From positions 682,001-746,000 of the forward strand of contig CM073331.1 of the NCBI GenBank assembly GCA_037043015.1: a DNA stretch of 64,000 bases, given 5' to 3'. The stretch is from Bryum argenteum. Lineage: Eukaryota > Streptophyta > Bryopsida > Bryales > Bryaceae. The notes under the pieces were generated by a model that ran no database searches, was not told the DNA's origin, and saw only the letters and a list, made by a program, of their open reading frames with translations. This document shows positions 1 through 64,000 of the stretch, piece after piece. How positions within the stretch are numbered: position 1 is the stretch's first letter; the number at the start of each line of letters is the position of its first letter. A program made the position numbers and the translations under genes.

Positions 1-39
1 AAACAGCCCGAGGGGCTGACAGGGCCGTTTAAGGGTTAA
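1..39. mobile_element. Right terminus of a TTAA-bounded inverted-repeat element, cut by the window edge
   Basis: The window opens in the last bases of an element that ends CCGTTTAAGGG followed by TTAA at 36-39. The same terminus closes the complete copies at 12897-13344 (CGTTTAAGGG-TTAA) and 3087-3994 (CGTTTAGGGG-TTAA). The left end lies outside the window. Assignment rests only on the terminal motif. Confidence 0.5.
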
Positions 40-263
40 CAAGTGGTCATGCTCTTACAACAAAACTATGACCTGTACATGGAGCCTTCATTAGCCCCAA
101 CTTTAAAACTCAAGCCGCACCCCCTAACAAGTAAAAGCCTACGCAAACATAGACCTAATACAGTAAAGGTAGTGCACAAGTCTTAAAATTCTAAAATTAT
201 TTGCATTGTCTTAAAATTCTAAAATTATTTGCAGTGGTTGTTGCTCAGTAAATGCTCTTCTAC

Positions 264-315
264 GCACCAATATGAAGAGCATGACTCTATAAGGTCATGC
301 TCTTTATATTGGTGC
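264..315. repeat. Near-perfect 22-bp hairpin
   Basis: The left arm at 264-285 and the right arm at 294-315 are reverse complements with one mismatch in 22, separated by an 8-base loop. The right-arm core GTCATGCTCTT occurs again at about 47-57. Arm length is compatible with a foldback transposon remnant or a small-RNA precursor, and the sequence cannot tell these apart. Confidence 0.5.
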
Positions 316-1180
316 AATGGGCTAGGCGGCCCAAAAGCCCTATTGTGATGCATCGCAACTCCGCCAAAGAAAGCATTGTAGCTTAGACTCTGTAAGGTGT
401 CATTGATTGCAAGAAAAACGCGGGAGCCCAAAGCTTAAGAGCAAGTAGGAACCTTAACCTCTTGAGGACTAAATTGGGTCCATCGGAAACAAGCGTTGTG
501 AGTCTAGTTTGAGTTTAAAAGGGAATGGAAGGGAAATGGAGGTCTAAATGTAAATAAATAAATAAAAACACCAAACCCTTGTGGGGTTGGGATTGGCGTG
601 AATTAATGTCCGTTCGACCTACCCTTGATGATATACTCACAAGACAAAATAACAATGACGTAGGACTACTATTCCCTTGCATGGTGGATACTATAACCAT
701 AAGTAGTAACTAGTGGCCATTAAAGTAGTAACCAAAGGTTTTGTTATATAAGTTATGGTTTGTTTGTTGGTTTACGTCATATTGGTATAACTTTAGGTTG
801 TTGATCTAGTTAGTTGTCACATTGTTGACATTGTTGGATTGTTTCGTGAAGATTTAGCTGTGTTGTAATGGTGGTACCGCTTCGGTCTTCTTTGAGCATC
901 GTTTTGTATGGTAGTGCTATGTACTGAGCTAGACTAAATTTACATCGACCTCGGCCCACATACCCTTTGTGTGACAAGATTACTTTCTGTATAAAAAAAA
1001 GGTCATGCGATATGACAATTTCGTACTTTTTGTCTTATGGGGGTTGCTTGTCTAGTGGTAGAGGTTTATTATTTTCTATTTTGTTTTTTTTGTGGTAAAA
1101 TAGACATCGCACAATGTATGGCAACAATGTTAATTGCTTTGAGGGTATTTCTTGTGATTTATTTCAGTACTTTGAATTTG

Positions 1181-1717
1181 TCATGAATTTGTCGTCATAG
1201 ATGAGATGTATGTGGATGCTATGGCTCCTACTATTGTAACTATTAGTGATTCTACCATCCAACCTTTATTCTTAATGTCATAAATGAGAGGTTGATACTT
1301 TTCTACTTTTCTATTTATACATATTGGTGAAAATATGTCCTTACAATATGTGAATTCTTTAAATTGTATAATGAGGTTCTTATTAGGAGTTGTAGGAGGA
1401 TTTGATTGATATGGATGTCCCTTAATACATAATACATTAGGTTTAAGTCCTGTATTGCAATGATATGTGCCTTGCAATGACATGTGCGCATGTACATGGG
1501 AGTAACCATGACGGGACTGTACTCTCTTGGGGTTCTCATTGAAATTGTCGACATTCATTATAGAATAGCATCTTGGTTTCTTTTGATGAAACAAAAAAAT
1601 TTCTAATTTCCTAAACAACTTTGTTGTGTCTTTCTGTTCCAAGTGCGTGTACATGGTGTTCATATTGAGAAGAACGTGTAATCGAGTGTCCCCGTCTTGG
1701 GAATTACATATAGGCAT
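1181..1717 (-). CDS. Unrecognised 178-aa open frame, doubtful gene
   Basis: This minus-strand frame stays open for 178 codons in AT-rich DNA. The product looks like a soluble mixed protein with no signal peptide, membrane segment or motif I know. There is no recognisable splice context, and the neighbourhood is transposon-derived. It may be a decayed mobile-element coding remnant or chance. The open frame at 2205-2519 on the same strand lies upstream and might have belonged to the same ancestor. Confidence 0.18.
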   Translation of the reverse strand: MPICNSQDGDTRLHVLLNMNTMYTHLEQKDTTKLFRKLEIFLFHQKKPRCYSIMNVDNFNENPKRVQSRHGYSHVHAHMSLQGTYHCNTGLKPNVLCIKGHPYQSNPPTTPNKNLIIQFKEFTYCKDIFSPICINRKVEKYQPLIYDIKNKGWMVESLIVTIVGAIASTYISSMTTNS

Positions 1718-2204
1718 GAGTTTGACGGATATGCTTTTCTACCAAAAACAATCGTTTTCTAGCATTGCCCATATGTTGCCCATTTCTTAATTTAAAATGA
1801 CATATTTTTATGTGGTTTCTTAATTTAAAATGACATTATTTCGGCTCTAAATATATTCTGTTAACGAAGAAGTCTTTTGGCTAGTTCGGTGTTTTTGGAA
1901 TGATAGTATATTCCATATCGGGCTTTTTCACGTAATCAATGACCACCGATGTCTTACGGTGGGTGAAAGGAGTCATCCGTATAATAGCAATATTGTGGTA
2001 GAAATTTTAAGAAGTTTGTCAGTCCCAAAATAAGGAATAGGTAGTAGGTTGTAATTTGTAAAAATATTATCAATATAATACGTAAGTGTATTTTATCCTT
2101 TACTTTTATTTACTCGTATATTTGGTTGGGTGGGGAGGGCCATTCTGTATAAACGATTGCTGAACTTGTAAGGTGTTAAATATAAATTTGAGTGAATATA
2201 CTTC

Positions 2205-2519
2205 TTAAGTAGTTCCATTTTTTATATTTTTATGGTGTTTACAAAATATGTGTATGGCGGAAGATTTTGTTTGTGGTTTATTTAATTCTAGTGGTTTAGT
2301 TAATTCAAAATATATAATTGTATCTGCCCAAATGTATTTGACAACATATGTGTCACGGATAGGGCCTACATGCAGTGTAATATTTTGATATGACTTCTTA
2401 TTTGGTAAGGTTAGTAAGGTTATGGTGCTTGGGTTATTTTCAGCTCCAAGCCTAGCCCAATATAGAGCTGTTTTGGTATTGGCTTCATTGGAGGGTGTGC
2501 ATATCCTATTCTCTTCCAT
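2205..2519 (-). CDS. Unrecognised 104-aa open frame, doubtful gene
   Basis: A minus-strand open frame of 104 codons with ordinary amino-acid composition and an ATG start. No family was recognised. It lies about 490 bp upstream, on the same strand, of the 178-aa frame at 1181-1717. Coding potential is suggested only by length in AT-rich DNA. Confidence 0.15.
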   Translation of the reverse strand: MEENRICTPSNEANTKTALYWARLGAENNPSTITLLTLPNKKSYQNITLHVGPIRDTYVVKYIWADTIIYFELTKPLELNKPQTKSSAIHIFCKHHKNIKNGTT

Positions 2520-2720
2520 TTGTATGTAAATGACTTTTCAGTTGATCCAATGAATAAATTAATTCGACACTTTCAACTATATTATACCACACCCATTTGA
2601 GTCTTTGAGCTTATACCGTACCACCATAACAGGTTTGTTCATAAATAACCCTTAAAAAAAAAACTAAAAAAAACTAAAATTACAAACCAAGAGGACCAAA
2701 AAGATGGGAAATTATAGGTT

Positions 2721-2901
2721 ACTGCAACAGTCAATTGGATGAGTTATTGCAACAATCAATTGGATGAGTTATTGCAACAATCAATTGGATGAGTTATTGC
2801 AACAATCAATTGGATGAGTTATTGCAACAATCAATTGGATGAGTTATTGCAACAATCAATTGGATGAGTTATTGCAACAATCAATTGGATGAGTTATTGC
2901 A
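2721..2901. repeat. 25-bp minisatellite, seven copies
   Basis: Seven head-to-tail 25-bp units (unit core GCAACAATCAATTGGATGAG) run from 2721 to 2895, followed by a 6-base partial unit. The first copy has two differences; the other six are identical. Each unit contains the palindrome CAATTG. No spacers separate the units, so this is not a CRISPR-like array. Such uniformity implies recent expansion by slippage or unequal exchange. Confidence 0.95.
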
Positions 2902-3086
2902 TGTAATGAGAACCATAAACTAAACATGTGTATGTGAAAAATACACATATGTGGGCAATTAGGCTGTTTCTTGGGTAAAATAATTCATTGGTCAAGTTTA
3001 TCGGACACTTCAATCTTTGCATTTTATTTGCAACCTCCTTGGTTTAAAAAGAATAGTGCAAAATAGTAATTTCCAAGGTTTTTTGT

Positions 3087-3994
3087 TTAACCCCTAAACG
3101 ACCATGGTGTTTTGAGAGCTCCAAACTCCAAAACTGCGATTTCATACCACCATGTAAATTTTGGAGTATGAATTTTTTTTTTACAATTTTTTGAAATTTT
3201 CAATCGTAGGATCTTAAAGATAACTACCATCAGAGGTAGTGTTAAAGATTTCAACCGTTGGATCTTTTCCATTTGTAAGATCGTAGCATTCAAAATTGAT
3301 GCAAACTTTTTTTGCAGCAGACATAGTCTACTTTGTGCAAAGGATAACGTGATGCTTAATACGTCAAACATTTTGATTATATTTTTTTTCCTGTAGATAA
3401 TTAAGTTGAGCATTACCATGCAAAATTTTAGACACTCATTTGGCTTTTTGAACCTTCATGCAATTTATTTAGTAGAAGAAGTTAGAAATCAAGGATTTGA
3501 TAAAACAAGCACCACATTTATTGTATTTTGGTTTAGGTGATTGAATGGTGAGTAGGTGCCTTCATGAGTTTGTGATTTTTAAGAAAAAAGAAATTCAAAA
3601 AATTTCCTAAATCTCAAATTTTAGCAAATTTCGAAAGAAAAACTTGTAATATTATAGAAACTTTGGATCTAGTTCTTGTAATTTTTTGAAGGGTGCCCAT
3701 GTAGGACTTAGGTCACTTGGAAAACTAAGTACAAAATCAGTCAAGAAAAATTTATTTTTTTAAAATCTCAAAAAAAAGTTAAAATTAAAAAGTTTTTTTC
3801 TGCCCGCCCCAAAGCCGAAAACGAAAATTTGCGTTTAAAAACTCCAAAAGTGGAGTTTGACTTTGCAAATTTTCCCACATACATGGAACATCCAATAAAA
3901 ATCTTGGGCAAAAATATTGATTTTAAACCCTTCATTTAGGCTGCCCAAAATAGCAAAACAGCCAAATCAGAGGCCTTGGTCGTTTAGGGGTTAA
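3087..3994. mobile_element. TTAA-bounded non-autonomous DNA element, 908 bp with both TTAA
   Basis: The left end is TTAA (3087-3090) then CCCCTAAACGACCATGG. The right end is CCTTGGTCGTTTAGGGG then TTAA (3991-3994). The inverted repeat is about 17 bp with one mismatch. No transposase frame exists inside; the 110-aa minus-strand frame at 3087-3419 is just the left end read through. TTAA duplication plus termini beginning CCC match the piggyBac superfamily signature, which is family knowledge; no enzyme was seen. Confidence 0.75.
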
Positions 3995-4740
3995 TGATCT
4001 GATTAGAACTAATATGGCCATACTCGTTGGGATTTCCATATTGAAAAGAATAAGAATAAGAATAAAAATAATAAAAAATAAAAAATAAAAGAAATAAAAG
4101 AATACATCTCACAAAAATGAATTGTTTAATTGATTCACTCGAAAAGGAATAGAATTTCAATTTCAATGAAATATAAGGGCATATTAAAGGGAAAGGGTTA
4201 ATATTTTTGTGTACATATTGGCACAACAAGAACTAGGTTGTAAAGTCATTGTGAATAGAATGTTGTTTACCAATCCTTGAATGATCATGCTTAGAGGTCA
4301 TAACAACTATGGTGCGGCAACTAATCTCTCTTGGGGTGAACACGATGCTAGTTCCTACCAAGCCACTAGTGCCTTTGAGATAAACAATATAGTACTTCTC
4401 TCAAAGGTACCAATATAGTGAGGTTCACGAATTGGGCACAATAATTGAGTGGTCTGTGGTGGTGAGCACCATGCGAGCATGGGGAATGGAATTGTCAACA
4501 TCCTCGTAGGGAGCCATGAGCTCCAGTCACCAAGTTAAGGCTTGACTTGACAACCATCTATTAGTAAACCATATCACAAACATTGTTGCATTGTTCATGT
4601 ACATTGACTATTACAACCGATAAATTGAAGTTCCTTATTTTGTTGAAACAGATTGGTGTGAATTGCATGTAGCCAACTTTTAGTTGATTTGAATTAGGTT
4701 AGGCTCACATCGACTCATTTAATACATAGTTAAAACTTGT
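3995..4740. other. Intergenic DNA, no feature recognised
   Basis: A purine-rich stretch (4046-4102, many AATAA/AAAAT words) is the only compositional oddity. No gene, repeat array or clear terminal repeat was found. Confidence 0.5.
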
Positions 4741-5245
4741 TTAAGCTTTAACTCGGCCGAATGTCAAAAATCGACATTTTGGAAGAATGCAATAACTTTG
4801 AAGAGCCATAACTTCTTCATTTAGAGTTGCCTGTTTTGAATGAAATCAATTGGATTGGGTTCCAAATTAAGTCTACTTTGTGTGGTGAAAATCTAAATCC
4901 CAGACAATGAAGTATGAATAAATGACATGCGGCTCTTGTTTTTGAGTTTTCAAACATGAGGCATGTTTTGCCAATGGGAGGCAATTATAGGAAATTCAAG
5001 AAAGATGTTTTCATGCATTTTTTTTACATAATCATGATCTTAAGAAGAAGGGTAACAACTTGCTAGTAGGAAGATTTGATCTGAACATTTTTGGTACACA
5101 CATACATGGACAAGTTAGGTGCAAGATCTTATGGTTACATACTAGACATTACATCAAAAATTGAAAATTTTCATCTTGCATTGTAAGAGGGTGGTTTTGA
5201 GGAGTTTTGGCAGTTTTGGGGGCTTTCGACTTTAGGGGCGAAACT
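4741..5245. mobile_element. Decayed TTAA-family element
   Basis: From TTAA at 4741 the sequence CGGCCGAATGTC, then GACATTTTGG, then GAGCCATAACTTCTTCAT matches the reverse complement of the right end of the complete copy at 28349-28963. The far end near 5232-5245 reads CTTTAGGGGCGAA, a damaged version of the family terminus TTTAGGGGTTAA. Related internal sequence recurs at about 15780-15930. Boundaries are approximate. Confidence 0.45.
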
Positions 5246-5357
5246 GACTCCAAAAATCCACAAAACATCCAGATTGGCTAAATAAATAAATGAGAACACC
5301 AAACCCTTGTACAGTCCCCTCCAGATGATTTACGAATTCAGCATTCAAGAACAATTT

Positions 5358-6211
5358 TTCTATCAACTTTGAACATTGCTTGTGCACTCAAAAATGATCC
5401 GATTTCAAAACCGTGAAGTGCGTTGCAACCACAATCATGAAGACTACTACATCTTTGACATGGTTGCACACATTCGACAATGAAAGGAATATAAACGATT
5501 AGGAATACTTCATACACTATCGACAAACAAGTGTTACCATTCTTTGCTTCAATTTGAATGTTCATTCTAGCTTGCAAATTTGAAATGAGCTTGCAAGTTT
5601 GTTCTTTAGATATTGCAGATAATTCATGATGCATGATTTGTATCACTTCTACTTCATGCTACAATCTGGAGCGGAGTCTTAAATATTCTTGATATTTGAA
5701 GAATTTTTGTCAAAGCTTGTAGAAGCCCTTCCCACTCCTCAACAATGTTGCACTAGAAAGTAAAGGGTGGTGCATGAGACATTGAGTGATATCTCTCACG
5801 AATTGATCACTAAGCTCAGATATGTTTGTTATTCTTGCCGATTTTAAGGATTGACTTATCAATCTACTATAAATACTATGTAATATCTTTACAAAAATTG
5901 CTCCACACCACAACACGAGAGGAAGAGACACAAATCATACATTACGAATGAGCTACACTATCTAAAGGACAAACTTACAAGCTCATTTCAAATTTGCAAG
6001 CTTGAATGAACATTCAAATTGAAGCAAAGAATGGTAACACTTATTTGTCGATAGTGTATGAAGTATTTCTAATCGTTTATATTCCTTTCATTGATGAATG
6101 TGTACAATAGTATTGGAGAGGTAGTAGTCTTCAGTGCGGTTGCAACCCACTTTACGGTTTTGAAATCGGATCATTTTTGAGTGCACAAGCAAGCAATGTT
6201 CAAAGTTGATG
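5358..6211. repeat. Large inverted duplication, arms of about 246 bp
   Basis: The left arm (5358-5603) and right arm (5965-6211) are reverse complements with scattered differences, separated by about 360 bp. Read outward to inward, the arms share a peptide with the core IEAKNGNT, then SIVYEVFLIVYIPFI, then FEIGSFLSAQA. It is open on the minus strand of the left arm (frame 5338-5646) and broken by a stop in the right arm. The parental gene is not recognised. A transcript crossing both arms would fold into a long hairpin. Confidence 0.8.
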
Positions 6212-6418
6212 GAATACTTGGTAGTTGATGAAATGGAGGTGGCACCGATCGAAGCACAATTTCACTCTCCCGAAGATCTTATTGCGCTCCGTTCATCTCG
6301 TGTTCGAAAACTTCAGCAAAATAGTGATGAGAATATTGCGAGAATGATTCTGCCTCTAATAGCTTTTTGCAGTTCAAAAAGTCATTCACTCTGCACGACG
6401 GAAGTATTAATGAGCTGA
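6206..6418 (+). CDS. Unrecognised short open frame next to the inverted repeat
   Basis: A 70-codon plus-strand frame begins at the outer edge of the right arm of the inverted duplication and continues into unique, less AT-rich DNA. It is hydrophilic and acidic at the start. It might be the continuation of the gene fragment in the inverted repeat. No family was recognised and it may not be expressed. Confidence 0.15.
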   Translation: MMEYLVVDEMEVAPIEAQFHSPEDLIALRSSRVRKLQQNSDENIARMILPLIAFCSSKSHSLCTTEVLMS

Positions 6419-6419
6419 C

Positions 6420-7358
6420 ATAGGAGGACGTGATTCAGTTCAATGTACTGAAAGGAACTTCTCAATGATTGATAGCGAGATCGATTTCGTAACAGTACGA
6501 AAAGTGCTCTTTACAAGTTGCGCCTCATCATCGACGTGGTCCTCGGTAGACAAGAAGATTGGAAAAATCGCTTCACAGAAGAATTGCGACTCAATAGCTC
6601 GGTACAAATCCCTCAAGCATCGTTAGAAATTCAATACTAGAGGTTTTGGCGCACTTGTCATTGATTCGATGATCGAGAGGACGTATCTCAGCCTTTGATT
6701 AACGTCTGTGTTCCAAATTGATTACCGCAAGTGCCGGAGCTCGCACGCTGCGTCATTTCAACTCTGTGAAGAGACTAAGATGTCGCTTTCAAGCCATAAA
6801 GGGGTGGGAAGTCCACCTGTAGTAAAAAGGTTGAGGTCTCACGGTATTCGCTGTGCAGCGCTTTAGAATTTCGACCGTGCTTTTTGTCTAAAACCGACAC
6901 CTATATATTTTGAGTCGTTCCCTAGAGTCAATGTCGTCGCGCTCCGAATTGGAAATCTCTTCTTGCCGTGCCGTTATAAATTTGAGTGAATTTGAGCGCC
7001 ATCTGATGATGGCGTCATTGCATTTGTCGAACAGAGAATAGCGACGATTCGAATTGGAGACTTAGCTTCTCTCAGAGTATCTTGATTGTGTTTGAGGTAC
7101 AGAATTTGTATGTTTTCAGTGTGGAAGTTGAATTGGATATTGAAGGAAGGGCAGCAGAGTGAAAGGGTGGACACTTCTTGACGTTCGGAGAAGAAGCATA
7201 TTGCTGATCATCAACCGGTCTCTTCTTGCTTTCTCGATTGAGAATGAGATGCAGGCTGTTTTTGTGATTGATTGGTGGCTTTCGAGCTTCTCCCGTGAGC
7301 TTGCGCAATGTATTAGGGTCTGGAACATCTTGTTTAAATAGCAGAATTTGCAAGCAGA
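6420..7358 (+). promoter_or_regulatory. Upstream region and probable 5' UTR of the ClpX gene
   Basis: This stretch is less AT-rich than the repeats to the left and lies directly before the ClpX start codon. No TATA box or transcription start could be fixed. Short open frames in it (for example 7159-7341 plus) look like chance or upstream frames. Called by position only. Confidence 0.35.
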
Positions 7359-10300
7359 ATGGCGGCCGTGAGGGGGAAGAGGTTAAGTGATGTTGCCAGG
7401 AAATGCCTGAACACATTGAGCTCAGGAGGCAGATCTATCGAGAACTCGTTGATCACTTCGACTTCCGTCATTCCACATTGTCAACATGATTATGTTCGGT
7501 CATTACTGCGAGGGGCAGGGAGAATAGATCAAAGTAGGATCCTACAAGTGGCCAGATATCACGAAGGAAGACCAAGACGAGTAGTGAAGGGCTTGCAAGC
7601 CCAAGCAGTGTGCTCGAGCTGCAACACGCCAGTGTATCCCTCAGTGGCATCGATTTATCCATTATCTGATGCTGTGCCGCCGTGTTCGAATTGCGGAAGC
7701 TTCGAGACTCACTTGATTATTGAGAGTGAGGGAACAAGGGACGATTCGATGCAATTGCGGCATTCCGTGCAACGTGTTTCGCAATGGCATACCGCTGCTC
7801 ATCGAGGGCAAGGAGGGTATGGTGATGGCCAGACCTGGCAGCAAGGTGCAAGTTCACGTCCGCCAACTCCTGCAGCGGCTGCTGCTCAAGCTGCAGCTGC
7901 TGGTTCTTCACCATATCCTTCTAGCACCAATCTTCTCCGTGCACAAACGGGCATTGGAGGCTCAGGAGGATCGAGTGCTGGTTCGGGTTCTAGAGACTCC
8001 TGGGGTGGCTCGTCTCTTGGAAAAGATCTTCCTACTCCCCGTGAGATTTGTCAAGCTTTGGACAAATTTGTCGTCGGACAGGAACGAGCTAAGAAGGTTC
8101 GTGCACCTTTCACCTCCTTACCAAACGATTGTCAGTAACCAAATATAGAGAGCAATGCAAAAGTTAAAAGCTACTGATTATACAGAAAAACTTTTGTTCG
8201 TATGCAACTCCTCTGCTTTTGTCGGTAGTGTGACATAGTCGATTCTTAAGTATCAGATTCAATCTTTTGATGTATTGTTACGTTGTTATTTGCCACTCAC
8301 AGACTGCATTGTACATTGTAGTCATCTCATACCTCAACTGAGAGTGCAATAAACCGTCGTCAACCTAGATTAGTTGTTCATAACTCCTCATACTTCTGCT
8401 TTGGGTGGATAGTAATATTATATCAAAAAGGTACTTGATTTTATTGTATCCTGGGAGAGACTTTCGTGATTAGAGGTTAAGAGATTGCCACTCGCTTTAA
8501 GATTATGAGTCTCGCAACAGAAGGAAGGTCGATTTCATATGCTAACATTCTGGTCCCTGCAGATATTGTCTGTGGCGGTTTACAACCATTACAAGCGTAT
8601 TTACTTGGAGTCTGTGAGGAAAGGAAACGTGGAACCTGCTAGTGATGGGTATATATCATATCCCATTCTTTATTCCCAGTGTATCGTTTTAGTCAATTAC
8701 CTATGTACTTTATTCAGCACCTCATTGGAAAATTTTCAACTATATACAGCTACTTCCTTGTTTATCATTCTTGGCTAATTGGCAAGATGCCGCGTGTCTG
8801 TGCATTTTCAGGTTCAGTTTGAGTGACGTCGAAGGTGAAGAAAATGATGTTGTAGAATTGGAGAAAAGCAATGTACTTCTCATGGGTCCTACTGGTTCTG
8901 GTACGTTTCAATCTTGTACTGCCTAACTGCTGATGCAAATCCCCGTTAAGTTAGAATTTACTCTCGCCTACATCAGTCGATGATAATCAGATATAAGCTT
9001 AAGAGGTGCTAAAGTTGTTTTCCTCTGTCAGGCAAAACCCTGCTTGCCAAAACCTTGGCTAGATTCGTTAACGTACCTTTCGTCATCGCTGATGCTACAA
9101 CCCTCACTCAGGTGACCATTCTGAGATCACTACTTAATAAGTTTGAAGCTTCAGCTCCGTCCTCTAGTTACATAGACGTCCGACAGTTTCTCTTCTAAGT
9201 TTGGCATTTTACTATATTAGCTTGGTAGTCATTACGGTCTTTGGCCATGTGCAGGCAGGATATGTAGGAGAGGATGTTGAATCGATTCTTTACAAACTTT
9301 TGATGGTATGATCATCATTTTCCTTCGCTCTTTATCATTCCGCAGTTTTCTGTTGTTTCTTGCATGAGTTTTGTATTATGTTGGAGCTCTCAGTTAGGTT
9401 ATGAAATACTGAAGAGGCTTATAGTTCATTTGGTGACGGGATTTGTGACCACAGGCAGCAGAGTTCAATGTGGCTGCTGCCCAGCAGGGTATCATCTATA
9501 TAGATGAAGTGGACAAGATTACGAAGAAGGTATATAAATTCTTCTTGCTCCATTAGTCGGTTATTAGTTGGTGACTATCGTGGGAATGACAATCTTCAAA
9601 GCACGCAGCCAATATTGTCCTCAGTGCTGATAGTCAGTGCATTGTTCAGGCAGAGAGCGTGAACATCAGCCGGGACGTGTCCGGTGAAGGCGTCCAGCAG
9701 GCGTTATTAAAGATGTTGGAAGGCACTGTAGGTTCCTCTTTACCTCTTTTCCTATACATTTCATGCAGATTACTTAAGCCTAAGCCTGAGGAAAATGAAC
9801 CGGGCTCCTGCTCACACCTCTGGTCATTCAAACATTGCTGACATCCTAAAGGTTGCTTGTAACCCAGTACGTCATGTCTTGAGATTAATAATTGACTTTG
9901 ACAAAGATGATGGTTTCGCTCATGGTTGCCTTTCATGGTACAGATTGTGAATGTTCCTGAGAAGGGGGCACGAAAACATCCAAGGGGAGACCATATCCAG
10001 GTACCATAGGTCCTAGTGCCATCTCGGAGCACTTCTCTTATTACCTCATTCTCTTATTGCAACTCTGCTCTTTGGATGGAAAGATGGTTTATAGTGTTTT
10101 GTGTTGTATACAAAAAGATATGGGGGTGGACATTTCTGTGAGCGGTGTAAGTTTTGCAGATGGATACGAAGGATATTCTCTTCATATGTGGAGGCGCTTT
10201 TGTCGAACTTGAGAAGACAATTGCAGAAAGGTAATCGATACTAAGTCATAAAAGATCGCCTGGTAGAGATGTATTTTCTTACGTGTTACGATCTTGGATA

Positions 10301-12079
10301 TTGGGTCTATATCATGCAAGGAAATCTGTTGTTTCGAGCAGTGGTATTTGAATATCATTTGCAAGTGATAGTCTTGCATGATTTCAAAACATTCCAGTTT
10401 TCTACTTTATCTTGAAACTTATTGTGGATTGTAATATTAACTTTTAGGAAGCAAGACTCATCAATCGGCTTCAGTGCGCCTGTACGTGCTAATATGAGGG
10501 GAAACAGGCTGACCGATGCCTCCGTTACTTCTTCGTTGCTTGAGACGGTAAACTCGTGTTTTTTTGATGCTGTTGGAAACTTGAAAGCCCTACATTTTTG
10601 TTGGATAGATTGTGCTTTTGAGTGTGTACTGCGTGCTTCGTTTCAAAGTTATTAAATTTCAGTTACTTATTGTTCAGTACATACAGTAGTGCTCTTCACC
10701 ATCACAAGGGTGGCTTTTGCTACATCATTTCAGTAGAAAGATGACTGTGGAGTTTCTTGGATACTCATTGCTTCAACTATTATCTGTGTATTGTGCAGGT
10801 AGAGAGCACTGATTTGATAGCCTACGGGTTGATCCCTGAGTTCATTGGACGGTTTCCTGTTCTCGTTAGTCTGGCTGCACTTAATGAGGACCAGCTCGTT
10901 CAGGTAAAGTTTTATTGCACAAGTTACTTCTTGTCGGTGTTTCCGAAGCCATTATAAATAAGGTATCCCAGCAGCGTAGTCAAACTTTGATTTGGTTAAT
11001 GTTGCTTCAAATGTTGGATGTATCCTAATAAGGTAACATCTTGAATAGTCAAAGATTTGCACTCACGACCGTTTTGTCTTCTTCAGGTCCTCACAGAACC
11101 CCGGAATGCCCTTGGAAAGCAGTACAAGAAGATGTTTTCTATGAATAATGTAAGTGACCATCGACAGCCTTGATGATGAGATCTATCGAGCATATGTTGT
11201 AGATCTTACTACTGGAAGTATTTGGGCCTGTGACGAGATTTTAGTCATGGGTGTTACGGTGTCTATCCATTTTAGTTTGTACATCACTTTCTTGTCTCTG
11301 CTCCAACATAGCATAAAACTTCGACATGCTGATTCATGCCAGGTTAAGCTACATTACACTGAAGGAGCCTTGCGAAGGATTGCACAGAAGGCTATGGCGA
11401 AAAACACCGGTGCACGTGGACTTCGGTCCATCATGGAAACTTTGCTCACTGATGCCATGTTTCAGGTTAGAAATCGTCAAGCTTAGCATAACAATCATCT
11501 GAATAAAGAGGATTACTATGACAAATTCAGAGCTTTTATTTAGCGAGGGACTGAATAACTGTTTTATTTATGTTGCGAGTAATTTCAGGTCCCAGATGCT
11601 ATTACGAATGGAGACGAGCAGATTGATGCCGTAGTACTAGATGAAGATGCTGTGGGGGCGCCAGACGGGAACGGAGATGGTGCTAAGATTTTGCGTGGCG
11701 AGGGTGCATTAGATTTCTATTTAGGAAATTCAGAAAGACCAAGCAAGGTAAGGAGCGTGGCAGGCTTTGATGGCCGGCGCGCCTCCATGATAGTAAGCCT
11801 TAAGAACAACAAGAATACATTATTGGCTTTGATCTCCATCTGCAGAAAATTGGATTCTCGTATATTATACTAGAAGCTCAAAACTGCACAAATTTGTGGC
11901 TTCGATGCAACAAGTAGTGAAGAGAACGAATATACATATATCTTACGCTTGATGCCAGTTTCTTTTAAAACTGACCATCATGCTTGTGATTGTCTCAGAT
12001 TGAAACGCAAGGAACCCTTAAAGAAGATGACGAGGTTGAAGCAGAAGTAGAAACACCGGCAAGGGCAGCAAATATGTGA
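7359..12079 (+). CDS. CLPX: ClpX, ATP-dependent unfoldase subunit of organellar Clp protease, 15 exons
   Basis: AAA+ unfoldase that feeds substrates to ClpP, in plants expected in mitochondria. Exons by GT-AG and frame: 7359-8096, 8563-8648, 8812-8900, 9032-9111, 9255-9305, 9455-9529, 9650-9727, 9944-10000, 10160-10230, 10448-10547, 10799-10903, 11087-11149, 11343-11465, 11589-11747, 11999-12079. They sum to 1,956 bases, 651 aa plus stop, in frame throughout. Visible: basic N-terminus like a transit peptide; Cys pairs 85/88 and 109/112 (zinc-binding type); Ala/Gly/Ser-rich linker; Walker A GPTGSGKT (300-307); pore loop GYVG (333-336); Walker B IYIDE (362-366); RKH loop (409-411); IGF ClpP-docking tripeptide (448-450); GRFPV with arginine finger R493; GARGL sensor-2 (R556). 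Every key residue is present, so the gene looks functional. The start is the ATG that opens the longest frame, in a good context. Confidence 0.95.
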
Positions 12080-12690
12080 AACATCGCTGGCCAAGAATGT
12101 ACAGGTTTCCAATTGAGACTGTGACTTTGTTCCTCGCACTGATTCTCGCAATTGAGAATCTTATCCAGAATTTTTTAATGCTGAAAAAAAATCAGTACTT
12201 GATTATAATAATAATAGCTTCTGAGGAATTTTGTTAGGCTCCGAAATCTGGAGTGTGCAGAAGTGGCAGAAGTGACGAGATATTGACGAAAACGACATAA
12301 GATTTGTGAGTTAGAAACGGCATGGTTCTGTGCCTCTTAATGAAGTCAATTGACTTCAGTGACCAACCAGTTTTTCACCGTTGCTCAATTGTCTGTATAT
12401 GTGAGATAGCTCCGTAACGAGAGGTCCTACTAGAGAGTAACGATGTCATTTATGACCTCTGTAGTGTGGCTTATTTTAGGGTGGAAAATTGGCTTCTGCC
12501 AGCCACATTGTATACATTATACTGGTGCTGAATAAATGCTAAGTAGCCTTGTATTGTGTTGTACTAGCGCTTCACCGAAAGTGGTCTTGTTAGTTGATGA
12601 TAGAACAAGGTGTTTACCGTCTAATGCTCTCGATAATCAATGGGCTGGTTGTAGTCTTAAGTACTTGGATGCAGGTGTGGGCTATAAGGT
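12080..12690 (+). other. Probable 3' UTR and downstream flank of ClpX
   Basis: Directly follows the ClpX stop codon. An AATAAA hexamer at about 12530 is a candidate polyadenylation signal. No other gene is seen. The poly(A) site is not determined. Confidence 0.4.
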
Positions 12691-12691
12691 A

Positions 12692-12715
12692 ACATACTAT
12701 ACAATAAATAAATAA

Positions 12716-12787
<72 letters not shown>

Positions 12788-12799
12788 TGTATAGTATGT
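12692..12799. repeat. (TA)n microsatellite inside a perfect palindrome
   Basis: About 30 TA dinucleotides (12720-12782) are flanked by 19-base inverted arms (12692-12710 and 12781-12799, sequence ACATACTATACAATAAATA and its complement). The whole 108 bp can form one cruciform. The 64-aa minus-strand frame across it is an Ile-Tyr repeat produced by TA and is not a gene. Confidence 0.95.
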
Positions 12800-12896
12800 A
12801 ATAGGCACTTAAGGTGTATAGTTATAGAATGCGCATATACCATTAATTAATTAATTAATGGCCACTATACCCCCAGGACCCGAGACCTCTAATGAT

Positions 12897-13344
12897 TTAA
12901 CCCTTAAACGCCCAACCTCTAATGATTTAATCCTTAAACGCCCAAGCAAGCTTGATGGGCTTGATTCCAACAGAATCTCTCTTGTAGCTCTCACTGTACT
13001 CAACTTTTCACTTATATTTTGATGTCGAACTGGTGACCTTCTTCTGATGCATTCAAAAAGTGAGATTTGACAATTCAAATGACAATTTGTATGAGTGATT
13101 TTGTGTTGTGAGATTTGACAATTCAAATCACAATTTGTATGAGTGATTTTGTGTTTTGAAAGGATTATGGTAGGTAGGTTGGGGTGGTACATAACCTTGT
13201 AGGAGTTTGCAAGTTCATCATTGATTGGTTCATTCACAATGCTCAAGTTCAAAAAGTGCAATATTCATGATGCCCAAGTCCAAAAGATGTTGTGATCCAA
13301 TTTTGGGCTGCCCATTTCAGACCCCAAGGGCGTTTAAGGGTTAA
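12897..13344. mobile_element. TTAA-bounded non-autonomous element, 448 bp
   Basis: The left end is TTAA (12897-12900) then CCCTTAAACGCCC. The right end is GGGCGTTTAAGGG then TTAA (13341-13344). The 13-bp inverted repeat is perfect. The left end is duplicated in tandem (a second CCTTAAACGCCC at about 12932). A roughly 50-bp direct repeat lies inside (about 13065-13150). No transposase frame. Same family as 3087-3994 and 28349-28963. Confidence 0.8.
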
Positions 13345-13752
13345 TGCCCCCTTTTGTAATTTTTAGAGGAGATGAGGAGATGCAAACGTTATAGGATAAA
13401 TCCCCAATGCCATACCATCACTATGTCATGCGATGACCATGCCATCACCATAACCGAGGATCCCATGACCCCAAGCCGTGCAGGCCACTTGCCCCCTTTG
13501 GACCCCAGGACCCCACACCAATAATGAATTAATGCCCCTGCATGCAAGTTTCAGTGAATAGTATTATTTCCATCTTGCATGTGATCCAGGTTAATGTTTG
13601 AGCATTACTGACTTGTTACGTAGAATCTCATATTCTGAGGAGAGGTTTTTTTACATAAATTCTTTTGCATTTACAGATGGTGTTGGTGCCGCACTCGTAC
13701 TGGCACGTCAATGGCGTATAGATCCATTTGGTGGGCAACCTCTTCACGATGC
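13345..13752. other. Intergenic DNA, no feature recognised
   Basis: Nothing beyond short C-rich runs was noted. It separates the TTAA element from the Harbinger-like MITE. Confidence 0.4.
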
Positions 13753-13755
13753 TTA

Positions 13756-14212
13756 GAGCATCCCCATTAGCCGCGCGAACTGCCTTCGCCAACAGTAATT
13801 GGTGGGCCCGCAATGAAAGAGTACCCCAATGGCCGCGCCATCCCTCCCTCCACCTTTCCGTGGCACTCTATTGGAGCCCCGCTCACGCCAAGTTTTCTCT
13901 AGTTGGAGGGAGACATTTTCCACACTCTCTTGCGTAGTCAACGGGAAATAATAATGTCAGAAAGGCACCTCTGAACACAATCTCCTACTTTTCGCTAGTG
14001 ACATGGAATAAAGTGCGGAAATCATTAATGCCAAAGCCTCCCTTCTCAAGCCCACCCTCCCTAGCCACACCCTCCCCAACCAAGGCTGTTTGGGGGGCTC
14101 TGTAGCGAGCCTCCATTGGAGCCAACACCCTCCATTTCGTGGCACGCTACAGTACGTTCCTCGCCATTATCCAATGGCGCGTCCCAATGGCGCTGAATCA
14201 TTGGAGATGCTC
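13756..14212. mobile_element. PIF/Harbinger-type MITE, 457 bp
   Basis: The element starts GAGCATCCCCATTAG and ends CATTGGAGATGCTC. It is flanked on both sides by TTA (13753-13755 and 14213-14215), the 3-bp duplication typical of PIF/Harbinger. The GAGCATCTCCAA-type terminus is widespread among plant MITEs of this group. The interior is much more GC-rich than its surroundings and repeats a CCAATGGCGCG-like word. No transposase frame is credible. Confidence 0.75.
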
Positions 14213-14385
14213 TTAACATGCAGTTATCGAAGTATTGATGCATGATTATGCCAGCTTCCCCATTATCAGTTCCACATGCTAAGCGCATTGTGCCTTCAGG
14301 ATCTAATCCATTGTACAGCTATATCTTTGATTAAGGAGGTATAATCATACATGTGAGCAGAGCCATAGAGCCGTTGTGAGTATCC

Positions 14386-15125
14386 GGGGGAGATCACTCC
14401 TTGTAATTTAAGGTATACACTTGAGTTAAGAAGGTATTTGATGTGGGGCTATTTACATTTGTTTTTGTGTTTTAGATGACCGTATATTTACATAAAAAGC
14501 TATTAGGGGCGTATTCTCGGTACCCTATGGTGATTTATAAATTCATACATGTGTTGAATTACTTGAGGCTATGTTACATATAAATAATATGGGTGCATTT
14601 TTTCGAGCCTTGTACAAAAATTCGCTCTCAAGGCCAAAGATTTTGTCTCACTTTGATTGTTGCAACACACCAAAACTTAAACATAGCACAAAAGGTCATT
14701 TTCGTTAAATCGACACAAAATAAGGTTCTTGGGACTTAAAATGCTACTTAGTGAATATAACGCTTTGTTGTATTTTGCCTTCACTCCTTTCATGCTTACA
14801 ACAACTCCAAACTAAAAACTACAAACTTAAGTCACATTGATAATTACTATCTTTTATATTTTTCTCCGTGTGTCCAAAGGACACGGAGACATACTAGTCC
14901 TACTATAAAAAATAATCAAGGCTCCTATTTGTGAAGGCTAACTTATAAATAGAATGCCATACTACACATTGTTTTTATATAGCCTAATTTATATATAATA
15001 GAGTATGTAGCATTTTATTGACCCTATAGTAGTCCTACACATTATATAAAAATTCTCCCTTTTGAATTAAATAGACCCTATATTTTAACTCACGTATATT
15101 TCTAAAAAGCGATAGTGATCTCCCC
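14386..15125. mobile_element. Possible inverted-repeat element of about 740 bp
   Basis: GGGGGAGATCACT at 14386-14398 and AGTGATCTCCCC at about 15114-15125 are inverted copies. The interior is AT-rich and non-coding. No target-site duplication is clear. The match extends only about 12 bp, so chance is possible. Confidence 0.3.
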
Positions 15126-16790
15126 GGGGTGAGTACTTTAAGTCCTGCGGGGGAGTGAAGCCTAAAACATGACGCTTTGACTTAGGTTAGCCTCTTAAGA
15201 TAGTATTTACTAAATATAGATAATATGAAGTTGAACCTTGTGAAAATTTCTCTATATCTTTCCAAGTAGACCGTTCATGCTTCAAGATTCTGCGTACTTT
15301 AGTAAATATTCACCCTCAAGGTCTTAAAACATATTGGGGCTTGCTGAAATCTGCCCAAAATTCTAGTGTATCTGCAAACATTCTTTAAAGTTACTAGAAA
15401 ATGAAGGAACTCTTAAAATTCAATGAACTTTGGAATTTTTTACTATTTTCCAAGTTTGTTTTTCGAGCATGTGGAAAAGGTACCAATGCATGAACCGTTT
15501 GAATTTCCAACCCAAGAATTCTTCACATGTCTTTCTTATCGTGAAAGACGACCCTTTGTATTTGAGTTTTAGCATACCTATGTGTAAAACTCAAGTTATT
15601 CTCTAGGCTTCATAGGTCCCATGAGAGAAAAACATTATATGGACATGTACCTAACCAACTTAGGAATAAGAATTTGAAGAAAATCGTTTTAGATTATATT
15701 TTCTGGAAGTGATTTTCTTAGCACGTGGAACACCTCGATATAATGATCTCACAAATAGTAAGGGATATGAACCTAAGATTTGGTATGCATGTGCACATAC
15801 AAGTTAGCTACAAGATCCTATCGTTACATACTTCAAAGTCTGTCAAAAATTGAAAACTTTGCATCTTGCATCAAAGAGGGCAATTTGGAGGGGTGTTGGC
15901 AATTTTGAGGCCACTCTCATGTAGAGGTTCAAGATCTATTAGTTCTTTATCTAAATTTTGTTCTTGTCTAAATTTGTTGGGTTGAGTTTCAAAGGAGATC
16001 TAGTTGTTGCGATAGAAGTTTAGAAGTTTCACCAAAAAGCTCAACATGTTGTATACTTCCTTTTGGAGTTGATAGATGACTAGTTTCTAATATGCCCAAA
16101 GATATGTCTTCAAAGAGCAAGTTTGTACAACTTAATCCCGAATGAGGAGAGTGCGGAGCTCGACAAAGAGTTGTTCAATATTTGTAATTATTGCATGCTG
16201 CCTTACGTAAAGTATTGCCATATGTCAATGGATGTCATCAACCACACAAGAGTTGTTAACTAGTGTAACAAGATAACTTTTACTAAATAACACGATTTCT
16301 CAACTCTCTTAAGATTAATCTTTACTTTGGGCAGCCATTGCAATTAATCTCCACTGTCTTTTCTTCAAGCCACCAATTGCACCACTTTCAATAAATTCTT
16401 CCACTTGCATGCTCTCACATTTAGTTTTATGATTTGACGATTAGTCTTGTAACACTATGATGACCTTCGACATTTACTATTATAGTCCACAATTAACCTG
16501 TGTAATACTAATTAACAACTCTCGTGTAGTAAATGAGGACCCGTGACTCTTGATCATGCTAGATAGGGATTACACAAAATGAAATGCTCCTCCATTTGAG
16601 CATATAATCCAACAAGGGTTTCATCACATCCTAGTAAATGGGTTCATTAAAATGAAGTAAATATGAAGTTTAGTTTTAAAGATTTAATTTTTAAGATTTA
16701 GAAAGTAGAGCTAAGTAATTTGAGGTCTCTCTTTAATTCCATTCTAAATTAGAATGGAATTAATTACCCTCTAAAACATTGATTAACGCC
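15126..16790. other. AT-rich intergenic DNA with an old repeat copy
   Basis: No gene was recognised. The segment about 15780-15930 resembles 5080-5245 (shared words ACAAGTTAG, AAGATC, GTTACATAC, GAAAA...TTTGCATCTTGCAT), so it is another decayed member of that repeat family. Its end near 15925 (TAGAGGTTCAA) could be a degraded TTTAGGGGTTAA terminus. Confidence 0.4.
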
Positions 16791-17897
16791 TAAAGTCGAA
16801 ATCGCCCACATCGGGGGTGGTTGTGGCACGGCGATGGGGGAGCAGACCACGGAGAAGGGTCCGAAAGCCCCAACCAAAGCAGCTCGAGAGGGGGGGGAAA
16901 GATTCCGAAACTTGGAATTAGGCCACCGACGCTGCTGTCATTGCCCCCTCCTCGTTGCTCGTGGTCCCCGAACCCTAATTTGTGAACCCTCTTCGCACAG
17001 CAATCGTGTCGCAGCATCCGCAGCAATCCGTCGCAGCAGATTCCACCATCGTTACCTCGCTACTGAAGCTAATCGCTGTCTTTCTCCAACCCTCGCTTCA
17101 CCACGGATCCTCACTCGTCCAACTCTCGGTACGCCCTCTCTTGCCTTCTCCTCTCGTAATGTTCAGTTCGATTGCCCGCTTGCTTGCTTTTCGATCATTC
17201 ACGAATTTACTTCATTTCCCCAAGTCTCAGCTTCCGGAGACAAAAATTACAAATGTGATGCTTTTTTATGTCATTGACGGGTTTCTTTTGTTTCCTTAGC
17301 TTCAGCATCCCGCATTTGGAACTTGAAAAAATAAATGCTTGGGGATGTTGTTTACCTTTAAATGATACTTTTATGTCTCCGGCCGTGGTCTTGGTAAGGG
17401 TGTAGTTTGCTTGCCTGCTTTTTCTCCAATTACGAATTTCGCCATTGACGGCTTCCTCGTTTCTCCAGTTTGGAACCTTTATAAGTAAAATATTGCTTTG
17501 TTTTTTGGTTGAGGATGATGTTTGGTTTTATGTGGCTGTGTTTTGAGTACGCGATGTTTGGCTCATCTCTTACCTGTTTTCGGCCTTTGCCTTGGTTAGG
17601 GTGTAGTATGCTTGCCAATTACGGATTTCTTTTCTTTATTTTTTATTCACGAATCAGCTCTAGCTTCCAGCATTTGGAGTTTTGAGAATGCTTGTCTCCT
17701 GGTGTAGGATATTGCTTGCAGTTGTTTGTTATGTCAGTAAGCGCTAGATTTCAAAGATGTCCGAGGGATGATTGGAATTTAAGAGGTCTTGAAGGAATTG
17801 GAATGTCTTGTCGGAAATGTTTGATAGTCTTTGTAGGTGTGATTTTTCATGTACTCAGGGTTCAGTCTGCTTGGTAGCTTTTCCCTCCGCCTGCAAT

Positions 17898-17934
<37 letters not shown>

Positions 17935-18190
17935 AGAATCAGCTTCAGTTCAATTTTTTAGAAGTATAATGGATACCTTGGTTGAGGATGTTGCTTGCAG
18001 TTGTTTACTTTTATGTCAGCTTATTTTGAGTTCGCAGATGTTCGGCGGGACATCTTTTGTTGCATGTTTGATTGACCTTGTAGGCGTGGTTTTTTATGTT
18101 TTGTAATTGTGGCTCTTTTTGTTGTAGCTTGGGAGGCGTTTTTGCGGCTTCATGAACTTTTAAGATACAATAGTAAGAGGCAATTTGAGA
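16791..18190 (+). promoter_or_regulatory. Promoter, 5' UTR and probable 5'-UTR intron of the KH gene
   Basis: The 16800-17130 segment is GC-richer and resembles a 5' UTR. A plausible intron runs from the GTACGC donor at about 17129 to the TTGTTGTAG acceptor ending about 18128, followed by about 60 bases of leader and the ATG at 18191. The intron contains degenerate internal repeats (for example TTGGTTGAGGATG and GGTGTAG...GCTTGCC words recurring at 17390, 17505, 17600 and 17975) and a long T run. Antisense copies of its last part occur at 60770-60850. Confidence 0.5.
17899..17933. repeat. Poly(T) tract of about 35 bases
   Basis: An uninterrupted T run in the probable 5'-UTR intron of the KH gene. 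Its length will be unstable and may be imprecise in the assembly. Confidence 0.9.
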
Positions 18191-21100
18191 ATGGATCGGG
18201 GTTACAATGGGAAGCGGCCGCATCCGCTGTACGAAGGAGACTTAGCAGATCGTAACGGGCGGCACCAGAAGCGACGAAACCAAGGAGGCAGTTATAGCAG
18301 CCGAGAATTAGGAGGGGGAGGACATTTCGTACCTCGAGACTTACAGTTGCCTCCAATAATGACGACGGGCTCTCCGTTGCCTGACGATGTGGTGTTTCGC
18401 ATTTTATGTCCGGCACCGAAGATAGGGAGCGTGATAGGCAAAGGAGGAAGCATAATCAAGCAGTTGCGGCAAGACTCTGGTGCTAAAATTAAGATTGCAG
18501 ATGCGATACCCGGAGTAGACGAGCGAGTGATTGTGATTTCTTCTTTAGATCGAGGAGGGGGTAGTGACAGAGGGCGCAGTAGCCGAGACTCTCGTGAGAG
18601 AGGAGGACGAGATGGTCGGTCTCGGGAGCGAGATGGGGGTAAGGAGGGTGACAGGAAAGAACGGGACTCCTCACACAGAGAGAGCGAGAAGCTCACTCCA
18701 GAACGGGACTCCTCTCACAGAGAGAGCGAGAAGCTCACTTCAGAACGGGACTCCACACACAGAGAGAACGAGAAGCTCACTCCTGCTCAAGAAGCTCTTT
18801 TCAAAGTCCATGCTCGTATTATTGCCGATGTTGAACCCCCTGGAGGCGATGGCTCTGATCTGGAGGAAGAGCCTAGTCAACATGTTGTCACTCGGCTGCT
18901 TGTTCCTAACAATCAGATTGGATGCTTGCTTGGTAAGGGTGGAAAGATCATTGAACAGATGAGACAATCCACCGGTGCCCATATTCGCGTTCTTCCTAAA
19001 GATCAGCTTCCTGGCTGTGCTTTGCCTTCGGATGAAATTGTTCAGGTACTCGACTCTGCACATGAACATAAGAGTTCTGCCTTTGGACTGAATATTGATA
19101 TCACTGATCATGTTGAGATTAAAGAAACGCTGGTTGAAATGGTACATTAGAAACGAAAGTAGAAGTCCCTGTATGATCCACTCGGAAGTTTTTGATTTTT
19201 GTGAGGTCTTATTGGTCCTTAAGGAGTTGTTTTTGTTTGCTTTTAGGATGTTTTGCAATTCAAGTCGAGTTTTTCTTCGAATGTGAATTGGCTGTGAGTA
19301 CTCAACTATTGCTTGTTTCTACAGGTGTCTGGGGAAGTTTCAGTATTGCACAAAGCTCTGCTTGCGATATCGTCTCGATTGCAGGAGAATCCCCCTCGAG
19401 AACGACCACCACCATCATTCGCGTCTCCCGGGCCAACTTTTGTACCTGTTAATGACTACCTACCTGTTAAAGAATCTTATGCGCATCGTTCTAAGGATGT
19501 GCATCTGTTTATGCCTGAGCCGCGTATGGAAAGAGATGCTTGGGGCATGAGAGGTGGTAATCTGCCTCTGGAACGACCAGAACCCAGGCGCGGTAAAGAG
19601 GGACGCGATTTCGGGGAGAATGAGCTTGTCTTTCGTCTGCTATGTCCCAGTGACAAGATTGGCAGCGTCATCGGGAAAGGTGGTAGCATCATTTATACGT
19701 TACGCAAGGAGACGGGAGCTCGTATCAAGATCGCCAATGCTGTTCCTGGTTCCGACGAACGTGTCATCATTGTATCAGCCTTTGAGGTACAATCCATTTT
19801 GGCCTGTACAGTTTTTGCTGCATTCTGTGACCTTTGGGTTCTATCATTGACCCTGAGTTATTGGCAGTGATTGAAGGATACTTCCTTGTATCGATAGAGT
19901 ATTCGTGAGTCATTCGCTAAGTTGTGTTATCTGATAAAGCACCGAAAGAGGATGTCAGGTATTTTTTGCGTTTTTTTAGATTGGGTCCACTTTCCGTGAT
20001 ACTGAATCTCAGAATGCTGGTGCTGCAGCTTCCAGGAGATTCGTTCTCTCCTGCACTTGAGGCAATGATTCAGGTACAAGGGAGGATTACAGCTGAGATG
20101 GGAGGAGACAAGGATGGAATAGTCACCACGAGGCTGCTTGTTCCTACCAATCAAATTGGGTGTTTATTAGGCAAGGGAGGCAGCATCATTGAAGATATGC
20201 GGCGAGCTACACGGGCCAACATTCGTGTTCTTCCGAAGGACACCCTTCCTCGTTGCGCTATGGAAGCAGACGAGCTTGTACAGGTAACCCTGAACAATTT
20301 ATTCATTCATTCATTCATAACAAAACAGTCACTTGTTGTTGTTATTATTGAAAAGAGAACTGATTCCGAGGACATGCAGATTGTTGGGGATACAACTGTG
20401 GCACGGGAAGCTCTATTTCAAGTGATTAGCAGGTTGCGCAACAACACATTCAGGGAAAGCGGAGGCGACACAGGGAGAGGTGGTGGCGGTGGAGGTCATC
20501 GTGGTGATTATGGACACCCGTTGCCGCCTCTTAGTTTGCCACGAGAGACTTACACCAGCTCGTATGACTTCGGTGGAAGGATGGGATCTAGGTCGCCTCG
20601 TGGAGGCGTTTATTCACTACCCTCGTTGCATTCATCTCCTGGTCATGGAAGGCTCGGTTCTCCTCCTCCAGACGCATGGGGCATGGGGGTGAGTTCTCAT
20701 ATTTCACTTATCATAAAGTTCAGCTGTGCATTCTAAAATCGAAAACACGACTAAGCCTCTTATTATGGGTCCAGTACTCCCAGTAACCTGTCGCACTATA
20801 GCGCACACATCACCTTGTGCTTGCATCCATCCTGTTAACAGGCAAGAATGGGATGGGAGCATTCTTGGCTGGTTTACGAACCTTTAATAGGGGTTGGTGT
20901 TAGCTTGAGTCTCGATCGACTGCCTCGCAGTTTAGTATTCCATAATCTCGGACTCTTCAAATCGAGGGCTGCAACGCCTTCGATCTGGACAGTTCATGAG
21001 AGAGCACATCAGTGAATTGGTGAATGTCTGCTCATACTCACAGAGAAATACTACATTTCTGACTCCTGAAAGTTACTCAGGGAGGTGGTGGATTGAGTAG

Positions 21101-21827
21101 CCTCGCTGGCTTTGGTGGTGGCCCTTCGCACTTGATCCAACCACTTGCAGGAGGTTATGGAGGGTAGGTATGCTTGAGACCTGTAGCTTGTAGCTAACCA
21201 AGTAAATGAAGTGAACATACCTTCACTTTTTGCTCAACTAAAGTGCCTGTGGGCCACAGAACCCTTAGTAGAAACTACCCGATCGATGACCACAACACAC
21301 AGGACAGCCGAAGTGCTCCCCGAAAAAAAGATTCTAGTGGCTAAGTGAACTGGTATTGTGATGAAACAGAGGCGGGAGCCACAGAGTTATAGGGAGCCAC
21401 CACGGTCACGGGACAGGCCCAGGTACGATGTCCACCATCGAAGTGCATATTCCTAATAGCGCAGTCGGTTCAGTCATCGGCAAGGGTGGCAGCAACATCG
21501 CTCATATTCGTCAGGTAAGTTGTGACCTTCACCTCATCCACAACAACCTATTTTTTGCATTGCGATTTTATCTATGCAATGGTGTCACTTGCGATGCTAT
21601 CACTGCAAAGACACAAATGGTTGTTTGTAGTGACGTACGCCGCTTTGTGGGGACAGATATCCGGAGCGAAAGTGAAATTACACAACAGTGAACAAGGGGC
21701 AAAAGATCGGGTGCTAGAACTGTCAGGAACCCAGGAACAGACTCACGCTGCTCAAAGTTTGGTACAGGCCTACATGCAGTCATCCTTGGGTGGTGGTATA
21801 CTTTCCTCTTCAGGGTTCGCTGCGTGA
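18191..21827 (+). CDS. Five-KH-domain RNA-binding protein (HEN4/RCF3-like), 7 exons
   Basis: Poly(rC)-binding-type KH protein; plant relatives act in nuclear pre-mRNA processing. Exons by GT-AG and frame: 18191-19045, 19325-19786, 20029-20283, 20380-20688, 21081-21163, 21370-21514, 21657-21827. They sum to 2,280 bases, 759 aa plus stop, without frame conflict. KH domains carry intact GKGG loops at residues 83-86, 248-251, 402-405, 487-490 and 692-695. KH1/KH3 (ILCP or LLCP...IGSVIGKGG) and KH2/KH4 (LLVP...IGCLLGKGG) are pairs, suggesting an ancient tandem duplication. Between KH1 and KH2 is an Arg/Ser/Asp-rich linker with three copies of ERDSSHRESEKLT-type repeats (about 157-198). Gly-rich segments precede KH5. 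The upstream TTG-led extension was not used because ATG 18191 fits the leader. Which HEN4/RCF3 subgroup it belongs to needs a tree. Confidence 0.93.
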
Positions 21828-24005
21828 TCAAGGTTTGTAAACCCCCCTCATAATATAAGTTCTCGGTTGATTTATGCTATTTCTGTGAGGACTTTGAGAT
21901 AGGGGAATGCTATAAAAGGTGAATCCTCTCCAGATCTGATAGACGAACCTAGCCTGGCTAAGTTAGCTAGGCAGATATGCTGATACAACCCGTGGTGCCT
22001 TTTTCTTTTCTCCCGGTACCGAAAACAGCCAGTCATGAATGATACTATAGCAGCCTGGCGGATGATCCTGGGAGCCTGAAAAGACCATCACCACCCAAGC
22101 CACTCCACTCCATGCCGAAGCCAAGCCTGCCTCCACCCAGAACATTGAGAGGAGAGGAGGCGAGCTCTGTCCACATAATTGTATTTGTTGTTACTTTTTA
22201 CTCTCTCAGTCCCTTCCGCTGATACTCATAGGGGACTGGCCACGTTCCTGATTGATGAAATAGAATAGCAGCTCAAGGAATGTAGCACCTTGCCACTATA
22301 ATTTAGTTGCCACCTTGCCACTATAATGTAGTTGCCACCTTGCCAATTGGATACAAAAAGCTAGCGGATAGTTTAGGGCTTCTCTCTCTCTTATGCTAGT
22401 GTGAGATTAAAGTACTAGTACTAGGTCCTTAGTCCCTTGCACTGTGAATTGATTTTCCTAGATGCCCCTTGTTAAATTATGCAAGCTAGTCTTCAAAGAC
22501 ACGGGTTGACGCCCCCATTATGCGAATGACTTGTACTGGCTATACCCTCTCCTTCCTTTTCATTAGGAACTTGAACATTCAATGAACAGATGACACCACC
22601 AATCTTGTGTGGACAGCTTGTAGCTCTTTCTTCCCTCACCTTCTGGCTGGCTGGCTGATGATTCCTCAAACTTATAATCTGCACTGCTGGAACAGCTTCA
22701 CTGTGGCGAAGGTGGTGAACTTCTAGACCACAATCTTGTCCCATTACCTCTACCTTATGCTTCCTTCCTTTGAGCAGCCGTACCAGTTGAACCACCCTTA
22801 CTCTTGAACCCGGAGTTGATAAAAGTTGTATTCAAATGTATCCGGCCTCGTTCAATGTGCGGTTTCAAGGGTTTTGGGTTTGCAGACAATCTTGTTGCAA
22901 CTCTTTGCAGTATATGAAATCAGGTTGACCTTTTGGTGCAGAGATGAGTCAGTGGAATCGCTGCCAACCTTATTTTGCTTCTGCTCAAAAGTGGGGACTG
23001 GTAAGTTCAGGTATGTCTAACCTCCCTTTTTTTAGAACCTTACTGAATTGTCATTGCAGATCGCAGAATCAGCAGAGGTGAAGGTATCTTCCGTTCCTTT
23101 CCTTTTCCTCTCTTCTTGTGCCTGTTTATATTGTGCTACAGGTGTGCAGTTTTATATACCTACCAGATTGCAAGTGGCACCTTTTTGTGTAGTGCTCAAT
23201 GTTCGTTGGCATATTTCAAAAGCAATGACAACGACCATTGTAGTATAGATGACGGAGTAGTGCGGACCCAGTTGTATAAATGAGGTCGCTGTATAAATGA
23301 GGTCGCTTTAGAAGCAGCCAGAAATTTACTTGTATCAATGAGGATTTTTAGAAGTAGTGAATACTCAATTTCTGACGTGAGGATGTTTCTATTTTGAATC
23401 CATTCTTGTATGACTCATGTTCTGTGGACTTCTATTTTCTGTCTAGGGCATTTGTATCGAGTTTCGCTTAGAATATGAAAGCATGATGGTTCTTCGCTTG
23501 GAATGGGCATACAATCACGAACGCGTTCAAGAGATTTGTTGTGCAGTAGATTGGCACGTTCTGATGTCCGAGATGATGAGCCTGATTTCTTGGTAATTTG
23601 TTGGCTATTTGGGAGTCACTTGGAGCTATGATAGCTAGTATCAAGAGTTTCTGGTGTGTTTGAGCAGCCAAAGGTAAGCGTGGGGGAGAATTACTCTGTA
23701 ACCCCTAACGCTACAAGGCCTGATTTCAACACTTCACCCTAAAAACTGCCTTCTTTTAATGTAAGCTAAGATTTTTCACTTTGCAATGTATTCTAGCTGT
23801 AAGATGGAGCACTGTAAGATTGAGCACTAACTTGTACATAATCATACACAACAGATCTCAAATTAAATTCCTTATCATTTCTGGGATCATAATGCTTGAA
23901 GTTGAAAAAGAAATTCATTAGGGAAATGAGTGCTATGGATTCCAAAAATAGCATATAAAGAAAAACATTTCACTCCAAATTCTTGTTCTCAGCAAGTTAA
24001 GTACA
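21828..24005 (+). other. 3' region of the KH gene and intergenic DNA
   Basis: Starts as the 3' UTR of the KH gene, possibly with further splicing (GTTTGTAAAC-type sites near 21830 are not decisive). Short local duplications occur: the word GCCACCTTGCCACTATAAT three times at 22287-22345, and GTATAAATGAGGTCGCT twice at about 23274-23306. No other gene was recognised. Confidence 0.4.
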
Positions 24006-27000
24006 AGTGTCAGATACTGTATCTCTCCCTGGAAACTATCAAAACAATCAATTAGGTTTTATTTCTGCCTCGATGCCATGACTCACTATAATTCAAGGTC
24101 TCTAGTCTCATTCTTAAAATTGAATTGCACAAAACTAAAATATGTCACCTCTCAAACTCACACACGATTACATGACCGCTCGAGGTTTTTGTACCTGCAT
24201 GCAATGAGACCGCAGCCCCTGACACAAGAGTCAGATTTCTCTCCCTGGAAACTGTCAAAACAATCTCTAAGCTTTTATTTTTGCCTAAATGCCATGACCC
24301 ACTATAATTCAAGGTCTCCAGTCTCATTCTTGGATTTGAATTTCAGAAAACTAAAATATGTCACCTCTAAAACTCACACGCGATTACATGATTGCTCGGG
24401 GTTTTAATTCATGCATGCAATGAGACCTCAGCCTCTGACAAAAGTGTCAGATTTCTCTCCCTAGAAACTCTCAAAACAATCAATAGGATTTTATTTGTGC
24501 CTAGATGCCATGACCCACTATAATTCAAGATCTCTAGTCTCATTCTTGGATTTGAATTTCAGAAAACTAAAAAATGTCACCTCTCAAACTCACACACGAT
24601 TACATGATCACTCGGGGTTTTTATACCTGTGTGCGATGAGACCTCAACCCCTAACACAAGTGTCAGATTTCTCTCCCTAGAAACTCTCAAAACAATCTCT
24701 AAGGTTTTATTCTTGCCTAAATGCCATGACCCACTATAATTGAAGGTCTCTAGTCTCATTCTAAAAATTGAATTTCAAAAAACTAAAGTATGTCAACTCT
24801 CAAACTCACACACGATTACATGATCACTCGGGGTTTTTATACCTGTGTGCGATGAGACCTCAGCCCCTAACACAAGTGTCAGATTTCTCTCCCTGGAAAC
24901 TGTCAAAACAATCTCTAAGGTTTTATTCTTGCCTAAATGCCATGCCCCCTATAATTCAAGGTCTCTAGTCTCGTTCTTGAAATTAAATTTCAAAAAACTA
25001 AAATATGTCACCTTTCAAACTTACACACGATTACATGATTCCTCGAGGTTTTTATTCCTACGTGCGATGAGACCACAGCCCCTGACACAAGTGTCAGATT
25101 TTTCTCCATGGAAACTGTCAAAACAATCTCTAACGTTTTATTTTTGCCTAAATGCCATAACGCACTATAATTCAACGTCTCTAGTCTCATTCTTTAATTT
25201 GAATTTCGGAAGACTTAAATATGTCACCTCTCAAACTCACACACGATTACATGATTGCTCGGGGTTTTTATTCTTGCGTGCGATGAGACCTCAACCTCTG
25301 ACAGAACTATCAGATTTCTCTCCCTAAAAACTCTCAAAACAATAATTTGAGTTTTATTTGTGCCTAGATGCCATGACCCACTATAATTCAAGGTCTCTAG
25401 TCTCATTCCTGAAATTGAATTTAAGAAAACTAAAATATGTCACCTCTCAAACTCACACACGATTACATGATCACTCGGGGTTTTTATACCTGCGTGCGAT
25501 GAGACCTCAGCCCTAACACAAGTGTCAGATTTCTCTCCATGGAAACAGTCAAAATAATCACTTAGGTTTTATTTGTGCCTAGATGCCATGACCCACTATA
25601 ATTCAAGCTCTCTAGTCTCATTCTTAAAATTGAATTTCAGAAAACTTAAATATGTCAACTCTCAAACTCACATACAATTACATGATTGCTCCGGGTTTTA
25701 ATTCCTGCGTGCAATGAGACCTCTCTCCCCGACACAAGTGTCAAATTTCTCTCCCTGGAAACTATCAAAACAATCTCTAAGGTATTATTTTTGCCTTAAT
25801 GCCTTGACCCCCTAAAATTCAAGGTCTCTAGTGTCATTCATAAAATTGAATTTCAGAAAACTAAAATATGTCACGTCTCAAACTCACACACGATTACATG
25901 ATTGCTCGGGGTTTTTATTCCTACGTGCGATGAGACCTCAGCCTCTAACACAAGTGTCAGATATCTCTCCCTTGAAACCGTCAATACAATCTCTAAGGTT
26001 TCATGTTTGCCTAAATGCCATGACCCACTATAATTGAAGGTCTTTGGTCTCATTCTTAGAATTAAATTTCAAAAAACTAAAATATGTCACCTTTCAAACT
26101 CACACACGATTACATGATCACTCGGGGTTTTTATACCTGCGTGCGATGAGACCACAGCCCCCAACACAAGTGTCAGATTTCTCTCCATGGAAACTCTCAA
26201 AACAATCACTTAGGTTATATTTGTGCCTAGATGCCATGACCCACTATAATTCAAGCTCTCTAGTCTCATTCTTAAAATTGAATTTCGGAAAATTTAAATA
26301 TGTCACCTCTCAAACTCTCACACGATTACATGATTGCTTGGGGTTTATATTCCTGCGTGCGATGAGACCTCAGCCTCTAATACAAGTGTCAGATTTCTCT
26401 CCCTGGAAACTATCAAAAAAATCTCTAAGGTTTTATTTTTCCCTTAATGCCTTGACCCACTATAATTCAAGGTCTCTAGACTCATTCTTAAAAATGGATT
26501 TCAGAAAACTAAAATTTTGTCACCTCTCAAACTCACACACGATTACAAGATTGCTCGGGGTATTTATTCATACGTGCGATGAGACCTCAGCCCCTGACAC
26601 AAGTGTCAGATTTCTCTCCCTGGAAACTATCAAAACAATCTCTAAGGTATTATTTTTGCCTTAATGCCTTGACCCACTATAAATCAAGGTCTCTAGACTC
26701 ATTCTTAAAATTGGATTTCAGAAAACTAAAATATGTCACCTCTCAAACTCACACACGATTACATGATTGCTCGGGGTATTTATTCCTACGTGCGATGAGA
26801 CCTCAGCCCCTGACACAAGTGTCGGATTTCTCTCCCTAAAAACTCTCAAAACAATAATTTGAGTTTTATTTGTGCCTAGATGCCATGACCCACTATAATT
26901 CAAGGTCTCTAGTCTCATTCTTGAAATTGAATTTAAGAAAACTAAAATATGTCACCTCTCAAACCCACACACGATTACATGATCACTCCGGGTTTTTATA

Positions 27001-28348
27001 CCTGCGTGCAATGAGACCTCAGCCCCTGACAAGTGTCAGATATCTCTCCATGGAAACTGTCAAAACAATCACTTAGGTTTTATTTGTGCCTAGATGCCAT
27101 GACCCACTATAATTCAAGCTCTCTAGTCTCATTCTTAAGATTGAATTTCAGAAAACTAAAATATGTCACCTCTCAAACTCACACACGATTACATGATTGC
27201 TCCGGGTTTTTATTCCTACGTGCGATGAGACCTCAGCCCCTGACACAAGTGTCAGATTTCTCTGCGTGGATACTGTCAAAACAATCTCTAAGGTTTTAAT
27301 TTTGCCTAAATGCCATAACACACTATAATTCAAGGTCTCTAGTCTGATTCTTTAATTTGAGTTTCGGAAAACTGAAATATGTCACCTCTCAAACTCTCAC
27401 TTGATTACATGATTGCTCGGGGTTTTTAATCTTCCGTGCGATGAGACGTCAGCCTCTAACACAAGTGTCAAATATCTCTCCCTTGAAACCATCAAAACAA
27501 TCTCTATGGTTTCATTTTTGCCCAAATGCCATGACCCACTATAATTGAAGGTCTTTGGTCTCATTCTTAAAATTAAATTTCAAAAAACTAAAATATGTCA
27601 CCTCTTAAACTCACACACGATTACATGATCACTCGGGGGTTTTATACCTGCGTGCGATGAGACCTCAGTCCCAACACAAGTGTCAGATTTCTCTCCATGG
27701 AAACTGTCAAAACAATCACTTAGGTTTTATTTGTGCCTAGATGCCATGACCCACTATAATTCAAGCTCTCTAGTCTCATTCTTAAAATTGAATTTCGGAA
27801 AACTTAAATATGTCACCTTTCAAACTCACACATGATTTTATGATTGCTTGGGGTTTTTATTCCTGCGTGCGATGAGACCTCAGCCTCTGACACAAGTGTC
27901 AGATTTCTCTCCCTGGAAACTATCAAAAAAATCTTTAAGGTATTATTTTTGCCTTAATGCCTTGACCCACTATAATTCAAGGTCTCTAGTCTCATTCTTA
28001 AAATTGAATTTCAGAAAACTAAAATTTTGTCACCTCTCAAACTCACACACGATTACAAGATTGCTCGGGGTATTTATTCCTACGTGCGATGAGACCTCAG
28101 CCCCTGACACAAGTGTTAGATTTCTCTCCCTGGAAACTGTCAAAACAATCTCTAAGGTTTTATTTTTGCCTAAACGCACTATAATTCAAGCTCTCTAGTC
28201 TCATTCTTAAAATTGAATTTCCGAAAACTTAAATATGTCACCTCTCAAACTCACGCACGATTACATGATTGCTCGGGGATTTTATTCCTGCTTGCGATGA
28301 GACCCGAGCCCCTGACAGAAGTGTCAGATTTATCTCCCTAGAAACTCT
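24006..28348. repeat. Satellite array, about 216-217-bp monomers, first block
   Basis: Head-to-tail monomers recur with a spacing of 216-217 bp, for example the word TCTCCCT(G/A)GAAACT at about 24024, 24240, 24456 and 24673. About 20 copies lie in this block. Each holds a dyad CTGACAC-AA-GTGTCAG (sometimes mutated), a CACTATAATTCAAGGTCTC segment and ACTCACACACGATTACATGA. Monomers differ at many positions, so the array is not freshly amplified. One whole monomer is open in one plus frame, giving long spurious frames. Confidence 0.95.
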
Positions 28349-28963
28349 TTAACCCCTAAATGGTTTGACTCATTTGTAGTAAAATGAACACATCCTCAAA
28401 AGCATTGTCATAGGTGGAGGTAAAAGTGTGTTATCCAAATCTCAACCGTACAATCTTGTCGTAGACATATTGAACATCATGTGGGTCAAATTTTGAGTCA
28501 TGAGGCTTCATAGATTGCGAGATCATAATGTATTAATACTCAAAAATGATCACATAATTTCATCATTTTCACTTTAAAGTGAAAATGCTACCATTAGACT
28601 TATTCCAATGAAAAAGTCACCAATTAGAATGTTGTTCACCTTCATCTCAGTAGCATCCTTGAACAAAAAAAAACCATGAGAAAAATTTCTTTGTGCAAAT
28701 TATGGCCCTGCAATGGTGAAAACTGCCCTAAATTTTACAAAGGAAAAAATGTCTAAAACTAGGCTGCTGTCACTGAAATGCATGCCAATAATTCATACGT
28801 CATTGTATGGGTCTGAGATTTTTATTACATGAACTAGACTTGATTTGGGACCCAACCCAAGTGATTTCGTCCAAAACGGAGTCCGGATGAAGAAGTTATG
28901 GCTCTCCAAAGTTGGTGTCATCCAAAATGTCGTTTTTCGACATTCGGCCCGCTTAAGGGTTAA
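28349..28963. mobile_element. TTAA-bounded non-autonomous element inserted in the satellite, 615 bp
   Basis: Left TTAA (28349-28352) then CCCCTAAATGG; right GGCCCGCTTAAGGG then TTAA (28960-28963). The left flank GAAACTC-TTTAA and right flank TTAA-ACAATCATTTGGG rejoin exactly to the uninterrupted monomer sequence at 29390-29412 and again at about 30038-30060, where a single TTAA is present. This shows insertion at TTAA with duplication of those four bases. The interior is non-coding. Its right half resembles the right ends at 53299 and 62700. Confidence 0.92.
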
Positions 28964-31552
28964 ACAATCATTTGGGTTTTATTTGTGCCTAGATGCCATG
29001 ACCCACTATAATTCAAGGTCTCTAGTCTCATTCCAGAAGTTGAATATAAGAAAACTAAAATATGTCACCTTTCAAACTCACACACGATTACATGATCACT
29101 TGGGGATTTTATACCTGCATGCGATGAGACCTCAGCCCCTAACACAAGTGTCAGATTTCTCTTCCTGGAAACTATCAAAACAATCACTTAGGTTTTATTT
29201 GTGCCTAGATGCCATGACCCACTATAATTCAAGCTCTCTAGTCTCATTCTTAAAATTGAATTTCAATAAACTTAAATATGTCACCTCTCAAACTCACACA
29301 CGATTACATGATTGCTCGGGGTTTTTTTATTATTCGTGCGTGCGATGAGACCTCAGCCCCTGGCAGAAGTGTCAGATTTGTCTCCCTAGAAACTCTTTAA
29401 ACAATCATTTGGGTTTTATTTGTGCCTAGAAGCCATGACCCACTATAATTCAAGGTCTCTTATCTTATTTTTGAATTTGACTTTTGAAAACTAAAATATG
29501 TCACCTCTCAAACTCACTCCCGATTACATAATCGCTTGGGGTTTTTATTCGTCCGTGCGATGAGACCTCAGCCCCTTACTCAAGTGTCAGATTTCTCTCC
29601 GTGGAGACTATCAAATCATTCATTTGGGATTTATTTGTGCCTAGATGCCATGACCCACTATAATTCAAGGTCTCTAGTCTCATTCCAGAAGTTGAATTTT
29701 AGAAAACTAAAATATGTCACCTTTCAAACTCACACACGATTACATGATCACTCGGGGTTTTTATTCCTGCATGCGATGAGACCTCAGCCCCTAACACAAT
29801 TGCCAGACTTCTCTTCCTGGAAACTATCGAAACAATCACTTAGGTTTTATTTGTGCCTAGATGCTATGACCCACTATAATTCAAGCTCTCTAGTCTCATT
29901 CTCAAAATTGAATCTCGGAAACTTAAATATGTCACCTCTCAAACTCACACACGATTACATGATTGTTCGGGGTTTTTATTCCTGCGTGCGATGAGACCTG
30001 AGCCCCTGACAGAAGTGTCAGATTTGTCTCCCTAGAAACTCTTTAAACAATCATTTGAGTTTTATTTGTGCCTAGATGCCATGACCCACTATAATTCAAG
30101 GTCTCTAGTCTCATTCCTTAATTTGAATTTCGGAAAGCTGAAATATGTCACCTTTTAAACTCACACACGATTACATGATTGCTCGGGGATTTTCTTCGTG
30201 CATGCGATGAGCCCTCAGCCCCTGACACATGACACAAGTGTCAGATTTCTCTCTTTAGAAACTCTCAAAACAATCATTTGGGTTTTATTTGTGCCTAGAT
30301 GCCATGACCCACTATAATTCAAGGTCTCTAGTCTCATTCTTGAAATTGAATTTAAGAAAACTAAAATATGTCACCTCTCAAGCTCACACACGATTACATG
30401 ATCACTCGGGGTATTTATACCTGCTTGCGATGAGACCTTAGCCCCTAACACAAGTGTCTGATTTCTCTCCCTGGAAACTGTCCAAACAATCACTTAGGTT
30501 TTATTCGTGCCTAGATGCCTTGACCCACTATAATTTAAGTTCTCTGGTCTCATTCCAGAAATTGAATTTCAAAAAACTAAAATAAGTCACCTCTCAAACT
30601 CACACACGATTATATGATCACTGGGGGTTATTTTATACCTGTGTGCCATGAGACCTCAGCCGCTTACTCAAGTGTCAGATTTCTCTCCCTGGAAACTGTC
30701 AAAACAATCTCTAAGGTTTTATTTGTGCCTAGATGCCATGACCCACTATAATTCAAGGTCTCTAGTCTCATTCCAGAAGTTGAATTTAAGAAAACTAAAA
30801 TATGTCACCTTTCAAACTCACACACGATTACATGATCACTCGGGGTTTTTATTCCTGCATGCGATGAGACCTCAGCCCCTAACACAATTGTCAGACTTCT
30901 CTTCCTGGAAACTATCAAAACAATCTCTAAGGTATTATTTTTGCATCGATGCCACGACTAACTTTAATTCAAGGTCTTTAGTCTCATTCTTAAAATTGAA
31001 TTGCAAAAAACTAAAATATGTCACCTCTCAAACTCACACACGATTACATGACCGCTTGGGGTTTTTGTACCTGCATGCAATGAGACCGCAGCCCCTCACA
31101 CAAGTGTCGGATTTCTCTCCCTAGAAACTGTCAAAACAATCTCTAAGGTTATATTTGCCTAAATGCCATGACCCACTATAATTCAAGGTCTCTAGTCTCA
31201 TTCCAGAAATTGAATTTAAGAAAACTAAAATATGTCACCTCTCAAACTGACACACGATAACATGATTACTCGGGGTTTTAATACGTGCATGCGATGAGAC
31301 CTCAACCCCTAACACAAGTGTCAGATTTCTCTACCTGGAAACTGTCAAAACAATCACTTAGGTTTTATTTGTGCTTAGATGCCATGACCCACTATAATTC
31401 AAGGTCTCTAGTCTCATTCCAGAAATTGAATTTCAAAAAACTAAAGTAAGTCACCTCTCAAACTCACACACGATTATATGATCACTCGGGGTTTTTATAC
31501 CTGCGTGCGATGAGACCTCAGCCCATAACACAAGTGTGAGATTTCTCTCTTT
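28964..31552. repeat. Satellite array, second block
   Basis: About 12 more monomers of the same 216-217-bp family between the TTAA element and the Ty3/gypsy element. Local indels occur, such as an extra TGACACA at about 30222. It continues after the retrotransposon at 44850. Confidence 0.95.
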
Positions 31553-31557
31553 GGAAC
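31553..31557. other. Target-site duplication GGAAC (left)
   Basis: GGAAC directly precedes the 5' LTR and is repeated directly after the 3' LTR at 44845-44849. The flanks rejoin into the satellite consensus TCTCT..GGAACTGTCAAAACAATC. A 5-bp duplication is standard for Ty3/gypsy integration. Confidence 0.95.
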
Positions 31558-33000
31558 TGTAGACTAGTTGGAATTTCAATTTTATATCATTTTAGCTTCC
31601 AATTAGTAATTTTGTACCTCAGAAGTCAAGTAGTAAGTTCAGGATAAAACGAATAGTCAAAACTGTTAATTTGGATTACCGAATAGGAAAGGGATGAAAT
31701 TCATGAAATTGCTAAATAGGATGAAGGAAGATCTGAAACGAGGGGGAAGAAATCGAACAGGCAGTAACCGTTTCGGAAGAGGATCAAATAGGAAAAGGAT
31801 GAGGAATTCCGGGCCCATTTGTTGAGTGTCGAATGTGGTCCCAGCCTTGATCGAGTCGGCTGTGTTTTGAATGTTGAGTATGAATGAATTGGAATTGCCT
31901 AATCGTGTGTGTGAAATTATGTGTGAGATTATGTATGTGTATGAATTAGTGAACGAATTGTGTGTTTGAATCTGAGACTAAGTTGAATAATATGTGAGAA
32001 ATATGGTGTGATCGTGATGGAGTATGCATGTGTGAATTGTCAAATCTGAATTGCCTGTGGAAAACCGAGTTGTATGAAATTTTACTGAGTATGAACAAAT
32101 TGAAAGAACAGGATAATTTTGAGTTGTTGGGAGAGAAACGAATTGGAATAAGTAGTGATTGAAAAGGATTACCTTGTGTATGATTGAGGGAATTAAGTAC
32201 GAATTGTAAGATCTGATTGAGTAATAAAATTCTGAATAGTATGAGTGTTAAACGAATAAAATACCGAGTTGATTTGTGGGAAGCTAATTTGTTAATGTCA
32301 TTGTAGTATGATTGGAAGTAGAAGTGAAGTGTACGAGTGGTGTTGGAAACATGAGAGCAAATTGTAAGTTACGAGAAAAGTCTGAGTAAAGTGTATTGAA
32401 TTGCAAGAATAAATTTCCGAGTAGTAGAAAGAGTTTGTAACAGAGATAAATCAAATCGGAAGAAGAAGCAATTAACCAGGGAAGACAAAGAGAAGTAAAG
32501 ACCGAATTGGCAGAAGAGACCAGAGTTAAACGAATCGGATTATAATGCTGACAAGGGCCTGATATCAAATTGAAGCCGAGTTGGTGAAGAATGTAAAGTA
32601 GCTGATTGCGACACAATCAATTCTGGAGTAAAATAGCCGAGTGGGAGTAGAGAACTGTTTATCTTGTGAACCAAGTAGAAGCAAAAAATCAAATTCACGA
32701 ATCAGGAAAGATCATCCCAGTTGGAATTCTTTATAAAAATATTATCAAGTCGGGAATAGTAAGAGTGGAGAGAAAATTGAATAAATGAGAGAAAGTAATT
32801 GAGGAAATAAAATAAAAGTAAAAATGAATTATCAAATGGGTAATAAATTACTTTCATAACTTCCTAGCTTGTAAAAAGTGATAATCAATTAAAACTAAAT
32901 CACAATTAGGACTTATAAAGCCTTATGTAACCTCCTTGGATCGAATCGAAAATACTAGGATAATTATAACAATTCGCAAGAATATCTAATTATCTCTACA
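31558..33000 (+). repeat. 5' LTR
   Basis: Begins TGTAGACTAG and ends ATCTCTACA, so it has TG...CA ends. It is 1,443 bp and nearly identical to the 3' LTR. Known differences are at about 32213 (substitution), 32230-32236, 32326-32330 and 32655 (short indels). Promoter and poly(A) positions were not identified. Confidence 0.95.
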
Positions 33001-33004
33001 TAAA

Positions 33005-33022
33005 TGGCGCCGCTGCCGGGGA
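33005..33022 (+). other. Primer-binding site for tRNA-Asp
   Basis: TGGCGCCGCTGCCGGGGA lies 4 bases after the LTR end. It complements the 3' end of plant tRNA-Asp(GUC), whose known tail gives TGGCGCCGTTGCCGGGGA, with one difference. tRNA-Asp priming is known for Athila-type elements. Confidence 0.85.
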
Positions 33023-33092
33023 GGTTCAAATAGGTTGAGTCTAGAATTGGGTTAAAATATCTCCATCTGTAGGAAGAGAATGCTACTTTTTA

Positions 33093-35300
33093 ATGAGCAG
33101 TCGTTCTATTCCTGCGGAGTCTAGCAAACAAGCTAGGGAAGAGAGAGCCCGTAAACGAGCTAGAGAAAAAGAAGCGATAAAAGAATCTAATTCGGGAGAG
33201 AATCCTGCAACACCAAATTGGTCTGTGCCAGTAGCATTCACACCATATCCATACCAAATTCGTGAGGCAGAAATTGCTGAGAGCAGTCAGCAATCATTCG
33301 AATTGAAAAAGGACAAAGTTGGGGAAACAACCCAATTGAGTGAAAGTGAACGAGATCGGTTGAAAAATGAGGCTAAGAGCCTTGAGTCAACATCCCATTT
33401 GTTTTGTGAAGGAATATGTTTTTCAACATTGAATTCTCCATTTGGATCTCCTAAGAGAATACGAGATCGAATAGAGTTTGAACCCTCTGAAGTAACAGAC
33501 GAAGTCGTTACTGATTCTCCATTTGGTAAGTTTGAGAGAAAAAGTTTTCAATCCGAATCGGGAGAAGAAACCCCAAATCAAAAAGAAGTAACTAGTCGGA
33601 AATTAATTATACCTAAGGTATTTCAAGAGGAGCGAGTCGCTAATCAGGACAATTTGAGACAGGCTCTAATCGGAAAGTTGAACGCTTTACAACAACCGAT
33701 TAGACCAATAATCAATATGGCGGCACAGCCCCATAGATTACCGATGAGTGATGCGCGACGGTCATGATGATGATCGTCCCTATTCGTTGGTTCCATATCC
33801 TGAATTTGCTGGACAAATTGGTGAGGACCCTGATGCTCATATTTATGAATTCCTAACTAGATGTAATACAAATAACGCGCGTACAGAAAGCCATTTTTTG
33901 AGTATTTTTCCAAGTACGTTAAAAGCCAATGCTAAGCTTTGGTTTCAAAGACAGCCATTTGGACAATTTCCAGATTGGACTAGTTTGAAAGATGCCTTCT
34001 TGGCTCATTTTAGACCAATGTCATATAACGAATTGTTACATCAAAGTTTTGCCGAGTTGCAAATGAATCAGGGTGAAACGGTCGATTCGTACTATGGACG
34101 AATGGAGGACATTCTTAATAGATTGGGAAATCATGGATATCCAAATCCCCATCTAATGCGCCAATTTATTGGAGGACTAAGTCCCCCAAGACTTAAAGCC
34201 TATGTGAGAGAAGGCACACCGCCAATTTGCAAGCCGCTTATGATAGAGCCAAAATTTGGGAAGAAGTGCATTATTATTTGAAATATACGGAAATCCAAGG
34301 CTGATTTATCAGAATCAAATTGAAAATAAATTAGTAAAACCAAGTCTTCCAAATACGATTAGTTACCTAGCACCTGCGTATGCAAACCCAAACGTAATAA
34401 ATCAACAACCTATAGTGGTTAGTCAATCACAACCAATGGGCAATAATCAAGTAAGAACTATGGCGACTCAGCCACAAATTAATGAGCCTATAGGTCGGAG
34501 TACCAACCCAACAGTGGAAGCTCAGTTGTTAGAGTTGACTAGAGAACTTGGGAATTTAAGAGTGCACCTAACCAATGCGGGAGAAAAGAGAAGTGAACCA
34601 AATGAAGATAGAGCTCATATTTGGTGTTCAAATTGTAGGGGGCAGGGACACATGTCTATTAATTGTCCGTCACCCCCAAATTTACCAGTAGAATGTAAAT
34701 TTTGTGGAGGTGAACATGAGATGGAAAATTGCACAAAACTTAAAAGTACTTTGGTTAAATTTTCAAATAATAAAAACCGAAATGGGCAAGTGTATTGGAT
34801 AGAGGAGAACAATAATAATAATGATTATCAAAATAGGAACAATAACGGGCCAAACCGAAGAAGGAATTTTAATAATTATAATAATTCGGGGAATAATGGT
34901 CCTAACACAAATTATTCTTATAGAAATTCCAATAATAGTGATTACGGTAGTAACCAAAATCGTCCCCAGGGGTCAAAATGGATATAACTTGAGAATCAAG
35001 GTTGGAACCAAAGTCAATCAAATAATCCCAACCAAAATAGTGGTAACCAAGCCAGGCGGGTAGAAATACGAATTGGTCAAATAATAGGTCCAATAATCCA
35101 CAATGTTATAAATGCGAGAGAGTTTGGACATATTTCGACATATTGTACAAACCCAGGACCAAGTGATGCATTTGCACTTATATGCGGTAATTGTAAACAA
35201 AATGGGCATAGGGCGGAAGAGTGTAATGCCCCGCGTAAAAATGGGCCACGTGACAATGATGGTTACAATCAAAAAAGGATACTAGTCCTAAAATAATTTT
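33093..35300 (+). pseudogene. gag of the Ty3/gypsy element, frame-broken
   Basis: Spread over three frames: 33093-33767 (charged N-terminal part), 33748-34281 (retrotransposon gag core, with AKLWFQRQPFG and the SYYGRMEDILNRLG region) and 34256-34987. The nucleocapsid part has CX2CX4HX4C knuckles at 34625-34666 (CSNCRGQGHMSINC), about 34694-34732 (CKFC...HEMENC), about 35103-35146 (broken by an indel) and about 35184-35225 (CGNCKQNGHRAEEC). An Asn-rich segment lies between the second and third knuckle. Gag would form the particle that packages element RNA. Confidence 0.85.
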
Positions 35301-35515
35301 AATACAAGAAGACGAGCAAAACCAAAATACTAGGCCTACTTATCATGTCCATGCCATGATCGAGGAATATGAAAATAAAGAAAAGGGTCGGAAGGAACAA
35401 AATCATGTGAACGCAGAGCAACTAGGAGCCAAAAGGGAAAACAAATTCCACTTGGTAGTTTAGAGGTCCCGAGAGAAAAGAGATTACTAATAAGGAAACT
35501 CAATATAATAAGAGT

Positions 35516-37576
35516 ATGGAAAATTTGATTAACAATCCCGGAAATATGGGTGAAAATAGTAGTGGGATAAACCATCAAGTCGGGCAAGAAAAAGCCTTAG
35601 TAGGTGACAACCAAGTTGATGTTAATGCCAACTTGCAAGGGCCAAATATTAAATCAGTCCATTTTAATACCGAGCCAGTAAGTGTAATAATACCAATAGA
35701 AAACAAATTGGGTTTAGATGGAATTCAAGAGCCGGAATCAGTCTTTTATCCAAATTTTGATCAAAACCAAGAACAAGTAGAAAGGGTGAATCTACCCCAC
35801 CTAGAAATGGGACATCAAAATCAAATAATTGAAAATAACGTAAGAATAAATGGGGAACAATTACAACAAATGGATGAGAGGGATCAAGTGGGTACTACAA
35901 TAAAACCAATTGGGAAAAGGAAGAAAAATAAGCCCAAACAATTAGGTATAATAGAAGGGTTGGAACAATATGATTTAATTCAAAATTTGAATAATTTGAA
36001 GGCTGATATTACTATAGCCCAATTGTTAGCAATAGCACCTTGGTGTAGATCTATTCTTAAATCTAAAATTGTGAGGCGAAGAGCAAAACAAATACAGGTG
36101 AATGAAGTATCAATTAGCCCAGACCCAGGAGCCCCTATGATTGATATAGAAATTGATGGTTTAATTATTACAGGTGTCCAAATAGATGGAGGTTCAAGCG
36201 TTAACTTAATGAACAACGAAACCATGGAAAATCTTAATTTGTCTGGATTACTACCTACCAAATTGGTTTTAAGAATGGCTGACCAAAGTCGAGTGAAGCC
36301 TTTGGGTATTTTATCAAAAGTTAAGACAAAAATATCGGGACTTGTGTTTTTCATAGACTTTATAGTATTCAAACCAAGTACAATTAATACTTCATACCCA
36401 ATATTGTTAGGGAGGCCATGGCTTTATCAAGCAAGGGTGACAGACGATTGGGGTAAAGGCATATTAAAGATACGTCAAGGGGATCAAAAGGTTAAGCTTG
36501 GGATGTATGCAAGTAGGTACCAGGGTGAAACCCAGTGGGAGTTACCAGGTACTACTAGCCAATCAGAGTCAATGACAGAGGATGAAACATATACGATTAG
36601 GGTGAGTAATACACCTAATATAGTAAATAATGTTAAGACACCTAAGAGAACTTTTAGAGAAGTAGCCCCTGGTGAATATAGTATAGAATACGAAGCTGAT
36701 GATGATTCAGATGAAGTCATTCAAACTTGGCTAGAAGCACCCGTGTACAACATAACATCCGAATGGGAGAATATAAGTTCAAGTGAAAATGAAAGAGTGA
36801 ATACTTCATCGGATAGTGTTCCAAATAGGGCTTATATCGAGAAGAGCCAATGTCAGAATATTAACGTGGGTTCTGGGGAGGAAGAAAAGAACATACAAGT
36901 ATATGCCGGTTTACCTAAGGACGAACTAGTTGGTTGGAAGCAATTTTTTAGGACTAACGCAAAAACTTTTGCGTGGTCTTATAAGGATTTAAGGGGCGTA
37001 CCACCAGAAATTTGCGAACACAAAATAGAACTTGAAGAGGGTGCTAAACCCTCAAAACAAAGACCACATAGGCTAAACCCGAAGTACTCACTAATGGTAA
37101 AGGAAGAAATAGAAAAATTAATTAATATAGGATTTATTTATCCTGCCCCATATAGCGAGTGGGTGAGTCCAATCGTGATTGTGCCTAAGAAAGATGGACG
37201 CATACGTATTTGCCAAGATTTCCGAAAACTTAATGCGGTTACGAAAAAGGACCACTTCCCACTTCCATTTACGGATGCTATCCTAGACAATGTAGCTGGA
37301 CATGAATGCTATTCGTTTCTGGATGGTTTTTCCGGGTACAACCAAATTCAAATTGCGAAGAAAGACCAAGATAAAACCGCTTTCGTGACAGATTTAGGAA
37401 TATTCGCATCCAAAGTTATGTTATTCGGTCTGTGTAATGGAGCAGCTACTTTTCAAAGGGTTGCTACATTAGCATTCCAAGAATATTTGAGGGATTTCAT
37501 GGAAGTCTTTTTGGATGATTTTTTGTGTTCGAAAGAAAAGAGAACATGCAAACCATTTGGAAAAATGTTTTGCTAA
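35516..37576 (+). pseudogene. Protease and N-terminal reverse transcriptase of the Ty3/gypsy element
   Basis: A 686-codon frame. The aspartic protease lies at about 36130-36430 with active site IDGGSSVN, the plant gypsy form with Gly where many have Thr. A long acidic linker follows. The reverse transcriptase begins at about 37040 with SPIVIVPKKDGRIRICQDFR and reaches FLDDF at about 37509-37523, where Phe replaces the usual Tyr of YLDDF. The frame then shifts; the enzyme continues in the next frame from 37515. Confidence 0.88.
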
Positions 37577-38852
37577 GTGTCACCAATTCGGAATATCGTT
37601 GAACGCTTCTAAATGCCAATTTGTAGTTCCATATGGGAAGCTACTAGGCCATATTGTAAGTAAGAAGGGTATAAGTACCGACCCGGACAAAGTGTCCAAA
37701 ATTGTTAAGTTACCAATCCCAAGCACAGTTACACAAGTAAGAGGATTTCTTGGACATGTGAGTTACTATAGGCGATTTATATTTTCTTATGCTAAGATAG
37801 CAGCCCCATTGAATATATTGTTAAAAAAACTTGTAGCGGGCGCACACCCAATTTGGACGTTAGAGTGTGATGAGGCATTTAAACTACTTAAAAATAAGCT
37901 AGTGACTGCCCCGATATTAGTATCTCCAAATTGGGAATTGCCATTCCATGTTTATGTTGACGCTAGCAATATAGCTATAGGCTGTGTGCTTAGCCAAAAG
38001 GATGAAAATAAGAGAGATCACCCTATATATTTTGCTAGTAGGCAATTAATCCCGGCGGAAAGAAATTATACGACTACAGAACGGGAAGCACTTGGTATGG
38101 TTTATGCCGTACAGAAATTTCGTCATTATTTACTCGGTTATAAATTCACAATTCATGTGGACCATGACGCGTTAAAATATTTAGTAAATAAACCACAATT
38201 AAGTGGCAGGTTGGCCCGATGGGTGTTATTGTTGCAAGAATTCCAATTTGAGGTGGTAGTTCGACCAGGCATATCTCATAGTAACGCAGACCATTTGTCA
38301 AGGTTAGAAAAACCTGACAAGTCGGATTTAGAGCCAATTGATGACGAAATACCCGATGCTCAACTATTTGAGGTTGATATAATAAATACCGAATATGCGG
38401 AAATTTTAAATTACCTTAAAACAAATGAATTTCCAAATTGGTTCCAACCCTTGCAAAAGAAGGCACTTATAAAGAAATGTAGGCCCTATACGCTAATAGG
38501 GGGGACGTTATACAAACAAGGCCATGATGGCATTTTGCGTCGCTGCATTTATCATAGTGAGGTACCCGCTATTTTGGAAGGGTGTCACTCTGATCCATGT
38601 GGGGGCCACTTCGCGGGAGAAGCTACAGCACGAAAAGCTCTTTTAGCAGGTTATTGGTGGCCGTCATTATTTAAGGATGCCCACGCATATGCAAGGCGTT
38701 GTGACCCTTGTCAACGTGTGGGTAAACCAACCCCTTCAACAGCAATGCCATTAAAGCCATTATTAGCCTTGGCACCGTTCGAAAAATGGGGAATTGATTT
38801 CGTGGGTCCTATAGCACCACCTACACGGCAAAGTCAGAACGTTACATACTAG
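37515..38852 (+). pseudogene. Reverse transcriptase C-terminus, RNase H and integrase N-terminus
   Basis: Continues the polymerase thumb (GFLGHVSYYRRFI), then RNase H with D/E/D residues in YVDAS, TTEREAL and VDHDAL (37950-38175). The integrase zinc domain has HSD...GGHF...CDPCQ (about 38585-38715), then the first catalytic Asp in WGIDFVGPI (about 38790). The frame ends at 38852. Two nearby indels around 38815-38865 displace the next segment. Confidence 0.88.
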
Positions 38853-39639
38853 TAGCAACAGTTACGCTACTAAGTGGGCAGAAGCAATACCAACTAGGCA
38901 CGATGATGCCCAAACAGTAGCCCGTTTTCTTCATGAGAATATAATTTCCCGCTTTGGTTGCCCTCAAGAACTTATTAGTGATAGGGGCACACATTTTCTA
39001 AATGAAACTATTCGTGAACTAACTGAAAAATTTCTCATCAAGCACCGCAAAACAACCCCTTATCATCCTAGAGCAAATGGTCAAACAGAAAAGACTAATG
39101 GGTTGTTGTGTAAAATTTTAACCAAAACAATAAGTGGAGCCGGGAATGATTGGGATGACAAATTATGGGCTGCATTGTGGGCATACCGCACAGCCTATAA
39201 GAGTACAACGGGATATACCCCCTTCCAATTGGTTTATGGGCAAGAGGCAATTTTGCCTATTGAATTTGAGATACCATCCTTACGAGTGGCTATAGAAAAT
39301 CGACTCGGAGAAACAGAAAGTCAAAAAAATAGATTAATTGAGTTGGAAGCCTTAGATGAAAAAAGACAAGATGCATACCTAAACACTTTAGCCATTCAAA
39401 ATAGGAGAAAGTCCTATTATGACAGCAAACTAGTACCTAAAACATTTAAGGAAGGAGACTTAGTATTGTTATATGATAGTCGTTTTTTCAAGTTTCCAGG
39501 CAAATTGAAAATCCATTGGTTGGGACCCTATAAGATAACAAATGTCAATCCTAATGGGTCAATACAATTGCAAGATTTTGAAGGTAAATTATTACCCACT
39601 AGAATTAATGGTTATAGGCTTAAGCCATACTTTATGTAG
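38830..39639 (+). pseudogene. Integrase core and C-terminus of the Ty3/gypsy element
   Basis: After the frame break, SDRGTHFLNE (second Asp) and PYHPRANGQTEKTN (Glu) complete the D,D-E core at about 38965-39100. The 178-codon frame at 39103-39639 carries the C-terminal part with LGPYKITNV (GPY/F motif, about 39517-39545), ending GYRLKPYF. No chromodomain follows. Integrase would insert the cDNA with the 5-bp duplication seen. Confidence 0.88.
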
Positions 39640-39654
39640 TGTTGTGGACACCAC

Positions 39655-39700
39655 TAATAAGAGAGGGGGTAGAGGGGAATGAAAGGAAATAAGAGAGAAA
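39655..39700 (+). other. Internal polypurine tract
   Basis: An almost pure A/G run begins about 15 bases after the pol stop (core GAGAGGGGGTAGAGGGGAAT). It resembles a plus-strand primer tract but lies 3.7 kb before the 3' LTR. The position directly upstream of the 3' LTR has only a short GTGGGG. Confidence 0.5.
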
Positions 39701-40548
39701 ACGAGCGAAAAATAAACAATTTGGAGTAATACTACAAGTAGTAAATAATAAATTAGCAATTAGTATAGAGTAGTTGTATTATATATTAATAAATAAATAA
39801 TAAGAATGTTTATGTGAGATAGAGAGAAAAGTAAGGGGGTTATTGCCGAGTGGTAAAAGAAATATTAAAAAAAAAAAAAAGATCTACTTGAGAAGTAACG
39901 AGTAAAAAAAACGACAAGAAGTGGCAAATCAAGTGGAATAAAAACCAACTCGGATAAAAGACTCTGTAATCATTATAAGGACTCCAAAATGCGATTTGGA
40001 AATGATGAGAGTGCGAGTTGGCGGTCAAGCAATTGAATCAGAACAACCAAATGGGAAAAGGCAAGAAGAAGGTTTGGTTGAGGTGATTGAGGAGTGAGAA
40101 AACTTCCAACTCGGGAAAGTGATTCAAGACGAGTGCTTGAGTCTGCAAGAAGAAGGAGTCCATCAAATCGTGAGGAAAAGAAACAAGTGAGAAAAAAAGT
40201 GTAAGGTAAGTTGTTGAAAAGTAGAGAGAGCAAATAGTGAAGTAAGCCAACCGAATTGGTGAGTCGTGAGCAAATTGAGAGTAGAAAGCGTATTACCAAT
40301 TTGTTTTTCTGAGTGAAAGAGTCTAGCCGAGCGATTTGGTGAGAGTAGCGAATTGAAAGAAAGTGAACAGAGCAAACAAGAGCAGTAGCGTCCAATTAGG
40401 GTTTTTGTTCGAGTCGTGTCGGAAATCCCAGTGGAGTTAAAGAGCAAATTCCAAGTCCAGGCAAGCAGAGGGGAGCAACACAATTAGGCAAGAAGTGCAG
40501 AGGCAAGACGAGCGACTTTGAGAGGAGCATTGCCGAGTTGTGTGAGGC
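39701..40548. other. Non-coding leader between pol and the 3' open frame
   Basis: Purine-rich DNA inside the retrotransposon with repeated GAATTGG, CGAGTTG and GAGTG words. No plus-strand frame of note; the minus-strand frames here are shadows. It may hold the promoter or splice acceptor for the downstream frame, which is inference. Confidence 0.4.
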
Positions 40549-43404
40549 GTGGTATTGCAGGTACAAATGGAGCTGAGTCACAAATCGGAGGAGCACGAGG
40601 ACGAAGGAGAAGCCGTAAGGGCCATCGAACCGGTGGAGAAGAAGCCTAGGTTGGGGGAGCAAATTAGCAACCCATTGGTGGTGCCAGAGGTGGATTATCA
40701 ACCAACTGGCCTGAAAAGGGAGTGCTGGGCCGAGCTAACGAGTGGTGAGTATGTGGGATGGGGAGAGAAGGCCAAGTTGCAAGCATTCATCAACCAAGTT
40801 GGAGTCCTACAGGAGACAGATCGAGCACTAGTTGAGGATTTCTTAATCAATTACCAAGCAGCGGAAAGGAAGAGCATGGTTCGAGGAGTATGGGTGGAGT
40901 TGACGGCAGCCACGATTAGCGAAGCATTGCAGCTACCAATGGGGGGAGTGTCACACGCAAGCTTACCCAAATTGAAGGCAGAAGAGCTCCACCAGTGTTT
41001 CAATGCAGGAGAAGCCCACGAGTCGAGAAACAAGAACAATTTGAAGCCCGAGTTCCGAAGTTGGGTGAGTTTTGTGCAGGAGTATCTGTTGCTGGAGCCC
41101 AACCCTGAAAGCTTCAACGAATCGGAGTTAACAGCAGTGGTGGCAATTCGTAATGGCAAGGTGATCAACTGGGCAAAGACAATGGCGAGGAAACTTCACA
41201 ACTCGATCAAGGAGGCTAAACGGAGTACATCAGCCGAATTGGTGGGAGCCCAGTACTTATTCGAGTTGATTCGGAGGCATTGCCCCACTCAGCTACCGGT
41301 TCTACAGCAGCCAAAGATTGATTCTGAAACAACCCCAAGTACTGCACCGTCAAGCATTCGATTCGGATACAAAAGAGAGTATTGGAGAAAGATTAGCCCG
41401 AATTGCTAAGGAGATGCAGGAGGAGGAGGTGACAGCCGAATTGGAGAAAATCAAGCGTGAGAAAGCTGAGTTGCAAGCAAAGTTGGACGAGTGCAATGCG
41501 GTTATGGAGGAAGATCTGAGCATACGATACGAATTGGAGATTAGCAACTCAAGCTTGAACAAGGAGTTGGAGCAGTTCAAAACAACAGAGGCCATATTGA
41601 AGTCTAACATCGGCAAATTGAAGGACGAATTGGAGGAGGTCAAATCAAGCTTGGCAGATAAAGGACGAGTAGTGGAGGAGCAGTGATACAAATAGCTGAA
41701 TTGACGAAGGAGGTGAAGCAACTGCGGTTGAGGGGCACCCTTGAAGCACCGGCAGTACAAGTAGAGGCAGGGACCAGTTCCAAATCGGAGGAGCCAAAAG
41801 CAGACTTGCAACTCGTTGTAAGTGAAAAGGCCAGCCCAAGCATGAGCAACAAGATGGATGAATTGGACGAGTTGTGGGAGTACTTGCCACCAGCCACGAG
41901 TTTGGAGCAGGCTTATGTGTGGGACAGGCAGATATTTTTCATGCAAAACGGTGTCACGCTACAGGAGTTTTTATCAAGACAACAGTTCTCCAAATTGTGG
42001 GAGAAGGCTTCGGCATTCAAAGCTCTCAATTTATTGGCTGAGATTGTTGGAAGGGGCGATTTGGTGGTGTGTGAGCCAGCAACAGCTTATGTCCTAGTTG
42101 GAGACTATGGAGCACGGTCGTTGCTCTACTACGCCAAATTGGAGGACGAATTGGCTAGCAGGAGGAAGAAGGCGGCTGGCTTTGCCGCCTTGCAACGAAG
42201 AACAGTTGGTGACCCATTGACTATTGGAGTTTTGGAGGCATTCAAGACGTGGGACAAGCCAGACATTCCGGCCAAGAAACTAATTGAGATTTGGAGGAAC
42301 AACGTGCGCATGTTACGAGACCTATTCGGAGTCCAGCAATGGGTGAGCACGTTGCTCAAGAACAACCAAGCTCGTATTACCAGGAACCAGCTCATAGATG
42401 TGCATCCAGCAGCCTATTTGTGGCATTTCCAACGAACAGCCGGACGATTAGGAGACAAACTGGGAGCCAACCGACTGGTGCGCATGCCAACCTTGAATGT
42501 CAACACTGAATTGGAGTTTGTGAGGCCACAATTGGGCGATACGTTGATGAATTTACAAGGAGACTTCACGAATTGGGTACAATGGGCACTACCAGCAGTA
42601 CATTCAAGCCCAGTCGCTGATGAGAGGTATCTCGGCAATTGGTCCAATTTGTTTGTGAATATGTCTAACGCACCATTTCCGAGTTGGGCAGCAATTGAGT
42701 GGATTGTGAAGGACCACCCGGAGGATTTGAGGCCACCACAACGCGACTTGGCTGTGACTGACCGACTTGAAGGTCATAGAAGAACTGAAGAGCCTCCCTA
42801 TTTGGTGGCAAACCATCCAGACTTTTGTAACTGCCCGAGACGATATCGTTGGAGAACAGATGCCGAATTGGACACAGTTTGGTACAATTGGCCGAAAATT
42901 CCAGGGAAGTATAACACGGTGAAAGGCTGTGTTGAGGCCTATACTCGTTTTTCAGTGATTCACAGGAAGCATAAAGATCCAGTGTGTTTTCGTGCTGCAA
43001 TCTTTGCAGCAGTTCTAGCCGAGTGGTGTCAAGAATTTCAGATCAAAGTTGATTATCGAGTAGGGGCGGCCTTCAGCACCGACATGGCTATCTTCATCAA
43101 GATCCAGTACCACTCGGCAAAACGTATACGAATGCTCGAGTTGATGGGGCTGACTCAATTCTTACATGGAGCACACAACGTGATAATTGGGGATGCGTCG
43201 GTCGTATTTGGAACGAGGAGAGGGCCAGTGCAGACATTTCAGAGGAACCAAAACGAGTTGGAGGCCCAAGTAGCAGCACGAGGAAGCCAGTTGGAGATCG
43301 AGGAAAACCAGCAAGCAACAACAATTGTTGTAGCAACGAAGAACAAGTGGTTTGTGTGTGTGGTGTTTGCAGGGATGCAAACAATTGGTTGTGGGGCTAT
43401 GTAG
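40549..43404 (+). pseudogene. Extra 3' open frame of the retrotransposon, about 940 aa, unknown function
   Basis: Three overlapping frames (40549-41409, 41318-41686, 41683-43404) read as one protein with two compensating shifts. The N-terminal part is globular, with VWVELTAATISEALQLPMGG resembling the Athila/Tat-type ORF family by general look only. The middle (about 41390-41680) is a strong coiled coil (EKIKREKAELQAKLDE...). The C-terminal 573 residues are Trp-rich and unrecognised. No clear membrane span or signal peptide supports an envelope protein. The last sense codon ATG and the stop TAG overlap the first bases of the 3' LTR. The position after pol matches the extra frame of Tat/Athila elements. 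Confidence 0.6.
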
Positions 43405-44844
43405 ACTAGTTGGAATTTCAATTTTATATCATTTTAGCTTCCAATTAGTAATTTTGTACCTCAGAAGTCAAGTAGTAAGTTCAGGATAAAACGAATAGTC
43501 AAAACTGTTAATTTGGATTACCGAATAGGAAAGGGATGAAATTCATGAAATTGCTAAATAGGATGAAGGAAGATCTGAAACGAGGGGGAAGAAATCGAAC
43601 AGGCAGTAACCGTTTCGGAAGAGGATCAAATAGGAAAAGGATGAGGAATTCCGGGCCCATTTGTTGAGTGTCGAATGTGGTCCCAGCCTTGATCGAGTCG
43701 GCTGTGTTTTGAATGTTGAGTATGAATGAATTGGAATTGCCTAATCGTGTGTGTGAAATTATGTGTGAGATTATGTATGTGTATGAATTAGTGAACGAAT
43801 TGTGTGTTTGAATCTGAGACTAAGTTGAATAATATGTGAGAAATATGGTGTGATCGTGATGGAGTATGCATGTGTGAATTGTCAAATCTGAATTGCCTGT
43901 GGAAAACCGAGTTGTATGAAATTTTACTGAGTATGAACAAATTGAAAGAACAGGATAATTTTGAGTTGTTGGGAGAGAAACGAATTGGAATAAGTAGTGA
44001 TTGAAAAGGATTACCTTGTGTATGATTGAGGGAATTAAGTACGAATTGTAAGATCCGATTGAGTAATAAAAATTGAATAGTATGAGTGTTAAACGAATAA
44101 AATACCGAGTTGATTTGTGGGAAGCTAATTTGTTAATGTCATTGTAGTATGATTGGAAGTAGAAGTGAAGTGTGTACGAGTGGTGTTGGAAACATGAGAG
44201 CAAATTGTAAGTTACGAGAAAAGTCTGAGTAAAGTGTATTGAATTGCAAGAATAAATTTCCGAGTAGTAGAAAGAGTTTGTAACAGAGATAAATCAAATC
44301 GGAAGAAGAAGCAATTAACCAGGGAAGACAAAGAGAAGTAAAGACCGAATTGGCAGAAGAGACCAGAGTTAAACGAATCGGATTATAATGCTGACAAGGG
44401 CCTGATATCAAATTGAAGCCGAGTTGGTGAAGAATGTAAAGTAGCTGATTGCGACACAATCAATTCTGGAGTAAAATAGCCGAGTGGGAGTAGAGAATCT
44501 GTTTATCTTGTGAACCAAGTAGAAGCAAAAAATCAAATTCACGAATCAGGAAAGATCATCCCAGTTGGAATTCTTTATAAAAATATTATCAAGTCGGGAA
44601 TAGTAAGAGTGGAGAGAAAATTGAATAAATGAGAGAAAGTAATTGAGGAAATAAAATAAAAGTAAAAATGAATTATCAAATGGGTAATAAATTACTTTCA
44701 TAACTTCCTAGCTTGTAAAAAGTGATAATCAATTAAAACTAAATCACAATTAGGACTTATAAAGCCTTATGTAACCTCCTTGGATCGAATCGAAAATACT
44801 AGGATAATTATAACAATTCGCAAGAATATCTAATTATCTCTACA
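43400..44844 (+). repeat. 3' LTR
   Basis: 1,445 bp, TGTAGACTAG to ATCTCTACA, nearly identical to 31558-33000. It is followed at once by GGAAC (44845-44849), the right target-site duplication, and by satellite sequence. Confidence 0.95.
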
Positions 44845-44849
44845 GGAAC

Positions 44850-46200
44850 TGTCAAAACAATCACTTAAGTTTTATTTCTGCCTCGATGCCATGACCCACT
44901 ATAATTCAAGGTCTCTAGTCTCATTCAAGAAATTGAAATTTAAGAAACTAAAATATGTCACCTCTCAAACTCACACACGATTACATGACTGCTCAGAGTT
45001 TTTGTACCTGCGTGCAATGAGAGTGCATTCTCTGACACAAGTGTCAGATTTCTCTCCTTGGAAACTGTCAAAACAATCTCTAAGGTTTTATTTGTGCCTA
45101 GATGCCATGACGCACTATAATTCAACGTCTCTAGTCTCATTCTTTAATTCGAATTTCGGAAAACTTAAATATGTCACCTCTCAAACTCACACACGATTAC
45201 ATGATTGCTTGGGGTTTTTGTTCGTCCGTGCGATGAGACCTCAGCCCCTTACTCAAGTGTCAGATTTCTCTCCGTGGAGACTATCAAAACAATCATTTGG
45301 GTTTTATTTGTGCCTAGATGCCATGACCCACTATAATTCAAGGTCTCTAGTCTTATTCTCTAAATTGAATTTTAAAAAACTAAAATATGTCACCTCTCAA
45401 ACTCACACACGATTACATGACGGCTCAGGGTTTTTTACCTGCGTGCAATGAGACTGCAGCCCCTGACACAAGTGTCGGATTTCTCTGCATGGAAACGGTC
45501 AAAATAATCACTTAGGTTTTATTTCTGCCTTAATACCATGATCCACTATAATTCAAGGTCTCTAGTCTCATTCTTGAAATTGAATTTAAGAAAACTTAAA
45601 TATGTCACCTCTCAAACTCACACACGATTACATGATCGCTCAGATTTTTTGTTCTGCGTGCGATGAGACCTCAGCCCTAACTCAAGTGTCAGGTATCTCT
45701 CCCTCGAAACTGTCAAAACAATCACTTGGGTTTTATTTCTGCCTCGATGCCATGACCCACTTTATAATTCAAGGTCTCTACTCTCTAGTCTCATTCTTAA
45801 AATTGAATTTCATAAAACTAAAATATGTCACCTCCCAAACTCTCAGACGATTACATGACCGCTCAGGGTTTTTGTACCTGCGTGCAATGAGACCGCAGCC
45901 CCTGACACAAGTGACAGATTTCTCTTCTTGGATACTGTCAATACAATCAGTTGGGGTTTATTTGTGCCTAGATGCCATGACCCACTGTAATTCATGGTCT
46001 CTAGTCTCATTCTTGAATTTGAATTTCAGAGGACTAAAATATGTCACCTCTCAAACTCAGACACGATTACATGATCGCTCGGGGTTTTTATACCTGCGTG
46101 CGATGAGACCTCCGCCCGTGACACAAGTGTCAGATTTTTCTCCCTCGAAACAGTCAAAACAATCTTTTAAGTTTTATTTCTGCCTAGATGCCTTGACCCA
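44850..46200. repeat. Satellite array, third block
   Basis: About six further monomers of the 216-217-bp satellite, continuous with the block left of the retrotransposon. The array ends near 46200 in GATGCC(T)TGACCCACGACCC. The same ending occurs at about 59665-59690 before the second mosaic, so satellite edge and mosaic were duplicated together. Confidence 0.92.
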
Positions 46201-46259
46201 CGACCCTGCCCCTCATAATTGTGCCCTTCCTGAGGAATTATGCTTTTTAAATAGAATTG

Positions 46260-46927
46260 TTGTCATTCCATCACAAGTGTGGGTTGTCTCTCGACATTCT
46301 TAGGTGTGGGTGGTGCGACCACTCTCAACAAAGAGGTGTGGGTGGTGCCACCATCTGAAATCGACGATGAAGTTTTAGGAAGCTCCCTTGTTGACGATGA
46401 GACGATGACGACGACGACGAAGGAGTCTGGGGCCAGTCTCACCCTTCCAATGTACGGACCTCCAGCGACTACTTGCAGAGCCGAAACAAGCTCCAAGCCA
46501 AATTGGAGAGTGACTTTCTGTTGGGTGTGGAGAATCAGCTCCAGAACGAGGGTATTCCGAAGGGAGAGGACGGCGACCCCAACAGCTGGTTACAAATCGT
46601 AAGCAACTTGGCTTTGCAAGCTGCAAACTATGTGAAACCTAACACGGGTAAAGGCGGTGGCATGGACCCGTCTGAGTACGTGAAGGTGATGTTTATAGCA
46701 TCTGGGAAGTGTGCAGACAGTACACTTGTCAAGGGTATCGTCTGTCACAAGAATGTGCAGCACAGACGAATGACGTCCAAGTTTAAGAACCCAGGCTTCT
46801 ATTGCTCGGCGGCGCTCTTGAGTACAACCAACGCTCGCAGAATCAGTTGTCTTCGTTGACTGGGTTGCCGCAGCAGGAGATTGATTACCTTACAGCGACA
46901 GTAGCACGAATCGATGCTGCTCATAGA
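46260..46927 (+). pseudogene. FAB1: FAB1/PIKfyve N-terminal (Cpn60/TCP1-like) fragment, mosaic 1
   Basis: FAB1 makes PI(3,5)P2 on endosome and vacuole membranes. This piece matches the region before and in the Cpn60/TCP1-like domain: an Asp-rich stretch, then NSWLQIVSNLALQAANYVKP, GGGMDPSEYVKV and KNVQHRRMTSKFKNP. The open part is 46473-46859. A frame break follows where the second copy (60195-60416) reads on to GGALEY and QQEIDYLTA. It stops abruptly after the residues RIDAAH, at 46927, joined to antisense KH sequence. No intron interrupts it. It cannot make a working kinase. Confidence 0.85.
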
Positions 46928-47317
46928 CTACTCCGGGTACCGCATATGCAATCTTAATTTTAGCACCGGAGTATTGCCGCAACGTTTTGATTAAGCTTCC
47001 TCCTTTGCCTATGACGCTCCATATCTTCGGTGCCGGACATAAAATGCGAAGCACCACATCGTCAGGCAACGGGGAGTCCGTCGCCATTATTGGAGGCAAT
47101 TGTAAGTCTCAAGGTACGAAATGTCCTCCCCCTCCTCATTCTCGGCTGCTGTAACTGCCTGCTTGCTTTCGTCGCTTCTGGTGCCGCCGGTTACGGTCCG
47201 CTAAGTCTCCTTCGTACAGCGGATGCGGCCGCTTCCCATTGTAACCTCGATCCATTTTCAAATTGCCTCTTGCAAATTGTATCTTAGAAGCTCATGAAGC
47301 CGCAAAAACGCCTCCCA
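46928..47317 (-). pseudogene. Antisense copy of the 5' part of the KH gene, mosaic 1
   Basis: On the minus strand this is a diverged copy of about 18128-18519: the end of the leader, the start codon and the first KH domain (LRILCPAPKIWSVIGKGG visible, with Trp replacing Gly). The open frame at 46890-47099 is this fragment. It begins at the FAB1 junction (AGACTACTCCGGG) and ends at CGCCTCCCA (47311-47317), the spot where the parent's 5'-UTR intron acceptor lies. A broken fragment, not a gene. Confidence 0.9.
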
Positions 47318-47950
47318 ATTTACAAGTGCTGGAGACTTGTTTGACGATGAATTCGAAGCGATCGTCGAGAGTCTTGGCAAAGTAAGCCTTGCTTTTGCCA
47401 CCTTGAGCACCCCATTTCTTGCACCTTCTCTAGGATCGAATGTACTCCATCTTCCAGCCACAGCACTTAGCTCGAAGAGCAAGGAACTGCTTCGTGTAGT
47501 AACACACCACTTGATACTCAGTCCTGGAGGAGATTTCGTTGACATCTGAAAACCGCACCTTCACAGTCAAGGGAGCGTGGGCGGTTAAAGCTCTACCGAT
47601 GGCGCTCCCTGGTCGCTCCAACGGCGGAGTTGAGCTTCGGAGTATCTCATAGACATTGTCGAGTGCTGGAGTGGTACCTTCAGGTTCCTCAGGAGTACTC
47701 ACAACGGCTTCGTCTAGCTGAGTGTGGTACGCGTTTGAAGTGATAGCATATGCGATCACACTCGTAGGCTCGTCCTCGTAAACTGCAACGACTACTCCAT
47801 CCTTACCTGCAGGCAGACGAACTTTACTAACTCCATCCAAGAAAATTTTGTGCACCTTGGGGACTGTGGAGTTGCTTCGGCTGTAAGCTGACGTGTAGGC
47901 GGTAGACGCTTTGCAGTACTCTCAAAGGACTTCTGGAGCTTTTGGTGGTT
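47318..47950 (-). pseudogene. FAB1: FAB1 pre-kinase/kinase fragment, mosaic 1
   Basis: Reads on the minus strand through EDEPTSVIAYAI (the conserved segment before the kinase), TEYQVVCYYTKQFLALRAKC and MEYIRS, the start of the lipid-kinase domain, then shifts frame and ends at the KH junction. The ATP-binding and catalytic parts are absent. It is the upstream half of what the copies at 51727-52790 and 60966-62200 contain. Confidence 0.85.
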
Positions 47951-49391
47951 GTTGGGACTGCACTTGATTCGGAGTCGGATTGTGAAGAATCTGAAAAGAA
48001 GTAAAACATTACTGACAGTTATCTTAGTGAAAGATCCCAGGAATTTGAAGTAATGTTTTTTTAGTTGCTGCGACCTTATTGTTTTTGAGAGTCTTTTTTT
48101 AGAATATATGAGGATATAATACATTTTTTTGGCAGATTTGAGCATGCCCTTATAGTGTATCTCCTATGAGGAATTTTCAGGTATGAATGGTCTCTTTGGA
48201 TAGGTATGAGTGGATGTTTTGCTTTGCGAAAGGTTTGAAATTTGATTATCTAGATATAGTATATAAGAGGTTGACCAAAGTGAAATTTTCTTCTTCTTTA
48301 TTTTTATTTTTATTTTATTTTGATTTTTTATCTTTCACATAATTGGCTTGCCATGGTAAAACATGCCTAATGTTCAATAATTCAAAAACAAAACTTACTT
48401 TCACTAATATGCATTTAATCAATTTATGCCTCATTGTATGGGTCTACACCATTTATTGCACAAGTTAGACTTGATTTGAAACTCCACCCAAGTGATATTG
48501 TCAAGAACAAATACCAAATGAAGAAGTTATGACTCTTCAAAGCTTTGACCTTTCATTTAATTGGTTGATTTTTGAGCATGAGGCATATAGGGGTTGAGTA
48601 TTCGAAAACTCAAAAAAGCAATTTTCTACCTTTTTGCATAAGTGGGAATTATAAATTTTATAATAATTTTAACCAGAAGATTTTGAAGTAACCTACTTTG
48701 AAGTATAAATTGCTAATTTTTCCCAAATGTCTTCTTTGAGTCCATTCTTGTTGTACTATAGCTAACTCACAACTTTATAGTAAGTGAAGCAAGATCGAAA
48801 TTTGAGCTTCTTTCAAGTTATAGTTGATGCACTACTATGGACTAGGTGTTCCTGAACATGCATAAAATTAGAAGACAAGATGTGCACGTAGCATAGTTTA
48901 GATTCATGGATAATAGATTTGATTTTAATGAACTTTTATTTAAATTTTGTCTCGTATCAAAGATAAACTTCCCCCTTATGTTAAGAAGATGTGTACGAGT
49001 ACATGATATATTTAACTAGTTATCAATAACACTTTGAAATATAGCAAATTGAGTACAGAAAAACTTTTGATTTATGGAAGTGGTCTTCATTGCAACGAAC
49101 AAAGAAGTTATTACATATGAGTACAAAAAACACAAAACCACTTAGTTAGCTTAAGTACTTTTATTACATCAAGCATTAAGTGAGCATATATATATATATA
49201 TATATATAATCTTTACCACTAAAGATAAAGATAGATTGAAATTGTAACACCTAATAAAATTTGATAAGTTGAAAATATCTAAGAACAAGAAGGCCATCAC
49301 ACTTCATATGGACGACAATGTGATAGATGTATGCTTTATATCTAAAGATATGAAAGGTTGAAGCTTAGGAGATATAGAAGATTAGGTATGA

Positions 49392-49970
49392 TCAACCCCT
49401 AGATGTCCCAACTAAATTTTTGCTTAGATCCCCAATTCCGTTAAAATGGCGTTATGCCGCTAAAATAACACACCTCAACTTTCTCAACTGTAGTTCAAAA
49501 ACCATGTGATATAACAAAATCGTAAGGTGATATTATGGAAAATGAGTGATAATGTATATAAAGGAGTGATATTATGAAGTAAAAATTGTGATATTACTGA
49601 ATACACCATTCCATGTGAGCACATATGTAAGATTTGGTGTGCCAAAATGGCACATGGCATAGTGCCATTTTAACGAAATTGAGGTTTTAGAGAAACAAAT
49701 TTAAAAAAAACTCTTTTTCATAAAAATGGAAGTCAAGCTATTTAGATCTATGTACAATCTTCTTGTAAACTTGTTGTATATTATGTGGAGTAAATTTGAG
49801 TCATAAAGCTACATAGATTGCAAAATTATAGTGAGTTAGTACTTAAAATAGATTGCAAAGTCTTATCATTTCCACTTTGGAGTTGCTATTAAAAATTGCA
49901 CAAAGTGGTCAAAAGATTGCAATTTTTTATTTTGAAGGCTCTAAAACACCTGTAGGCCTTTAGAGGTTTA
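49392..49970. mobile_element. Decayed TTAA-family element, block A
   Basis: The left end TCAACCCCTAGATGTCC and right end CCTTTAGAGGTTTA are damaged versions of the TTAA termini preserved in the sister copy at 55450-56078. It contains the nested MITE at 49429-49686, which the sister lacks. Confidence 0.55.
49429..49686. mobile_element. 258-bp MITE (CCCCAATTCCG family), copy 1
   Basis: Terminal repeats TCCCCAATTCCGTTAAAATG and CATTTTAACGAAATTGAGGT, flanked by TTAGA on both sides (49424-49428 and 49687-49691). The sister sequence at 55480-55490 shows a single TTAGA at the unoccupied site. A second copy in inverted orientation lies at 54704-54957. The interior alternates ATATCAC/GTGATA words and is non-coding. 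Confidence 0.85.
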
Positions 49971-50444
49971 TTGTCTACTCTCATATACTTATGTGTTTAT
50001 TACTTTAAACAAGAGTCTTTTCCAGGTCAAAAAGATTCCTATCACCCTTACATATCTCACTTTTCGAAAGAAATGACATTTATAAGCCAAAAAGACCCTT
50101 GAACCTTTACGCATCTAGTGTTTAAAAAAAATGATTCTAAACAAAGATACTTGGAACGTTTTGGCTTCTATATTAACCTTCAAAAAGGCTTTACATGAGC
50201 CCTTGGTTCTTAAGGTCCTTTAGATGCTTGCTATCTTGTTTTCTAAACTATTACTAAAATAGAGAAAAGCTAGATCATTCTATTGTTACTTATAATATAC
50301 ATCATAATCTCATGGGATTGAGTTTGAGCATACTTATTAGTCGAAGAGGTGAGAGTGACTTTGATTGAGATGATAATTTCTTGGATCATGTTGGTATGAC
50401 ACCTTAGTGGAATAATGTTTGAATCCGTTGAAGGGAGGTATATA

Positions 50445-50597
50445 CATGGTTGGCATATCAGACAAATTACTATTCATTTCATGTCCTACAGGACGAGTTA
50501 CTATTCTTCACATGTACTTGAAAGGTACAATTGATAAATGGTAACTCGTCCTATAGGACATGAAATGAATAGTAATTTGTCCAATATGACAACCATG
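50445..50597. mobile_element. 153-bp foldback element
   Basis: Two arms of about 58 bp (CATGGTTG...GACAAATTACTATTCATT... and its complement) flank a loop of about 40 bases. TATATA-type words lie on both sides. Block B at about 56827-56838 lacks the element and reads GGGAGGTATACCATTAT, so it inserted after the block duplication, or was lost from B. Confidence 0.8.
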
Positions 50598-51539
50598 GAT
50601 ATATACCATTATGTCATTGTTTAGATTTTAAAGTTTGAATGCCAACATTATAGAAGTCAGTTTCACAAGGTCATGATGTCAAGTCAATTTCAAAGGGTAT
50701 GGTATTTAATAACATAAGCCACTTTCTCAAGGTCATGTGTCAAGTCACTTTCACAAGGTTTTGGTGTGAAGGACATGGTGTTTCAAACAAGAAAAATGAA
50801 ATTCTCAACACTCAACAAGTCACTTTTTACAAGGTTATGGTGTCTTTAAACACATAGATACTTTCTCAAGATCAATGTGTCTTTGAGCAATAACAACTAA
50901 TTTCTTGCTCAATGTCTTACTGAACACCAATATTATCCCAAGTCACTCTCACATGTTTCATCAATATTGTTAAACTTTGTCACACTAAAGTCTATATACC
51001 AATATGATGTAGATCATTTTGCAAGCAAGCAAAGACAAACGTTTGATCATCAGCAATTACAACCCAAGCGTGAAGCCCTAAGTTGACCCAAAGTGATCAT
51101 CAACAATTACAACCCAAGCGTAAAGTCCTAAATTGATGCTCGAAGCCCGAGCAAAGCATATGAGTTAGTATTCCATAATCTCTGCACTGTTGTACATGCT
51201 CTCAATCAATACAAATGTCGGAGCGAGAGCGCCTCTTTGACTAATAGCCTGGATACATCTAAAACAAAGATTTGTAAGTACATACAATACACAACACGAT
51301 ACACAACAATCAACATATTATGTTCAAAATTGCACATGCTTTATTTATATAGAAAATTGCACATGCTTTAACACGTAATTTGTTATAATGAGAATATTCA
51401 GATTATCAAATTGAGCTTGAGTTGAGCCAAATGTACTATGTGGGTACATTTAGCTCGACTCCACCTAAACCCACATTTCTCAAAATCAGTGAATAATACC
51501 ATCATAACGAATTACGTGTTCTTTATTTATATAGAAAAT

Positions 51540-52790
51540 TGCACATGCTTTATTTATATAGAAAATTGCACATGCTTTTGATGATTGTAATAGATAGAAA
51601 GAGAAAACATTGTCAATGTCCAGCCTCAAACTGCTCTTCCACGCGACAATGGGACCTCAACAGTTTCTGGAAGAAGGAGAGCAGTTGTGGAATAAAAAAG
51701 TATGAATGCATGCGTATCGCTCTATAGGAGCCTCGGGGTCGAGCCTGAGCAACGGAGGAGCTTCGGCTTCCGACACCACCACAAAATAACCGCTAATCTC
51801 CTTCCTGAACCGTTCCTTGTACTCCTTCGGAGACACCACAGTGGGAGTAGTGTTATTCAACCCATCCAGAATGCCCGACGCTTTCACCCAAGTCTCCAAG
51901 TGCTTGTCCCACGTATACTGCCGAATGTAATCACTAGCTCGTGACGATCCTCCAACACCACCGCCAACAAAGAGTAGTCCATCACGTGCACCTTGCTAAA
52001 AAGCTCGTGTCCTTGTACACTGCTCGCTCCAGCCTGTGCTTCTCTTTGTTCGTCACGAAGATCGGACTCGTAGGCTTGTCCTCCAACAAATTCTCGTCGA
52101 GCAAAGTCCCTGTGGCATCTGGATTGTATCTCGATCTCTGAGAGCCTTTGAGATCGTACATTCTGGTGTAGTTCTTACCGTATACCAGATTGTCCATCAC
52201 CATCATGTCCATCTTCTTCTCTTTGCCTCCCTTCTTCACAATGACTGTGTAGAATCCCATGATCTTCGCCAAGCAAGTGGGACTGCGTGAGCTCATCATC
52301 TCCCACAAGTGTTTGAAGTACTGAGGTGCAAACTCCAGGAAGGAGTACTTCTCAGTGCTGGACACTTGCTGGACACTTGTTCGAAGATGAAGCGACCGTC
52401 GAGAGTCTTGGCGAAGTAAGCCTTGCTTTTGCCACCTTGAGCAACCTATTTCTTGCATCTGCTCAAGGATCGAATGTACTCCATCTCCCAGCTACAGCAC
52501 TTAGCTAGAAGAGCGAGGAACTGCTTCGTGTAGTAACACACCACTTGATACTCAGTCCTGGAGGAGATTTCGTTGACATCTGGAAACCGCACCTTCACAG
52601 GCAAGGGATTGTGGGCGGTCAAAGCTCTGCCGAATGGCGCTCCCTGGTCGCTCCAACGGCGGAGTTGAGCTTCGGAGTATCTCATCGGCATTGTCTAGTG
52701 CTGGATTGATACCTTCAGGTTCCGCAGGAATACTGAAGGTATCAATCTAGCACTAGACAATGTCTAGAACGGCTACGTCTAGCTGAGGTT
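51540..52790 (-). pseudogene. FAB1: FAB1 kinase-domain fragment, copy 2
   Basis: Minus-strand copy running from the pre-kinase segment (VRFPDVNEISSRTEYQVV) through SFLEFAPQYFKHLWE, SPTCLAKIMGFY, YGKNYTRMYDLKGSQRSRYN (the PIPK catalytic/DLKGS region), PTSPIFVTNKEKHRLERA, WDKHLETWVKASG and PKEYKERFRKEISGYF near the C-terminus. Frame shifts at about 52455 and 51985, plus a local duplication of GCTGGACACTT at about 52357-52378. The acidic C-terminal tail seen in copies 3 and 4 is deleted after LLRL. The sequence right of the coding end (51540-51720) matches 57340-57540 and may be the parental 3' UTR. No introns interrupt it. Confidence 0.88.
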
Positions 52791-53299
52791 TATAAGAAGA
52801 CTATAACTGAAATCCATTCCAAACAATAAAGGGAGAATCTAAATGTCGATGAAGGAGAAATCAAACTTCAAAAATCATCCATTTTTTTACTTATTTAATT
52901 GTAGAAACATCATTCATTGTGAAGCCAATACCAAAGTTATGTGGATCAAAAAACGTCCAACTATAATGATTTTAGGATGCATTAAAAGATAACACTTGTG
53001 TAGAAAGAATTCGTGAAAAGCCATTTTTTATTTCACATTATTGGCTTGCCGTGGTAAAACATGCCTAATGTTTTAAAATCTCACAAACAAAAGTTACTTT
53101 CACTACTATGCATTCCAATCAAAAAATATGCCTCATTGTATGGGTGAGCAATTTTTATTACACATGTTAGACTTGATTTGAGACCTAACCCAAGTGATTT
53201 TGTCCAAAACAAAGTCTAGATGAAGAAGTTATGGCTCTTCAAAGTTTCTGCCTTTCATCCAAGTTGTCGCTTTTTGACACCAGGAACGTCTAGGGTTAA
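52791..53299. mobile_element. Right part of a TTAA-family element fused to FAB1 sequence
   Basis: Directly after the FAB1 fragment the sequence becomes element interior (ATTGGCTTGCCGTGGTAAAAC, ATGCCTCATTGTATGGGT, GATGAAGAAGTTATGGCTCT) and ends GACACCAGGAACGTCTAGGG-TTAA (53296-53299). The same right half is seen in 28349-28963 and 62200-62700. The matching left half (beginning CCCCTAAATG, see 53620) is missing; FAB1 sequence stands in its place. Confidence 0.65.
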
Positions 53300-53619
53300 A
53301 AAGGGCATGTGAAAACTTCTCCTATAGAGAATTCTAATGTGTCTTGGTGCCTTCTTTATACATACAAAGAAGAAAACCCCGAAAAGAAGTAAAACATTAC
53401 TTGCAGTTATCTTAGCAAAAGATCACAGTAACTTGAAGTAAACTTTTTGAAGTTACTCTGACCTTATTTTTTTTTAGATTTTTATTTGAGAATATATGAG
53501 AATATACTACATTTTTGGGAGATACAGTATTAGGGCAACTTTATGGGTTCAAATGTTTTTTTCAGCTTGGTACTTCATGAATTGGTTCAGAGAGTTAGCC
53601 TCTAAAGTTCATTGTGGTT

Positions 53620-54381
53620 CCAACCCCTAAATGTCCTAACCTATTGTTAACAAAAAAGTAAATTTCTCACAAAAGTATCGTAGGTGAGAATGAAGGTAAG
53701 TTATCTAAATCTCAATTGACCAATCTTGTAATAGATTCATAGATTTAATGAGTCATGTCGACCAAAAATTGAGCCTCATTGATTGTGCAATCATAAACCA
53801 AAAGTATATTAGGTTTTCCATTTAAATCTATGCCTTTACTTTGAGAAAACTTTTATTGCGTGAAGGTTACTACCACTAAAATTAGATTCTAATTGGAATT
53901 CATTCGAGAAAATAAAGTTGAAATGCAACAATCAATATAGGAGATACAACTCAACAAAAATATATATTTCTTTAGTTTTTTTGGGATAAAATCATATGAT
54001 TGTGTAAATTCAATACGGAAGTTGATTGGATAAAAAATCTTCCAACTAGAAAACTTCTTGTGTACATCTTAAGATATTAATTCTACAAAAAAAAATTCTA
54101 GTGAAAACTAATTTTTTTTCCCATATAATTGGCTTGCCGTGGTAAAACATGCCTAATGTTTAAAAACTTAAAAACAAAAGTTACTTTCACAAAAATGCAT
54201 TTCATTAATTTATGCCTCATTGTATGGGTCAACAATTTTTACTACACAAGTAGAATTGATTTAAAACCCCACACGAATGATATTGTCAAGAACAAATTTT
54301 GAATGAAGAAGTTATGACACTTCAAAGCTTTGGCTTTCATTTAATGGGATGATTTTTGAGCACAAGGCATGTGAGGGTTAA
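53620..54381. mobile_element. TTAA-family element, left TTAA mutated
   Basis: Starts CCAA-CCCCTAAATGTCC, similar to the left end at 28349 (TTAA-CCCCTAAATGG), and ends CATGTGAGGG-TTAA (54378-54381). The interior matches 28349-28963 in several places (GAATGAAGGTAAGTTATC, ATTGGCTTGCCGTGGTAAAA). Non-coding. Confidence 0.6.
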
Positions 54382-54703
54382 GTGTTCAAAAACCCAAAAA
54401 TGCAATTTCCATACTTTTCTCAACTCTCAACCGTAAAATTCCGTGTTTAACTACTTTGAAGTATAAATTGCTCATTTTCCCCCATTTTCTTCTCTGAATG
54501 CGCTCTTGTTGTATAGCTAACTCACAACTTTAGTGATCTAAGCAAGACCCTTGCCGATTTTGAACTTTCTTCACGTCATAATTGATGTGCTATCACGGAT
54601 TAGGTGTTCCCTGAACATGCAAAACATCAGAGGACTAGATGTGCACGTATCATTGTTTAGAGTCATGGATAATAGATGTGATTTTAATGAGTTTTTATTT
54701 ATA

Positions 54704-54957
54704 ACCCCAATTCCGTTAAAATGGCACTATGCCATGTGCCATTTTGTCACACTAGATCTTACATTTGTGCTCATATAAAATGGTATATTCTGTAATATCA
54801 CAATTTTTTTGTATTATCACTTCTTTATATACATTGTCACTCATTTTCCCTAATATCACCTTAAAATTCTGTTATATCACATGGTTTTTGAGCTACAGTT
54901 CAGAAAGTTGAGGTGTGCCATTTTACCGGAATAATGCCATTTTTACGGAATTGGGGT
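54704..54957. mobile_element. 254-bp MITE (CCCCAATTCCG family), copy 2, inverted
   Basis: Starts ACCCCAATTCCGTTAAAATG and ends CATTTTTACGGAATTGGGGT, flanked by TTTATA on both sides (54698-54703 and 54958-54963). It is the inverted counterpart of 49429-49686. Block A at about 48935-48945 lacks it. The superfamily is not certain; the duplication seems 5-6 bp. Confidence 0.85.
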
Positions 54958-55200
54958 TTTATATACTATCTTTTGTCAAGGAAAACCTTCCCTCCTATGG
55001 ATAATATGATGTATACAAGTACATGATATATTTAGTTATCAATAAAAATAATGAAATATAAAAAACTGAGTTTGGAATTTTATTTGATTTATGAAAATGG
55101 TCTTCATTGCAATGTAGAAAGAAATTATATACATATGAGTACAAAAAACACAAAAGCACTTATCTTAAGTACATTTATTACATCAAGCATTAGTTGACCA

Positions 55201-55220
55201 TAAATAAATAAATAAATAAC

Positions 55221-55263
<43 letters not shown>

Positions 55264-55272
55264 TATATATAT
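55201..55272. repeat. (AAAT)n microsatellite with TA tail
   Basis: A run of AAAT/AATA tetranucleotides followed by poly(A) and a short TA run. Block A has a TA run at the equivalent place, so the locus has changed repeat type between the duplicates. Confidence 0.9.
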
Positions 55273-55449
55273 TAAGCATTGAAAATAGAGATAGATTGAA
55301 TTTACACACTAATAAATTTGATATGTTGAAAATATTTAAAAACAAGAAGGTCATCACACTTCATATGGACAACAATGTGATGGATGTATGCTACATATCT
55401 AAAGATATGAAGGGTCAAAGCTTAGAAGATATAAAAGATTAGGTATGAT

Positions 55450-56078
55450 TTAACCCTAGATGTCCAAGCTAAATTTTTTGCTTAGAAACACAATTTGTAA
55501 GGAAATATTTTTTATAAAAATGGAAGTAAGCTATTTAATTTTTGATTGTTCAGTCTTGCTATAGACTTGTTGTATGTTGTATTGAGTAAATTTGAGTCAT
55601 GAGGCTATATAGATTGCAAATTCATAGTGAGTTAATATATAAAATAGATTGCAAAGTCTTATCATTTCTACTTTGGAGTTCCTATTAAAAAACATACCAC
55701 GCAAACTCTCCCCTAAGAAGTTGGTCATGTGTATCATTCTTACAAAAGTAAAAGAAAGAAATAAATAAAATGAAATAAAATAAAATATAGTGTTCATTAA
55801 AATTTTGAACCATGAAATATGTTCGTTGTGATACTACTACTCAAAGCTTTGAGAAATCCAAGTTCAAGCTCTTACCAATTTTACAAGGGTAGACTTTAAA
55901 GTTTAACGAGTGTAAAGCTTCAAAAGTTGCAAAAAAACTTGAATTATGATTATCTTAAAGTTGAAGATATCAAAAAAGTAAAAATATTGAATCATACCTC
56001 AATCTGCACAAAGTGGTCGAAAGATCGCAATTTTTAATTTTGAAGGCTCAAATACATCTGTAGGCCTTTTGGGGTTAA
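55450..56078. mobile_element. TTAA-family element, 629 bp, block B
   Basis: Left TTAA-CCCTAGATGTCC (55450 on), right CCTTTTGGGG-TTAA (56075-56078). The inverted match beyond TTAACCC is weak. Sister copies without intact TTAA lie at 49392-49970 and 63073-63903. Non-coding, with words such as GAGTAAATTTGAGTCATGAGG shared with the left half of 28349-28963. Confidence 0.6.
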
Positions 56079-56284
56079 TTGTCTACTCTATTTTACTTAC
56101 GTGTTTAAGACTTTAAACAAGAGTCTATTTTAAGCCAAAAAAGATTCCTATCACCCTTACATATCTCACTTTTTAAAAAAAATGACGTTTAGAAGCCGGA
56201 AAGACCCTTGAATCTTTACGTATCTAGTGTTTTTAAAAAAATGATTCTAAGCAAAGATACATGCAACGTTTTGGCTTCTATATT

Positions 56285-56554
56285 CACCACTAGAATTTGA
56301 GGGGGTTTGCAACGTTTTCTTCTCAAGTGTTGCTCAAGTTTAGCAACATTTTGAAACTTGTTTGAGCCACGTTCTCAAGAAAATAAGCAATGTTAATCGA
56401 TCACCAAGCAAAGTCTTTTATAATTTAGTTGAAAATGTTGCTTATTTTGTTGAGAACGTTGCTTAAGCAAGTTCTAAAACTTCGCTAGACTTTAGCAACG
56501 TTTACGCTAAAGCAACGTTTGTAACGTTGCAAACCCCCCTTTTTTCTAGTAGTG
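56285..56554. mobile_element. CACTA-like MITE, 270 bp
   Basis: Ends CACCACTAGAATTTGAGGGG and CCCCCCTTTTTTCTAGTAGTG's mirror, whose reverse complement starts CACTACTAGAAAAAAGGGG; both resemble the CACTACAAGAAA terminus of CACTA transposons. Subterminal GTTTGCAACGTT is inverted at the two ends, and GTTGC/GCAAC words recur inside, as in transposase-binding subterminal repeats. Block A at about 50160-50180 lacks the insertion. The 2-3-bp target duplication is unclear. Confidence 0.7.
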
Positions 56555-57429
56555 TTATATAGTAACGTCCAAAAGGCTTTACATGAGCCCTTGGTTCTTT
56601 AGGTCCTTTCGATGTTTGCTATCTTGTTTTTCTAGACTATTTCTAGATAGAGAAAATCTATTACATTCTAGTGTTCCTTATAATATACACCATAATCTCG
56701 TGGGAGTGAGTTTGAGCATACTTATTAGAAGAGATGAGAGTGATTTTGATTTAGGTGAAAATTTCTTGTCCAGATCATGTTGGTATAACACCTTAGTGGA
56801 ATAGCCTTTGGATCTATTGAAGGGAGGTATACCATTATATCATTGTATAAATCTCAAAGTTTGAATGCCAACATTATAGAAGTCAATTTCACAAGGTCAT
56901 GGTGTCAAGTCAACTTCAAAGGTTAATATGATGTTTATTGACACAAGCCACTTTCCCCAAGTCATGTGTCAAGTCACTTTCACAATGTTTTGGTGTGAAG
57001 GACATGGCGTTTGAAACAAGAAAAATGAATTTCTCAACACTCAACAAGTCGCTTTTACAAGTTTATGGTGTCTTTAGACACATAGTTAGTGTCTCAAGAT
57101 CGCTGTGTCTTTGAGCAAGAACAACTAATTTCTTGCTCAATGTCTTACTGAACACCAATATTATCCCAAGTCAATCTCACATGTTTCTTCAATGTTGTTA
57201 AGCTTTGTACCACAAACTTAAGGTTTCCATACCAATATGATGAAGGTCAATTTGCAAGCAAGTAGAGACAAAAGAGCAAGCAACTTGGATACATCCAGAA
57301 GAAAGGTTACTAAGTACATACAATACACAACAATCAACAAATTATGTTCAAAATTGCACATGCTTTATTTACATTCAAAATTGCACATGCTTTTCATGTT
57401 CGTAATAGATAGAAAGAGAAAACAATGTC

Positions 57430-58298
57430 TGACCTCAAACTGCTCTTCCAAGTGACAATGGGAGCTCAACAGTTTGTAGAAGAAGGAGAGTAGTTGTGGA
57501 ATAAAAAAAGTATGAATGCATGCGCATCGCTCTATTAGAGTCGAATATAAATGTACAGAACTCAACAAATGGAACGATTGATGAACATGATGATGATTCA
57601 GAAGGGCTGCTGCTGCGGCACTTCCCTCTTCCTAATAACTGACTGACCTCCACTAAGTAAACTTACGAATGGGTAGAAAAACTAGTCCTCCCCAGTAGTG
57701 GCAGTAGAGTCCTCAGTTCCAAGTTCCACCAAAGAACAAGAAGAATCCGAACCTGGCAAAGCCGGAGCATCAGTAGCATCAGTAGCATCAGGAGTAGCAG
57801 GAGCCAGGAGACCGAGCCTGAGCAACGGAGGAGCTTCGGATTCCGGCACCACCACGATATAACCGTTAATCTCCTTCCTGAACCGTTTCTTATACCTTAC
57901 TCGTTGGGAGACACCACGGTGGGAGTGGTGTTCTTCGACCCACCGAGAATGCCCGACGCTTTCACCCAAGTCTCCAAGCGCTTGTCCCACGTATGCTGCC
58001 GAATGTAATCAATGATGCCGAATGTAATCAACCAAATGTAATGATTCCTATCACTAGCTCCTGACGATCCTCCAACACCACCGCCAACAAAGAGTAGTCC
58101 ATCACGTGCACCTCCGCACCACACAACCAACAAAGAGTAGTCCATCACGTGGATCTTCGCTAAAAAGCTCGTGTCGTTGTACATAGCTTGCTCCAACGTG
58201 TGCTTCTCTTTGTTCGTCATGAAGATCGGGCTCGTAGGCCTGTGCTCCAACAGATTCTCCTCGAGCAATGTCCCTGTGGCATCTGGATTGTACCTCGA
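57430..58298 (-). pseudogene. FAB1: FAB1 C-terminal fragment, copy 3
   Basis: Minus strand: LLEHRPTSPIFMTNKEKHTLEQ, MDYSLLV (twice, through a 43-bp local duplication at about 58085-58150), the IDYIRQHTWDKRLETWVKAS region, SPNE/KKRFRKEINGYIVVVPESEA and an Ala/Thr/Asp-rich tail ending EDSTATTGED then stop at about 57682. It is truncated upstream at about 58298, within the YNPDATG segment. Further right-to-left sequence (57430-57660) resembles the 3' flank of copy 2. Confidence 0.85.
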
Positions 58299-58559
58299 TG
58301 ATTGGTATCATAGATGAAAAATATACACAACGTGCATGGATATTTTTGTATTTGACAAGGCTCGAGGCTAGCATACTAATATTATGTTTCGTTGTCTCGC
58401 AGTCAAGTGCAAGAGATTAAAACACTGAGCCAAAGTGAGTCGATGGTTCCAAGTGAGTAAATAACGGCTCCCAAGTGACTACACAGGGAAATGTGCTGCA
58501 ACGCCGTGATTTCTTGATTGTGAATTGCTTCCACCTTTCGCAGAAGGCAGGCCCAACTG
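58299..58559. other. Junction and upstream DNA, no feature recognised
   Basis: Unique-looking sequence between FAB1 copy 3 and the candidate small gene. It starts where FAB1 homology stops. No promoter element was fixed. Confidence 0.4.
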
Positions 58560-58892
58560 ATGTTGAGTCTTGTGGCGAATCGACAGGCCACGGGAGTACT
58601 CACTAGTGCCGCAGTAAGTTTACCTTTTCCACGTTCGTCCCGTTTATCTGTTGCGAAATAATCATATTATGTCACTCAGATAGTCAGATTCCTGTGCTTG
58701 TTATGTACTGTTATGTGCAGTTGCCTGAAGCTTCTAGATATGAAAGCGATGTGCAAAGCTTGCAGGGTATGAATTCAGCAGGTTAGTTTCACACTTTGCT
58801 TATCTTTGCTCGTTTGTCGTTACAGATTGTGATGTTTCTTACTAATTTTTGCTAAGCACTGTTCTTGATCAGGTCCTCATCACGAGCTATAA
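58560..58892 (+). CDS. Candidate three-exon small gene, 44 aa, unrecognised
   Basis: Exons 58560-58613, 58721-58781 and 58873-58892 join in frame (54+61+20 bases) to a 44-codon peptide starting MLSLVANRQATGVLTSAA and ending GPHHEL. Both introns (107 and 91 bp) have GT-AG ends (GTAAGT...GTGCAG and GTTAGT...GATCAG). The N-terminus is basic and hydrophobic like a mitochondrial presequence. No family was recognised. It could equally be the 5' exons of a larger or captured gene. Alternative reading of the last exon (from 58873, frame GTC) stays open to 58981. Confidence 0.3.
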
Positions 58893-59404
58893 CATAAAGG
58901 GCAGGCGGTTGCAGTGGAGGACAGAAGAGATAGCACATCGACTTGGGGTTAGAGATGCAAGTGTTTCGTCAATAAAGATTTGAAGAGGTGATTTCTTACG
59001 TTTCTTACGATTTCTTTTCTTTTGCGTTCGTTCGTATCCAAGTTTTTTTTTATATGAGCAGTTCTTTTAAAGAGAAACTCCCATTTGTCACCCAGGGCTA
59101 CAAGTGCCATATTTGTTACCATTTTATAAGGGCACTTGTGATGCCATTATAGAGCACCCTAATATCACTATTCCTTGTATATTTTTTTTTTCTTGAGTTA
59201 TAATCCCCTTAAAGCAACTAGGGTCTTATCCCACCTGTGGGTAGGTTCAGAAAATAAATTGGGTTATAAGGTTTATTTTTGGGGTTTAATTTTTAGGTTT
59301 GAGGTGATGAATTCTTGTCTCGTCTCATTCTTGAAATAAATATTTGATGAATGAAATTATCCACGACCTCAAACTTACCAATCGGGATTAGGTTTTAGGT
59401 TTCA
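58893..59404. other. Intergenic DNA, no further gene
   Basis: AT-rich flank. A possible alternative continuation of the small gene's last exon runs to 58981. Nothing else was recognised before the satellite remnant. Confidence 0.4.
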
Positions 59405-59690
59405 CGTGATGAGTCACTGTAATTCAAGGTCTCTAGTCTCATTCTTGAAATTGAATTTCAGAAAACTAAAATATGTCACCCTCTCAAACTCACACACAAT
59501 TACATGATCGCTCGGGGTTTTTGTACCTGCATGCGATGAGACCTCAACCCCTGACACAAGTGTCAGATTTCTCCCTGACACAAGTGTCAGATTTCTCCCT
59601 GACACCAATGTCTAATTTCTCTCCCAAACAGTCAAAACAATCACTTAGGTTTTCTTTCTTCGTGGATGCCATGACCCACGACCCTCGCCC
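59405..59690. repeat. Isolated satellite remnant (just over one monomer)
   Basis: Matches the 216-217-bp satellite from ACTGTAATTCAAGGTCTC through ACTCACACACAATTACATGA to GCCATGACCCACGACCC. The dyad segment is triplicated locally (about 59558-59615). It ends at the same point as the main array at 46200, directly before mosaic 2. Confidence 0.9.
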
Positions 59691-60402
59691 CTCATAATTG
59701 TGCCCTTATTGAGGAATTTTGCTATTTAAATAGAATTGTTGTCATTCCACCGCAAGTGTTTGTTGTCTCTCGACATTCTTAGGTGTGGGTGGTGCCACCA
59801 CTCAACAAAGAGGTGTGGGTGGCCGAGGATGAAGTTTTAGGAAGCTCCCTTGTTAACGATGACGTCGATGACGACGACGGAGGAGTCTTGGGCCACTCTC
59901 ACCCTTCCAATGTAAGGACCTCCATTCCCCAGTGACTACTTGCAGAGCCGAAACAAGCTCCAAGCCAAAATGGAGAGCGACTTTTTGTTGGCAGAGGAGG
60001 GTATTCCAAAGGAAGAGGACGGCGACCCCAAGTCCCCAACAGCTGGTTACAAATCGTAATCAACATGGCTTTGCAAGCTGCAAACTACGTGAAACCTAAC
60101 ACGAGTAAAGGCGGTGGCATGGACCCGTCTGAGTATGTGAAGGTGAAGTGCATAGCATCTGGGAAGTGCGCAGACAGTACACTCGTCAAGGGTATTGTCT
60201 GTCACAAGAATGTGCAGCACAGACGAATGGACGTCCAAGTTTAAGAACCCAAGGCATCTATTGCTCGGCGGCGCTCTTGAGTACAACCTATGCTCCCAGA
60301 ATCAGTTGTCTTTGTTGACTGGGTTGCCGCAACAGGAGATTGATTACCTTACAGCGACAGTAGCACGAATCGATGCTGCTCATAGACTACTCCGGGTACC
60401 GC
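59691..60402 (+). pseudogene. FAB1: FAB1 N-terminal (Cpn60/TCP1-like) fragment, mosaic 2
   Basis: Second copy of 46260-46927: the Asp-rich segment, KAGGGMDPSEYVKV-type sequence, then frame 60195-60416 with TSKFKNPRHLLLGGALEYN and LPQQEIDYLTATVARIDAAH. It breaks off after the same residues as mosaic 1 and runs into antisense KH sequence. Several internal indels relative to mosaic 1 show both are decaying. No introns are seen. Confidence 0.85.
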
Positions 60403-60850
60403 ATATGCAATCTTAATTTTAGCACCGGAGTCTTACCGCAACGTCTTGATTAACCTTCCTCCTTTCCCTATCACGCTCCCTATCTTCGGTGCCGGACATA
60501 AAATGCGAAACACCACATCGTCAGGCAACGGAGAGCCCGTGGCCATTATTGGAGGTAACTGTAAGTCTCGAGGTACGAAATGTCCTCCCCTCCTCATTCT
60601 CGGCTGCTATAACTGCCTCCTTGATTTCGTCGCTTCTGGTGCCGCCCGTTACGGTCCGCTAAATCTCCTTCCTACAGCGGATGCGGCCGCTTCCCCTTGT
60701 AACCCCGATCCATTTTCAAATTGCCTCTTGCAAAATTGTATCTTAAAACCTCATGAAGCCGCAAAAACGCCTCCCAAGCTACAACAAAAAGAGCCACAAG
60801 CACAAAACATAAAAAACCATGCCTACAAGGTCTATCAATTTCCATTGATA
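60381..60850 (-). pseudogene. Antisense copy of the 5' part of the KH gene, mosaic 2
   Basis: Minus-strand copy of about 18065-18519. It covers KH1 and the start codon as in mosaic 1 but extends about 70 bp further upstream, through the TTGTTGTAG acceptor into the parental 5'-UTR intron. Retained intron sequence means this piece was copied from DNA and not from spliced RNA. The plus-strand 60446-60871 frame is its shadow. Confidence 0.9.
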
Positions 60851-60906
60851 AAATTACAATGCAAGAAATAGGTTGTTCTGCATGAGGTGGAGATCACAAC
60901 TTAACT
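60843..60906 (-). pseudogene. Antisense copy of KH-gene intron 6 start
   Basis: On the minus strand AAGTTGTGAT(C)TCCACCTCAT, AACAACCTATTTCTTGCATT and ATTTTATC match 21516-21573, the first bases of the sixth coding intron of the KH gene. It sits directly against the 5' KH piece, joining at a shared TTTTATC/GATT-like word. Two distant parts of the same parent gene were therefore stitched together. Confidence 0.75.
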
Positions 60907-60965
60907 TTCTCCGACAGTTGCACTTATCATACTGCTCATTTATCAATGGAAGTTTACCAATTTTA

Positions 60966-62199
60966 TCAATGGAACTCCTCCCCAGCGACAGTAGAGTCCT
61001 CAGTTCCAAGCTCCACCAATGAACAGGAAGAATCCGAACCTGGCAAAGCGGGAGCATCAGTAGCATTAGTAGCAGGAGCCTGAAGCCCGAACGGAGGAGC
61101 TTCGGATTCCGGCACCACCACGAAATATCCGCTAATCTCCTTCCTGAACCGTTTCTTGTACTCCTTGGGAGACACCACAGTGGGAGTGGTGTTCTTCGAC
61201 CCACCGAGAATACCCCACGCTTTCACCCAAGTCTCCAAGTGCTTGTCCCACGTGCTGCCGAATGTAGTCAATGATTCCTATCATTAGGTCCTCGCTATCC
61301 TCCAACACCACCACCAACAAAGAGTAGTCCATCACGTGCACCTCCGCACCATGGCCAACAAAGAGTAGTTCATCACGTGCACCTCCGCACCATGGCCAAC
61401 AAAGAGTAGTTCATCACGTGCACCTTCGCACCACCGCCAACAAAGAGTAGTCCATCACATGCACCTTCGCCAAAAAGCTTGTGTCATTGTACACCGCTCA
61501 CTCCAACGTGTGCTTCTCTTCGTTCGTCATGAGGATCGGACTCGTAGGCTTGTCCTCCAACAAATTCGCATCGAGCTTCCCGTGGTATCTGAGTTGTACC
61601 TCGATCTCTGAAAGCCTTTGAGATCGTACATTCTGGTGTAGTTCTTCCCGTACACCAGATTCTCCATCACCATCATGTTCATCCCTTCTTCTTGCCTCCG
61701 TTCTTCACCGTGACTGTGTAGAATCCCTCGATCTTCGTTAAACAAGTTGGACTGCGTGAGCTCATCACTCCCACAAGTGTTTGAATTACTGAGGTGCAAA
61801 CTCCAGGAAGGAGTACTTCTGGAGACTTGTTTGACGATGAAGCGATCGTCGAGAGTCTTGGTGAAGTAAGCCTTGCTTTTGCCACCTTGAGTACCCCATT
61901 TCTTGCACCTGCTCAAGGATCGAATGTACTCCATCTCGCCACCACAGCACTTAGCTCGAAAGAGCGAGGAACTGCTTCGTGTAGTAACACACCACTTGAT
62001 ACTCAGTCTTGGAGGAGGTTTCGTTGACATCTGAAAACCGCACCTTCACAGTCAAGGGAGCGTGGGCGGTTAAACCTCTACCGATGGGGTCCAACGCCGG
62101 AGCTGGGCTTCGGAGTGTCTCATCGGCATTGTCGAGTGCTGGAGTGATACCTTTAGGTTCCGCATAAATACGCACAATGGCTTCGTCTAGCTGAGGTCT
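60966..62199 (-). pseudogene. FAB1: FAB1 kinase-domain fragment, copy 4 (mosaic 2)
   Basis: Minus strand, from RGLTAHAPLTVKVRFSDVNE and TEYQVVCYYTKQFLAL, then MEYIRSLSRCKKWGTQGGKS, AYFTKTLDDRFIVKQV (the kinase ATP-binding region), YGKNYTRMYDLKGFQRSRYN and HLETWVKAWG, to an Ala/Asp-rich tail ending near 60966. Frame breaks at about 61975, 61880 and 61560. A 41-bp segment is repeated about four times (61314-61480). FAB1-type kinases act on endosomal phosphoinositides; this copy cannot. No introns interrupt it. Confidence 0.88.
61314..61480. repeat. 41-bp tandem repeat inside FAB1 copy 4
   Basis: The word AGAGTAGT(C/T)CATCACGTGC recurs at 61321, 61362, 61403 and 61444, exactly 41 bp apart. FAB1 copy 3 has two units spaced 43 bp at 58091 and 58134; copy 2 has one. 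41 is not a multiple of 3, so the expansion breaks the frame. Confidence 0.95.
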
Positions 62200-62700
62200 A
62201 GAAGAAGACTATAATTGAAATCCATTCCAAAAATTAAAGTGAGAATCTAAATGTGGATGATGGAGAAATAAAACTTCAAAAATCATCCATGTTTTTACTT
62301 ACTTCATCGTAGGAACATCATTGTGAAGCGAATACCGAGTTATGTGGATCAAGAAACTTCAAACTATAAAGATGTGGGGATGCATTTAAAGATAACACTT
62401 GTGTAGAAAGAAATCATGAAAAGCCATTTTTTATTTTACACTATTTTATTATAGTGGTAAAACATGCCTACTGTTTAAAAAACTCACAAACAAAAGTTAC
62501 TTTCACTACTATGCATTTTATTAATTTATGCCTCATTGTATAGGTCAGCAATATTTACTATACAAGTTAGACTTGATTTGAGAGTTAGCACAAGTGATTT
62601 TGTCCAAATTGAAGTATAAATGAAGAAGTTGTGGCTCTTCAAAGTTTTTGGCCTTCATCCAAAATGTCGCTTTTTGACACCAGGGACGTCTAGGGGTTAA
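62200..62700. mobile_element. Right part of a TTAA-family element fused to FAB1 sequence, second case
   Basis: FAB1 copy 4 passes at about 62200 (GTCTAG.AGAAGACTATAA) into element interior and ends GACACCAGGGACGTCTAGGGG-TTAA (62697-62700). The junction is the same as at 52790, so both descend from one fusion. Confidence 0.65.
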
Positions 62701-64000
62701 AATAGGCATGTGAAAATTTCTCTCATAAAAAATTCAAGTGTGTCTCAAGTGGCGCCTTCTTTATACATACTTAATCTAAAAAGGTCACACTAACTTGAAG
62801 TAATCTTTTTAAAGACACGGCGACCTTATTGTTTTTGAGAAATATTTTGAGAATATATGAGGATATAATACATTCTTCTGGGCAGTTTTCAGCATGCCCT
62901 TAAAGTGTATCTCCTAAAGTATTAGGAATATTGAGGCATGAATGGTCTCCTTGGAAAGGTATGAGAAAACAATGTGGTGGATGTATGCTACATACTAAAG
63001 ATATGAAAGGTTGAAACTGACCCCAAAATACACGTATTATGAAACTCAGAAGATATAAAAGATAAGGTAAGATCAACCCCTATATGTCCCAATTGATTTG
63101 TACTTAGCAACACAATTTTTTAAAAACTCTATCTCATAAATATGAAGGTAAGCTATTTAGGTCTTGTTGTAGACTTGTTGTATGTTATGTGGAGTAAATT
63201 TGAGTCATGACTCATGAGGCTACATAGATTGCAAAATCATAGTGAGTTAATACTTAAAGTAGACTGCAAAGTCTTTTCATTTCCACTTTGGAGTTCCTAT
63301 TAACAAACATACCGCAATTAAAAACTCTCCCCTAAAAATTTGTTAACGTTCATCTTTCTTACACCCTTGCACTATATATATAAATATTCTTAGAAATTAA
63401 CTAATTAATTTAGTTTTTGCAATTATAGCCTTGCAATGGTAAAAAATGCCTCAAATTTTACAAGGGAAAATTGGTCCCAAATGGACCCCTTGAACTAAAA
63501 TGATGCCATACTTTCCTCTAATCTTGGATCAAGATTATTTTCTTGCCACAAAAACTAGATTCAAGCTCATTATAATACTACCACTCAAATGTTTGAATAA
63601 TCCAAGTTCAAGCTTTTACTAGTTTTTCAACGGTAGACTTTAAAGTTTATAAGAGTAAGCTTGAATGCTTCAAATTTGTTTTAATTCATCAACTTTCAAT
63701 GTTATAATCTAACAAATGGTAAAGTTCCAATGGTTAAAATTTGACATGGTATTAGTGCAATTAGCTATTTTGATTATCTTAGAGTTGAAGATATTAAAAA
63801 AGTAAAAAACATTAAATCATACCTCACTTTGCACAAAGTGGTCAAAAGATCGCAATCTTTGACTTTGAAGGCTTAAAATCAAGCTTAGGCCTTTAGGGGT
63901 TAGTTGTCTACTATGTTTTACTTACTTGCTTAAGACTTAAAAGAAGAGTTTTTAAGCCAAAAGATTCCTATCACCCTTACATATCTCACTCTTTGGAAGA
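62701..64000. other. Non-coding duplicated block C, runs off the window
   Basis: Collinear with the starts of blocks A and B. No gene. It contains the decayed TTAA copy 63073-63903. Confidence 0.65.
63073..63903. mobile_element. Decayed TTAA-family element, block C
   Basis: Left TCAACCCCTATATGTCCC, right GGCCTTTAGGGG-TTAG; sister of 55450-56078 and 49392-49970. Longer than those copies because it keeps interior sequence (TAGCCTTGCAATGGTAAAA, CAAATTTTACAAGGGAAAA) also seen at 28700-28750. Confidence 0.55.

Follow-up and report, generated by a model that had tools for sequence, protein, structure and literature searches.

A 607-bp miniature element with TTAA duplications and its piggyBac transposase-bearing relatives in the genome of Bryum argenteum

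The element and its insertion site

The DNA analysed here, referred to as the window, is a 64-kb stretch of the Bryum argenteum genome (C11:682001-746000; genome 258.8 Mb, 25 contigs). It contains a non-autonomous element of 607 bp which lies between two copies of TTAA, begins CCCCTAAATGG and terminates CGCTTAAGGG (Table 1). No frame of at least 130 codons is found fully inside the window copy, one listed frame crossing its right end. The element divides a 216-bp satellite array into two blocks, and its 60-base flanks, when fused via a single TTAA, align without gaps to 29337-29460 (95%) and 29983-30106 (97%). The split of the array and this alignment confirm the proposal, made in an earlier note on this DNA, that the element interrupts a satellite monomer at TTAA. 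That note had also named two empty neighbouring monomers; both are present, each with a single TTAA and in exact register, although the coordinate given for the second was 2 bp off. A junction pattern, which need not recover every monomer, gave 28 places, and CTTTAAAC occurs in only two of these, namely the two empty-site monomers, whereas most others read TCAAAAC, indicating that a TTAA-bearing variant monomer was the target. Empty forms of this targeted variant still adjoin the element, and they may simply be sites that were never hit.

Elsewhere in the window, the translations of 33093-39639 contain, by eye, frames of a Gypsy-like LTR retrotransposon with gag-, protease-, reverse transcriptase- and integrase-like stretches, and the PDB offers no more than a weak ClpX match for the frame at 7359-8138. 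Genome-wide, 90 chlorophyll a/b-binding matches were obtained, and weak clusters of these, covering model positions 31-161, lie at about 8.16-8.41 Mb and 14.73-14.76 Mb of C5 and at about 25.06-25.09 Mb of C2; we presume that they are possibly ELIP-like. For one LHCII frame, the best single-stretch PDB matches were 8htu and 7xqp, with 9vfj (620 residues, two stretches) higher in total; the portions of the literature consulted describe 7XQP as a structure from the moss P. patens (PMC12965295) and 8HTU as PpPSI-L (PMC10005731). Judged by this single protein, the host is most likely a moss.

Table 1. Positions of the miniature element, its insertion site and other TTAA elements in the window.
Feature	Position	Strand	Remark
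Non-autonomous piggyBac element (probable MITE), both TTAA counted	28349..28963	.	607 bp between TTAAs
TTAA target site duplication, one side	28349..28352	.	37/37 uninterrupted copies; side contained in queries
TTAA target site duplication, other side	28960..28963	.	37/37 uninterrupted copies
Terminal repeat, left end, CCCCTAAATGG	28353..28363	+	Related motif TTAACCCYTMAA at transposase loci
Terminal repeat, right end, inward reading CCCTTAAGCGGGCC	28946..28959	-	Common to transposase-bearing partner family
Subterminal palindrome AATGTCG-5nt-CGACATT	28926..28944	.	Present in partner element, spacer TTTTT not AAAAA
Imperfect internal palindrome, TTAA at centre	28555..28596	.
216-bp satellite array hosting the element	24022..31556	.	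TRF blocks 24022-28346 and 28962-31556
Empty site, single TTAA, adjacent monomer	29390..29411	+
Second empty site, single TTAA, adjacent monomer	30036..30057	+
Other TTAA element, 908 bp, ends TTAACCCCTAAACGACC / GGTCGTTTAGGGGTTAA	3087..3994	.	80% copy adjoins L069 transposase element
Other TTAA element, 448 bp, ends TTAACCCTTAAACGCCC / GGGCGTTTAAGGGTTAA	12897..13344	.
Old relative of 607-bp element, 68%, right end at TTAA	52945..53299	+
Old relative of 607-bp element, 65%, right end at TTAA	62337..62700	+
Old relative of 607-bp element, 66%, right end at TTAA	54032..54381	+
Old relative of 607-bp element, 68%	4741..5070	-

Family size, age and target duplication

The left 46 nt of the element (TTAA included, up to three mismatches) occur 373 times in the genome and the exact 27-nt right end, without TTAA, 224 times, with no occurrence of the reversed control in either case, so that the multi-copy family suggested earlier is indeed present. 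The location of the window copy within a tandem array would also suit a satellite component, or an error of assembly, in place of a mobile element. This reading is extremely improbable in view of the 373 left ends, of best matches that are spread over C1-C11, and of flanks that differ among the inspected copies.

The copies inspected (L001-L038) were taken in listing order, with exact left ends, and come mainly from C1 and C2. One interrupted copy, L025, carries a related element (77-82%) inserted at the TTAA of the internal palindrome, and since its counted right TTAA belonged to this insert it was excluded (38 to 37); in L029, a second left end is truncated by the end of the locus, and the same copy is complete in L028. 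Alignment of the copies with their flanks, as proposed in the earlier note, gave TTAA on both sides in 37 of 37 uninterrupted copies, the right TTAA being unbiased only for L009-L038 (30 loci), because L001-L008 were retrieved with a query containing both TTAAs and L009-L038 with one containing the left TTAA. The length is exactly 607 bp in 32 of the 37, and mean divergence from the column majority is 0.74% (pairwise mean 1.26%). This low divergence indicates a young burst; the corresponding figure for T. ni piggyBac is about 0.17% according to an excerpt of PMC5844692. The family is thus short, non-coding, fixed in length and represented by numerous near-identical copies, as a MITE should be.

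The length of the duplication was addressed through copies with an unexpected end base. Among the 224 exact right ends, the next base is T in 217 (by subtraction) and C in 7, and eight exact left ends lack the preceding A; with two copies shared, these make 13 departing copies, which were found by searches using ends without the full TTAA and compared in 81-base strips around both ends. Ten of the 13 have an identical, clean 4-bp near-TTAA sequence on both sides (CTAA in five, CTAG in two, TTAG in two and TTAT in one); of the remaining three, one has TTAG versus TTAA, and for the other two the strip lacks a right end. As the base directly after GGG can be C, the element terminates at GGG, and models of a TA or a 3-bp duplication fail. 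TA- and TWA-duplicating MITEs are common in plants, and TTAA includes both TA and TAA, so that a target reading TTAA by chance might be envisaged for a MITE of the Tc1/mariner (TA) or Harbinger (3 bp, TWA) type; the duplication of all four bases at CTAG and CTAA, together with ends at CCC/GGG, in 10 of the 13 exceptions makes such an origin most improbable. A 4-bp TTAA duplication, as in piggyBac, describes the 37 copies as well as the 10 off-sites, and the terminal repeats likewise start with CCC (CCCCTAAATGG and CCCTTAAGCGG). Of the piggyBac insertions in mouse cells, 93% fall on TTAA, the others including CTAA, TTAG and TAAA (PMC3983033, in part), and TTAG and CTAA are among the rare duplications of animal piggyBacs, whose most conserved end motif is CCCTT (PMC10813416, in part). 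The off-site duplications found here fit these known piggyBac off-sites.

piggyBac transposases in the genome

A six-frame search with PF13843 (DDE_Tnp_1_7) returned 775 candidates. Scores were obtained for 116 of them, none falling below the cut-off, with a best E of 7e-82. These 116 lie on C1-C11; 93 are stop-free in the matched part and 23 contain a stop. No PF13843 match was found in 14 control genomes. These are apparently prokaryotes, since Synechococcus was the only one of them to be named by the chlorophyll a/b search, and are therefore uninformative on other plants.

Two of the loci were read as elements. L070 holds an element that measures 5286 bp with its two TTAA, has perfect inverted repeats of 20 bp at its termini and carries a stop-to-stop frame of 1187 codons; L069 contains the greater part of an element of 5.2 kb, which has TTAACCCTTAAACGCCC at each end (C1:23339974 and 23345172) and a frame of 897 codons. 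DDE_Tnp_1_7 is the only Pfam match of either frame, and in the PDB both are closest to piggyBac 6x67 and piggyBat 9c0f (9e-32 and 1e-31 in one search, with the next at 0.035; the same two first in the other, with the next at 0.51). In an alignment of 30 transposase frames, from which four with stops were excluded, each Asp of the catalytic triad, described for piggyBac as D268, D346 and D447 (PMC7351741, in part), is present in 26/26, 26/26 and 26/26 of the stop-free frames. A Cys/His pattern is discernible by eye in the C-termini of the L069 and L070 frames, that of L069 aligning with the terminal part of piggyBat; Pfam scans of three frames (L069, L070 and L102, described below) gave no match to the piggyBac zinc-finger profile at E 0.001 and none in the region before the DDE domain.

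Identity among the 26 stop-free frames ranges from 35% to 98%. A tree of 52 rows groups 27 plant transposases with 14 ena/jgi/lgn rows at 100/99, apart from 11 others, of which three bear animal names; several of these outside rows are long-branched, of which the program warned. The members of the 100/99 group are divided among several old sublineages, whose tips consist of young copies that are nearly identical.

Relationship between the miniature element and transposase-bearing elements

Of the 30 transposase loci, 11 have an outward TTAACCCYTMAA end within 1.5 kb on the 3' side (12 ends), with one end in the opposite orientation and one match for the reversed control patterns. The 1.5-kb 5' flanks of the 30 loci contained no such end, the flank being shorter than the end distance in L069, L070 and L102. 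A partner search was made with the inward 18-mer of the MITE right end plus a base at position 29 that the MITE lacks. It gave 24 non-MITE places genome-wide (control 0), 10 of which are upstream of a listed same-strand transposase, at a distance of 2.9-3.6 kb, against 0.03 expected within 6 kb; the other 14 have no listed transposase within 6 kb, the list comprising 116 of the 775 candidates.

One of these 10, L102, reads TTAACCCTTAAGCGGGCCGAATGTCG as the MITE does and has a 46-bp match of 87% (E 1.5e-9) to the right end of the MITE; its other end is at locus position 5922, for a total of about 5.9 kb, and it encodes a 1231-codon frame with DDE_Tnp_1_7 at 1e-74. Between the left end of the MITE and the other end of L102, only TTAACCCCTAAA is shared, along with a weak 69% stretch further in (E 0.002), for which reason the MITE is considered a relative of L102 and not a simple deletion of it. 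The palindrome AATGTCG-5nt-CGACATT occurs in both the MITE and the L102 left end, and its spacer, AAAAA in one and TTTTT in the other, looks as if the hairpin had been flipped. Folded as single strands, the 56-nt ends of the MITE and L102 surpass most shuffled sequences, 2 and 6 of 200 of which did equally well. The longer elements with a piggyBac transposase for which the earlier note suggested a search are thus present, L102 being an example; a DDE_Tnp_1_7 domain and a DDD transposase are found in elements with the same end for one MITE end of the two, and no transposase-carrying element with both ends matching the MITE was seen.

Several other candidates were set aside. L101 (C3:12184960-12189380), with a left and an exact right end 4.34 kb apart, proved to be a MITE copy with a 3.7-kb insert, on either side of which 14 bp of the MITE are repeated, and no transposase was found in it. 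L099 and L100, which have the end TTAACCCCTAAATGGGCC, gave only old relatives of the MITE (65-73%). L069 and L070 have no match to the MITE with E < 0.1 and were not retained as direct partners, and a match to MITE positions 475-596 beside the transposase L051 is not accompanied by a terminal repeat.

The element is almost certainly a miniature, non-coding piggyBac-superfamily MITE, which a piggyBac DDD transposase of the same genome would move in trans. The earlier note had proposed piggyBac from TTAA and the CCC termini, and this is now supported by the PF13843 transposases, the triad in 26 of 26 frames, the best PDB matches and the partner sharing one end. Kolobok and Sola3 are other DNA transposon groups that use TTAA, and the TTAA duplication by itself cannot separate them from piggyBac; Kolobok elements and T2-MITEs are reportedly the subject of a paper on Xenopus. 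That the element belongs to either group is nevertheless very unlikely, given that the MITE end sits upstream of PF13843 transposases in 10 of the 24 places and that the full-length elements ending in TTAACCCYT code for DDD proteins of the piggyBac type; nothing in the results requires the Sola alternative of the earlier note.

For the favoured assignment to piggyBac, the sequence supplies the ends, the 4-bp TTAA duplication with its empty sites, the recent spread, triad-bearing transposases and a partner sharing one end. In the proposed mechanism, a piggyBac DDD transposase produced from the 5-6 kb elements of the same genome would act in trans on the MITE; it would recognise the ends TTAACCCYTAA..., excise the element and join it to a TTAA, which would become duplicated. 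The partner transposase is presumably expressed and active on the MITE, and excision would, by analogy with piggyBac, be footprint-free.

Other TTAA elements and apparent insertion into kin

Besides the 607-bp element and its old relatives, the window contains stretches, which are undelimited, that are 65-74% like parts of it (63162-63508, 48336-48584, 49752-49883, 55524-55679 and 53622-53796). The terminal 42-45 bp of the 448-bp element are 82-88% like ends beside the transposases L039, L040 and L043. Its 17-mer TTAACCCTTAAACGCCC occurs 3298 times genome-wide (control 0), and the first 100 places listed include many pairs that face each other at a distance of about 370 bp. A further TTAA family with perfect TTAACCCTTAAACGCCC ends, about 370 bp long, is exemplified by C1:20376515-20376884.

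Four MITE copies (L017, L021, L026 and L035) lie within the TTAA of an apparent terminal repeat of another TTAA element. In L102 itself, TTAACCC precedes the left TTAA and GCGCCCAC follows the right one. The genome contains 10 occurrences of the exact junction TTAACCC|TTAA|CCCCTAAATGGTTTGAC, with 1.2-1.4 expected in this orientation (P < 1e-5), an expectation that assumes 390 copies and 1.5-1.9 million TTAA sites, the latter estimated from the density in the window and at MITE loci. For the sequence TTAACCCTTAA there are 11,206 occurrences (428 for the reversed control). Insertion of the element and its partner into TTAA inside the terminal repeats of other TTAA elements seems to exceed expectation; this preference is only a lead, because the TTAA total and the copy number are estimates and not counts.

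Comparison with known systems and significance

The piggyBac group is best known from insects and vertebrates, and the end sequence of piggyBac itself starts with CCC. The plant elements resemble piggyBac (Trichoplusia ni, 6x67) and piggyBat (Myotis, 9c0f) in the TTAA duplication, the CCC-starting ends, the DDD triad and perhaps, as judged by eye in the plant frames, a Cys/His-rich C-terminus, but they differ in their plant host, in the size of the elements read (two of 5.2-5.3 kb and one of 5.9 kb), in stop-to-stop frames of 897, 1187 and 1231 codons as compared with chains of 594 and 578 residues, and in the separation of the plant transposases, in the 100/99 group, from tree rows that include the three with animal names. 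Insect piggyBac-type MITEs are also short, non-coding and TTAA-flanked, and here again the difference is the plant host.

As to the earlier view that piggyBac elements are little documented in land plants, no description of piggyBac in a moss was found in the literature searched, whereas a repeat table for the fern Ceratopteris richardii, in the portion seen, lists 1230 PiggyBac copies (122,417 bp; PMC6890710). The fern is a land plant too, but its copies come to about 100 bp each in that table, and neither the structure of an element nor a transposase is described there. In the passage found of the moss genome paper PMC10619864, 'piggybac' belongs to 'expression piggybacking' and does not denote a transposon, and the word has 0 occurrences in the P. 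patens transposon paper PMC7466625, the accessible part of which discusses LTR elements, LINEs and Mariner. The superfamily and the piggyBac mechanism are known, and no new mechanism is involved; it is the host that is little documented, and what is notable is this host, the scale, and the presence of young MITEs alongside open transposase frames.

A wider interpretation, the case for and against which we regard as evenly balanced, is that these elements belong to a deep piggyBac branch that resides in plants and is marked by N-terminal extensions of great length; this branch has, on that interpretation, been in this lineage for long, comprises several transposase clades (down to 35% identity) and thousands of TTAA elements, is still spreading and prefers TTAA in the terminal repeats of its kin.

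piggyBac, taken from an insect, is a workhorse tool for gene transfer. Its use in plants is described as limited in an excerpt of PMC10794571. A native plant piggyBac with open frames and hundreds of young MITEs could yield a home-grown, possibly footprint-free, plant transposon. The finding also raises the question of the route by which piggyBac entered this plant lineage and of its persistence there, and the co-occurrence of old and young families makes the history of piggyBac in this plant testable.
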